This document shows positions 1 through 64,000 of a stretch of DNA of 64,000 bases, piece after piece. This DNA is from Paraescarpia echinospica (Eukaryota; Annelida; Polychaeta; Sabellida; Siboglinidae). Position 1 is the stretch's first letter; each line of letters begins with the position of its first letter. The notes under the pieces were generated by a model. That model made no database searches. It was not told the DNA's origin and was given only the letters and a program-made list of their open reading frames with translations. The stretch covers positions 30,769,750 to 30,833,749 of the forward strand of contig CM034539.1 of the NCBI GenBank assembly GCA_020002185.1. The letters run 5' to 3'. The translations under genes and the position numbers were made by a program.

Positions 1-174
1 TATTAGTTATTTATTATATTTTTTTATTAATCTTAATATGTTATTTAAATATACATGTTGTTAGATATTATTATTTTTTAAAACTTTTCTTAGGATTCTT
101 ATTTCTAACATTTCGGATAATACATTCACATTTGATATTATTTCATTGGATACACCAGTCTCTATATTTCTTAC

Positions 175-3100
175 CTTCACCTCCTCCAAATGCACAGAAT
201 CTTTCAGTTTCTTCTCTTCCAGGGACTGCTGCAATCTGTCCATCTCAGTGCGAATGTTTTGATACTCAGCGGTGACACGTTCCACCTCGCTCTGATACTT
301 CGCTTGTGATTCCTGCGCCCTCTGGAGGTCTGCCTTCACAGCATCAACTTCTCGCGTCTTCTGGTCAACATTGACCTGTAGCTGGTCAAGGTCAACCACC
401 AGTGTCTCCATCTGGCGGCGTAATTTAATGTGGGCGCCTTTTTCTTTCATGAACTACAACGGCAAGGATGACAGTGTGACGACAAAAGAAACGTATAGTT
501 GATCTGCATCAAGTTAGATGTGGTCCTAACAGAATGCCTGTTGAAAAACGCATACAGTAGATGTTTTGAAATGTTTACAAAATCTAATTTATATCCAGTC
601 CTGAACAGCTGTTGAACTTCGCGTTACAGTCACCAATAACATCTTCAGTAATTCAGTCACCTTGCAGTTAAGGTCACCCTTGGACAGTCCCAAATTAATT
701 CTGTAACCGTATAGCAGCAAAAATTACTCCTGCTAATAAGGTTACCTCGCTATTCAGGCCAAGTTCCGGCCAAGGTGACCTTAATAGTGGGGTTCCATTC
801 TAATTAAAGTCCATCAGCACATGAAACAAAGCTGGTATTGTAAAAATGCACTGGCCATGTTGAAACAGACAACTTCAAATGAAATAAACCATCTAAACTT
901 TCGCGTAACCACTGGACTTTATAAGCTATAAAATAACGAGAGACGTCCTACCACATCTTCCCTTGCTCCTTCCTTCCTTCCCCTCCTCCCTCCCTCCATT
1001 ACCTCTCATGTCCTCCTTCCCCTCCCCTCGTCTTCCTTTCCTCTCCCCTCCCTCCCTCCCTCTTACATTGCTCCATCTCTCTCCCCTCTCTCTCTCTGTC
1101 AGTCTTTCAAGTCTCTGTCTCTATCTGTCAGTCGCCCTTCTCTGACCCTTTCTCTCTCCCTCCCTCCTCTCCCCTGCCTTCCTTCTTTCTCTCTCCTTCC
1201 CTCCCTCCCTCCTCCTAACCCTCTTCTCCTCCTCTCTCCCTCCTTCCAATCCCACTTCCCCTCCAGTATTACTCCCCACCCACCCACCTGTTTCTTGGAG
1301 TCCTTGGCACTCTCTCTCTCCCTCTTCACTTCGTCATCCAGAGTTCGCACTAACTCCTCCACCTGGGCTAGCTCCTTCTCTCGTTCTGCCAGCCTCTCCT
1401 GCACCTCTGAGTTCTGAACCACCACCGACGACTCGCTCACTGCCAACTGTGCCTCCAGGTGGCAGCAGTGTTCCCTCAGCGTTGCGTGCGACTGCAGCAC
1501 ACCTGCAACCGACGGGATGACCAGTGAGTGGACACCACAAGTGGTCAAGCTTGTCCAGAGGAATTAATAATTAAATTATGGCATGTTAATGACTGAAACT
1601 TTATAATCTATGATAAATATAGTTTCACTCGGCATCATGCTTAGTTTACACTTATTTCATGCATCATTTAAATCAATCGTACAACGTATTGACACATATA
1701 TATATATATGTACAAATTACTAACTGTTATTGCACTAGTGGGTGGGTGGGTGTATTAATGTTTTCTTCCTATACAGTTTGAATCACAGCTGCCAAACTTT
1801 CAGAAGAAAAGTAATTGATAATTTTTTCCAAACTCACAACTGGTTACTGATTCTTTCTGGTTTTAGGGTTCATACTGTTCTTTAGATGGACGTAAATCGA
1901 ATGTTCATAACATTACTCGTATATTCTTCAATTGTTCCGTGAGGTGCGCTGATCAAACACTTAATGTAACTTACATTAAGGTGAAACCTTTTCAAATTAA
2001 CATCGCAAGAAACATAATTTATGAATACACTCTTTTTGTCAGTATGTATGTAACCCGGAGAATGGGCATTTTTGCTGACATTATTTAGTAATCGGAGGTT
2101 TATAGACAAGAGAAAGTAACTTCAACAGACTAACTACCACGTCTTCACAGATTCTTCCCCAACGTGGATTTGTTCCTTAACAACTATTGTGAGTACAATT
2201 TGTAGACTCTGACTGGCAGTAGCAACCATAAATTTCCGCGTATAATATGCATTTTTTCATTCAATTTTTACTTAAAAGTTCATGTGCGTATTATACATGG
2301 TGATACTGCTAAACAGTATTTTGTCTGACAGAGATATGTGTTCCATGATGTGTTGCTTCTTAGGCAAAGTATAGAAAATGTCACCACTCATACTATACAA
2401 TTTATCACATGCGTTTAGCATCGCATGTGCGCGTTAAAAGATTGTTTCATGGTAATGCAGTTTGGCGGGTACATCTTGGTGAAATACTGAAACAACATGA
2501 CAGTCTGCTAAAGGTACCCTGTAGTTATGCAAATATCCACTTGGGGTCATTCGTAGACATACAAGTATCCACCAGGTGGAAGAAAGGCAGCACATACATA
2601 CAACTCGCAAGGTGATATCATCATGTGGGATGAGCCGGTAGAATGGCTGTCAATTGCATAAGGGACATTTTTAACAGTGGCCTGAGCCACACTTCAAGCA
2701 AACTATCAGAAGCAGGGAAATGAAGAGTTGATGCCAAAAGTTAGGATGGGATTATACATAGTAATATAGCAATTTTATCCGAATTTTAGCAAAAGTCAGT
2801 GTCAATACATGGAAATTATGGTATTTGACAAGATCTGACATAATTTAACAAGATTGCCATCCAAGACAAACACAAATTTGTTGTGGTCTTACAAAGACAA
2901 CAGATTAAGCATTAACCACAGTCACCAAACTAACCACAAGCCTTAGACGCATAATAAGTCAACATGTCGAGCACCATAAATGTAGACAGTCCATTCAGAA
3001 GTCCTAAAAAGGCATTAATGCTAAAACTAGTTAGTTAAATCAATGATAATAGTGCTAAAACCGTGGTGCATAATGCACAGGCAAATAAGATTAAATGGAG

Positions 3101-6100
3101 ATAACATTAATTAAAACATGACATAAAATAAGCACGTTACACATAGTTAAGTTAGTTAAATGATAATAAATTACTTAGAAAACACTATGTTATTTTATGC
3201 AGATAACGTTTACTACGACAAGAAATAGCCAACTGTCACCTGCCAAGCGTCCTTTCTCTCTCTCCAGGTCCAGTGATAATTGCTGTGAGTCGGCGTACGT
3301 GTCATGCTGCTGCTTAATGTATTCTTGGGCAGAAAGTAGTTCCTTTTCCATGGCTTGCACTTTACTTCTGTATTCTTCTGCTTGATATTCGGCATTCTTC
3401 AGACTGGTCCTCAGCTCGGCCACCAGGGTATGTTTCTCATCCTCGCTGACTTGAAGGTTTTTCTTCATTTGCTGCAAAGAATCATGGAAACGTGTCATGA
3501 TCAAACAACAAAAGCTGTTAATTTACTTGTTTAATTTGTTAACGAGTTGGTAACCAGATTATGATAAAAAATATTAAATATACACTGTATCATGCACTAA
3601 AAACATTTAGAAAAATTTTGGTGTCGCTAAATTTGTTTAAAATGTAGCAACATTTTAATTTTTTTATTGTTTTGTATAACAACAGCTTATCTGAAGACAA
3701 TCCAGACTTACCTCCATTTCCTCTTGCAATGCTTCCATTTTTTCATCGAGGTCAAGATTGAAGCGACCTTGCAAAGTGGCGACATCTGCAGTTAGTTTCT
3801 CACGGCTCTCCTCAGCGAGTTGTAGCTTCTCTTTGAGGTCTGTCACCTCGGTCTGGTGCTCCACCTGGTGAGTACGCTGTTCTTTCAGCAACATCTCGAG
3901 GTCCTTGCCTAGTTTGAGCGCCTGCAGATGGAGCCAGGAGTCATCATAAAGGGCAAATAGTAAAAAGATATAACAAGATTACACCCAGAGAATAAACTCT
4001 TCATGGCAATAACAAGGAACATTTTAATTAATAGTGTGTGATACTATGTCATATTTTACATGACATTTTGTCCCGAGATTGCAGGAAAATGTCTCAAAAT
4101 GTGTCTATTTTTAGAACAATTCTTAGCATAGGAAGAAATTCCCAGACAAAATTTATATTTTCGGGGAAAGCACTGCAACTAGTCCCTTGCAAAACTTTAC
4201 AAACATTATCCTGCTATTGTAATACACTGTAGTTACCATACATAATTACCATCTGCTATCATGAGATTTACTGTAGAACATATCAGGAAGGTGAATAATA
4301 CTTCAAGAACATAAAACATCAGAAATACAGCATTCTCTGTGCAGCATTTCAATGGTTTTAACACTGATAAAAATAAGACAACCAAAACAAAAATAAATTT
4401 ATGCAACTCAACAAGTTGTATACTAGATTTTATGCAATTGGCAGAGCAAGTCTTTCGCAGGCTCTGGCCCGTGTGCTTGAGCCAATGACAGCTCCTGGAT
4501 TATCTTGATAGATCAGATTACTCCATAAAATAATCCACCAATCACAGCACCGGATTAGTCCAGAGTCAAGACCTTTTGAAATAACTATGTCTTATTACTC
4601 CGGTCAAGCAGTCATCCAATGGTAGACATGTTTTACATTCACTGATAATTTGAAATTTGTCAATCGTAGTAAAAATGTGTCATTATCCTATTTCTATTCA
4701 GTACTAGATTGACGCTACCTTTTTTGCATAACCCGGACCGCAGGAATTATTGCAGTGGGGTGGTCACAGTGTTTTTGGTGACCTTGTGGCAAATTGACCG
4801 CACCTTTCTAAGTCAAATTTGTGTTTTTGGTGAGGAATATATGTATTCTTGGCATATCTTATGTTTATACATGTAGTGGTTTTTAGTCCATTACGAGGTA
4901 GGGACGAATCATGTATATTGTTATTGTCAAGATTGTAGGAATGTGGGATCTGAGAAAAAAAAGAAGGCTGACACTGTACAAGGGTTCAGTGTCATATGAG
5001 GTTTGGATTTTAGAGCTCACATTCCTATTAATGTCATTCCCAAATTGGCTGCATGACAAGTAGTCCAACTTCAATAAATAAACATCATTCATTTGGCTAA
5101 TTTTGATTCTCTGCTACATTAAACTTGTGTTGTTTATTGCATAAAAGTGGTCATCATTCATTCTGAGATCAGATTTCTAAATGGAGTCTGGTAGTTTGTG
5201 GGGGTCGATCACATTTCACATCAGGTGACCTGGTGGTGAAGTGACCCCCACCGATACGGTGTAATATAGTTGGTAATGGTTGGTGATATGTATAGGATTT
5301 GTAGATATTGATTAGCAATACCATTGGGGCCGGCATGCTTGCTGTGAATATACACTGACGTATGTGTTGTTGTTTACATAATATATGTGAACGAATAAAA
5401 AGTAAATGTCACTAAGTTGGCCTATTCCAATCTACACTTCACTTGCATTATTGCTTTGCATAGGAGGGTGGATGTGACAGTGGCACATGCAAAAATATTT
5501 TGGTCAGTAGAGCAATGAATTTATTCAAGCTACGCCACCCACCTTTGCCTTCTGCTTTGCGATGGCGCGGTGCGAGTCACTCTGCAGTTGTCCCAGTCGA
5601 CTCCTCAAGGCGTCGTTGTCAGCCTTTGTCTTCTCTGTCGCTTCCATGTCGGTGCTCCTGGAGGAGCTCGCTTGCAACACCTCCGTGTCCAGGCTCACAT
5701 TTCTCTCTCTCAGCAACTGTAACTCCGACTGCATCTCCCCAAGTCGCCCTCTCACCACCTCCAATTCGCTCTGCACATTTTCTTTTTCCACGCCGCGAGT
5801 GTTTGCTTCCATCTGTGTTGTCTTCAGCTGACTGCGGACATTGGCGAGGTCATTCTCAAGGGCAGACACGGACGCACGTAACTGCTCCACATCAGATTGT
5901 GAGCTCTTGCGGAGAGCTGCAAGTTCCTCTTCTACAGCGATCTTCTCTAGTTCCAGTGTTTCCAGCATGGTGGTGCTGCTGTCGTCGGTGTTGTCATGTA
6001 ACTCCTGCTGTTGGATGCCTGCGTCGGATTGCGCCGAATTCACCAACCTTTCGGTGATCTTGTTCTTTCTTGCCTTTAGTCTGAAGAGTTCCTCCTTTTT

Positions 6101-9100
6101 CTGTTTCAGTTCCTGTTTGAGCTGCATGAAATTCTGACCCACCTTGCTCATGTCTTCTTTGAGGGTTTGTAGCGCTTCATCGAACACACGCTTCTCGTCC
6201 CGTGCTGCCTGCAGCGCCACCTCCAGGCCATTCTTTGCCTCCTTGGTCTGCAACAACTCCTCATCTTTGGTGTTGAGCTCCAGGCAGATTTGCTTCACTT
6301 GTATTTCAGCATCGATGGATGTGGCTTCAAGATTCTCGATGGAACGATCGCGCTCCAAGATGCTTTCCTGTGAGAGAGCAAGACGCTTGACGAGTTCTGC
6401 ATGCTCATGTTCCAGCACACCGATCTGCGCCTGCCTTCGCTTCAGTTCAGCCTGAGATTTGTTCAGTTGTTCGACGACGTCGTCAATGGCAACGGAGGAA
6501 CCAGACTTGGCCATTTGCGACTGCAACACCTGTTCGACTGAATCTCGCTCACAGCGGATCTGCATAAACGTGGCTTCTCGCTCCATCATGTCTGCCTCGA
6601 TTGCCTCCAGATGGCGTGCCAGCATCTGTTTGTCTTGTAATAGGCGTTTCTGCGTGTCGCTCAGCTGTTGCTTCACGCGCATGTTTTCAGCGCGCAATCG
6701 CTCGACATGCGTCGTGTGTGCGATTACCTCACCCTTGATCTTTGTGACGTCACTCTGCAGCGCAGACTTTGCATCCTGTGCTGAGCGTAGCTGCTCCTGA
6801 TACCACTCCTTTGACATCGTCAGACTACTCACCTCGTTCTGTAGTGACTTCACTTCCTGTTCCACAAGGATCTTATTCTGATTGGTCGTCTGGAATTCGA
6901 CGTACAGTTCCGCGACTTTCTCCTTTAGCGCTTTCACGGTGTCGTCCTTTGCTTCGGCGTCTTCCTTTGTGAGCTTCAGCTTCTCGCTGAGCTTGTCTCT
7001 GGTCTCCTGTGAGAGGACCAGGTCCTCCTGTATCACCTGTCGGTCCTCATCCTTCTCTTCCAGGAGTCGGTGAGCGTCCAGGATGATTTGTTCGAGACGG
7101 CCACGGTTCTGACGCAGCGTATCCAAGTCAGCGGCCAAATCGTCACGTTCAGTCACAATATTCTGTTTGCTCGCCTCCTCGACCTTCACCTGCTGGCTCA
7201 AGGTTGCAATCTGTGCATGCAGCAGGGCACGCTCCGCAAGCGATGCCTTCGCTTCAGCGTACAGGATTTCAAGCTGACCTTCCATCTTGGCGTTCTCGGC
7301 TCTGGCTGCGTCCAGTTCGCTGCTGTTTTGACCAACACTGTCCAGGCTCCAGCTGCGTGTCACATGATCGTCATGTGACACATGCCTGGTCACATGATCT
7401 CCCGCACCTTGGGGATCGATTTGCTGCATAGACTGGAAGATATCCGTTGCAGAGAGTTGCTCAGAAGAGGATTTTCGTACCGAACTATGTCTTGTCGTGG
7501 AGTGCCACGACGGCTGTAAACTGGTCGTGGAGGAATACGGTCTGATGGGCACTGTAGATTCAACGCCAGACTCCTCCATGTTGCCACTGCTGTTGCCATG
7601 GTTACTGTTGTCTGGCTGCTGGGGGTTTGTCAGGTTGGAGATATCGTCTGTGTGTGGGTGCGTTACGTGTTCATGGTCCGAGCGGTCAACGTCCACACCA
7701 TTGTCCATTCTTTTATGTGGATTCCCATCACCCGTTAAACCATGCTCATTACCAGGATGTCCATTCTCATCACTTCCTTGGACTTCCTTTGCGGTCATCA
7801 TAACAATGGCACCATCATCCACCTCTGCTGCGTGCGCCATCTGCTGGTCATCACCCAATTGAGATGGCGCCACCTGTTGTCTGTCTGATGCACTAGACAT
7901 CGGTGACGAACTCGATGTGACACGTGAGAACCATGACGATGTCTGAGTCATCCGGATCATCTGATCCGACGGGATCCGGATCAACTCATGATCCCTGAGA
8001 GACGACTCCAGAGTGGCACCATCCTCACCATGGATCCCCACATTGTCCCCCTCGTGGATATTTTCTTTGGATATCACAGTTCCTTCCCCTGGTTTGTCAA
8101 TGGGACTAGCAATGTTGGCGTCATTTTGTGACGCATCACCTTTATCTGATGACATGATGTTACTGCTGTCATCAGCACCATTGACACCAGACTTGACTTC
8201 TGACACTGACGATGACTTGTCGTCCGTGATCTGAAATTGAAAGTATCGACTGTACGCATTCGGAAAATGTACGTTTTCATAAATCTACAAAAACAATTAT
8301 TTTATGTACTACTCTCTTTTCAGACATCTAGTATTTTTATGTGCCCGACTACATGCAGTACATAATGACTACGTTATCGGACACCAAAAATCTTTTTTGT
8401 ACTGTATTTCTTTGGACATCTGATAATTTAATTATTGTTAGGTGATCAGATACATAGTCCTTACAGTACGGTAGTCAAGTGTGTTGTTGATTATTTCCCA
8501 CATAAGACATCTTATTTTTCCTACCATTTCCATTTAATAAAGTTGCTATGAACTAATGCTAACATCTGACAGGTTTTTATTTAACAATTAATGTGTACAT
8601 ACATACATGACACTGGCATATTTATATCGCTTTCTTAAAGGCCTCGGCCAGAGGTACATTTTGTTAAATAGCACAACACGTGTAGCAAATGTAAAATAAT
8701 TTATTACATAATTAAAAAAAAGATAAAGTGCACTTTAGATCATATAAAGTCATGACCTAGTTAATAATTTTGAGACAATCGCAGCGCCATCTTGTGATTA
8801 TCCCGTATTGTTTTGTCACAATGGGTGCAACTTACAGCGCAAACAGGCACCGTTGCACAAAGTTACGGTAAACATGACAGTGCCAGCTTGCACTCGTTGG
8901 ATATAAAACAAGTGAATATTCATTCCGCAGCGAGGACAGTACTCTGACACCCACTCGATTCTGGACAATTATCAGTTATAAAAAAGTACGATACATTACC
9001 ATGTTGAACACTCATGTTATTATAGCTTTCAAAACATCAAAGGAAATATAAACCACATAAAACTCTTGTTGACTACAATTACAGAACACCTTAAAAAGAA

Positions 9101-12100
9101 TTTGTCTGTTTCATGACTCGTTATCATCCAGGGTTATAATTACTTGAAGGAACCTGCTGAATTGGTTATGTTGCAAGTGGAAACATAGTGACAACGCCGA
9201 ACGTCAAATGGCGTTGTGGATATACCAGCCAGTGTCTGCCATTACTGCCATTAGAGATGTTTCTAATCTGAATGTTCTGTATACAAATTGAATATTTCTT
9301 GGGTGCCACATTCAAACTGTGAACCCTAATACAGGCATATTACATGTAATTTGGCAGCCAGTATACATTCAACATATTTATTACAGTATTAACAATTTTT
9401 AAAATAAAATGAGGAAGAGACAGCCTAACTTGAAGGTGTATTCACAATCTGGCGATTAAAAATATGCCATTTCGGGTAACCTGTGTTACCTGGTCTACTT
9501 ATTTACATGACTATGGGAATAGGGGCGACAGAATGTGCTGTAAACTGTTAGCCACTAATATCAACGCGGTCTCGCTAACAAATGTGCCCTGCTACAGCAG
9601 AGCGAGTATTAAGTCGCAAAATTATTAAATTGAGTTTTGTACCTTTTTGGATTCCACATAGGACAAGTGTTAAAATGATACGTCATATGTTGAAATATCT
9701 TCAGTAGTTTTTGATACATTACTAAAATTTATAAAAGCAACGTTTTGAGAAATGTGGTCATTTGGACACTTACTGTCTCTTGTGTTTTAATCTATGGGTT
9801 CGTAAACGTGTGTATTTTATTAGTTTGGGATTGTGTGTCGAGGAAAATAAACTGGACATTAAAAGATGACATTATAAGATATTCATTTCTGCCAACATTG
9901 ATGGAACGTAATTTAGTTCAGAGTTCACTGCCGTGCTGCAGCACGTCGCTTTTTGCCCTGGAAGTCGATTTTACCGTTCAAAGTTACGCCATGCTGATGC
10001 CAGCCCGTTTCCTGTGATAGCCACCAATATTAGTTTCGCATTCGATGATGATTCTTTTTTAACGGTATTGTTTGTGCTTTTGAGGGCTTCAGTTCACACT
10101 CAAGTTTGACAAGTTGAGATTTTTACAAAACCTAAGTGTTCCTAACTGCAGCGAAGGTGCATTTGCGTTGAAAAACTAATTCCTGGTGGCGAACCATGAC
10201 GGATCGCGATGTCGCGGTGCGAACTTTGAACGCGGCCCTGAATAGCCCCACAAAACTTAATACCTGGTTTGCTCTGGCAGGACACAAATTAGTTTGATGT
10301 TTATATTACTATTTATAAAATATTTACCACAACAGAGATAATGTTGTTTGTATCTCTCCCTTGCTGTGGCGGCTCCACCTGTGAACTGGACAGTTTGCGT
10401 TGAGCTTGAGCGATGGCTCGGGCAACATCTTCTGGTGATGCAGGCGTGATGTACTTATTGTCTGTCAACATGTCACCAAACGTGTCACCAAATGTGTTGC
10501 AAAAGATGTCATCAAACATGTCACCAGATACATTGTTAAAAATGTCACCAAACGTATCACCAAACATCAAGAATGCAAAATTTTAAACATGTCAACTGTC
10601 AACAAATATAACTGTCACCAAATAGTCTATTATGTCATCAATTAGTTTCAACAACAACAACAACGACAATAACATAACAAGATAAAGTACACGTGTGTAT
10701 GTGCATGCATGAATGCATGGGTGCCTCTGTCAGAGTACATAATTCATGTGCTAAAAATTAAGCATATTTCTGATAATAGACATTACGAACTGCAGTAAAT
10801 TGTTCTTACAATTTACCTATTAACTAAGTTAAGATGTTTTCTACAAATGCAAGAAACGTTTAAACGTTGCATTACCAATGACAGACTCCTGCAGAGCTAG
10901 GGCCTCGACTGTCTTGGTGAAAGCATGGAATGTATCTACACTGGCATCCAGGGCGAACATCTTGTTCATTGATGGTGACTGTGGAGTCTGAAAGAACACC
11001 AGGTTTGAATACTTGAACAACTATAAAATTCCATACCATTTCCCTGTTTCCTTAAAACAATTCTATGCCAAAACCAACTTACTTTTGAGGACAATAGTTT
11101 CACAAAACATACAGTTTAAGCTTATACTAGCTTACATGGAAGAAACCAATGGTAGCAGTTATCATCATTACAGTATTTTTAACTTTTAAAACTTGTTCCT
11201 TCTTGAGGAGAGTGGTTTGCCACTCAACAATGCCCAAATGAACATTACGGGTTTCAACCAGTTTTGTTCTGAAATCTTAGAATTCTAGGCTTTTCCATGC
11301 CACTTAGAAAATTCCAGGCTTTCCATACCTTGATTTTCAACTAATGAAATTCCATGCTATTGAAGGATTTCTATGACCGGCACGAACCCTGCAACATCCT
11401 ATACTGATGGTGATGATGCATGTATATCCAAATAAATGTATAGTATCAATAAAACCACCACCCACTCCCTTAATACGTATTACATACTACAGCTGTCTGA
11501 AAACATACAGAACAAAACATATTTTTTGGTGTCCGAGAACACAATAATTATGGATTGTATGTACTTGGACATGTAAAAATACTAGGTGTTCGAAAACATA
11601 CAACTGGTGTAGGAAATAATTATTTTTTGTAGATTTTTTGGGTGTTTGAAAAGATAAAGTGTCCGAATACTTATAGACATTATGTACTAGAGATAATGCG
11701 CACATTACCAACGAAAAGGTAATTATTAGTTTGTACTGAAGCATAATGCTGATACTCCATGCATGCAAACCTGAAAAGAGGCAGGCCTCAGGCAATTTAG
11801 TGCAAAACTGCCATATCGGTTTGCTCGTGATAGGGTATATAATAAGAACACGAGGCAACGTAATATGATTGAAGTAACATAACATGACCCGCCATGCTGC
11901 CCAGTTCTGACACATCCACAGTTGCATTAATGTGCAACAACACTACCAGTTTCTTTCATTAGCTACTGCCACTGGATTGTTTTATGTTTTGTTTTTACCA
12001 AAAACGTTGTAACGACCAAGCTGTCACACACCATACGTTTTGGGGGTCTTCACATGACGACTCCTAAAGTAAAGAGACATCTCAGAACATTGATGTTTGA

Positions 12101-14059
12101 TATCAGATAAAAATATTTTCATCTGGCCTCCGCACCACCCCCTCCCCTCTGACAAAATGTTGTAAACATTGATATGATGATACCAGTATATTAACAGTGT
12201 CTGTCAGATGCACAACATATCAACGTCTGACGCCAGACAAAAACTGCCTCAGACCCCCTTCCCTCAAATGAAAGTAATTTACACAGCTATCGGATATCGA
12301 TGTTCTGAGATGATCCCTTAGTCGGAACGAGACAGTAATGTCATGTTTATTTACCTGGCCGATGTAATCTGTGGACATCTGTGTCGGTGTCACTCTGTCA
12401 CCTTCAGACTGCGTCACTTGACGAGACGTGTCATGAGAAACATCTGCGGAATAAACACAGCTACTCAGTCTGGGATTAAAAATAGTAAAGGTAAGTTCTT
12501 ATATAGCGCAGTATCCAGTCCTTAGGACTGCTCAACGCACTTTACACTTCACTCCCAGGCAGGCCTGTTCAATCGAACACCACTTCTACATGAAGCATTC
12601 AGCCATGCTGCAACTAATACACAAAGATTATTCATACAGAAATATCAACTACTGGCTATAGCCAGGTACCCATTCATACAGCTTAGTGAACTGTAGCAAT
12701 GTAGAGTGAACGAACTTGCCTAAGGTTTGACACGGAGTGTAAGCACTTATGCTCGAGCACAGTGGACAGTTATTGAAAGGGAGTGCTTATTAGTCTGTTT
12801 TTTTAACCAGTTGCATAACGTGGATGATTGAGACATTAAAATGACCTTATGTGATCCTCATTTAGTAATACAATTCTTAACACCAGAATAAATATGTTTA
12901 CTGTGCAAATTTGGTACCCAACATGCAATACTAATACACTTACCAGATAGACTGTTATTGCTCTCGGTGACTGTGACCTCTGACCTTTCAGATGCCTGAT
13001 CTGTCTCCATCACTTCGTTCTGACCGGGCCCAGAGAAACTGTGGGCCAGGTACCCCTGAAAGTTATGCTCAACAAGTCCTGGCAGTTCTGCGTAGTCTGA
13101 GCTGACAGATGCTTCTCCGTCTTGGTCTGTAGGAAGGAAGGATTCAAGAAAACATTCTAAAGATGTACTCAGAATTTTATGTGCCAAGTTTTGCTGTATT
13201 ATTTTAGGAGATAAAATGACAATGACACTGTCGTTGCATCCAGACAGCTTCACCACATGTTCTTACTGTTTCCTATTAGATGCTCTCAAATGTTATGGTA
13301 GGTAGGGCAGATTTCTTTCTCTTGTTATTTTCTTATGGGAAAATATTTATCAGTATTTCTGTGGTAATGTTTTGCATAGATGTTACCCACAATTTCTTCA
13401 CACCAATAATTGAAACATATTTCCAATATTTTGACAGCTAGAGAATGGGTCGGACAGCAAATACTGTTATACAGGTTTGCAAATAAATTATGTATTTTCC
13501 TAATCATAAACCAGTCATATTGTAAAACCTTTAAGGGTTGGCTATATTCAACAGAAATGCAAATACTTATTGAAAGGCCTTAACCAAAATTATGAACTGA
13601 CTTGCTAGGGTGAAAGTAAGTAATAATCTTAGTATTTGTGTATAAAAATAAATTACTCAACATTTTGGGAATACTTCATCGCATAATGAAATATATAACT
13701 GGCAATGTTTACAGTGTAGTTTTACAAAGGAATTAAAGTTGTTTTGTCACCATACAAATAAAAGAGGTCAAATATTGATAATATTATGATCACTTCCTAG
13801 TATTTACACACACCAATTTTGCATATATATATATATATATATTTGTACATCATTTCTAGAAGTGCAAATTTGATGTGTTTGATCACTCACAAGCATTCTC
13901 CAACACTCTCTTTGCCATCACAGGTTCTGAAGTCTGATCTGCATTCTTCAAGTCCGACTCGTAAGACACCAAGTTGCCAAACGAGTGAATCGAGCTGAAC
14001 TCCTCCAAGTCATTGCCTTCAAAGTTCACCTGGTTCACGGAAAGCTCAAAGCGATCCAT
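175..14059 (-). CDS. GOLGA3: Golgin subfamily A member 3 (GOLGA3) orthologue, 3' end outside window
   Basis: Long coiled-coil golgin of the cytosolic Golgi face, a family that supports Golgi architecture and vesicle traffic. Ten exons read on the minus strand: 14059-13891, 13126-12944, 12443-12355, 10987-10876, 10461-10328, 8230-5543, 3921-3712, 3471-3240, 1502-1288 and 453-175. They sum to 4,311 nt, an uninterrupted 1,437 codons, and all junctions are GT-AG with matching phases. Assignment rests on remembered similarity to vertebrate GOLGA3: EGQLE near the coiled-coil start, EWYQEQLRSAQDA, HLEAIEADMMEREATFMQI, and LDLEREKGRLAG followed by ATLREHCCHLEAQLA. The start at 14059 (MDRFEL) is the first ATG after an in-frame stop. 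The first roughly 330 residues are acidic and low-complexity, and the rest is heptad-rich. Vertebrate GOLGA3 is about 1,500 residues, so roughly one more exon or two should lie left of position 175. Confidence 0.9.
655..800. repeat. Hairpin-type interspersed element (family D), copy 1
   Basis: About 150 bp in a GOLGA3 intron. Recurring words are ttaaggtcaccct, aataaggttacctcgctatt and aaggtgaccttaat. The same element, in either orientation, recurs at about 22,886-23,072, 38,563-38,732 and 62,168-62,362. Its two halves are roughly complementary, as expected of a foldback MITE. Confidence 0.6.
958..1275. repeat. Polypyrimidine (C/T) tract in GOLGA3 intron
   Basis: About 300 bp of almost pure CCCTCC/CTCTCT on the plus strand, so purine-rich in the GOLGA3 transcript. 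It lies immediately downstream of the donor at 1288. Short open frames here are composition artefacts. Confidence 0.8.
3927..5540. other. GOLGA3 intron, no confident feature
   Basis: About 1.6 kb of AT-rich intron between the exon ending at 5543 and the exon starting at 3921. I looked for the conserved golgin-A3 segment that follows the QKQKM-like motif in vertebrates and did not find it on the minus strand. No other repeat or gene was recognised. Confidence 0.5.
5543..8230 (-). CDS. GOLGA3: GOLGA3 giant central coiled-coil exon (896 codons)
   Basis: Single 2,688-nt exon, open throughout, between acceptor ttcag/atcacgg and donor gcaaag/gtgggt. The first third (to about residue 290) is Ser/Asp/His-rich and likely disordered, with HDDHVT-type repeats; the remainder is continuous coiled coil, starting near MEGQLEILYAEAKASL. 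It ends at RAIAKQKAK, the counterpart of the vertebrate KAITEQKQK motif. Open frames on the opposite strand here are shadows of this exon. Confidence 0.92.
8300..10310. other. GOLGA3 intron with interspersed repeat family F
   Basis: Two-kilobase intron without coding signal. Positions about 9,596-9,870 carry a repeat with gcgagtattaagtcgcaaaa, a conserved atcttcagtag core and tgtgtcgaggaaaataaact at its end. Relatives occur at about 33,940-34,640, 36,012-36,268 and 40,165-40,680. Confidence 0.6.
10455..10568 (-). repeat. Short tandem repeat abutting a GOLGA3 splice acceptor
   Basis: About seven imperfect 15-18 bp copies of tttggtgacatgtt (minus sense) run up to the acceptor gacag/acaata at 10461. 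The repeat is open in the exon's own frame (GDTFGD, GDMFDD), which suggests descent from, or potential use as, coding sequence. Confidence 0.7.
11000..11397. repeat. hAT-like non-autonomous element (family C), copy 1
   Basis: Contains tagaattctaggcttttcc, tgaaattccatgctattgaa and the end word cgaaccctg. The same order of motifs is found at about 21,720-22,143, ending gtatgaaccctg. The CAGGGTTC-type terminus is characteristic of common invertebrate hAT MITEs; classification is from memory. Confidence 0.55.
12067..12320. repeat. MITE with CATCTCAGAAC inverted ends (family E), copy 1
   Basis: Begins gacatctcagaacattgatg and ends gatgttctgagatgatccc, with a shared interior (gtaaacattgatatgatgat, then agtatattaacagt). 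Further copies are at about 36,270-36,473 and, split by a LINE, at 40,972-43,432. Confidence 0.7.
12492..12765 (-). repeat. tRNA-derived SINE (SINE-A), reverse copy
   Basis: Reverse-complement copy of the family best seen at 25,183-25,492. It begins with the 3' tail (aggtaagttcttatatagcg) and ends with the tRNA-like head. It lies about 50 bp from the GOLGA3 exon acceptor at 12443. Confidence 0.8.
13891..14059 (-). CDS. GOLGA3: GOLGA3 probable first coding exon
   Basis: Starts at ATG 14059-14057 (MDRFELSVNQVNFEG). The same frame meets a TGA upstream near 14,107, with no earlier ATG. The donor is gct t/gtgagt at 13891, phase 1, matching the acceptor at 13126. A non-ATG or spliced upstream start cannot be excluded. 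Confidence 0.65.
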
Positions 14060-16735
14060 CAAAGGACGGCCAGTGGTTGCACACAAGTCAAAATAGCATG
14101 CTGGTCAACCTCCTTTCTCAGACGTCAATGCTGCATCAAGAGACACATCACTAATGCGATTATTCCAGGGCAGGAACTTATTAAAGTAAAAACTTTAATT
14201 TGCAAACTGTAACCATATTTGTGTTAAAAAAGACGTCATGTTAATAATTATATCTAGCAATCATTGGAATCAAATGATTAATTATAAACTCATTCTACTG
14301 TTAAGCCGTGTATGTTCACAAAGTAACCAAAAAGTGAAAAACATGCCTTTTGCCATAGGTGGGTGATCACTTGGAAGCTACCATGTACTGGAGCAGAAAT
14401 AAATCTCAGAAGGACAGACTGGATGTAACACATATTCAGGGCTGGGTCCAATTACACAAAATCAAATCAATTACAATTAATTTTCATGTCTCATTTCAAT
14501 TACAATTACACTGTTACAATTTTCAGATCAATTACAATTACACCACCAAGTCTTCAATTAAAATTACACATGCATTAGTGGGACCTACCAAAAAGTTTAT
14601 TAATGAAATAGCATGCATAGGGTTGAACGGATCAATCATGAAGTAGAATTAATTGAAAAACAAATGGTATTAATTTGAATGAAATTGATAAAAATCACAA
14701 AAACAAATTAAATTGGAATTGAAGTCAAGTGAGGTGCACATTTTTTCCAGGTTGATCATGTTGAAGCCACAAAGGCTTTGCTTCAAGGGCCATACTATCC
14801 CAGTCAGAAATTTCTAGTTAATAACCACAGTTGCAAGTAATTAAACAAGCCAGGAAATCCATAATAAGATGCCTTTGTTGCTCTCAGTGCTAACAGTGGT
14901 AACTGCTAAGAACTGCTAGAATCTTCTTCTGAGGAAGTACAGTAGTATGTACTCAGACAGCCTCTAGACCAGTTTAGCCAGCTTGCAGTAGCACCCTGCA
15001 GCCTGGCTAAAGAACAAAAGGGATATTGACCCTTAGACAGTAACAGGTACTAATCCACCCTCTGAGCAAACAGTACTCTTGGACACTGCCAGCTACATGG
15101 CTTTTTCAAGATTAGCACTGTTAGTAGAATGACACATCTGGATCACAATTTAGAAGGCATTGGATATTTTGTATGGTTTATTATTTTGTAGACTTAATAA
15201 AAAAAACGGGCCAAGAGGCCCTGAAGTCCTTTGGACTAATACGTCTGTGTGACCCCGGCTGACCAAATGAGTGATAAGTCGGAAAAATGGTAACATTGTT
15301 TTCTTTCATTCTTGTAAAGATTGGGTAGGGTGCTTTACACGGTTTCAAAAATTATGACTGCTACAACAATTGACGAAGTTATGGAGCATTGAACATGGTA
15401 GGGGTCAAAAAGTGAAAATGAAGAAAATGGCTATTGAAGTTTTACATTATATATGCAAATGGATTGCATGGAAATATTACATGTATGACATTCAAATGCG
15501 GCACACAGTATATATGTTATGTTGTACCGATACACTAGAAGTACAAATGTGCTACTACAAAAACTTATCAAGTTATGCCAAATTATGTCTTTATGTTTAA
15601 AACTAAGAGGACAGATTATTTGAGAGCAAAAGGTAGCAGCAGACACTGGGACAGTGTGACTGCTGCCTGGCTAAATGGATGCAATGGTGCTTTGAAGTTA
15701 GTTCTTCTACCAACTATCCTTTTCACACAAGCCTATAGGTTTACTGTTTTGTGGCTGCCAGCACACTACTTATCCTAAACTACCATGCAGGTGTGAACTG
15801 GAAAACTACTTATGGATTTTGAGATTGACCAATCCTTTTGTTTTGATGCGCCTCTGAGCTTGGATTCCAAGGATTTAGGCGCAATAGAAGTTATCTTATT
15901 ATTATTATAAAAAATGTCCTGATGTATTTGAACGTGAGCCACTAATTAACTGTCCACCAAGCAGTAGCAGAGCAGTTTTATAATAATAATCCACAAGTTA
16001 AGTGGCAGTGATCTTCCTTTTATCATTCATGTGATGTTTATTGTGAGCATGGCAGACAAATGGTTATCATACGTAGACAGGTACAGAAAGAAACTGACAT
16101 TTTCTATAAAAAGAACACGTCTGCCTATCAATGGCATGTATTTCCTATTGTTGCCGTTTCTGCCCAGCAGAAATCAAATGTTTTTTGGTGAATCATTAGT
16201 TACAGATCATTAAGGGTTATGATGGAAGTAAAATGTTGGCATGTTTACTGTTCACTTATTGCACCTTGCATTTAGAGGAATAATGATAATAGGAAATAAA
16301 ATGTTGTGACACCTATTTTTAAATACATGCATTGATGAGAAACCGGGAATTACTTTTCTGTGGCCTAAGAATAACTAATTTAACAAATTTCCTGCTTATA
16401 TAAAACAACTGCATACAAATAGATATCCATGCAAGACACAGACTCTGCATGTGACAGATGTTTTGGGAAGGGGAATAGCTACCCCAGTTCAGTTTCTGGC
16501 ACAATACACAAAATCTACTGTTAGGGGATAGTCTCAAGGGCTCTTCTCAAAACCACATCACTAGATAGTGTAAACATTTTGCATTTTTGGGGCAAACAGA
16601 ATCGTTATGTGGGGCTCAAAAGTGTGCTAGCCTAAGATGCAATATTAGGCCATATTTATTATGTTCTATGCTCACACAAATTTTGACATTCTCATTGACG
16701 ATGTAAATGTAGACCTTTCATACCAATAAAACTGT
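14060..16735. other. Intergenic stretch, low-complexity AATTAC repeats
   Basis: No gene recognised. About 14,440-14,720 is built from runs of caattacaatta and resembles a simple-sequence-rich transposon remnant. The rest is unique-looking AT-rich DNA. Confidence 0.5.
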
Positions 16736-16739
16736 CATT

Positions 16740-17735
16740 AAATCAAACAATCAAACTTTATAATACTCACACCAAAAGGTAAAATGTACAACACAGATAA
16801 TGCCGAAATAACAATAAATGGAAACAAAATAAAACATGTTAAATTTACTAAGATTCTAGGAATATACATAGATGAACACTTGAGCTGGACAACACACACT
16901 GAACATTTATCTAAAAAAATTGCACAAAATGTAGGAATGCTAAACAAATTAAAATATTTTCGCCCTATGTACATAATGAAAACTTTATACTATTCATTAA
17001 TCTTATCACATTTACAATACTGTGCTCTGCTATGGGCGAATTCATATAGCATAAATTTAAACAAACTGAAGATACTACAGAAGAAAGCTATAAGGATAAT
17101 TACATAATCTCATTCTATTGCACATACGGATCCTCTATTCTTAGAGTTAAAACATCACTTAGTCATCTTTATGTATAAATCATTTAATGGTCTACTCCCA
17201 GATAGCATGTCATTAATGCTTATTCGAACAGAAAATGTTTATGATCACATTCTTAGAAACAAATGGATATTACATACCACACATTAGAACAAACAGCAGG
17301 AAATTCACTACGCATTATTCAGGACCAGTATTTTGGAATTCACTACCTCAACAGTTACGAGAGCTAAACCAGTTTAAAAGAAAATTAAGAGATTTATTAC
17401 TGTCAAGATACTAAATCAAATTCATGTGTTAGTAGGGATTATATACATAGGAATATACATAGCTATTTTTGCATGTATTAGTCAGTATTATTTATGTAGT
17501 AGTAGTATTTATGTAGTAGTCAGTATTATATAATTTAATGAAGCTTCGGTAGAAGTTAGTAGTAATTATAATATTCAAATACATGTTTATGAAGTGTAGT
17601 AATGTTCATGTATTACGTAGGCGTAGCAATAATCATTTAGGTGGTCCTCAACAAAAGCCCCAAGGGGTTTGAACACTTCATAATGTGATGTGTATTATAT
17701 GTGTGACCAAATAAAATTATGTTCTACTCTATTGT
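16740..17735 (+). mobile_element. LINE 3' fragment (CR1/Jockey-group reverse transcriptase C-terminus)
   Basis: Open frame 16,784-17,107 reads KILGIYIDEHLSWTTHTEHL and later QKKAIRIIT, the region after the reverse transcriptase palm in CR1/Jockey-type elements. Recognisable but broken sequence continues to about 17,400, followed by a 3' UTR ending near ataaaattatgttctactct. Similar protein is encoded by the element at 46,740-48,650, so they may be one family. Confidence 0.8.
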
Positions 17736-18342
17736 TATAACATAATTTTGTAAATATGTCTGGGATTGTTGCCTTGATGGACTTGATTCTTGAATGATGT
17801 GGAATGATTGGATTAACGCATTGAGGCAAAGGTTTATAGTTATAATAGCGAAACCGATGTGGGTTCAGATTCTACAAAAGTGCCTAAATTAACACAGTGC
17901 CTAGTCCCAACTTTAGCTTAGGATACACAACTGTCAAACTAGATACCTAGGGTAGGTCCTAACCCGCTGTAGCCGTAGGCGTAGCCTCAGGGAGCGATAA
18001 TATAAGATACATTAAATGTGTTGTTCAGATCCGTAATATACGTTAAATTAAACATTTAAACAACGTGTACCTCATTAATACGGTCGTATCTCGTGCACCA
18101 GTTTAACAGAAACAAATCACACTGAACTTAATTACTTTTTAAGTGTACCCAATTTACAAAACGTTCCATTCTGCCATCTGACACATCAAATTCTCGCGAC
18201 GAACGATGTTTGAGAGCGACAGAACGAGATCGTAAAAAGGCGGGGCATTGAAATGACAGCTAATTTTCCATGACCGGTAATCAAAATTAATAAACCGGTT
18301 TCTTATTAAAAACACACGTAGCATTGTTTTGGCAATTTCACA

Positions 18343-18432
18343 ATGTATGTGTTGTACATAGCCGTGTGCCTTTTAGCCATTTTCACTACGTGTCATTCTG
18401 TCAATGAGGCAGAACAAATGACGACTTTGCAG
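18343..18432 (+). CDS. Candidate signal-peptide first exon of the CUB membrane protein
   Basis: ATG at 18343 opens a 30-codon frame: MYVLYIAVCLLAIFTTCHS, then VNEAEQMTTLQ, ending at a good donor (ttgcag/gtattt). This is a textbook secretory signal, and the CUB gene downstream lacks one. The exon ends in phase 0, whereas the CUB exon at 20740 needs one preceding base, so either a small exon is missing between them or this belongs to another transcript. Confidence 0.45.
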
Positions 18433-19019
18433 GTATTTTGTGTTCTGGCTCTGCTCAGCCTCAAAAAGTGAAACTGAAAGGCTCAGTCAGCAATTTGTTT
18501 TTATTAGGTTTTATTGATACGATTACATATGATGGAAAAACATAATAAAATGTGAAACATAAATAATACGATTACAATTAAATTACAATATACTGTATGT
18601 TATATACAAATTATACAAAACATTGTATATAGATATAGTTCATATAAAGTTCTATATCAAAGGTATATCTAGACCTACATATGGCTATATTGTTTATTTT
18701 GATGAATAAAAACAAATCATGTTGTGAAAACATAATTAAAAAATTAATTATATAATATGCCTGCCAATTTAATGAAATACTTATAGCTAATCTTATACCA
18801 TTCATATTTTGTTGTTCGTTGTAGATTGTACAAAACGTGGACACCAGAAATGAAAGTGTACAAGGTTTGATCAAATACCACTGGTACATTTTATTGTTAA
18901 TGGTGGAGCACATATATTCAGAAATTACAATTTCTGTTACATAAACTTACTGTTTCAATAGTATAACTACTGCTCACATGCAGTATTATGTTCATGAGGC
19001 ACTGCGTGCATCCATAACA

Positions 19020-19275
19020 CATTGCAACATTGTTGATTACAAGTAAATGTGACTTGGAGATCACGTTAAATGTCGGTCCCGTCTCAATTTGGGACGTGAA
19101 AGAACCACTGAGGACGACAAACACCCTGGCAGTGACCACCCTCAGTGCCAGCATAGAAAGGTTGGCTTGGCGATAATGTTCTGAATAAGGCTGACTAGTT
19201 GAATGAGACCTCATAAGATCATAACATTGTAACTACAATATCTACAGACTAGTCAGTTAATAGAACATTGCCAAG
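19020..19275 (+). repeat. Second SINE-like family (SINE-B), partial copy
   Basis: Shares ggagatcac, gtctcaatttgggacgt, ggcttggcgataatgttctg and a terminal cataacattgtaac with the copy at about 59,800-60,115, where a tRNA-like head is also visible. Confidence 0.6.
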
Positions 19276-19279
19276 TCAC

Positions 19280-20060
19280 AATACAATCACAATCACAATA
19301 CTTTAATGTCCCTTGGGAGGGAAATTCATTTGGAGTGTAGAGCAGCATATTAAAACAAATAAAACAAATGTACATGCAATATAAAAATGTAAAAATAAAA
19401 AATAGTAATAAAAGTTATATCGGTTAAATAAATAAGTTAAATATGTTAAATAAGTTACACAAATTTAAAATGATCTCACAAATCATCTCAGGCTCACTCA
19501 GTGTCAGACTGGCAGAGATGGAGGGGAACGAAGGTCAGTTACTCATTCATTAGTCTTATTGATGAGGGAACAAATGAGTTTCGAGTGCGGTTCAATTTAC
19601 AGTGATGGAGTTGAAAGTGGCGGCCAGAAGGAAGTAGTTTATAGCATGGAAACAGGGGATGTTCGGGGTCTGAGGAGACATTCCTTCCCTTTCTCTCTGC
19701 CTGTTGCCTGTATAGATCCTCTAGACTGGTCTGCTTTTTTCCCACCACCTTACCACTAACCCTGACTGTTCATACCAGAGTGTTGCGATGCAGGATACTC
19801 AAGCCGCCGTTCCACACAAGAAACCCAAATGTAATAGAGCTTTCGATGTAGCATCTGTAGAAGGTTTTTAGAACATGTGTGCTGACACTGAGTGACCTGA
19901 CCTTGTGTAAGAAATACACCTTTTGCTGGCATTTCTGTTAATTACCGCTGTATTTTCACAAAATATGAGCTTTGCATCAATGATAGTGCCGAGATACTTG
20001 TATTCATCTACTCTCCTTACACACTCGGTTAATGAATAGTCTCTAGGGAGGAAAATGAAC
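19280..20060 (-). mobile_element. LINE 3' fragment, reverse orientation
   Basis: On the minus strand a broken frame reads EYKYLGTIIDAKLIF, later TSLEDLYRQQAERKGR, HPLFPCYKLLPSGRHFQL and NSFVPSSIRLMNE, the usual C-terminal order in a common CR1/Rex-like family. The 3' UTR, around 19,290-19,540, ends with a tail matching aatcacaatactttaatgtc on the plus strand. Confidence 0.8.
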
Positions 20061-20319
20061 TAGAACTAAAGGTCTTGTACTGCCTGCTGTTGCTGCTATA
20101 TAGGTCACTCGGCTGTATTTATATAAATAATTATCTGGCAACAGACAGTGATGGATATTATACGTGAACGAACACCATAGTTGTCATGTAAAATGGTTGA
20201 TTCTTAATATGATGTTATTGCCTTTGTGGATAAGTTGACTGTAAATTCGGTGCCCCCCAGATCTGGTGCCTGGGTGCGAGTGTACCCCCCTGCCCCGAGT
20301 CACTGCCACTGACCACCAC

Positions 20320-20370
20320 TATATAATACGTATATATATATATATTATAAATATATATATATTATATACT
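20320..20370. repeat. (TA)n microsatellite
   Basis: Alternating TA runs around 20,330-20,370. Similar short TA tracts occur near 1,700 and 13,830. Confidence 0.8.
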
Positions 20371-20739
20371 ATATGCATGAACACAGGACTTGATCACAAT
20401 CAAGGGAACCCATTTTCATATCCTCTTCCTGCTATTTTGAAGCTTGATCAATTTTGTTCTCTCAGCATTACGTAAACTTGCTCAGCAATATTTATATAAA
20501 TTAGTACCTGGTAACAGTGAATGAAGAATTGTCACACAATAATTGCATAGCTTGGCTGAATGCTTCCTAGAGAAGCCAAGAAGGTGTTCAAATGAACAGG
20601 TCTGGTAAAGTGTAAAGTTTTTAGCAGTCCAAGAACAGGTACCACATTATATATTTAATAATAATAACTTACCTTTTTGTTGCCGATTTGTTTCATCTTA
20701 ACGTGACCAAGTACTTTTCCACAAAATCTTTCATTGCAG

Positions 20740-23700
20740 AATGTGGAGGTGTTCTAACAGACAACGAAGGATACCTCATCTCTCCACAGTTCCCGACATC
20801 CATCCCTTCCTCATACACTGAGTGCTCATGGGTAATCAGAGGTGCCCTCTATACGATAGTACGCTTCAGGTGGGTAAACACTGGGGGTGTTGATCTTTCT
20901 GTCATTAAAGGTGATTCTCCAAAATGTAGTATCTTTTAAATTTTTAAAAAGTAGTGTAATTTACATTGAATATGATTTGTGAGCTCATTACTGTTTCCTT
21001 GTATTAATTAATCATTACAAGCTTTACACCCACCTATGGAACAACCAGTCAAGAGCAGCAGTTGTTACCAGTACAGTATTTTGAATTTAAATTTGTTGTC
21101 ATGACCAATTAATTTCTGCTTTATTAATGACAGCATTGCAAGTGATGGATAACAATTTTAACATAACTTCTGTGGCACAACCCGGGGAATGACTGACAAC
21201 TCAATTAGTCTACGGAAAAAAGAAAAAAAAAATTAACTTAGTATTTTTTCCAATACTTCCCCAATTGGTAGATCAGTGGCGAATGATTCAAGGATGTACA
21301 TTAACATAGAAAGAGACAAACAGACCTCGGCGCATAAGAAGAAATAGACTTACAATGCACTAATATTAATATATAGATTAGAATTAGTATGATTGATAGT
21401 AAGTAAAAAGATAGTAAGATTACAGACCAATGCATGTCACCTTTGACTGGTACACACCTGTACACACCTGTACACACCTGTACACACCTGTACACACCTG
21501 TACACACCTGTAAGACTGGTGACAGAAATACACAAGACACGCAAACAAACCCCTATGATCATATGTCATAATTTGTTATTCCTAAAATATGACTGTTGTG
21601 CAAACTGGGATATATTTGTGAACTAGCTTGACAAGTTGGGAGAATAGAATTGAATAAATTCTTTCTTCATGAACTTAATTATATGGTTTCACTTTCTCTT
21701 CTGCTTGTCAGAAGGTGTGGCAAGCAACTACATGCCATTTCCAAGCTTTCTCAAGACTCTCATTAAAAATTCCATGCCAAAACTGACTGCTATGGAGCAT
21801 AATAGTTACACAAAATACATTTTAATTAAGTTTAATTATAAAATACCTGTACCAGCTTACACCCACCTATGGAACAAACCAAGAGCAGTTGGTATAAATC
21901 ACCATTACAGTATTTTTATCTTTTAAAATTTGTTCCCACCGTGGCACCCTCTGGAGGTAAGTGGTTCGTCACTCAAAGTTTCCACAGGCGGGGAACTGAA
22001 TGTTATGGCTGTCCGCCATTTTATTTCTTAGAATTACAGGCTTTTCCATGCCATTAAAAAATTCCAAGCTAGCAAGGGCTTGATTTTTAACTAACGCAAT
22101 TTCATGCTATTCAAAGATTTCCATGCCCTGTATGAACCCTGTTGATACCAGTTTTGGTACTTCCCCAGGTTTCTGATCATCAACCTCCCCCCGGCCTCCC
22201 CGGAAACCGGCCAATGCTTGGGTGGTCATGTGACATACGGTCAGTATGACTTCGATGGCAGGCAGGTGATGCAGAACAGGTTTTGCGGCACAGAATTCCC
22301 TGCTATCTTTGTGTCGAACGGACAGCAGGCTTGGCTGACATTTATGTCGACTGGCACAGCCTTGAAGCCAGAGATATACGAAGGCATGAAGGTTCGGTAC
22401 ACAGTGATTGACACAGGTGAGTGTCTTACCTTAAGTTCTTAACTTAAGAATGGTCAGTAATTGTCCATGTATTTGAGCATTGAGGTGGCAGTGAGGCCAT
22501 CTCAAGGCTTTGTTTTCTCTAGTTGTTTTTCTGTGGTGGCCATCAAAATTAGGATTAGTAGATGGTAATATCTGATGTTCATCTTAAAGAACATTTAATT
22601 CAGGAGATTCTCATAAGTATGTTGAAACCACAATAATTTTATTACAACTGATCATGTATATAATGCAATTACATACGCACGCACGCACGCACGCATGCAC
22701 GCACGCACGCACGCATGCACGCACGTACGTACGTATGTATGATTATACAATTATTTAATAATTTGTTTTGTAAACAGTATTTTAAAATTATGATTTTAAG
22801 TAATATTTATCTGTTGTAGATTTCCTCTAAAATCAGTTGATTGTGAGAGTAGTTGAAGGTTTGGTTGTTTCACTGTCTTATTCAGTGGAACCTCAGTTTT
22901 AAAGTCACTCCTGGGACTGGGCAAAAGTGACCTGAATAGCGAGGTGACCTTATTAGCAGGACTAATTTCCTATAGTTTACTGTTATGGAAGTAATTTGGG
23001 ATTGTCCTAGGCTAGGGTGACCTTAATTGCGAGGTGGCTGTATTACAGAGGTGACCATAAAGCAAGGTTGGGCTGTATTGTATTGTATTTGTTTCTTGTC
23101 GATTTCCTCCAAAATCAGTTGATAGTGAAAAAAGTTGGAGGTTTGGTTGTATCGCTGTCTTGTGTTGTATTTGTCGCTTGTTGTAGATTTCCTCCACAAC
23201 CAGTTAATAGTGGGAATAGTTGGAGGTTTGGTTGTATCGCTGTCTTGTGTTGTATTTGTCGCTTGTTGTAGATTTCCTCCACAACCAGTTAATAGTGGGA
23301 ATAGTTGGAGGTTTGGTTGTATCGCTGTCTTGTGTTGTATTTGTCGCTTGTAGATTTCCTCCACAACCAGTTAATAGTGGGAATAGTTGGAGGGCTGGTT
23401 GTATCGCTGTCTTGTGTTGTATTTGTCGCTTGTTGTAGATTTCCTCCACAACCAGTTAATAGTGGGAATAGTTGGAGGGCTTGTTGTATCGCTGTCTTGT
23501 GTTGTATTTGTCGCTTGTTGTAGATTTCCTCCACAACCAGTTAATAGTGGGAATAGTTGGAGGTTTGATTGTATCGCTGTCTTGTGTTGTATTTGTCGCT
23601 TGTTGTAGATTTCCTCCACAACCAGTTAATAGTGGGAATAGTTGGAGGGCTGGTTGTATCGCTGTCTTGTGTTGTATTTGTCGCTTGTAGATTTCCTCCA

Positions 23701-26700
23701 CAACCAGTTAATAGTGGGAATAGTTGGAGGTTTGATTGTATCGCTGTCTTGTGTTGTATTTGTCGCTTGTTGTAGATTTCCTCCACAACCAGTTAATAGT
23801 GGGAATAGTTGGAGGGCTGGTTGTATCGCTGTCTTGTGTTGTATTTGTCGCTTGTTGTAGATTTCCTCCACAACCAGTTAATAGTGGGAATAGTTGGAGG
23901 GCTGGTTGTATCGCTGTCTTGTGTTGTATTTGTCGCTTGTTGTAGATTTCCTCCACAACCAGTTAATAGTGGGAATAGTTGGAGGGCTGGTTGTATCGCT
24001 GTCTTGTGTTGTATTTGTCGCTTGTTGTAGATTTCCTCCACAACCAGTTAATAGTGGGAATAGTTGGAGGTTTGGTTGTATCGCTGTCTTGTGTTGTATT
24101 TGTCGCTTGTTGTAGATTTCCTCCACAACCAGTTAATAGTGGGAATAGTTGGAGGGCTGGTTGTATCGCTGTCTTGTGTTGTATTTGTCGCTTGTTGTAG
24201 ATTTCCTCCACAACCAGTTAATAGTGGGAATAGTTGGAGGGCTGGTTGTATCGCTGTCTTGTGTTGTATTTGTCGCTTGTTGTAGATTTCCTCCACAACC
24301 AGTTAATAGTGGGAATAGTTGGAGGTTTGGTTGTATCGCTGTCTTGTGTTGTATTTGTCGCTTGTAGATTTCCTCAACAACCAGTTAATAGTTGGAATAG
24401 TTGGAGGGCTGGTTATACCGATGTCTTGCATTGTGGCGATGACATACTATGTGTGAGTATATTAAATACTAGTTTCAGAAATATACCCTCAACTATTTCA
24501 GAACAGACATGATCCACTTTAAATTAAATAATCTGTGCATTATTATTGTTGCCATTTACGAATAGATTCATATTAAGGCTTTCGTATCATCAACATTTCA
24601 TTACATTTAATAAAATTAATTCATAAATGTTTTCGGAGATGTTGCCTTCAGTAGTATCATTATGTAATGAACGTTAGTGTCGTGTAACAAATACAGTGTC
24701 ACGTGACAACTACATGTCAATGGGAAGTAAAATCAATTCCCAACTTGATTCTAAAAGCCAAATTTCACAACTTAGGTTTCAAAACGAGATTGTATTATGT
24801 TTTATTTGGTTCTGGAATTTTAAGTATTTTCCATCTTATGATGGACATACATCACAGTTCCAGTTATTTCCATCATATTTGAATACACCTTCGTTTTATG
24901 TGACAAATCTTTAACATTCTTAGGCAGTCGGTACGTTATAATAGATATAGTTTATTCCGTATAACATGATTTTACAATAAAAACAAATGGACGCCCTCCC
25001 TTTAACAGAAGTGACTGTTGTTGACAGGGTGAAGGTCACCCACAGGAAGCGGAGGGAGGAGAGAGCGCAAGAGTACATGAAGCTGCTCAAGTACCGCGCC
25101 AACGATGAGAGGAGGGAGAGGAGGAGATTATCCCAACTCTCCCTCCCTCCCCCCACGGTAGGTCTTCCCCCACCCCTGGGTGGGGCGCAGTGGTGCAGTG
25201 GCTAGAGCTTCAGACTCTCGACCGAGAAAACCCGGGTTCGAATCCTGTGCTGCGGCATCAAACCTTGAGCAATTTCGTTCACGCTACTCTGTATGAATGA
25301 GTACCTGGCTATAGACACTGGTGGATATTTGTGTACGAATAGTCTTTGCACATTATTTGCAGCATGGCTGGATGCCTCCCAGCGAAGTCGAGATGGTGTT
25401 CAATTGAACAGGTCTGCCAGGGAGTAAAGTGTAAAGCGCTTTGAGCAGTCCTGAGGACTGGATACTGCGCTATGTAAGAAATTACCTTTTTTCTCCTGGC
25501 ATGGGAGGACTTCCCCAACTGCTGGTATCAATGTCACACAGTAGTTCTTCTGTCCATGACTGAATTGTGACATTTACATAATACATGTTGAGATGACGGA
25601 ATGGTGACATTTACATAACAAGGTAACTTAATTGTGACATTTGCATTTAATATAGTGACATAAGTGTGACATTTACATCATGAGGTAATGTAATGGTGAC
25701 ATTTACATGAGGTGACTGAATGGTGACATTTACATGAGGTGACTGAATTGTGACATTTACATAATGAGATGACTGAATGGTGACGTTTATATAATGAGGT
25801 GACTGAATGGTGACATTTAGGCTACATGACGTAACTGAATGTTGACATTTACATGAGATGATTGAATGATGACATTTACACAATGAGGTGATTGAGTCGT
25901 GACATTTATATGAGATGACTGAATGGTGACATTTAATAATAATGTGACACGAAGCTGACATTTACATAATGAGGTGACTGAATGATGAAATATATGAGAT
26001 TAGCGAATCGTGGTACTGTCCTAATGTCACCAGTCACTAAATGGTAAGAGTGCTATGGTATGACAACTGAACATCAAGGTTACCCCGGTAGTTGTTGCAG
26101 CACTTGGTGAGACTGGGGAGGTTAGAAGGAGAAAGATTGTATTGTTTGTCTTCCATTGCAGGTTCACCCAGAACAACATAGCAACGACATCAGAATCAAC
26201 AACCAGTGTCCACAAACAAAGGGTCAGGTTTTTATCATTTTTAATTATGCAACTTGGTTTTAGTCTCTCCATATAGTACAGTCGGAAGGTATGCCCCCCA
26301 TGCATCCAGTGGATTTCTAAATGAAACTTACTTTTTTGCAACCCTGAAGGTGTCTAGTAAACAGATTTGGATGTTCACATTTCGAAATAATGTCCGAAGG
26401 GGTCCGTTTGGTGGCCATCTTGGATTTTGTCACGCGCGACTCGTAAAATCAAGGATACCCATAACTTTTGAACCATTCATCGTACAAAGACAAATGAACC
26501 CACTTTTTCGTATAACTGTGGCATGAGGAATCGCTTGAGATGGTTATTTTGACGATTCAAACATATTTATTTCTTCAAAATGCCCATAATACCATATTTT
26601 CATGCCTGAAATCGAGTCAAATACTAAGTTAAGGATAGGTAAATGCGCATAAGCACTGATTCAACATTATATGCCACTACTAGGCAGAAAATGGAATAAT

Positions 26701-29700
26701 TATGAGTCCAAGAAGAAAGGAAACTACACAAAATCTACCCACTACGATCAGTATCTACGTTTGCTCACTGATTTTGTGAACCTCGAGTCGGTTCTTGAGT
26801 CGGTTCTTGAGTTTCTCTCGCTCCTATAGTCAGACTTTGGGCAGCCATTTTGCTCCAGTTCCTTGACGTAGAGGAGCTGCAGGAAGGAGAGCTGCACCAC
26901 CTCAATCTGCTCAATCACATGATCACCAATAAATTATACCACATATCTGAATGCCTGCTGATGTGCAGCAGTCTTGTGACCCTGTTCTGTGTCAAGATTG
27001 CAGGTCTCAGTCCGCGTCTGTGCACGAACATGATTAAGGTACTTCACCGAGTACTGCTGTGTCATCCAGGAGCAACTGAGACGGTCTGCAGAAGCTACCT
27101 CCGAGGTCGGACAGAAGTACGTCCTTAACACGTTAGATCTCGGTGGGTGCATGTAGGCCCTTCTCCTCAGATGGAAATTTCTAGAGAAGTACAAGTCACA
27201 TGTAGTCACCCCAGGGCAGTTCCACATTGTGATTAATTACATGGGTATGGTAACTGGGCACAAGTTCAGGGGCTCGGACTACGCTGAGATTATCCTCGAG
27301 GCTGGCCTCGTCACCAGCGGCTGTCTGAACAGTGTCCTCAGTGGGAAGGCTTATGCTAAGGCATTAGTTTGTCTGAAGACTGTCTGTGAGGCGATGGAGC
27401 GGCTACTGATGGAGAAGTTTGAACAGGAGGAAAACGTCCATGTAGACAACAAAGTGGCCCTCCTCAACCTGGTCAAGTCCTGCAGCCGAGAGAACCTCGA
27501 CCTCGTTCTCCAGGACTCCCCAACTCTCACCATCGTCAACAAGTACGTGGAGCTTCATTGAACACACCCGCCTCATCCTCATCTATTCTGTGAAGACCAA
27601 CAACCTCAAGCTCTACCTCATCTATTCTGTGAAGACCAACAACCTCAAGCTCTACCTCATCTATTCTGTGAAGACCAACAACCTCAAGCTCTACCTCATC
27701 TATTCTGTGAAGACCAACAACCTCAAGCTCTACCTCATCTATTCTGTGAAGACCAACAACCTCAAGCTCTACCTCATCTATTCTGTGAAGACCAACAACC
27801 TCAAGCTCTACCTCATCTATTCTGTGAAGACCAACAACCTCAAGCTCTACCTCATCTATTCTGTGAAGACCAACAACCTCAAGCTCTACCTCATCTATTC
27901 TGTGAAGACCAACAACCTCAAGCTCTACCACATCTATTCTGTGAAGACCAACAACCTCAAGCTCTACCTCATCTATTCTGTGAAGACCAACAACCTCAAG
28001 CTCTACCTCATCTATTCTGTGAAGACCAACAACCTCAAGCTCTACCTCATCTATTCTGTGAAGACCAACAACCTCAAGCTCTACTACATCTATTCTGTGA
28101 AGACCAACAACCTCAAGCTCTACCTCATCTATTCTGTGAAGACCAACAACCTCAAGCTCCTCACCAACATCGACCTGTCTCACCTTGGTGCGAAGGAGCT
28201 TCTTGAGAAGGGCGGCATCGCACGGTCATTCATTCCCGGTGCACTCGGCGCAGTCGACAAAACCATGGAGGAGACATTCATGAAGTTCGCCAAGTCGGCA
28301 GGAGGTCTAGTATGGCTGTTCTCAATGTCTGCTGCTCATCAGCATTGGTGCCGCACCACATCCGCTCATGCCTAATAGTTTGAGAGGATGCCCGAGATGT
28401 GTGGACTCAGCAATGACCCCGAGTGTCCAAAGGCAGGGAAGCATCGCGAGCGTGAGGCTGCTGAGATCAAGAAGATCGAGGAAGCTGTGCAGCAAACACT
28501 CACTGCTATCCAGAACTTCATCGACCCCTTCGCCATCCCTGACTAAGACCGACTCTACAACGTCGCATCCGGTGTTCCTGTTTCACCGGAGGTCGAGATC
28601 GATGTCCTTCGAACTGACACAGTTGGTAAGGAAGCCAAGAAGGGCTTCATCAGTGATCGTTTCCAGAATAGGTAATCTGAGGAAACCTTCTTTGCAAGCT
28701 CACCTCCACACAGGGAAAGCGCATCCAGTACCGTGAGCAGAGCAACCTGGCCTTTATGCTTCTTATCAAGTCGCAGCTCCTGGATGAGCCTCTCGACCTT
28801 GATGAACTGATGCGGTACTCCCTCACCCCTGTTCCTCCCAACCTCGGCACCCCCGATGGATTCTTCGCCAAAACGAACAAGGCCTCCATGCTACACTTCT
28901 TGCTAAATGACACCCCGAGGAGGTGCCCTACCCAAAAGACGCGATCCATATCCAGGATGGCATGGCTCTCTGACACATGCTCACCAATCTGCCCCATATG
29001 AACGGTGACATTTGCCTCCAGGTGCTGGACCAGATGGGTGCCAAAAAGAACTTTGTGTTCTCCACAGACCTCTATCATGCAGACTCTATCAAGGCAGATG
29101 AGAGATTGCGCCGTGGCTTCTCACAGAAGTACATCATCGATGGCCCGGCCACCAGGAAGCCTTCAAGCTGTTCTTGGCCAATGAAGAAAACAAGCGACAG
29201 CTCTGTCACCTGCTGCTCCGGGTCTGGAGCAGCAAGGCGGCGCCCTCGCGACTCGAGAAGTGCGGGGCAGCGGTTGCCATCATGGAGGGGAAGGCACATC
29301 AGCTGTACTCATCCAATGGTGAAGTGACTACGCCCGAGATCGATGAGTTGTCCTCAGACCAGGAGGAGACGGATACCCGGGTCGTTCTCTACCGCCAATA
29401 TGCCGCCAAGCAAGAGTACAAGTCGGCTGTAGTGAGAATTCCTGATACTGACATATTCTTCATCCTGCTCCACCACTCGCACTCCATCAGCCTCACCATC
29501 TATCTCGACACCGGCATGGGCAAGCACCTCCAGATAGGCAACGTGACGGAGGTGGCCAAGTCACTGGAGCACGCTGGTCGGGTTCTACGGGTTCTCAGGC
29601 GAGGACTGCACCAGCGCCTTCAGGGGCAAAGGCAAGATGGCGCCCCTGAAGAAGCTCCAGAAGAACCCCAAGTATCACAATATTTTAAAGAAACTTGGTG

Positions 29701-32700
29701 ATGACTGGACGGTGAAGCCGGAAGTGATGGCAGATTTGGAGGCCTTCGCCTGCCTCATGTACGGTCAGACTCGCGAGACATCAGTGGATGCTGTGCGAGG
29801 CAAGATGCTCATAAAGATGGTGGGAGAAAACGAGAAGCTCACCACCAAGTCCAAGGTTGACCTGGCTCTCCTCCCACCCTGCTAATTCTCCATGTTGGCC
29901 GGGTCAACTACCGACTAGCCAAGTACAAGCGGGCCAACCAGCCTCGCTTCTGGCGACCCAAGCACTACGGTGATGGACAAGGATGGGTGAAGACTGAGGA
30001 GGGTGTACTGGAGCCAATGTGGTTGTGTGGACCCTTCTTGCGTCCCCCACTCATTGACTTGCTTGAGAAAGCTGCTGAGGAGGAGGAGGGAAAAGAGGAA
30101 GATGATCAGCAGATTGACTATGATGAGCTGCTTCTTGGCAACAATGATGATTAGTGTGTAGTGTCGAGGGTAAGTTTCGGGTAGATAGTTCTTGAGTAGA
30201 CGTAGGTAGCGGGTAGATTTCGTGTAGTTTCCTTTCTTCTTGGACTCATAATTAGCCTATTTTCTGCCTAGTAGTGGCATATAATGTTGAATCAGTGCTT
30301 ATGCGCAATTACCTATCCTTAACTTAGTATTTGACTCGATTTCAGGCATGAAACTATGGTATTATGTGCATTTTAAAGAAATAAATATCTTTGATTCGTG
30401 AAAATAACCATTTCAAGCGATTGCTCATGCCACAGTTATACGAAAAAGTGGGTTTATTTGTCTTTGTTCGATGAATGGTTCAAAAGTTATGGGTATCCTT
30501 GATTTTACGAGTCGCGCGTGACAAAATCCAAGATGGCCACCAAACGGACCCCTTCGGACATTATTTCGAAATGTGAACATCCAAATCTGTTTACTAGACA
30601 CCTTCAGGGTTGCAAAAAAGTAAGTTTCATTTAGAAATCCACTGGGTGCATGGGGGGCATACCTTCCGACTATACTAATATGGGTAGCTAAACATTCAAG
30701 ATACATACTGTTGCAATGAACTCCGTGATTACATAACAAAATCAACTAATACTTCTAACAAGTGGAATCAGAACTAAAAACTACATTGTACTTAATACAC
30801 GTACCTACAAAATACATGTTAGAACACCTAAGTGGTGTCACTGTATTTCCCAGTACCTATGATATGATAATCATCCATGAATTAAGACAACTTTTCCTTA
30901 GTTCTTGTTCCTCCTGTATCAATACACACTTTCGTGAAATATCATATTGTTTAAATGGAATTTCTGAAAATGTTATAAGTTCAGGTGTATTTAAAATATA
31001 TTCTACTCTAAAGAAACTCCTAGGTCTCTCTCCAGATATATTGGATCAATCGCTCGGGCTTCATCAGCAAACTAACCTTGCTTTGGCTGTGAGGAAAACA
31101 GAAGTGAAGCATCCGTAGATTAAAACCCCCTTTAAATTGGGACATAAGTCGAGAGCCTCACAATCCTTGAGTTTGTGTCACATGACCTCCCAGAGATTCG
31201 GCCAAAATATGCAAAGAGAGAATTAAGTTTCTTTAGAAAAAAAATCAGAAATATTTTGTCGATGACTTGGTAGTCTTGTTGGCGAGTGTGGCAGTAAAGA
31301 TAATAGCTACAAGAGATGCACCAAGATGCAGATGCACTAAGAAGCACTATGCACCAAGTGATGCACTATGCTGCATAGCGAACTTTTTATTTACAGTAGA
31401 GGCTGCGACTAAACCAGAAAGTGAAACCGCGGAAGAGGAAGACGACCCAAACAACAACAAGATTGGCTTCAGCGTAGGTTTAAACCCCTGCTTTTTACAA
31501 CACAACCTTCTTGCTACTTTCTGGAGAACATATTGCTTTTATTATGTGAAAACCATATTCTAGCACGTCTGTAAAACTGTGACTGTGAGTAATATTTTAA
31601 CATGTTTCCATATCACATTTTTATGTTAATTAATTTGATGTAAACTCCGGAGTAACTGCAGAAGGAATCTGACTGTCTTTGATGTCTAAAAAAACAAAGT
31701 TCACTGTTTGATTCACTGATACAAAATGTACTTTGCATCAGTTCATTTAGCTGTATATATGTGAACAAAGTCTTTATGCAGTAATTACACTATGGCTGAA
31801 TGCTTTCCATAAAAGAATAGATGGTGATCGAATGAATAGGTCTGCCAGGGGTGAAGAATAAAGCGCTTTGAGCAGTCCCAAAGACTGGGTACTACGCTAT
31901 ATAAGAACTTACATTTCTTACAAAACCTAACATGATAACCATATTATCAAAATAACTGTAATCAAACATTACATTTTGTAGGCACTGTGTGTGTTGGCAT
32001 ATTGTAATATTTATTGTAAAATGTTGTATTTGTATGACCAGTAAAAATATTGGGTGAGGGTGATCCATTCATAATTATCACACTTTTGTGTCCCTTTCCC
32101 AACACTGTTGCTTATTTTAGTGTTTAAATGTTGCATATAGTGTTTGTTCTCGTTTCTCTGTCTGTCGGGTGAGGCTGGTCTCGATACTGATCCTTGATTT
32201 CTGTCTTCTTTCTGTTTTTATTCCCCTCACTCATCTTGCACTGCTGTCTCCATTCCCCTCTACCTTTCACTCTTCTTCACTCCTCTCCCAGTCCTTCCAA
32301 ATCTCTCTTTACACAGTCCTCCCATCGCAGTCTAAGTTGCCCCCACCTTGTAATATTGGAATATGTAGTCTTGGTTGTTGTTGGAAATAACTTACTATTT
32401 TTTTCTAAGAGAAGTCTTTCAATTTGCTCCATGGTTTTGTTTCTTTACGCAGACATTTCTCCGCAACATCATCGACAGCCAATCAACAGTGGCGTCTCAG
32501 GATGCAACAGAAGTGGGCGACAACACAGCACACTGGTCATCCACGGTGCACACATCCGCCAGCCAAGACCGATGGTCGTTCCCAGATAGCAGTACAGGTA
32601 GTGACTACACCGTTGTTCCGTCCACCGCACAAAGTGGACACAGTGACCCGGTTTTCTACTTGACCCCCGACAGTCAAAGATTTGACCTGACCCCCAAATC

Positions 32701-33052
32701 TAGCCTCCTGGGGCTGAGACGTGAGAAGTTCACCGTCCTGTCACCAGGTGTCTCTGTGAAGCTCACTTGGTCAGCGATGCAGGATTACAGCACTTGCAAA
32801 GTGATGAAAAGTGGAGGACCGTGGGAGGACCGTGAGTTCTACTTCCCTCCACTAGATGGTGCTGGTGCATGCATCGAGAGAACGTCGTCGTCATCGCTGC
32901 CAAAGCGGTTATTAACGCAAGGTGTGCTGCAGGCGAATATCTCTCAGTCGGTACCTGACATCAGCACAGTGACATCTACCGGCAAGAATGGCAGCAAGTC
33001 AGAACTAAACACTCGGTGCAAGGACAGAGTATACTTGGAGACAATCTGCTAA
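20740..33052 (+). CDS. Single-CUB-domain type I membrane protein, function unknown
   Basis: Exons 20740-20869, 22169-22416, 24368-24452, 25028-25157, 26162-26222, 31397-31473 and 32453-33052 join in frame to 443 residues and a stop. The CUB domain starts ECGGVLTDNEGYLISPQFP, continues TECSW and IVRFRFLIINLPP across the first junction, and includes QNRFCGTEFP. It is followed directly by transmembrane segment QLIVGIVGGLVIPMSCIVAM and a basic stop-transfer run (RKRREERAQEYMKLLKYR). The roughly 300-residue cytoplasmic tail is Ser/Thr-rich, has an acidic patch (ETAEEEDD) and no recognised domain. A polyadenylation signal aataaa is at 33,275. I recognise the CUB fold but no named orthologue. Ligand binding outside and signalling or adaptor recruitment inside are inferences only. 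The donor at 26222 (gtcagg) is the weakest junction. Confidence 0.8.
21440..21512. repeat. 10-bp tandem repeat (tacacacctg)
   Basis: Six perfect copies of tacacacctg from about 21,451, plus a partial one, in a CUB-gene intron. Confidence 0.9.
21720..22143. repeat. hAT-like non-autonomous element (family C), copy 2
   Basis: Same motif order as 11,000-11,397, including attacaggcttttccatgcc and a terminal gtatgaaccctg. A partial relative lies near 21,010-21,110. It ends about 25 bp before the acceptor of the second CUB exon (22169). Confidence 0.55.
22676..22740. repeat. (ACGC)n microsatellite
   Basis: Runs of acgcacgc grading into acgtacgt and atgtatg, about 60 bp. Confidence 0.9.
22820..24367 (+). 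repeat. Tandem array of 85/82-bp copies of the CUB gene transmembrane exon
   Basis: Fifteen head-to-tail units start at 23099, 23187, 23272, 23354, 23439, 23524, 23609, 23691, 23776, 23861, 23946, 24031, 24116, 24201 and 24286. A diverged sixteenth unit at 22820 is interrupted by family D. Most units are 85 bp; three are 82 bp. Every unit begins atttcctccacaaccagtta after tgtag, that is, with a usable splice acceptor, and in that frame encodes QLIVGIVGGLVVSLSCVVFV. The functional exon (24368-24452) is also 85 nt, follows the last unit without a gap, and differs mainly at its 3' end, where it alone has a GT donor in the right phase. Confidence 0.9.
22886..23072. repeat. Hairpin-type element (family D), copy 2, inserted in array unit 1
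   Basis: Motifs gtggaacctcag, tagcgaggtgacc, agggtgaccttaattgcgag and gaggtgaccat match family D. The sequence before (tttcactgtctta) and after (tattgtatttgtttcttgtc) is array unit 1, so the element is younger than that unit. Confidence 0.75.
24368..24452 (+). CDS. Transmembrane exon of the CUB protein
   Basis: An 85-nt exon between acceptor cttgtag/atttcc and donor tactatgt/gtgagt. With one base from the CUB exon (g/at gives Asp) and two carried into the next exon (gt/g gives Val), it reads DFLNNQLIVGIVGGLVI then PMSCIVAMTYYV, a single hydrophobic span. It is the last member of the tandem array and the only one with a compatible donor. Confidence 0.85.
24660..25020. other. CUB-gene intron, no feature
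   Basis: AT-rich intron of about 575 bp in all (24453-25027). Nothing recognisable apart from splice sites. Confidence 0.5.
25183..25492 (+). repeat. tRNA-derived SINE (SINE-A), best copy
   Basis: The head gcgcagtggtgcagtggcta (A-box-like) and acccgggttcgaatcctgtg (B box) is followed by a conserved body (gtacctggctatagacactg, agcatggctggatgcctccc, aggtctgccagggagtaaag) and tail agtcctgaggactggatact, tgcgctatgtaagaaattac, pyrimidine run. Other copies or parts: 12,492-12,765 and 60,441-60,757 (reverse), 35,499-35,815, 31,795-31,915, 60,178-60,385, 61,566-61,860, 51,130-51,285, 49,025-49,105 and 20,470-20,640. It starts 25 bp after the donor of the exon ending at 25157. Confidence 0.88.
25535..25985. 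repeat. About 30-bp minisatellite
   Basis: About 14 degenerate copies of tgacatttacataatgaggt plus gactgaatgg in a CUB-gene intron, with unit lengths varying from about 24 to 36 bp. Confidence 0.85.
26280..26760 (+). repeat. Left terminal inverted repeat of the 4.4-kb transposon
   Basis: Matches the reverse complement of 30,205-30,671 over its length with scattered substitutions and small indels. It contains a short open frame (KQIWMFTFRNNVRRGPFGG) that reappears on the minus strand in the other TIR. Confidence 0.85.
26850..30153 (+). pseudogene. Broken transposon protein, uncharacterised invertebrate family
   Basis: Successive frames give HIVINYMGMVTGHKFRGSDY and EAGLVTSGCLNSVLSGKAY (27,229-27,561), a 39-bp coding repeat (27,590-28,150), NIDLSHLGAKELLEKGG, SNLAFMLLIKSQLLDEPLDL, DQEETDTRVVLYRQYAAKQ with RIPDTDIFFILLHH (29,330-29,480), LVGFYGFSGEDCTSAFRGKG (about 29,575-29,640) and HVGRVNYRLAKYKR to a stop near 30,153. 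The order of motifs (EADTR-like, DTDxF, GxxxFSGxDxTSAFxGKGK, HVxRxNYxxxxWKR) fits one family. Several frame changes and internal stops mean no intact product. The conserved acidic residues suggest a nuclease or transposase, which is inference. Confidence 0.75.
27572..28160 (+). repeat. 39-bp in-frame coding minisatellite (about 14 copies)
   Basis: Fourteen near-perfect copies of a 39-bp unit encoding KTNNLKLYLIYSV, with single-base variants giving YHIYSV and YYIYSV, then a partial copy running into LLTNIDLSHL. The period is a multiple of three, so the frame stays open, as it also does on the minus strand (ELEVVGLHRIDEV). Confidence 0.95.
30205..30671 (-). repeat. Right terminal inverted repeat of the 4.4-kb transposon
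   Basis: Inverted counterpart of 26,280-26,760; see that entry. Confidence 0.85.
30690..31390. other. CUB-gene intron downstream of the transposon
   Basis: About 700 bp, AT-rich, with short open frames but no recognisable product. A small gatgcac-rich patch lies near 31,315-31,370. Confidence 0.5.
31795..31915 (+). repeat. SINE-A 3' portion
   Basis: Body and tail of SINE-A (aggtctgccaggggtgaaga, aagcgctttgagcagtccca, ctatataagaacttacattt), 5'-truncated. Confidence 0.75.
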
Positions 33053-33594
33053 TCACAATTCCTCTTTTTTACCCAATCACTTGGTGAGAGTGGACAAATA
33101 TTTCAGTTTAAGTTTCAAATGTTATTCCTAGCTGATTGTTACCGTGTCTGCTACGGGATTGGAATTACTGTAACGACACCAGTCATCATGCTAATTCAAT
33201 CTTAAATGCACCAGCTTTTCTGTACATTTTGCTTAGAAACATTGTTCTGTTGAAATTTAATATTGTTAAATGCAAATAAAAATAAGGAATATTGAATTAT
33301 AAAATGAAGCACTGTACACAGTTCAGAAGTTGTTAATGAAAGCTATGAATGAAAGTTATTCAAATTAGGCACACATCAAGCTGTAGTCACCACAACATAA
33401 AATTATATTAATAGTGTAATAATTTATGTCATTTAATGTACCAATGGTATTTTGCTGAAATTAGTAAACTTTAATAAAACTATTATAGTTACACCCATAC
33501 TAGTTTAAAATTACCGTTGGAACAACCAAGGGCATATGTTATTATCATACTTTATTTCAATCATAAACTTGTTCCTTTGGACCATCTAATTTCT

Positions 33595-33733
33595 GCTGTC
33601 GCCAATCACAGCACTGCGACTGCAGCCAATCACAGCAGTGCAACTGCAGCCAATCACAGCACTGCGACTTCAGCCAATCACAGCAGTGCGACTGCATCCA
33701 ATAACAACACTGCGACTGCAGCCAATAATTTCC
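33595..33733. repeat. 24-bp tandem repeat carrying CCAAT motifs
   Basis: Five to six copies of gccaatcacagcactgcgac plus tgca, about 540 bp downstream of the CUB gene stop. Each copy contains a CCAAT pentamer. Confidence 0.85.
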
Positions 33734-33939
33734 CAGTAGTGATTGCTTCATGGTAAATCAAACATTGCGACCTTCTAGAAAATGTCTCGCCTTTCAATTT
33801 ACCTACTAACAAGATTACTCTAAATAATTATACCTGGTAGTTGTGTTTATAATCATAACATTGAAATCTTTTGCAGGTTATATGCATGCAGATGTAGGTA
33901 GTTTTGCCAGAATTTTTTTTATGTATAATATATGCGACA

Positions 33940-34640
33940 CACCACACCGAAGTAGGTATCAAGTTGCACGAGTCTATTTTGCACATGAGCCAAAAATAGC
34001 TGTCTAGGTTATGGTCTATAATTTTTTATTTTGGCAGAAATGTGATATAATATATTCTTATTTTTCAATGTCCCGTTTATTTTCCTCGACAATCAAAAAC
34101 TATTAAAATACATGCATTTATGAACCCGTAGATTGAGTCTTCTCAAAATGTTGCTTTTTTAAAGTTTGCTTCAATTTTAGCGATATATATCAAAAACTAC
34201 TGAAGATATTTCAACAAATGAAGTGTTATTTTAAAGCTTGTGATCTGTGGAATTCAAAAAGTTACAAAACTCAATTTCAAAAAAATATTGCGACTTAATA
34301 CCAAGTTTGCTGTGACACGTCACATGACTAGCCTCTCTAATTAGGCCAGCTTTTAATCAGACCACTTTGTGTCAGCCACTTGGATGGCCACTGTAGAGGG
34401 TTCTGCTGTAACTGTAGATATTGCAAATTAGTTGTCTAAATGTGACCTTTCACAGCAAAGTGAGTATTAAGTTGCAACATTGTGAAATAGAATTTTATAT
34501 CTTTTTTTGCATTCCAAAGATCATGCACTTTAAATTGACACCTTATTTGTTGAAAAGTCTGCAGTATTGTTTGTATATATTGCTAAAACTAAAGCACTTT
34601 TAAAAGCAATATTTGAACAGAAACAAGGTAATTTTTAACT
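33940..34640. repeat. Palindromic interspersed element (family F), long copy
   Basis: The left arm (33,940-34,310) ends ttgcgacttaataccaagtt. The right part (about 34,450-34,625) begins gagtattaagttgcaacatt and repeats the left-arm sequence in reverse complement, so the element is a large hairpin. The loop holds gtgacacgtcacatgac. Confidence 0.6.
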
Positions 34641-34924
34641 TATATTGTCCGTTGTTTCTTAAAGGGCCCTGTATAGATTGCGCTATTCCACGGCGTAAGT
34701 ATTTTGTTGGCCGATGCGTGGTGTCTGCAGCTATTTATAGAACAGTCTGATGCAGGCAATATGTTTGCCTTCGTTAGTTCTTGGGGACACAAGACAAGCG
34801 TGCGCTGAATCTAGTGATTGTGTTGTTGATAAGGATTTATTTATGACATGTTGCTGCAAACTAACAACACTAAATGACAATATAAAATAAAAATGCACCA
34901 ATGAATGGCAGATTCTAGGGAACA

Positions 34925-34930
34925 TTTATT
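34925..34930 (-). promoter_or_regulatory. Polyadenylation signal candidate (aataaa, minus)
   Basis: tttatt on the plus strand at 34,925-34,930, only about 20 bp past the stop. A second tttatt at about 34,836 is an alternative and more usual distance. Confidence 0.4.
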
Positions 34931-34950
34931 ATCAACTGCAAAACAGAAAA

Positions 34951-35219
34951 TTAAAGTATGAAATCGGCACAGGAGTCGGCATGGAGGGGAAGCAAGTCCA
35001 GGGGGAAACTAATTCCGCATATCGGGCACTCGGACTCCTCCGCATTGTTCACATTTCCTCCACTAGATGTTGCCACATGGTCGTCATAGTTGTAACTTTC
35101 ACCACTAGATGTCGGCTGTGAATGTTCATATTGTCTGTTGCGAAGCGCTGTGGCTATTGCTGGTTGGTGCATCTGACATTGGGCGGCGTGTGCTTCGATC
35201 AATGTCTCGATAAACGAAC
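34951..35219 (-). CDS. Last exon of the XRCC1-NTD protein: first finger end and second UBZ finger
   Basis: Starts in phase 1 after tttgcag. It completes the first finger (ETLIEAHAAQC), passes through a Ser/Asn-rich linker (HSQPTSSGESYNYDDHVATS) and ends with the second finger CPICGISFPLDLLPLHADSC and ADFIL. Confidence 0.9.
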
Positions 35220-38200
35220 CTGCAAACACAATACTTGTAGTCAGCGTCCTGATGACATTCGTGAAAAGTCACATATAGGTACCCTATTTCAAAAGCGTAT
35301 TTTGAGTACTTGTACGCTGTTCCTAGTCAAATATATTCACAGGATAGTTTACATGCTTGTTTCTTAGCAGAAGTTAGTCCAAAAATCAACCAGAAAAACT
35401 CCTGGCTTCATTTTCAACCTGCATTTCAAATGTGTCTTGGCGCGATGAGACTCAAAGTTTAGTGATGAAGGGTCACACAAAACAATAACGTTGCTTTGTG
35501 GAGCACAGTGGCACAATGGATAGAACATCGAACTCTCAAACGAGACAACCCGGGTTTGAATCTTGTCGTGTTGAACCTTGGGCAAGTCCGCTCACCTAAT
35601 TTGCTCCAGTTGTATGAACAAGTACCTGACCATAGACAGTGGTGGATATTTGTGTATGAATAATCTTCAGGCATTAATTGCAGCATGGCTGAATGCTTTC
35701 CTGAGAAGTCGAGATGGTTTTCGAGTGAACATGTCTGCCAGGGAGTAAAGTGTAAAGCGCTTTGAGCAGTCCTGAGGACTGGATAATGCGCTATATAAGA
35801 ACTTACTTTTTTTACAAGTACCACCAGTATCTGATGTTTTGTTTATAAACCGAGGACATAATTACCTGCGCACAAAGGACAGGTCATGAACTTTTCTCGC
35901 GGTGGGTCACGGTGACGTGTTATCTGCGGACAGGAACTGAAACAAGTCAAACAACATATCGACAGTGTGTTGAGTAAGACTAATAAATACTATATGACGT
36001 GCAAAGGAGGTATCGAGTCAAAATATTGTGCACTTTTTTACCTCTTTTGAATTCCACACATTATGAACTTTAAAATGGTACCTCATTTGTTGAAATATCT
36101 TCAGCAGATTTATTGCTAAAATTAAAGCAAATTTTAAAAAGCAGCATTTTGAGAAAATGGTATTTTGACTAATGTCGTCTGTTGTTTTCTAATACGTTAT
36201 GGTTTTGTAAATGCCTGTATTTTATTAGTGTCGGATTGTTTGTCGAGGAAAATAAACTGGACTTTGAAAGATGAGCGACATCAGACGAAATTGCTTTCAC
36301 CTGGCCTCAGCCCCCCACCCGTCCCCTCAGACAAAAGTTTGTAAACATTGATACGATGATATCAATATATTAACAGTATCAATCCGAAGCGGCGTAAAAT
36401 ATCGATGTCCAACACCAGACGAAACTGTTTCTAACCCTCCCCAATTTCGTCTGATGTTCTGAGATGATCCCTAAGTGGACAAACTTTTCAGTGGAGCCAG
36501 CAACTTCACAAAGTTGAACATATTGCCAACACCGTCTCAGATTGAGAACAGTGTTCGTACCTGGATTCTATCCCTGATGCCGCATTCTTCCTATGTCTTC
36601 TGTACCCGCCCTCTCCTCCTCTTCCCAGAACGTATCCGTCTCCCCTCGATCCCCAAGTTCCCGTCTCAACCAGTTTGCTCCTACTTTTGAACCTGGGTGG
36701 GGAGATTCGGCGTGGACCGGACTTCCTAGCTACAGGAGAAGCACCAGGGTCTACTTGATTGACAGCTGCTCTTTGATTGACAGCTGCCATTTGATTGACA
36801 GTCACATTTTGATTGACATCTGCTGTGTGTTTGTTATCAGATGCCCCCCAAATTCGACGCCTCTTCCTAGTGTCAATACTTCCCCATTTGGAAGAAGGTG
36901 GAGTGTTCCCAATTCTCTCGACATCATCCACCACAACAGGATTCAAACGGGATGACTTTTCTTCTCGGCTTTCAGTAAATACTGATCCCATATGAAGTAT
37001 GGGGGACTTGCTGCCAGTGCTTCGTTTCGAACGTTGTTTCGTGTCCGCTGTCAACGATTTCTTCTTCTTTTTCTTCTGACTCATGCTGCCATCTGGTGAA
37101 AGCGACGGTTTATTCATCTCTCGACCAACATCAAAGATGTCTTCGATGACGTTACGGGCAAGAGCAAAGAAAATTTTCTTCTCGTCTTGTGACAATTTCC
37201 TCAGTTTTATCTTCTCAAATTTGTGCCGCAGATCTAGAAATAAAGACACAACATATTAAAGATGGTGTGACTTCTCCCTAGCCAGGTAAACTCTTAAACT
37301 TTGTATTACAAATGGAAAACAAGCAGTAGAACCCTTCATTTAAGACCTCCTAACAAAAAAGTGGACCGATCGTAAAATAGGGGTTGTCTGTCAAATACAA
37401 ACAGTCTGAAACAAATGTCTCATCGTCAAATTAAAATGGAAACCCCTTTGAGTCCCACCACACCAATTCGTGGAGTGGGACATAAGATTTGGGGCGCTCA
37501 AAAATGTCTTCTAAAACCACAGCCAGTAGACGCTGGATTCAACTGACGTGGCATGGTTGCCAAGACATAACCCACATTGCCCGATTCCGATATCCACAAT
37601 AGTGTCTATGTGAATTAATATATGATCTACTCACTAGGTGGTGCCAGTAGCAACTTATTTTCCCCGTGTTACATGGTTACAACCAAACCACCATCCACCC
37701 ATACACAATGCTGTTTTTTTTATTTCAAGGGGAGATGAACAAATCAGCGTGTTAGTCACCCCTGTTTGGAGATAAGAGGGGTAATAACGAGTGCTTTAAA
37801 GCCATTAACTTTTTAGGCGAACATGAGCAAGAATTTGTCCCACATGATCTAACACAAACTGGTTCTGGTCGAGTTTTGTATTGCATTGCAATAACAATGT
37901 ACTATCCACCTTTCTGTACAGCTGTGAGACGTAGACACTCCATGTTCATACAGAGAAAAAGATTGAAGCCTTTGAAACCAAGTGCTTGAGGAAGCTGCTC
38001 CACATCTCCTCCATGGAGCATAAGACCAATGAATATGTGCTGAGCAAGATCAAATCCCTGGTGGGCCCACAAGAACCTCTGCTGGCAATTATCATGAGAA
38101 GAAAACTGGCATGGTTCGGGCGTATAACCAGACACATCAGCCTCCCGAAAACGATTCTTCAGGGCACCTTGTAGGGCAGATGATGCCACGGACGGCAGAG

Positions 38201-41200
38201 AAAATGTTGGTTTGACAATGTCAAGGAGTGGATGGCCCTCTCCATGCCAGAGCTCCTCATCATAGCCACGGACAGACAAGAATGGCAAAACATCACAGCT
38301 GCAGCGTCACTTATGCCCCCCCGATGACCAAGATAGAAAAGTAACAATTTCCCTTTCTGTCATTGATAATTTCCGTACAAATGCTATCAATAGAAAGCTG
38401 AATGATTCTTCTTTCTTTTTCATTTCTATTCAAGAGAAGATTTGACGTGAGTTAATGGGAATTAGGCTAATCAGGCTAATCTGTTTTTTCAATAATTATT
38501 AGTGATGTTACAAATTGTTTACAGCACCAGTAGGATTTGGAAAATATGAACACATTACAACCTCCTATTAAGGTCACCCTCGGAACTGGGCAAGTGACCT
38601 GAATAGCCAGGTGATTGTAGCGCGGGACTAATTTTATATACTCTACTGTTACAGAAATAATTTGTGACTGTCCTAGGGTGACCTTAATTGCAAGGCGGCT
38701 GGATTACCGAGGTGACCATTAAGCAGGGTTTCAAATTGTGAACACTGGGAGTCTATACCATAGGTTACTTGGGTTACAGGTTACGCCCCTTACCTGCAAA
38801 TGTCATGTGTTCAGGATCCAGGTCGTTGACATCAATATTTGTGAGGAACTGTTTCACAGACTCCTCAAACTGCAAAACAAAACTAAGCTGCAGACATCTT
38901 ATAGTTTGACCAAGATCGACTTGGACTGCACACTGACAAACTTGAACAAACGCACTCTCACAAAATGATACTTTTGCAAAGAGTGTGCTACAATATACTG
39001 TATGTATTGCTGCACTGTGTCATTTGGAACCTTAAAGTACATTTTGGCATAGTAGAGTTATGGGTATGTTAAATGACAGCATTTCATCTTTGAATTCAGT
39101 TTTAAGAAATTCAGTTTTAAAGTTTTTCATAAGTTTAACAACAATCAAATAAATCAAGCAAATGCTCCAAAAGAACTTTTTAAAGATATTAATTACAAAC
39201 TATAGCAATCAATGTAAGTTAACTGTAATTCTGGAAATACTTTAACACGTTTGTTACTTCTTCTCCAATCAACAAAGCATACCTTAGTCCAAAAATGGTT
39301 ATAACAAAAAGAGGGATTTTAATCAACTTTTTAATCATGTGCGTAACATTTGATTTAATAAATATGTTATTATAATGTAGCATTGTATGATTTGTATCCA
39401 CTCCCTAGGACGTTTTATACAATTCACTCTCACATAGGCCAGATCATTTCCAAAGTCATCCCAACAACAAATCAAATTCTCTGGCAAATATTCATTCAGT
39501 TCGTAATTACTATACACAATTACTATACAGAAATCTCGCAAATTTCTAAACTAAATATGTTAATCTTGACACTCACATACTTGAAATCAATCTCAAAATA
39601 ATTCTTCAGATGTACTGCAAGTTTTGTGGATAGAGAACTCACAGAAATTTGTTTTCTTGGGGTGTGACCAGAGGGCATTTGTTGGGCCCCGGGGGGCAGA
39701 GAGTAACGAGGGACCTTGGCGGCCGCTGCCAGAACGAGGCGGGCGTTTCTCGACATGTCTCGTCCCTGTGGTGGGCCGTTCTCAGTCGAGGCATCGATCT
39801 TTTCCAATCTCGCCTGTAGACCTGCCATCTTTCTCTTACTGAAGTCAGAGAAATGAATTTATTTTGATACGTCGTAGCTCTATTAAAATAGAATCAGGAG
39901 TTTATGCAAATAATAAAAATACAATACATCATTGTGCTGTTAGAAAAATTTACATTACATATATATATGACGCGCCATATAGCGGTTAATTGTGAAAACA
40001 ATGTTTGAACCTCACATTTTCATGTTTCGGATCAAATGAGTGGGGAAACGAAGCTTTTAAAAACATTTAAAGTCAAGGATTGTGACAGATGGGGATGACT
40101 CATTAAAAAGGCAGACCTGATCATGTGACCTGACCTGCAAGGGAGCATGGAGGAAGAAGAACATATGTGACTCACCACAGTGAACCGGGTATTAAGTGAC
40201 ACAGGCCTATTCTGCACACGAACCAAAAATAGCTGTCAAGGTCATGTCCCATAAATTATGTGATTTTAGAAGAAATGAATACCTTATAAAAGCGTCCTTC
40301 AATGTCTAGTTTATTTTCCTCGACAAGTCATCCAAAACGAATAAAATACATGCATTTATAGACCCATATATTAAAAAAACAATATCAGTCAAAGCTTCAC
40401 CAGACATGTAAACCTCAAGGCAAGAGAAAAAGAGGCCGGCTGAAGAACACTTGGTGAAGGGACCTCCAGGCAGACGGGCTATCCCTGGAAACAGCTGGAG
40501 AGAAGCGGCCAGGAGAGAGGAAGTTCGTGAAGTTTGCTAAAATTGTAGCAATAAATTAAAAAACTCTGAAGATATTTCAATAAATGAGGTGTCATTTTAA
40601 AGCTTGTGATCTGTGAAATACAAAATGGCACAAAACTACATTTCCATTTTGTGATTTAATACCCACTTTGCTGGCTGGTCCGACTCGACTGTACGACTCT
40701 CCTTACCTGGTCGGTGTACTAGCGAGTAAGCGATTCTGTATCTCCGAGACTGCAGGGGTCATCGATACCGTATTTGGTGATGTCTTCAGATGTGACGTAT
40801 TCGTGTCCTGCAATGATCAAACTCTTCGGTGAAACACACTACGAGAATTCCGTTACAAATTTTATTTGCGGAAATCTACACTAGACGTTAATTCACTCAC
40901 AAAATGAGAATCAGTATATAAGAAGATTAAAAATAAAACTAATAGTATTCATTGGTTATGTTAAAAGTAAGGGATCATCTCAGAACGACGATGTCTGATT
41001 GATATCAGATGAAATTACTCAACCCTTTCTAAAATCAGAAAGGAATAGTAAAAAGCAGTACAGGAGAAATTTCCACAAAGGAAAATATAAGGACATAAGG
41101 AAATATTTAGCAAAGATAGACTGGAATAACACACTGAAGAATAAGACAGCAACAGAATGATGGAATATCTTAAAGAGTGAAATTGAATGCATCATCGTCA

Positions 41201-44200
41201 AATTTGTTCCCTTAAAAAAACACGGGAAACGGTCCAAAAAGAAACACTTATCAAAAGAAGCCATTATAAAAATTAAGTATAAAGAAATGATGTGGAAGTC
41301 ATATAGACGTACTGGAAATGACGAAGACTACAACATTTATAAAGAAGCACTAAACCAAGCTAAAGCTGAAATTAGAAATTCAAAGAGAAGCTATGAACAT
41401 AAATTAGCTTCTAATATAAAACATGACAGCAAGTTTTTATGCATATATTCGAAGCAAACAGAAAGTTCAGGATAAGGTCGGTCCTCTAGAAGATATTGCT
41501 GGAAATGTAATATCAGAAGGATTCTTAATGACAGAAGACCTTAATGAGTATTTTAGTTCAGTGTTTACCAGAGAAGACACTAGTTCACTGCCAGTACCAG
41601 AGGCTAAGTTCAAGGGGGCAGAATCAGACTATTTAAGACAGTTAATTGTAACCCCAGAAATGGTAGCTAAAAAAATCAGGGCTATGAAGGATAATAAATC
41701 ACCTGGAGTGGATGGTATTCCACCCACACTACTATTGGAAATTGTAGAACAAATTAGCATACCGCTTGCAACAGTTTTTAACTTGTCATTAGAAGAGGGA
41801 GTGGTTCCTTTAGAATGGAAAGAAGCAAACATTATACCGTTATTCAAAAAAGGTTCGAGAAACAAGTCAAATAATTATAGACCAGTTAGTTTAACATCGG
41901 TGATTTGTAAATTATTAGAAAGACTAATTAAAGATCACATGGTGGATTTTCTTGTTAAACATAACTTGATAAACCCATCTCAACATGGGTTTCTAAAAGC
42001 GAGGTCATGCTTAACAAATATGTTATGTTTTTTGGAAGATATCACTAAGTGGGTAGATGATGGATCACCAGTAGATATCATCTACTTAGATTTTCAAAAA
42101 GCTTTCGACAAAGTGCCACATCAGAGATTACTGCTTAAACTAAAGGCCCATGGCATAGGAAATGGTATAATTAACTGGATAGAAAAATGGCTGATTGACA
42201 GAAGACAGCGGGTAGTTGTTGATGGGGAGGCTTCAAACTGGAAATCAGTTTTGAGTGGGGTTCCACAGGGATCAGTACTGGGACCTATATTATTCTTAAT
42301 ATATATAAACGATTTGGACGATGATATAGCTAGCAAGGTGTTGAAATTTGCAGATGATACAAAAGTGTTTAGAAGGATTAAAAGTGATGGAGATAGACAG
42401 CATTTACAGGATGATCTTGACAGGTTGATCAAATGGTCTGAAAAGTGGCAAATGTTGTTCAATTTTGGGAAATGTAAATGTCTTCACACAGGACATGGGA
42501 ACGAATATGTAGAATATACAATGGGGGAACTGTACTAAATACTACTGTAAAAGAAAAAGACTTAGGGCTGACAATTAGTGCTGACATGAAGGTTTCAGAG
42601 CAGTGTGGAATTGCAGCTTCAAAAGGAAATCAAATCCTTGGATTGATTAGGTGAAATATAGCATATAAAGAAAAAGAACTAATAATACCGCTGTACAAAA
42701 CAATAGTTAGGCCTCATTTAGAATATTGTATACAAGCATGGAGGCCATACCGCAAGAAGGACATAGATATGCTAGAAAGAGTACAGAGGAGAGCGACTAA
42801 AATGATACCAAAACTGAGGGATCTTAGTTATGAAAAACGCCTAAAAGAATGTGGTTTAACAACACTAGAGACCAGGAGATTGAGAGGAGATCAGATAGAA
42901 GTGTTTAAAATATTGAATGGTTATGAAAATATTGATAGAAATATGTTTTTTTCAGTTAAGAAAGATAGAAAGATTAGAGGACACGAAGTTACATTAGTAA
43001 AGGAACAGTGTAGATTAGACGTAAGAAAGTTTTCATTTTCACAAAGGACTGTGAATGTATGGAACAGATTATCTGATGATTGTGTGGGTGCTAGTAGTGT
43101 GAATGTTTAAAAATAAAATCGACACATACCTCAGAAGGGCTGGATATATGTAGATAAAAGGGTTGGACTCTCGATAAGCCAAAGGGCTTCCTTGTCCACC
43201 TGCCATCTAGAGTTAATTCTCTGGATGGCAATCTTGTTAAATCTAAAAAAACCCACCCCCTCCTCAGACGAAAGTTTGTAAACAATGTTATGATGATATC
43301 AATATATTAACAGTATCGATTGGAAACATAAAATATTTTTGTCTGATGCCAGACAAAACTGCCTCTTACCCCCTCCACCAAACAAAAATAATCTGTCTGA
43401 TATTGGTCATCGACTTTCTGAGATGATCCCTGAAATCTTGTCTTGATATAAATGTAAATAAAAAGTAATAGGTCTGCCGACATGTGATGGATAGGTCAAT
43501 TGCTGACCTTCATGGGTAGCTCATGGTCAGTGTTACTGGACATCACATCAGAGGGGTCACTGGACCATATCTGCAGCATCGATACACCAAACTGGACGTC
43601 TTTTCTGAACGGTTGACAACAGGTGATCTTGAGACGGTCCCAAGCTTCATCCCTGGCTTCCGTTGAGAAGTCCCCTGAAGTGTATAACAAAAGTATTAAT
43701 AATATGATTTTCATGTATTTAATTTATTATTTTTATAACCTGGGGACCGTTTCACTATAAGCTCATAAGTCTGATTTTGGTGTTTAAAAGTCATCTTATA
43801 TATATTAAAAACTCTTACACCAGGATGCGCCACTGGGACACTTGCTGGTGTGTCACAGAAATAGTGTCATTGGTGACATGGCAGCAGCTTTTTGCAGTTT
43901 TAATACACTAGATAAATTTACAACAGATTCTGTTTAATGATGGATTTTCCTGATGAGGTAATTATCTTAGTGAAACAGTCCCCTGGTGCGATACCAGAAA
44001 CCCAACGCTAACTAAAATCAGCAAACGTTTTTTACAGTACACTGCGATACTGAATTGATTATTATTTATAACATCTTGTATGATACCGGAAACCCTACCC
44101 AATGAGAGTAAATGTTTACGGAGCATTGTTATGCTGAATTTATTACTATTTATAACACTTTGTGTGATGCCGGAAAAACATCCCTTAGAGAGGAAACACA

Positions 44201-46539
44201 TCCCTTAGAGAGGAAACACATGCCTTAGAAAGGAAACACATCCCTTAGAGAGAAAACACATCCCTTAGAGAGGAAACACATCCCTTAGAGAGGAAACACA
44301 TCCCTTAGAGAGGAAACACATGCCTTAGAAAGGAAACACATCCCTTAGAGAGGAAACACATCCCTTAGAGAGAAAACACATCCCTTAGAGAGGAAACACA
44401 TCCCTTAGAGAGGAAACACATCCCTTAGAAAGGAAACACATCCCTTAGAGAGGAAACACATCCCTTAGAAAGGAAACACATCCCTTAGAGAGGAAACACA
44501 TCCCTTAGAGAGGAAACACACCCCTTAGAGAGGAAACACACCCCTTAGAGAGGAAATACATGCCTTAGAGAGGAAACACATCCCTTAGAGAGGAAATACA
44601 TGCCTTAGAGAGGAATCACATGCCTTAGAGAGGAAACACATCCCTTAGTGAGGAAACACATCCCTTAGAGAGGAAACAAATCCCTTAGAGAGGAAACACA
44701 TCCTTTAGAGGGGAAATGTTTACATGGTGACACTGAATTTAATATTATTTATGACATCTTGTCTGATACCGAAAACCCAACCCTAAGTTAGCATTTTGTG
44801 CAGAACAACAACACTGAATTAATTACCAAACATCTTACCTTGTTTAAACATCCTCACAGTGTCCCAGCCCTTCCCTTGTTTGGTTAAACAACATCTTACC
44901 TTGTTTAAACATCCTCACAGTGTTCCGGCCCTTCCTGTGTTTGGTTAAACAACATCTTGCCTTGTTTAAACATCCTCACAGTGCCCCAGTCCTTCCCTTG
45001 TTTGGTTAAACAACATCTTACCTTGTTTAAACATCCTCACAGTGTTCCGGCCCTTCCCTTGTTTGCAGTCCTTTGGGGTCATGAATATAACGGAAGGAAT
45101 AAGGGTAACATAGTCCTTCCCCCTGGGCCAGGAAGATCTTCCCACAGAAATACTCACACTGAATGCCCACTGCGTTCCTGGAAATGGAGACACACAAGTC
45201 AGCAAGGCAAGGTACAATTCCTCATTTATTAATGCATTATTATTTATACAGTATTCTTGCTACCGGAATAAACGTGCTGAAGGTATAGTACAGCCTGCCA
45301 TTTCAAAAGCCTTCGCGGTTTAAAAATTGCACCCGCGAAATGTTCAAATTGTAAACAAAACATTCAGTTTGTAAACAACTTCTATTGACACTTAATTAGT
45401 TCTTGCTGGCACTTATTCAGTTACTGCCTTGAAAGTTGGCACATGCCTGTGCTCCAGTGTACTTCCTGCTAATAATATTTTAAGATTTTAAAGCAACATC
45501 TATGCACAAGGATGTTTCCAGTAGCACCTTGTCATGCAGCCCTAGTTCGAAATGTAAATCACATAGATTACCGATTTTCAACATCGTTGACCAATCTTGT
45601 CGGAGGTCGCATGCGTAATTCTGACTGTGACATGGGCAAACCGTGACATAGCGGATCCGTCAATTGGTTTGATCTTGTGTAATTGTACCCATTCCTAGTG
45701 ACAATTACCTCTGAGTCACCATTATCAACGTTATGACACTCACCAATGTCAATGCCTGAGATGTGACACGCCCGTTCCAGTTGAAATTCTCCGTCCAGTT
45801 GTCCACTACGGTCCTCGGATGATGACAGCCATTTACCAAACGATGTTCCCTTCAGCAGGTTCTCTGCACAGTATTTCTTATCCTGAATAAAAACGTAAAC
45901 TATAACAATTAAAATCTGACACAGATTGACCCAGTAACATTTATGCAGTGAAGAATAAAACTATTTTCTTCCATTTTGACTAGTTACGACATGCAATGAA
46001 TGTGCTGACTCAGTGACGGGTGACGTCACATAATTCACGTTTCCTGTGATATATTTCTGTTTTAATGGGAAAGAAGGTAAGTGTTGTTTGATTTAGTGTT
46101 CACATAACATGTATATTTTTTACCTAAAGTTCTTACTTCGTACGACAATGTCAATAGTTGCCCATGCCATGGCACGATTGAGGCCAATGTGGCAATGACT
46201 GAATCAGTGAATGAGGGTTGTCGTTGACGGAGTCTGACAAATTGAGACTTTCTCGACTCAACTCGAAGGTTTATTTTCTGTAGTTGTTAATAGCTATATG
46301 ATGAGAAGTTTGGCAGCAGGTGGTAATTTTTTATGGTTAGGCCAGAAAGGAAAGACCATCTTTAGTTTAGTCTAGAAGTTTAGTCTTCGACATCAAATTC
46401 AGACTTCACGAATCACGGTCTTGCCTCTTGGACTTGGAAGTTGTGCAGTGTTTATTGATGGGAAACGTATCTCTATGATGTAACATTCACTTACCTGGGA
46501 GCTAAAAGAAACTACATGCTGTAACACCACCGGTGCCAT
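34951..46539 (-). CDS. XRCC1 N-terminal-domain protein with two RAD18-type UBZ zinc fingers
   Basis: Exons 46539-46495, 45882-45744, 45177-45022, 43674-43508, 40807-40707, 39838-39577, 38869-38794, 37233-36561, 35936-35866 and 35219-34951 total 1,959 nt, that is 652 residues plus stop, with every phase matching. Residues 1 to about 165 follow XRCC1's N-terminal DNA-polymerase-beta-binding domain: LQHVVSFSSQDKKYCAENLL, HISGIDIGTQWAF, NTVRMFKQ, RDEAWDRLKITCCQPF and FGVSMLQIW. The middle is basic and low-complexity, with a helical patch LRHKFEKIKLRKLSQDEKK. The C-terminus has CPLCAGSFIETLIEAHAAQC and CPICGISFPLDLLPLHADSC, both Cys-x2-Cys-x11-His-x3-Cys, the same spacing as the RAD18 UBZ4 finger. 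Single-strand-break repair coupled to ubiquitin recognition is a reasonable inference. BRCT domains are absent, so it is not XRCC1 itself; an XNDC1-like gene is the nearest named relative I know. Confidence 0.88.
35499..35815 (+). repeat. tRNA-derived SINE-A, nearly full length
   Basis: Head gagcacagtggcacaatgga and acccgggtttgaatcttgtc, body and tail as in the 25,183 copy, in an intron of the XRCC1-NTD gene and antisense to it. Confidence 0.85.
36012..36473. repeat. Family F copy followed directly by family E copy
   Basis: 36,012-36,268 carries ctttaaaatggtacctcatt and tgtcgaggaaaataaactgg (family F). 36,270-36,473 carries gtaaacattgatacgatgat and gatgttctgagatgatccct (family E). The abutment occurs only here. 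The E end lies about 90 bp from the exon ending at 36561. Confidence 0.6.
36561..37233 (-). CDS. Large linker exon of the XRCC1-NTD protein
   Basis: 673-nt exon beginning LRHKFEKIKLRKLSQDEKK, then a lysine run (SQKKKKKKSL, nuclear-localisation-like), VVVDDVERIG, KRRRIWG, and a short repeat built on VNQ (VNQNVTVNQMAAVNQRAAV) encoded at about 36,755-36,830. Confidence 0.88.
37890..38335 (+). mobile_element. LINE 3' fragment with HKTN/VGPQEPLL motif
   Basis: Broken plus-strand frame: KKIEAFETKCLRKLLHIS, MEHKTNEYVLSKIKSLVGPQ, RRKLAWFGRITRHISLPKTI, then MPELL. This is the C-terminus of a non-LTR retrotransposon type very common in marine invertebrates. It lies in an XRCC1-NTD intron. Confidence 0.8.
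38563..38732. repeat. Hairpin-type element (family D), copy 3
   Basis: acctcctattaaggtcaccc, tgacctgaatagccaggtga and agggtgaccttaattgcaag match the copies at 655, 22,886 and 62,168. It lies about 60 bp from the exon end at 38794. Confidence 0.7.
40165..40680. repeat. Family F copy split by a LINE 3' fragment
   Basis: 40,165-40,383 has ccaaaaatagctgtcaaggt and tgtctagtttattttcctcg; 40,540-40,680 has tctgaagatatttcaataaa and gtgatttaatacccactttg. Both match the continuous element at 33,940-34,310. Confidence 0.6.
40383..40538 (+). mobile_element. Short LINE 3' coding fragment (KRKRGRLKNTW)
   Basis: Reads KRKRGRLKNTW, stop, RDLQADGLSLETAGEKR. This resembles the C-terminal KRKRGRPKNTWRRDLE tail of a non-LTR element. 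It is inserted within family F. Confidence 0.55.
40972..43432. repeat. Family E MITE interrupted by a LINE
   Basis: The left piece (40,972-41,017) begins gggatcatctcagaacgacg. The right piece (43,248-43,432) continues cagacgaaagtttgtaaaca and ends ctttctgagatgatccctg. Together they rebuild the element seen at 12,067-12,320. Confidence 0.75.
41018..43248 (+). mobile_element. 5'-truncated LINE with nearly intact reverse transcriptase
   Basis: A 371-codon frame (41,423-42,538) has the reverse transcriptase motifs in order: KDNKSPGVDGIPPTLL, SNNYRPVSLTSVICKLLER, SQHGFLKARS, IIYLDFQKAFDKVPHQRLL, GVPQGSVLGPILFLIYINDL and the catalytic FADDTK. Frames before (41,287, AYKEALNQ-like) and after (42,769-43,110, ERVQRRATKMIPKLRDLSYE) belong to the same element, separated by a few frameshifts or stops. 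The endonuclease domain is missing. CR1/Rex1/Jockey group by motif style. It lies antisense in an intron of the XRCC1-NTD gene. Confidence 0.88.
44165..44716. repeat. 20-bp tandem repeat, about 27 copies
   Basis: Unit tcccttagagaggaaacaca with occasional single substitutions (tgccttagaa, gaaataca). It lies in the XRCC1-NTD intron between 45022 and 43674. Confidence 0.95.
44830..45060 (-). repeat. 61-bp repeat copying an exon end with its splice donor
   Basis: Four tandem copies (61, 61 and 62 bp apart). On the minus strand each reads gaagggc, cactgtgaggatgtttaaac, aag/gtaag, exactly the last part of the exon 45177-45022 plus its donor. Donor positions are 45021, 44960, 44899 and 44837; the second has GC instead of GT. 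Confidence 0.88.
45022..45177 (-). CDS. Third exon of the XRCC1-NTD protein
   Basis: Reads TQWAFSVSISVGRSSWPRGK, DYVTLIPSVIFMTPKDC and NTVRMFKQ, aligning with XRCC1's FVEVLVGSS, DYEVLLVTSSFMSP and NRVRMFG region. It begins with two bases completing Gly (g/ga) and ends in phase 1. Confidence 0.9.
46495..46539 (-). CDS. First coding exon of the XRCC1-NTD protein
   Basis: ATG at 46539 to donor cccag/gtaagt gives MAPVVLQHVVSFSSQ, colinear with the XRCC1 start (a short N-terminus, then LRHVVSCSSQD). The next exon starts DKKYCAENLLKG, matching XRCC1's CAENLLK. Confidence 0.92.
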
Positions 46540-46739
46540 ACTGCTAAAATGTATTCAGCCGTATATTATGGATCAATACTGTAGACAATTATTCACTATC
46601 GATATTTTAGCGGGAACCGACTTCGCACAAAAGCCTAAAAAAGGTGCTTGCAGTAAACGCAAACCCGTTACAGCAGTGACAACAATAGCCACGACAACAG
46701 TTGCTGTGGCTAGCAAACTGTGCACAATACAGTCAGTGT

Positions 46740-48720
46740 TGGGCTACTCATCTATACTTTCTTGCCTTATGCCTGATTTCTTTAAAATTGATGGGAAAAA
46801 AGTAACTGACAAGACTATTATTGCAAATAAATTTAATTCATTTTTCATCAATATTGGTTCTACACTTGCATCACAAATAACCAATATTGGAGATAACTCT
46901 TACACAGACTATTTAACAGAGAGACGTATACAGACTTTCAACTTTAAGCCAATAGACAATAATACAACGATTAGCATAACTGATAGCTTACATCCAAAAT
47001 CTAGCTGTGGTAAAGATGGTCTATCAACCAAACTACTAAAGCTAATCAAAATGAAATAAGTGAAACAGTCACTCTAATCATTAACTATAATCAATAACAA
47101 CTGGCATATTTCCAGATAAATAAAAAATTGCTAAAGTTATTCCACTTTAAAAAAATGATGATGAGACAATCTTTGATAATTATCGTCCAATTTCTATCTG
47201 ACCAGCTATTTCCAAGATATTTGAAAGAATTATGTTTAATCAAATATAGGCCTACAAACATTTCAATTCCAATAACTTATACTGTGAGAATCAATATGGG
47301 AAAACCATTCTACAGAACTTACCACTCTAGAAATAATAGACAGGGTTGTCCAACAACTTGACCAATCAGCAACAACAATAAACATATACCTAGACTTCTC
47401 TAAAGCCTTTGACACAATTGATCATAACATATTATTAAAAAAACCTAAATTATTATGGAATAAATGGTGCAGCACTAGATATATGTAAAAACTACTTACA
47501 CAATCGTAAGCAATATGTTGAAATTGGCAATTACAAGTCGGAAGAAGCTGCCGTAAACACTGGTGTCCAACAAGGGTCTATTTTAGGACCCCTTCTATTT
47601 ATCATATATATTAATGACATCATATTTTCAAGTGATCATTTTAAATTCATAATGTATGCAGACGACACCACTCTTTTTAGTACATTGAATAAATTCCAAT
47701 CTCCGGATGGCCAAGTCCAAAATAAAATATAAATGAAGAATTATAAAATATATGCAGGTGGCTAAAGGCAAACAAACTTTCTCTTAACATTAAAAAAACA
47801 AAATTCATGGTATTTCACATGCCCCAAAAGGAAATCGAACTTCCTAAAATAGAAATAGATGGGACAAATATTGAATGTGTACATGATTTTAATTTCTTAG
47901 GTATCACCATAAACCAACACCTAAATTGGGACAGCCATATAAACAAAACAGCGAATAAAATCAATAAAATAATTGGAATTTTAAATAAACTTAAACATGC
48001 ATTACCTAAGAATATATTATCTATAATGTATAATTTGCTCATTCTTCCCAAGATTAATTATGGCATATTGGTGTGGGGTTATCAAGCCCATCGCATTTTT
48101 AAACTTCAAAAGAAAGCAGTGCGAGTAGTTACTTCAAGTAAATACAATTCTCACACAGATCCCATCTTCAAAGAATGTAAATTTCTTAAGCTGGATGACA
48201 TCTATAGATTCAAACAGCTCAAATTTTATTACAAATTGATCAACAAGGTTATACCAGAATATTTCAGTCGGATTCCATACACATATAATTTTGCAATTCA
48301 CCAATACAACACACGTGGTAAAAACAACTTATGTATTCCCAGAGTTAATCATCAATATGCAAAAAAGTACATCAGACACAACATTATACAAACTGTTAAC
48401 AATACTCCAAACATCATCCTTGATCAAATTTATACACATAGTTTATTTGGTTTTTCCACTTATACAAAAAATTACTTTATCAAGAACTATGAATCATGCT
48501 GTCATATTTCTAACTGTTACATCTGTCATTCTTAAACTAGACATGACTTTGCATTTGTTTAAACTAATTTATATATAATATACTATACTAAACATACTAT
48601 TTTTACACATATATGTATGCAGTGGGGTGACTCCCATGATAGCGGCATATAATTGTCTTAATGGGAGCCTCCCTGACGTTACAATGAATTTTATATTGTA
48701 GTTTATGTACTTATGATGGT
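46740..48720 (+). mobile_element. Degenerate LINE with reverse transcriptase remnants
   Basis: Frames give NKFNSFFINIGSTLASQI, SSCGKDGLSTKLLKLIK, DNYRPISI, IYLDFSKAFDTIDHNILL (47,370-47,430), GVQQGSILGPLLFIIYINDI, catalytic YADDTTLFS (near 47,660) and a 242-codon C-terminal frame (47,807-48,535) with FLGITINQHLNWDSHI and KLQKKAVRVVTSSKY. Several frameshifts separate the blocks. It lies about 200 bp upstream of the XRCC1-NTD start codon, on the opposite strand. Confidence 0.85.
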
Positions 48721-48752
48721 CAAAATAAATACTGTCTGTCTGTATGTCTGCC

Positions 48753-48754
<2 letters not shown>

Positions 48755-48802
<48 letters not shown>
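48755..48802. repeat. (CAG)16 microsatellite
   Basis: Sixteen uninterrupted CAG triplets just beyond the LINE 3' end (aataaatactgtctgtctgt). Confidence 0.95.
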
Positions 48803-48805
<3 letters not shown>

Positions 48806-49024
48806 TTAAGAACAAGTACAAGATATGAGTGATACAAATTTAATTATTAGGCCTTAACACATTATCATACGAATTTAAGGTATAAAATGTTGGACGAGAG
48901 AGACAACTTTGTTGCTGTTTGTAGTAGTGTACATTTATTTGTGGGCCCTATGTGAAAAATGCATAAATTTACTTGTCTGTATTTTGTACATGTTAATTTG
49001 CTGCAACAGTGCCTGGTAAATGTG

Positions 49025-49105
49025 AAGTGCAGTGACTTAAATCGTAGGCCACGATACTCTCAATCAAGAGAACCCGGGTTCGAATCCTGTGATGCCATGT
49101 CGAAC
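49025..49105 (+). repeat. tRNA-like SINE head
   Basis: agtgcagtgacttaaatcgt and aacccgggttcgaatcctgt give A- and B-box-like motifs. Only the SINE-A head is present. Confidence 0.6.
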
Positions 49106-49204
49106 TAACATCTACTTAAAATATTTGAGCGTGCGTGAGTTTATATGTATGCAGGCATAGGTTAGTGTTTTCCTCTTAGATGGCTTGAACCCGTTCAAGG
49201 GCTC

Positions 49205-50635
49205 AAGTGCGAAAGACAAATTTTCGTGATGAGGAGAGACATGGAGGTGGCAGAGGTTGTGGAGGAGGACACAATGGACAGGGCGTTCTGGTGAGGAGAG
49301 ACATGGAGGTGACAGAGGTTGTGGAGGAGGACACAATGGACAGGGCGTTGTGGCGAGGAGAGACATGGAGGTGACAGAGGTTGTGGAGGAGGATGCATTG
49401 GACAGTGTCATGGTGAGGAGAGACATGGAGGTGACAGAGGTTGTGGAGTAGTACGCAATGGACAGGTTGTTGTGGTGAGGAGAGACATGGAGGGGGCAGA
49501 GGTTGTGGAGGAGGATGCAATGGACAGGGTGTTGTGGTGAGGAGAGACATGGAGATGACAGAGGTTGTGGAGGAGGATGCAATGGACAGGGCATTCTGGT
49601 GAGGAGAGACATGGAGGTGACAGAGGTTGTGGAGTAGTACGCAATGGACAGGGTGTTGTGGTGAGGAGAGATATGGAGGTGACAGAGGTTGTGGAGGAGG
49701 ACACAATGGACAGGGCATTGTGGTGAGGAGAGACATGGAGGTGACAGAGGTTGTGGAGGAGGATGCAATGGACAGGTGTCGTGGTGAGGAGAGACATGGA
49801 GGTGACAGAGGTTGTGGAGGAGGATGCAATGGACAGAGCATTCTGGTGAGGAGAGACATGGAGGTGACAGAGGTTGTGGAGTAGTACACAATGGACAGGG
49901 TGTTGTGGTGAGGAGAGATATGGAGGTGACAGAGGTTGTGGAGGAGGACACAATGGACAGGGTGTTGTGGTGAGGAGAGATATGGAGGTGACAGAGGTTG
50001 TGGAGGACGCAATGGACAGGGCATCGTTGTGAAGAGAGACATGGAGGTGACAAGAGGTTATGGAGGAGGATGCAAAGGACAGGGTGTTGTGGTGAGGAGA
50101 GACATGGAGGTAACAGAGGTTTTGGTCGAGGATGCAAAGGACAGGGTGTTGTGGTAAGGAGATACATGGAGATGACAGAGGTTGTGGAGTAGTATGCAAA
50201 GGACAGGGCATTCTGGTAAGGAGAGACATGGAGGTGACAGAGGTTGTGGAGTAGTATGCAATGGACAGGGTCTTGTGGTAAGGAGACATGGAGGTGGCAA
50301 GAGGTTGTGGAGGAGGATGCAATGGACAGGGTGCTGTGGTAAGGAGAGACATGGAGGTGACACAGGTTGTGGAGGGGGCTGCAATGGACAGGGCATTGTG
50401 GTAAGGAGAGACATGGAGGTGACAGAGGTTGTGGAGTAGTATGCAATGGACAGGGTCTTGTGGTAAGGAGACATGGAGGTGGCAAGAGGTTGTGGAGGAG
50501 GATGCAATGGACAGGGTGCTGTGGTAAGGAGAGACATGGAGGTGACACAGGTTGTGGAGGGGGCTGCAATGGACAGGGCATTGTGGTAAGGAGACATGGA
50601 GGTGACAGAGGATGTGGAAGAGGATGCAAAGTGGT
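49205..50635. repeat. 61/62-bp minisatellite, about 23 copies
   Basis: Unit made of gagacatggaggtgacagag, gttgtggaggaggatgcaat, ggacagggcgttgtggtgag, gag. Higher-order structure is present: about 50,200-50,340 is repeated almost exactly at 50,390-50,530. Long open frames on both strands are by-products. Confidence 0.95.
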
Positions 50636-52090
50636 CACGATATTCGCACTCAAAAATGTAATTTGGTGAACTTCTTGTTAATAATCACCACTCAGGCTGA
50701 TTCCAGGCCATGGATCAGACACCCAACCTTTAATGATGATGCTATTCTAACAACTACCTCATCTATTTCTTCCTGTGCTTCCACCGAGTCAGTTTCTTGT
50801 CAAGTTTCCGTTTGCAAACGTACTTGCCTTCTAGCATCTGGTTTCTTGCTGGACACCCCACTGCCAGGGTACAGCACCCCATCCCGGCTGTGGGACCATG
50901 ATCATGTTTGAATCAGACAATTTGTTTACGTGTCAGTGAAGTTATAGCACAGCTGTATTTTGCAATTACGCATACTCATTTGATAAACAAAAAACATGAT
51001 GGGGACAACATAAACATATTTTTATCACAATATTCAGCTGATTTCACACATACAACTGATACATTCAATAAGTATAATAATAGTTCTGCATGGATATATC
51101 AAAACAGAAAATTTTATTTTTAAAAGAATTCTGTGTTATTGTGTGCAGTAACCGAAGCATGGCTAAAAGGTTACCAGAGTAGTCGCGCTAACATTGGAAA
51201 GAACAGATCTGCAAGAGGTGCAGTGTAAGGTAATTAGAGTGGTTCCGAGGATTAGATACTGCACAATATTAAAGACCTTTTTATTTTACCAAAAACTGTG
51301 GTAAGAATACAATTTTGCACCCCATAGACACAAACACAGTAACGTGACACTGGTAGCTTTACAATTTGGAAGGGAGCATCATAGCTTGAAAATAAGCACT
51401 ATTATTATATTTTTTAATATTTCAAGAACAGCCGTTTTTGTTAGCTATAATCAATCACTTTATTTACGCACAGTCAAGTCGCGGGATGCTCCCAGTCACA
51501 AGAGGGATACAAGGGTGTAAAAGAGAAAAATATTTTTGGTAGAACAAAACCTTCTTACACACATCTCTTTTATTCCAGTACAAGAAATAACATGCTACAA
51601 TTGCGCATAGCTACATGACAATGAATCCTCAGATACCAATGATTAGCCGCTACCATTATAACAGTATGCCATTATAACTGACAAAATCAATTAAATAGTA
51701 CATTTTCTGTACTATGTGAACATGCGATACCTTCACAATGAGACATCCTGTCTTGATAAAATACAACTACTCCAAACACATTCTGCAAATGCAAGGCCAG
51801 TGGGGTCTATGGAAACCATTTCTGTGTCAACCACACACAGATTTCACTGCACAATACATGAGGTAGAATTTTAATGCTGAAATTTTGATGTGTAATAGTC
51901 CCATATTGTTTCGTTGAAATTAGCATAATCTTTGCCCTACTGTGTGAATGCATAACATTTATACCCTGATTTTTTGAGGTGCCAAATTGCATACAAATTT
52001 CAAGGAATCCACAAAGGAAAATATCATACATACATGCCTGCATATATATATACACACACATATATATTTGTATATATATAATGTATATAC
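50636..52090. other. Intergenic DNA with an orphan open frame and a SINE remnant
   Basis: 50,692-50,911 follows an acceptor-like cactcag and reads ADSRPWIRHPTFNDDAILTT, ending with Cys-rich sequence and a stop. It is unassigned. 51,130-51,285 is a diverged SINE-A 3' part. The rest is AT-rich and featureless. Confidence 0.4.
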
Positions 52091-52098
52091 ATATATAT

Positions 52099-52501
52099 AT
52101 ACCGTATTCGTTCTATTAAGCATACAGTAAGCTTAGCAAATATTTCGGACATGGAAATATATCAAATGTTGTGTTCCAATAAGCGTACAGAGGTGTGCAC
52201 CCATTTTCTTTGGTTCCTGTGGTTCCTGAGTACAGCCATCTCAGTAGACGTGACTGGCAAGCAATTTATGAATATCACACACAACCAACAGGATAACAGA
52301 ACACTGTAAAAATCAGATAAATTAGGTGGACCTTTGGATGTATTTTCATCACCAAGCTTTGAATCTAGTGTGATATTGGTAGAAATTAAAACACAATGAT
52401 GGATTCAACAGTCAAGGTTGCCATTGAGATCACTGTCACGGCGTCGGACGCTGGTGTACGCTAATTAGGGCGTGTGTGCTTAATAGAACGAATACGGTAT
52501 A
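52099..52501. repeat. MITE with 22-bp inverted ends and TA flanks (mariner-like)
   Basis: Left end ccgtattcgttctattaagc and right end gcttaatagaacgaatacgg are perfect inverted repeats separated by about 360 bp and bordered by TA on each side, the target preference of Tc1/mariner elements. No transposase is present. Confidence 0.85.
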
Positions 52502-54540
52502 TGCATTATACCAGTGTGTTATAACCCCTGGTTCATAAACTGGGCGCAGGCAGTGATTAGATTACCAATTTTTAAGCACAATAGATTATTTTCCTTCTAA
52601 GTGGATTTCGATTCTCACCACCTGACCTTCACATTAACAACAGACTTGTAATAGGCAGTTGACAAATGTCACAAAACCACAAACAACAACAAATATTTAG
52701 CCATCCAAAATGATGACACAGAGTACATGTCTACTTTAAACGAGAACTATCACTGCACAAACTAGGGAAAGACCAATACAACATTTAATATATATATATG
52801 TCAATTACACAATAGTGTTGCAAAAGAAAGTATCTTAGATGGACTGACTATTCAACTGAATTAAACCAGCAAGGACACATGGTGAGTATAATAACTGATG
52901 ACACGTTAAAACAGAGTATAAATAACAATGCTCTAAATAACTTCACGAAAGTATGAAATATTAGAGTAATAATGAAAAAGTACAAGTCAGTGTTGTGACT
53001 TCAAAGCTGTTGGCTATAAAATGTCATCAACATTATTAAACAATACCTTTTTATTATTACGATGACCCATATTGACAAGTTGCACAAACTAAGGTTTCTG
53101 TAGTGACAAACAATGTGTCATATCAACCAAAACCTGTCATAAAACGCCATCTGAACAACATTGACAATCAATTAACTTTAAATAATGTTAATTTTAACTG
53201 AATCCGCCTCGGTAACATCTAGTTAGCCATAATTTCGTCACAATTCTCTTGGTGATGATATTTTTTATATATGTGCATTCAAACATACAATGTTGTCTAC
53301 ATGAATGAAAGCTTCAGCAGTTTGGTTGATCATGCACCACATACACATATAAGACCTTGTCTTGGCCCTGGTTCGATGCTGAGCAATTCTAGTAAGTTCA
53401 GACACTAGAAAATGTTCACAAATTCTACAAATCAGAGCAACCACGTGATTGCTGAGGTTACATACTACACTGTTATATAAACGTAAAAAGAAACTCCACT
53501 CTGATTAATACAACTGTAAACAAACCAATTACATTATATTACAATACATGTGTACATCCATCTCTCTGAATTTCTGATTAAATATTCCATCGCAATAGAA
53601 GCTGCCCCAAACTTCAATGCTCTTATCTACACCAGCCAAACATATGTAACTAATTATGTTAATCTGATGTTTTAGCAAGTTATCTGCAGAAGTTACTGCG
53701 TATGCTCCTTCTCTGAGACTTCAGTCAATGTTGTCTTCATTGTGGGACTGGATACATACATGAAACTCACCCAAGTTATAAATGTTATTATCTTGATTAA
53801 CAAATCCTTATTATCTCGATTAACAAATCCTCCAAACTCTCACACACCTCAAAATACATCAAGCATGACCAGACTGAAAAATAAAAGCTTTCACACAAAT
53901 ATCTACCGTTTTTGCAATAAAAAAGGTGTTCCCATTTCACATGCTATGTTACATTAATAATGAAAGTGCCAAAGCGATAATTACGAACGATTTAAATTTA
54001 CTTTATGGAGGTCTTTTAAAGATGTCTCTGCACTCTGATTTTTGCCTGTCTTATTTCAGATTAATTTTGTCACAAACTGAACTGATATAATAGCAAAAGT
54101 TGTCATAATATGGCAACCGTAGGTGTGTGTGCATATCACATAGGGTTAAATGGCCAGAACATTGTATTCAGCTTGACATGACACAACTGCCCTGGAATTG
54201 TGAAGAACAAATTTACAAACTGTACGTACAAAAATAAACCTAATTTCTAGATAGGACAGTTTTCACCTTACAAACTTTTGCTCAATTTCTTACAGCCACA
54301 TTGATGCATGAAATATACAATTTTTTGCGAAAAAAACAAATTTCTAGTCTGCATAATGTCCTACTGAATCCTGGGTCAGACATAGCTCGCATTTGTCATG
54401 TTTGGCACAGTCCGATGGAGGTGGGTGGTATTTGGCTGGTGTCACCGGCTAAATTATGGAACGTGAAACTGTCACCGTAAATCTGCTCGTATCAGAAGTT
54501 TCATATCATCTGCCTGACGTTTGATGTCGTGGGTGACAAT
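52502..54540. other. FLOT2 downstream region / 3' UTR candidate
   Basis: Two kilobases of AT-rich DNA after the FLOT2 stop (54543, minus strand). It probably contains the 3' UTR. No further gene recognised. Confidence 0.4.
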
Positions 54541-54542
54541 TA

Positions 54543-57500
54543 TCAAGCTTGAGCGCCCGGAATCTTTGACAATACCTGTGAGGGAGACGCAAAACATAAG
54601 CACAACTCAGGTTCAATAGGAAACACGTCTGAATTTTAAATAATCATTTGATCAATCAATTCTTTATGGACTCCAAAAGTATTAATACACAATGACGTTC
54701 AGCTTTGAGTAGGGTTTGACTGCTCTTTGGTGCAATGTGTGTCTTCGAGTCTTGAAATGCTGCAATTGCACAGTTGAATATGTCACTGAAGTAATTGTAT
54801 GGAATTATATATGAATATTTGATGTACTATCTCATTGTGATTGAATTAATTTCCTACGTATGTTAATGTTTTATTGTATAAGTCCTTTACATATAGCACC
54901 GTTGTTTATGAATGTCGACCACACAGAGAGAATTTCCCCATGGGGAGAATAGACAACATCTTATCTGAACTTTTTGGGCTATCCTGGAAGGGGCAATGTT
55001 TAACAGTCACAATTAACAGTGTAATGTTAATAACTATATTTTACCATATAACAGTAAAAACATCTTCAGTTGAATATATTCAAATAAAAAATGATGACGC
55101 AGTGTAACAGACGGACTCTGCGGTGGGCTCAGTTTGCAGTACACAAGATTTGGGGGTGGGTCAATTTTCAGTGCACAGACTTTTGCCAATAATATTTTAA
55201 TGCAAAACACAGGGGGTCGGATTTTAGTGCAGAAAAATGTTGGTGGGTTGGATTTCAAATGAAAGCATGTCCCATAATTCCTCCTGATAAATAATGACTG
55301 TCCCCTTATACTTATATAACCATGAATACAAGGGGAGCATACCTTAGATAGGTCAATGCCAGTAAGCGCTTGCACTGCCGGGGGCAAGTTTGTCAACAAC
55401 CGAGTAACTTCCATAGTGGTACGATCATCTCCGAGCAACACAATTGAATCAGTCTTCGCCAGTGGGGCGGAAACCTCGGCAGCCATCTGGTGGACAAACA
55501 AGACATTAGTTTAAAAATAATTACGTAACAAATCATCCTTGTTGCAATGCAATAGAACTCATGTTAAAATTGTATATTATGTGCAAAAAGTTTCTATGGA
55601 GTTGAAGGAAGTGGTGCAATTATGTAGTGTATGTGGCATGTTGATTCACTGGAAATTTTTATTTAAAACATGGACGATCTCAGAATGTAATTTTAACAAC
55701 AGATAAATAACAGACTTTCTTCAACCGATGGTTATATGGGCGTTTTCGGGTAGTGGCTACCCTTAAGGAAACGGACATTTGGCTGCTTTCAGCAGTTTCA
55801 AGTAAAGGTTTAAAAGATGGACGATCTCAGAATTCAATTTAACATCAGATAAATAACGAAGAAAGAATTCATACCTTGGGCAGGGCGTCAAGGACAAGGC
55901 TGAGAGTGGCGGCCTTGCCATACTGTTTGTAAGCGGCCGCTTTTAGTCTCATCATCTCGGCCTCAGCTTTGCCCACGCACTCTATAGCGGAGGCGTCAGA
56001 TGCACCAATCAGCTTGATCTTCTCTGCCTCGGCTCGAGCCACTTCCACCGTCTTTGTTCTGTCAACACATCAATGTCATTGTGAGCAGACAAAGTTTAAC
56101 AAGAGCAAAAACCCCAGATGGCCTGGTTGGTAATAAACCCCAGATGGCCTGGTTGGTCATAACCCCAGATGGCCTGGTTGGTCATAAACCCCAGATGGCC
56201 TGATTGGTCATAAACCACAGATGGCCTGGTTGGTCATAACCCCAGATGGCCTGGTTGGTCATAAACCCCAGATGGCCTGGTTGGTCATAACCCCAGATGG
56301 CCTGGTTGGTCATAAACCCCAGATGGCCTGATTGGTCATAAACCACAGATGGCCTGGTTGGTCATAACCCCAGATGGCCTGGTTAGTCATAATCCAAGGG
56401 TCATACTCCTTGTGAAATGAGGCAAGGATAAGTGGTTTTTAAGATATGACAGTTAATTAACATTTTAAATGAGCCTTAAATTGACAAAATAACGATTCAA
56501 AAAGCATACACAAGTCACTCAATTAGACTGAAAAGACAAGACATTCAACAATTTTAGTGTTATGTTCATTGCACCTCATGCAACATAATGACCCCATTGT
56601 TCTGGCCAGCTTCCTTCACTGGCACCGGAATAAAATTAATAATGGGTGGGCTGAGCCAGAGCTTCAGTACAACTCCCCTGTTGGACCATGACATTAGAAG
56701 AAGGGGGGGGGCAGGGGCTGCTGCACAAATTTGAAATTCACAATTTTTTAAGATAACCAAAAACCTCCAATTGCACTCCACTATACACTGACCAAAAATC
56801 TCCAACTGCACCCACCTTAAGGCTCACCAAAAAAACTTAAACTGCACCCCCTTGCCCCTCCCAAATCTACAAAAAAATCTTGCCAAACTATTGGTGGGCT
56901 AATTCTATCTCCAGCCTCCAGGGTCAATCACCAGTAAAGGGACAGATTGATGTCGCCAGTGGTTCAAGTTCAATAGAAAGTTATTGTTTACAAAATATCT
57001 ATGTCTTAGATATTCAAACTAATCTCCACAAAAATGATGAATGTCTTTATTGTTTGGTTTAATTTAGCCCTTTACTTGGACGAGGGTTCCGCAATACTGA
57101 CATGTCGCCAAGTCTGTACCGTAACTTGTAAGCATTATTTTTGACATATTTGACGTTCAATATCCAATAGGATACGTCTTTTAGATAAATTTACTACAAT
57201 GTCCATCTGTTCATGAACTTTTTTCACGAAGTTACGTCTGACATATTTTCAATTTCACGTTTTTACTGTCGCCAATTTTTGTGTCAGTCCCGCAACGGAC
57301 TAATGAGAGCCTCATCTAGGAATACTGCACCGAGTTACAAGATGCCTGTCACGTGATTACTGCCCGCGAAAGATGAAGAAAACACAAGGGCAAATTTGTA
57401 CCTAGTTTATTTTAGTTGTTTCTCCAACATTACCCAAACCGTGGTAAGTTATGTACGCGTATATTAATTCAATGTCAGTACCGCGTGGTGTAGAAGGCTG

Positions 57501-60500
57501 ATGTTGGGGTAGTAATGAGATGAGTGACGATTGTGATGTGTTGTTTTGAATGTCCTGGAGACATCTGCTGGATGCCGCCTGAACGACTAGACATTATTGA
57601 TAGTTGTAAAATCACATCAGTCCCGCGACTTTCTCGCATTGCGGTACTGATACACTGTTACGGTACTGACATGACGTATTTGTATCATATGTGCATTTTA
57701 TACGATATCAATCAAACAGTGAGTTTTTTTCTAAAAAATAAATGCTTGAAATGAAGTTCATACAAATTAAATAAATGGAGAATTGAAATAGTGATACCCA
57801 GACAAGGGTAAGCTATATACAAAAATGAAATTAAAGAAAGAAATAAAGTTGATAATAAAAAGAAGAAATAGTGCTACTCCGGAGGTTAAAAGCTACATGA
57901 GAAATAAATTAAACAATAAAAATGAAACAGAGGTAAGCTATATGGGAAAATGAAACTAAATAAATGATAAAACATTTCAGAACATTTTCGTATTAATGTG
58001 CACTTTTCTTCTGTGGAATAATGCTGTAACAATGCTAGTCGATTCATGACGAGTGATTTGCTGATAAATAGTTGGATACTCGAAGGAGCCACTGGTTGAA
58101 TCAGTTGCATCGCATAAGGATGTTGATGTCTAAGATCGATGCTGTGTGAAAGTTAAAGAAACGGTTGGTGATGGGGTCTTGCTTCCCAACCGAACCTAGT
58201 GTCGTCAAACCTCTGCATCCTGTCCAGCTTCAGAAAGTCCTGCATCCATTTATGAATAGAGAGTATATATTTGAAGAGTGGTCTGAAGACTGTACCAGGG
58301 ACAATCATACATCAAATTGTAGCAATCATGCCTCGATTTAGTCGGATGCTAGGTTGCTTCTGTCGTGATGCCATAGTTCTGAATGCTATAATCTGGTCGC
58401 AGTCACTTTCCCTGAACCAACCTCTTCACAATACAGCTCCTGCTCCGTGGTTCACAATGCGTGCTGTTGAACTTCAGGCTCATGGCAGTGAGCCTAGCTC
58501 ACAGTTTGTGCAAAAGAGTGTTCATGTATCGCCGATGTTCATGTTTGCAATTGTTTAGTTTATATTTTCCACTTCAAAGTTGATATATGTTGCTATGGTT
58601 TTTCTTGAACATGTATATTATAATGCTCACCTTGAGCAAGACTGGACACATTCAACACACTGTTGTTTTCGTGCAGTCACAACATATCAACTGGAATACA
58701 TGTATCCTAGTTATATGACATTATAAGAGTTTGATGTTGATAACATGTTAAAGACTAAATGGACTTATTCGTTGTTTCCGTAATTTTAATATGCTTACTT
58801 AGTAATGGAATTTCATTTTGGGACTGACTTTTGTCAGTCTTGAAACAAAATATCAGTCCCGTAACACCTTTGTCAGTCTCGTAACATTACAAAAAAAAAA
58901 CTAATTTCAGAAAAACAAATTAAACTGAAGTGCTAATTAGCTGTAATTATTTGATGATTTTCAATGGGCTTTTGTTGATGAAAACAGTTAATTTTTCCCA
59001 AAAAAATATATGAAGTATTAAGTTGTAGCACTTTTTTAAATGAAAAAGGTCCGTTTTACCAGATAAAAAAGAACATATTAAAGAATATATAGAATTGCAG
59101 TTATATAAATCATAATAACTTATGAAGGAAATTAAAATAATGTGCTCATTTATTTTTATCAGTCATTTTATTAGTGTTGCAGTACTGACACATTATCGGG
59201 TAATAATCCACCAAAATGGGAAGAATAATTATGGAACATTGCTGCTGACGGTTGGCAGGTAATTCATAAGACCTGTTCACATCACAAAAAGTTGTTTATT
59301 TGAATAAATTGGGACTTTTATTTGTGACAAATGAAATATGCCATTATTTCCCTTTACTGATGATTGACCCCCCCACCAAAAAAATATAGGGGGACTGAAC
59401 CTCCCACCCTGGTTCTAACCCCTACGTCCCTCTACTAGACCGACCTGTGATATAAAGTGTAATATGTTTCACTTCCTGTTAATAATGACCCTGTGTGTAG
59501 CTTCCCTCTACCAGACCTACCTGTGGCCCTCAGCGAGGAGCTGAACTCTGAAGGCCTCCGCCTCTGCGGGCCTCTTCACGGTGGCCATGAGTTCCTTCTC
59601 CTTGCGAAGGATCTCTTTCTCCTGGACTTCGATCTGTTTGCGCCTCTCTACTACCTCAATCTCAATCTCCTCGCTTCGGATCTTCTGCTTCTCCTTCGCA
59701 CACTGAAGCTCATATGCCAGCTCAGCCTCGGCTTTCTGTAAACGACATGTTCGTAGTAAAGTAAAGGTAAATTCTTATATAATGCAGATAATATCGAGAG
59801 TGCAATGGTGCAGTTGTTAGCATATCCGCTTGGCATTCCAGCGCTTGAGTTCAAAACCCGGACCGGGCAGGCATGGTATATTTGGTGTAAAAACCTGGCT
59901 CTCAACATTGGGAACTGTGAATCCCTCGTGACTCGGAGATCACATTAATGTCAATCCCGTCTCAATTTGGGATGTAAACCAACCACTCTCGCTGACAACA
60001 TAGAAAAGTCGGCTTGGCGATAATGTTCTGAAAAAGGCTGACTATTTGAATGTGACCTCATAGGCTCATAAGACCATAACATTGTAACCACAATATTTAT
60101 ACAAACTTGTCAGTTAACAGAATGTTTCCAAGTGCTGGAAACAACATTGACTACACTAAAAACTAGGGCATAGGATAGACTGCTCAAAGCGCTTTACATT
60201 ATTCCCTGACAGACCTGTTCAATCAAACACGATCTCGACTTCTCTGGGAAGCATCCAGCCACGCTGCAATTAATGCATGAAGACTATTTGTACACAAATA
60301 CCCACCATTGTTTGTAACCAGGTCCTCATTCAGGATTCAAACCCGAGTGTGACACTCTACCTACTACATCACTGCACTCCACACGGTCATATAATCGCGT
60401 ATGTCACAGGATGGATTAAAAAACATATTTTATTTAAGGTAAAAAGGTAAGTTCTTATATAGTGCAGTACCCAGTCCTCAGGATTGCTCAAAGCGCTTTA

Positions 60501-63238
60501 CACTTTACTCTCTGGCAGACCTGTTCAATCGAACACCATCTCGACTTCACTGGGAAGCATTCAGCCATGCTGCAATTAATGCACAAAGACTATTCGTACA
60601 CAAATATCCACCACCGTCTATAGCCAGGTACTCATTCAGTGAACTGAAGCAATGTAGAGTAAACAAACTTGCCCAAGGTTCGACACCGCAAGCACAGGAT
60701 TCGAACCCGCGTTTTCTCAGTCGAGAGCCTGGTGCTCTTACCACTGCGTTACTGCACTTACTAGGTCTGTAGAAAATCTGTCTTTGTTACAATATTATGT
60801 TACAACTGTAAACTACTTGTAATAATTCAGGTTGTTGTAATACATACAAATGATTACTGTGATGTCCATAGTTTAACCATATTTGGGTAGAGGTTCATCA
60901 GACTGGATGGTTCAAATGAGTGATATTTTTACTTATTTTTATTTCACGGTCAGTTTACCTTTTTTCGTGACGCTTTGTTTCGGTTACTTTCTCAGACGCA
61001 ACCGAAACGTCATGGGAAAACGGTAAACTGACTGTGAACTAAGTAAAAAATATCACTCATTCGATTACTGCGAGTGTCAAACTTACCCTAGCATTGACCT
61101 CAATGTCAAAGCTGGCCTTCTTCATCTGGTACTCGCGTGAAGAATCTGCTATGCTTGTGTCGGCGTGGTACTTTGCATCCATGCGAGCCTGCTCGCACTC
61201 CGCCTCCTAGCAACACATCACCATGGTTACCAGAACTGCATGGCAACAAACGTCTATTTTTAAAATATATATCTTATTTTGCATAGTGTGTAACGTGTAA
61301 TCTAGATCAAGTCAGAGACACTGCCAGAGCACATGCATGCACATACGCTCACACACAACACCCTCACACATCACACGTGTACATGCATGTATGCATACAC
61401 TACACTATATAATATTAATTATGTCGGCAATTGTACAAACACGTTTCAACCCCTAAACATGCTGGCAACAAATTTTTTTATTAGTCATCGTACATGGCCA
61501 ACATATGTTGAGAAATACTGTTGACAATATTTGGGGGAAGATGTTGGCCATTTGTGCCTGACTTAAAGATAAAAAGATAAGTTATTATACAGCGTAGTAT
61601 CCAGTGTTTTATTCTTTACTCCCTGGCAGACCTGCTCAAACAACATCTCGACTTCTCTGGGAAGCATCCAGCCACGCTGCAATTAATGCGTGAAGACTAT
61701 TCGTATGCAAATATCCACCACTGCCTACAGCCAGGTACTCATTCATATAGCTGACTGAACTGGAGCATCGTAGAGTGAACAAACTTGCCCAAAGTTTGAC
61801 ACGGCAGCACAGCATTTTAACCTGGATTCTCTCAATTGAGACTCCCGACACTCTAGTCACCACGTACCCTGATTCCGGCATCTCTGTTGGCTTCGACCAC
61901 CCCTACGTCTGCATCTCTCTTCACGTTCGCCGTCTGTGTACGACCAAGAGAAGCAAGGTACTCAACGTTGTCATAGACGTCCTTGATAGTAAAACTGAGG
62001 ATTTCAATACCCATACGACCAACATCGGGTGACGCCATTTCCCGCACGAGTGTTGCAAACTGGTCTCGGTCTTGGTAGATGGCTTCAACACTGAGAGTAC
62101 CTGGCAACGACATAACCACATAACATCATACGATGCTCACCCATTCAACTAGGAGTAGTAATAGTCAAACCTCCTGTTACGGTCAGCTTGGTAACACAGC
62201 CACCTCGTAATTAAGAGAACCACAGGATAGTTCTAAATCATTTCTATATCAGCAATGTATAGCATGTTTTATTATTAGTCTGACTAATATGGTCACCTTG
62301 CTATTAGAGTCACTTTGGCTCAGTCCTACAGGTGACCATAATTGTGAGGTTCCGTTGCAATTTTCTCAGGATTTTTGAAGACCTATATGAAAAATCCAAA
62401 CTTACAGAAGTTGGTTTTTTCGATTCAATTCAATGCTTTATTTCAGACACAATATTACAGTGATACATATATCGGTCCATACACCCCTACCACTGTTAAA
62501 GTGATAGTAAAAGCACATTATATAATACATAAGGTATACATATACAAGAACAAAATATATATATGTAAAAGAAAAAATAAGAAAATATGAAAACACATCT
62601 ACACAGTACCACTGGCATTGCTCCTACAGAAGGTCGTTGTGTACATACAGGGACTTAACCCATCGCCTTCTAATCCTGGAGATCCACCTGATATCCGTGC
62701 CTAGTATGGCTACTATCAGAGAGTTTTCTGATTTGTCTAAACGATTCATAAATTTTAAAATCGCAGGCCAGTCTAGCTTGTGGAGTAGACAATATCAGAC
62801 ACTCTGTAAGTTCTTGTGTTTTCTAACAGACTTTTGTGTTACAGGATATAGGATGGATTTATCAAGATTATGAAGATAGCTGCCAGCAGCCAGAATGCCA
62901 CAAGATATACAAGGTACACTGAATGTGAAAAAAGTAAAAATATAACTAATCGTTATGAACCAGCCAGTCTGACGAAGTCTTTATTCATACTAGAAACAAT
63001 AGATAACTAGATAAAAAACGTACCGAGGATTGCCCGTAGATGTCCTTCCAGGGTCTGCAGGATGACAGCCTTGATATACTGCACATCTTTGCCGAGGAAC
63101 TGTTCACAGGCCAGAGCAAGGATGTCCGGAGAGGTCATGATCTTGACCTGAGCAACCCCAGTCACGGTGACTGGTACCCCCTCCGAAGTCTCGACATTCT
63201 CACACACTGGGTTTAGAGTCATCAACTCCAGTGAGATC
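54543..63238 (-). CDS. FLOT2: Flotillin-2, N-terminal exon(s) outside window
   Basis: Scaffold of membrane microdomains on the cytoplasmic face of plasma membrane and endosomes. Exons 63238-63024, 62100-61868, 61206-61087, 59735-59521, 56058-55875, 55486-55343 and 54575-54543 give 380 codons and a stop with phases matching throughout. Residues follow vertebrate FLOT2 closely: ISLELMTLNPVCENVETSEG, VTGVAQVKIM, ACEQFLGKDVQYIK, QTLEGHLRAILGT, IYQDRDQFATLVREM, DVGRMGIEILSFTIKDVYD (SPFH domain), then the Glu-Ala heptads of the flotillin domain (VKRPAEAEAFRVQLLAEG, VEVARAEAEKIKLIGASDAS) and LPPAVQALTGIDLSK. Vertebrate FLOT2 is about 428 residues, so about 48 residues, including the acylated Gly-Cys start, lie right of the window or were not found in 63,240-64,000. 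The C-terminus (VLSKIPGAQA) differs from the vertebrate tail. Confidence 0.95.
56113..56395. repeat. About 26-bp minisatellite in FLOT2 intron
   Basis: About 11 copies of ccagatggcctggttggtca plus taaac/taac, beginning about 55 bp upstream (in gene sense) of the exon starting at 56058. A block of several units is itself duplicated. Confidence 0.92.
56400..59480. other. FLOT2 intron, 3 kb, no confident feature
   Basis: AT-rich intron. Words such as cagtcccgtaacacctttgt and gtgttgcagtactgacac recur between 57,090 and 59,200 and may mark a decayed transposon. No protein or RNA gene recognised. Confidence 0.4.
59800..60115 (+). repeat. tRNA-derived SINE-B, full-looking copy
   Basis: Head gtgcaatggtgcagttgtta and cgcttgagttcaaaacccgg (A/B-box-like), body gtctcaatttgggatgtaaa and ggcttggcgataatgttctg, tail cataacattgtaaccac. 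Related to 19,020-19,275. Confidence 0.7.
60178..60385 (-). repeat. SINE-A, reverse, partial
   Basis: tgctcaaagcgctttacatt through atccagccacgctgcaatta to an altered head near ggattcaaacccgagtg. Confidence 0.7.
60441..60757 (-). repeat. SINE-A, reverse, nearly full length
   Basis: Starts aaaggtaagttcttatatag and ends at the head, with ggattcgaacccgcgttttc as the reverse B box, in a FLOT2 intron. Confidence 0.85.
61566..61860 (-). repeat. SINE-A, reverse, touching a FLOT2 splice donor
   Basis: gataagttattatacagcgt (tail) through atccagccacgctgcaatta to the head (actctagtcaccac). The head ends within about ten bases of the donor at 61867. Confidence 0.8.
62168..62362. repeat. Hairpin-type element (family D), copy 4
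   Basis: aacctcctgttacggtcagc, gccacctcgtaattaag, atggtcaccttgctattaga and ggtgaccataattgtgaggt show the inverted-arm layout of the family. Confidence 0.7.
62400..63000. other. FLOT2 intron with possible retroelement remnant
   Basis: Starts with attcaattcaatgctttatt, a LINE-tail-like word. The minus strand of 62,640-62,880 has an open stretch (FMNRLDKSENSLIVAILGTD) that I could not assign. Confidence 0.35.
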
Positions 63239-64000
63239 CTGTTAGCAATGACACAAGATGATGTCAGTCAGTGTGGTGACGTGTCAGTCAGTTTGGTGAT
63301 GTGTCAGTCAGTGGGTCATTCCATGTCAAATCAATCACTCAAAACATCACCCGACTCCAATTTTGATGAAATTTAGCACAGGTGTTGGCTCCCAGGAGAA
63401 CAATCAAAATTGCAAATTATAAAGAATCTAGGTCAAATATTAATGACGATATAAGTCACTGAACTTTGACCCGATTCGCATACTGGCCATTACAGTAACA
63501 TCCATAACTCTGCTTCTAATAAAGGTAGAAAAGAAAGTAAGACATCATTGGAAAGCCAGTAAATATGTGCATATTTACATTGTAAAATTACATTTTTCAT
63601 GTAAATATAAAAGTATAATTTATCATAATATGACCTTTGACTTCCGATACCCAAAAAATGAATCCTTCGATTTTTAAAATTTTAATTCTACAGCATCCTA
63701 TATCATTGTTCAAGTGTCCCTGAAAATATTAGGATGGGCAAATAATAATGTTCAGAGATACAGTAATTTAGTACAGCCGGCAACCTATGTTTGGTTTCCA
63801 GATCAGTCAATACCACACTGAATTTCCGAATAAACTTTTCAGATCACATAAAAAGCATGCTAAAAGGTCTCTTATAATTAAATGAGTGTACATACATGCT
63901 GTAATGTCTCATTTAACATGTTCACATGTTTTACTTTTTCTTTGGATGGCCTGCAGGTGCAACCAGTGTCAGTCATTGGGTCTACGTTGGTGAGGAGAAT

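Follow-up and report, generated by a model that had tools for sequence, protein, structure and literature searches.

A minisatellite across the intron-exon boundary of a predicted transmembrane exon in a single-CUB gene

Introduction

The closest described relatives of the array analyzed here are the lancelet 'mirages', tandem repeats that lie across intron-exon boundaries and are reported for the globins BflGb6 and BflGb9, Adh3 and troponin C, with PGBD5 described as similar (PMC3087553, PMC3902484). In BflGb6, the repeat unit is described as the 3' end of the intron together with the 5' part of exon 2, and regular splicing was suggested by RT-PCR (PMC3087553). For the Adh and troponin C mirages, the account in PMC3902484 gives aberrant mRNAs as absent.

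Other boundary repeats multiply the donor. One example is IFI6 (6-16), in which Turri reportedly described, in 1995, a minisatellite with multiple splice donors. This IFI6 minisatellite and its donors are cited in PMC2572611 and PMC4526556. Another example involves the VNTR of ABCA7 intron 18, which is reported to begin with the exon's donor; its length correlates with skipping of exon 19 and inversely with expression, and a single retained unit shifts the frame (PMC5954066). In human genes, internal tandem repeats at exon-intron boundaries are described as giving novel introns or longer exons in segmental duplications (PMC2812944). Intron gain has also been described through tandem duplication of proto-splice sites, in which an AG/GY motif lies inside coding exons (PMC2891723).

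Here we describe an array of this general kind within a window of 64,000 nucleotides, the whole stretch of DNA that was analyzed. The initial annotation of this DNA knew of no described case with such a layout; the lancelet mirages, above all BflGb6 with its unit of intron end and exon start, are such cases.

Results

Gene model and predicted membrane span

The exon phases agreed across the six modelled exons of the gene, to which one tentative further exon may belong (Table 1). The modelled protein has a single CUB domain (Pfam E 8.1e-10), and the 12 distinct PDB sequences that matched it did so across the CUB part. The exon directly behind the array is predicted to be the membrane span of this protein, as 19 residues of its product had a hydropathy of 2.47, with a basic stretch after them. 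We considered whether this segment is not an exon at all, with the gene model or the membrane span placed elsewhere. No homologue of the CUB-gene protein was found at E ≤ 0.001 among 340 candidates, and the donor of the exon was middling (top 6.4% of the GTs in the window), with better GTs in the same stretch. However, the phases close over the six modelled exons and the product has the hydrophobic stretch with its basic continuation, and such a reading appears very unlikely. A protein search of 3111 contigs (37/37 candidates scored) detected no close paralogue of the gene, its sole other match being a weak CUB-like one on contig C5. Neither RNA families at the gathering threshold nor tRNAs were detected within the window.

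Table 1. Coordinates of the modelled exons and of the parts of the array (positions in the window)
Feature	Positions	Strand	Basis or remarks
First coding exon	18343..18432	+	Phase-consistent model; signal-peptide-like start judged by eye
Second exon, 40 nt, phase 0 to 1	18825..18864	+	Phase-consistent model; modelled donor weak (3.9)
CUB exon 1	20740..20869	+	Pfam CUB match and phase-consistent model
CUB exon 2	22169..22416	+	CUB match and phase model; strong donor CAG/GTGAGT at 22417, score 12.4
Unit A, left edge of array	22820..22881	+	AG present; codon 4 is a stop; split by insertion
MITE-like insertion in unit A, inverted ends	22880..23078 (ends approximate)	+	Repeat copies in window and genome
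Unit B	23102..23186	+	Open exon-like frame, two lysines in span; TCG replaces acceptor AG
14 core units, 11 x 85 bp and 3 x 82 bp	23187..24367	+	AG before each; exon-like hydrophobic frame
Transmembrane exon (predicted), 85 nt, phase 1 to 2	24368..24452	+	Donor TGT/GTGAGT at 24453, score 5.0
Cytoplasmic exon, basic start	25028..25157	+	Phase model; donor ACG/GTAGGT
Possible further coding exon, tentative	26162..26222	+	By eye; low acceptor score (-4.6) was taken at 26163, one base beyond the AG

Array architecture

TRF called a repeat at 23072-24428 (period 85, 16.1 copies, 95% matches) that runs into the 85-nt exon. This call and the spacing of the AGs confirmed the 82/85-bp tandem array that had been annotated directly before the exon, but the units upstream of the exon number 16 (A from 22820, B and 14 core units) rather than 15. 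An AG and an intact hydrophobic frame had been attributed to every unit, which was true of the 14 core units but not of A, which has the AG but soon reads into a stop, or of B, which lost the AG. A chance origin of the array is excluded: 78 of 85 columns are invariant across the 14 core units. The core units varied by one linked pair of bases, two single bases and one 3-nt indel, and by no more. The core is homogeneous, whereas the edge units A and B and the exon have diverged. As judged by eye, the tail of unit A picks up again before 23101, past the MITE-like insertion. Three additional copies of this insertion were present within the window and at least 41 matches in the genome, itself included (best 40 of 5220 candidates scored).

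The unit variants are interleaved in the core without periodicity. A higher-order repeat, as in the 337-bp period that TRF also gave, was rejected, as unit types at lags 1-7 along the array matched no more often than expected (all P > 0.4). Assembly errors arise easily in tandem arrays, and PMC3087553 describes BflGb6 as apparently misassembled in the draft genome; a small true copy number could likewise have been multiplied in the present assembly. We regard this as highly improbable, given that the locus sits within a 63.9-Mb contig, that the variants follow no period and that a second copy of the gene was not found in the 3111 contigs. Searches of the genome with the exon DNA and with the protein found the array and the gene only at this locus among the best candidates scored, the weak CUB-like match on C5 aside. 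These searches bear on whether the exon could derive from a dispersed satellite present elsewhere. Minisatellites are dense in this genome: 15 arrays with a period of at least 20 and at least 8 copies were counted in a sample of 20 x 10 kb, occupying ~5.9% of bases.

Composition of the unit

The unit joins the final ~19 nt of the intron, with the pyrimidine tract and the AG, to the first 66 nt of the exon. It had been proposed that the whole exon was amplified and is recognizable as the final unit. This likeness was retained for the first 66 nt (59/66 identical to the unit), but the last 19 nt matched no better than shuffled sequence (6/19; shuffle mean 5.3, P 0.45), and these final 19 nt and the donor fall outside the repeat unit. 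The hydrophobic frame of the units derives in part from the pyrimidine tract, whose codons read as hydrophobic residues. The 30 nt preceding unit A resembled the intronic part of the unit (alignment score 20, shuffle mean 9.6, P 0.003). Control introns of the same gene scored 16 (18825), 15 (26163, boundary one base off) and 4-6 (the other three); because two of the five controls also scored well, the resemblance may in part be a general acceptor likeness. At the seven positions where exon and core differ, unit B agreed with the core throughout. Six of these positions are readable in unit A, which agreed with the core at five and was unlike both core and exon at position 9. Either a change on the exon side or one in the ancestor of the array would account for these differences.

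Splice sites and reading frames

Acceptors and donors were scored with human-type position weights. Sixteen AGs precede ATTTCCTC, 15 of them upstream and one belonging to the exon, and their acceptor scores on these weights were nearly equal (7.2-7.9). The ~16 competing acceptors that the initial annotation saw facing the exon's donor were borne out. It credited only the last unit with a correctly phased GT donor; by score, the GT at 24453 (5.0) exceeded those of all core units (at most 3.3), but GTs at 22944 and 23051 in the insertion were higher (5.8 each) and one at 22843 in unit A was its equal (5.0). Similarly, the predicted premature stop followed all 15 upstream AGs, but the predicted frame shift was not general, as 5 of the 15 upstream acceptors add a length divisible by three.

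We asked whether the units could act as cassette exons, used alternatively to diversify the membrane span as in a tandem exon cluster. The first-unit frame is intact in 14 units, weak GAG/GT donors (3.0-3.3) in six TT-type core units would give 39-nt in-frame pieces by arithmetic from the sequence, and the gene's own modelled exon 2 has a donor score of just 3.9. However, in mutually exclusive tandem exon clusters each copy has an acceptor and a donor, which was not found here: the core-unit donors are below that at 24453, each unit extends from its AG to the next without an intervening intron, and copies this nearly identical would add little diversity. We give the cassette reading a very low probability.

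From 14 of the 15 upstream AGs, a complete membrane span is predicted before the stop, and such a product would remain membrane-anchored with a changed tail. The stop lies at least 85 nt ahead of the exon end for 14 of the 15, unit A's included; for the acceptor at 24286, it is located 49 nt short of the end of the following exon. Depending on the acceptor, the upstream intron is 403-1951 nt long, and the downstream intron is 575 nt.

Discussion

The array looks like a further, longer example of the known lancelet-type arrays. Like the mirages, it is a minisatellite-like head-to-tail array that contains an intron-exon boundary, and the splice signal is largely kept (AG before unit A and the 14 core units, lost before B). 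As reported for BflGb6, the unit combines the intron 3' end, acceptor included, with the 5' part of the exon, and the core is homogenized while the edges of the cluster are excluded, a pattern of concerted evolution. In contrast to the BflGb6 haplotypes, described with 3 and 6 units of 150-160 bp, there are 16 units here, mostly of 82/85 bp; and unlike in the lancelet mirages, the exon is a predicted membrane span, so that 14 of the 15 upstream acceptors would lead into a frame encoding a membrane anchor. Length polymorphism or somatic instability is a further mark of mirages; the present analysis covered a single assembly, in which one locus was found. The link to the mirages is one of form only.

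Other systems are less similar. The ABCA7 VNTR, as described, also adjoins an exon and contains its splice signal, but its unit is 25 bp and carries the donor, not the acceptor. The IFI6 units likewise provide competing sites, which are donors there and acceptors here; the unit of the present array, from which the exon's donor is absent, does not belong with these donor-multiplying repeats. The IFI6 repeat unit is also shorter. As in the human internal tandem repeats, expansion of a boundary minisatellite alters gene structure, but the outcome reported there is a novel intron or a longer exon within segmental duplications. With proto-splice-site duplication, as reported, the array shares a partial exon copy with splice signals, but here an existing acceptor was multiplied and the core units lack a strong new donor.

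The array is probably a mostly silent, mirage-type minisatellite across an intron-exon boundary, with the last acceptor favored by exon definition. A segment of the last ~19 intron nt and the first ~66 nt of the transmembrane exon would have been duplicated in tandem, then expanded, presumably by unequal exchange, and homogenized into the 14 near-identical core units. Units A and B at the left edge would have diverged and this edge received the MITE-like insertion, while the exon at the right edge would have retained its own last 19 nt and donor. The array is most likely spliced out as intron, mainly through the last acceptor (24367), which has the shortest distance to the donor of the exon: each flanking intron is longer than 250 nt with any acceptor, and exon definition favors sites that lie closest to each other across an exon. 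If an upstream AG were used now and then, the exon would be lengthened and, in 14 of 15 cases, would encode a full alternative membrane span soon followed by a stop; such RNA would be a likely target of nonsense-mediated decay. The array would then be near-neutral. The flanking introns of this gene fall in the >250-nt class of PMC9225289. Because that study finds, in human data on alternative 3' sites in long introns, that upstream preference is reduced but not reversed, the last acceptor may not dominate.

The initial annotation suggested that the array could buffer, regulate or burden splicing. An alternative is that the array regulates the gene, with part of the splicing going to upstream acceptors and array length setting the share of RNA that is degraded by nonsense-mediated decay or that yields an anchored protein with a different tail. 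The near-equal scores of the 15 upstream AGs, the stop positions, the membrane span kept in 14 of 15 predicted products and the length effect reported for ABCA7 (PMC5954066) are all consistent with regulation. However, splicing is reportedly undisturbed in lancelet mirages, a stop interrupts the frame of unit A, the AG of unit B is gone, and core variation (four variable bases and one indel) is so small that selection would look the same as recent homogenization. We consider regulation unlikely. More doubtful still is a length-tunable acceptor array, in which splicing picks among the 16 near-equal acceptors, length sets the proportion of the full-tailed form to a tail-altered form or decayed RNA, and this length varies between individuals by unequal exchange. 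With the pyrimidine tract supplying the rest of the membrane span, nearly any acceptor choice would yield an anchored CUB protein; if such tuning occurs, the normal cytoplasmic tail would come from the last acceptor only.

The locus is a natural experiment on 3' splice-site choice: 16 near-equal acceptors, spaced mostly in 82-85-nt steps after one larger first step, precede one exon donor. Which position rule applies, closest across the intron or closest across the exon, could be read from cDNA at this locus, and array length may vary naturally. The acceptor-side cases described above are from lancelets; if the present host is from a different phylum, minisatellites at such boundaries may be a general feature of repeat-rich genomes. 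In that case they would be a load that genomes tolerate and from which new introns and exons might arise.

Gene structure and array layout

The window is part of C9, a 63.9-Mb contig in a genome of 1.08 Gb and 3111 contigs. It carries a modelled CUB protein gene whose product has a signal-like N-terminal start (judged by eye), a single CUB domain (Pfam E 8.1e-10), a hydrophobic span (mean hydropathy 2.47 over 19 residues) encoded by the 85-nt exon, and a basic cytoplasmic start. Over its CUB part the product matched 12 PDB sequences, e.g., cubilin, and none of 340 candidates was a homologue at E <= 0.001. No close paralogue was found in a genome search, which returned a single weak CUB-like match.

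Features of the CUB gene and of its intronic array (window positions)
Feature	Position	Strand	Remarks
CUB gene exons	18343-18432, 18825-18864, 20740-20869, 22169-22416, 24368-24452, 25028-25157	+	Phases close across these six
Tentative further CUB gene exon	from 26162	+	Outside the six-exon phase closure
Unit A (diverged, left edge)	22820 on	+	Stop at fourth codon; split at about 22880-23078 by the insertion
Unit B (diverged, left edge)	23102-23186	+	TCG replaces AG; open frame with two lysines
Core units	23187-24367	+	n = 14, cut at AG/ATTTCCTC; 11 of 85 bp, 3 of 82 bp
Insertion with inverted ends	22880-23078, 38559-38730, 645-797, 62177-62353		About 200 bp, dispersed; four window copies, the first in unit A

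A tandem array was delimited by TRF at 23072-24428 (period 85, 16.1 copies, 95% matches), and searches with exon DNA and protein found no such array elsewhere in the genome among the best candidates scored. The initial annotation had correctly recognized a tandem array before the exon but counted 15 units, where we see A, B and 14 core units; its statement that every unit has an AG and a hydrophobic frame applies to the core units and fails for A (stop) and B (TCG, lysines). In the core units 78 of 85 aligned columns are invariant, and the others hold a 3-nt indel, two separate single-nucleotide variants and a pair of linked variants. The linked types, at columns 41-42 of the units, are GC (8 units, as in the exon) and TT (6 units, as in A and B), and they are mixed along the array with no periodicity, a pattern suggestive of exchange between array and exon. 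In TT units a weak GAG/GT donor arises.

Origin of the repeat unit

Starting at the AG, the exon matches the core unit at 59 of 66 positions and then at only 6 of 19, the latter being chance level (shuffle mean 5.3, P 0.45). The stretches 24434-24634 and 22600-22804 contain no unit-like sequence (P 0.84 and 0.34, respectively). The unit is therefore composed of approximately 19 nt of intron end and 66 nt of exon, and the initial proposal that the whole exon was amplified is not supported. We take it for coincidence that these parts sum to the exon's own 85 nt. In the 30 nt ahead of unit A, likeness to the intronic part of the unit exceeds that of shuffles (score 20, shuffle mean 9.6, P 0.003), but this is only suggestive, because two control introns, of five taken from the same gene, scored 16 and 15 (the 15 with the boundary one base off), the rest scoring 4-6. 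The pyrimidine tract accounts in part for the intact hydrophobic frame: only 18% of shuffles of the 19-nt intron part introduced a stop; the best hydropathy of the open ones averaged 2.45, and 11% of them equalled or exceeded the unit's own 2.75.

Neighboring elements and minisatellite density

Genome-wide, the insertion in unit A had at least 41 matches including itself, with 40 of 5220 first-look candidates scored. At 26274-30677, an element inserted within or past the gene's 3' part has 472-nt inverted repeats (96% complementary) around 3.46 kb with broken coding-like frames; it looks like a large DNA transposon, and no Pfam match was found in two frames tested. Inside it, a 39-bp unit is repeated 14.9 times at 98% with an open frame kept (27577-28159). 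Just 3' of the cytoplasmic exon, 25184-25480 has a tRNA-like head and is SINE-like by eye; ARAGORN listed no tRNA there. A reverse-transcriptase frame (RVT_1, E 1.4e-34) at 41420-42535 is a retroelement remnant. A 62-bp minisatellite (49226-50629, 22.8 copies) has long minus-strand open frames (521 aa stop to stop), which may be coding or due to chance.

The window holds five arrays that have a period of at least 20 and at least 8 copies. By the same criterion, 15 arrays cover 11.8 kb (5.9%, summed rows) of 20 10-kb stretches taken at fixed positions on contigs C1-C11. In a genome this dense in minisatellites, an occasional array that takes in an exon edge is to be expected.

Splice sites and predicted products

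Scored with human-type position weights, the 16 acceptors (those of unit A, the core units and the exon) reach 7.2-7.9, each in the top 4% of window AGs. On these weights the GT at 24453, donor of the exon, reaches 5.0 and ranks in the top 6.4% of GTs; the weakest modelled donor of the gene has 3.9, and no core-unit donor exceeds 3.3. The view that only the exon has a proper donor thus holds against the core units, but not against the GTs at 22944 and 23051 in the insertion (5.8 each) or at 22843 in unit A (5.0).

All 15 upstream acceptors run into a stop, as had been predicted; a frame shift is not the general cause, since the added length is divisible by three for five of them and a stop intervenes regardless. 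For unit A the stop comes at codon 4. For 13 others it falls inside the array, with 85 nt or more left to the end of the exon; for the acceptor at 24286 it falls in the following exon, 49 nt short of that exon's end. A stop lying over about 50-55 nt ahead of the last junction would be expected to expose the RNA to decay. Since 14 of the 15 products encode a complete membrane span before the stop, they would, if stable, be anchored with an altered tail, a point missing from the initial annotation.

Acceptor choice and known relatives

The downstream intron measures 575 nt, and the upstream one would measure between 403 and 1951 nt, depending on the acceptor. PMC9225289 states that exon definition takes over above an intron limit of ~250 nt, which all these introns exceed whichever acceptor is used; exon definition would favor the acceptor nearest the donor, i.e., that of the real exon. 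The last acceptor is thus probably favored under this rule. The paper also describes a preference for smaller exons in its 5'-site analysis; for 3' sites, the upstream preference was reduced, not reversed, in the long-intron class, and the data are human, so upstream sites may also be used appreciably.

The layout was initially thought to be undescribed, which is incorrect: lancelet mirages, i.e., minisatellite-like tandem repeats across an intron-exon boundary, are known (PMC3087553, PMC3902484), and ABCA7 (PMC5954066) and IFI6 are donor-side relatives. In the lancelet globin BflGb6 the repeated segment joins the intron's 3' end to the start of exon 2, and splicing is reported to be undisturbed (PMC3087553). 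PMC3902484 describes Adh and troponin C mirages without aberrant mRNAs and judges PGBD5 repeats harmless to accurate splicing. Among the titles and abstracts listed in searches of openly licensed literature we found no acceptor array this long and none at a membrane-span exon. We judge the array to be a long, well-preserved example of the mirage type that is probably near-neutral and is of value mainly because it lets acceptor choice be tested in a natural setting.
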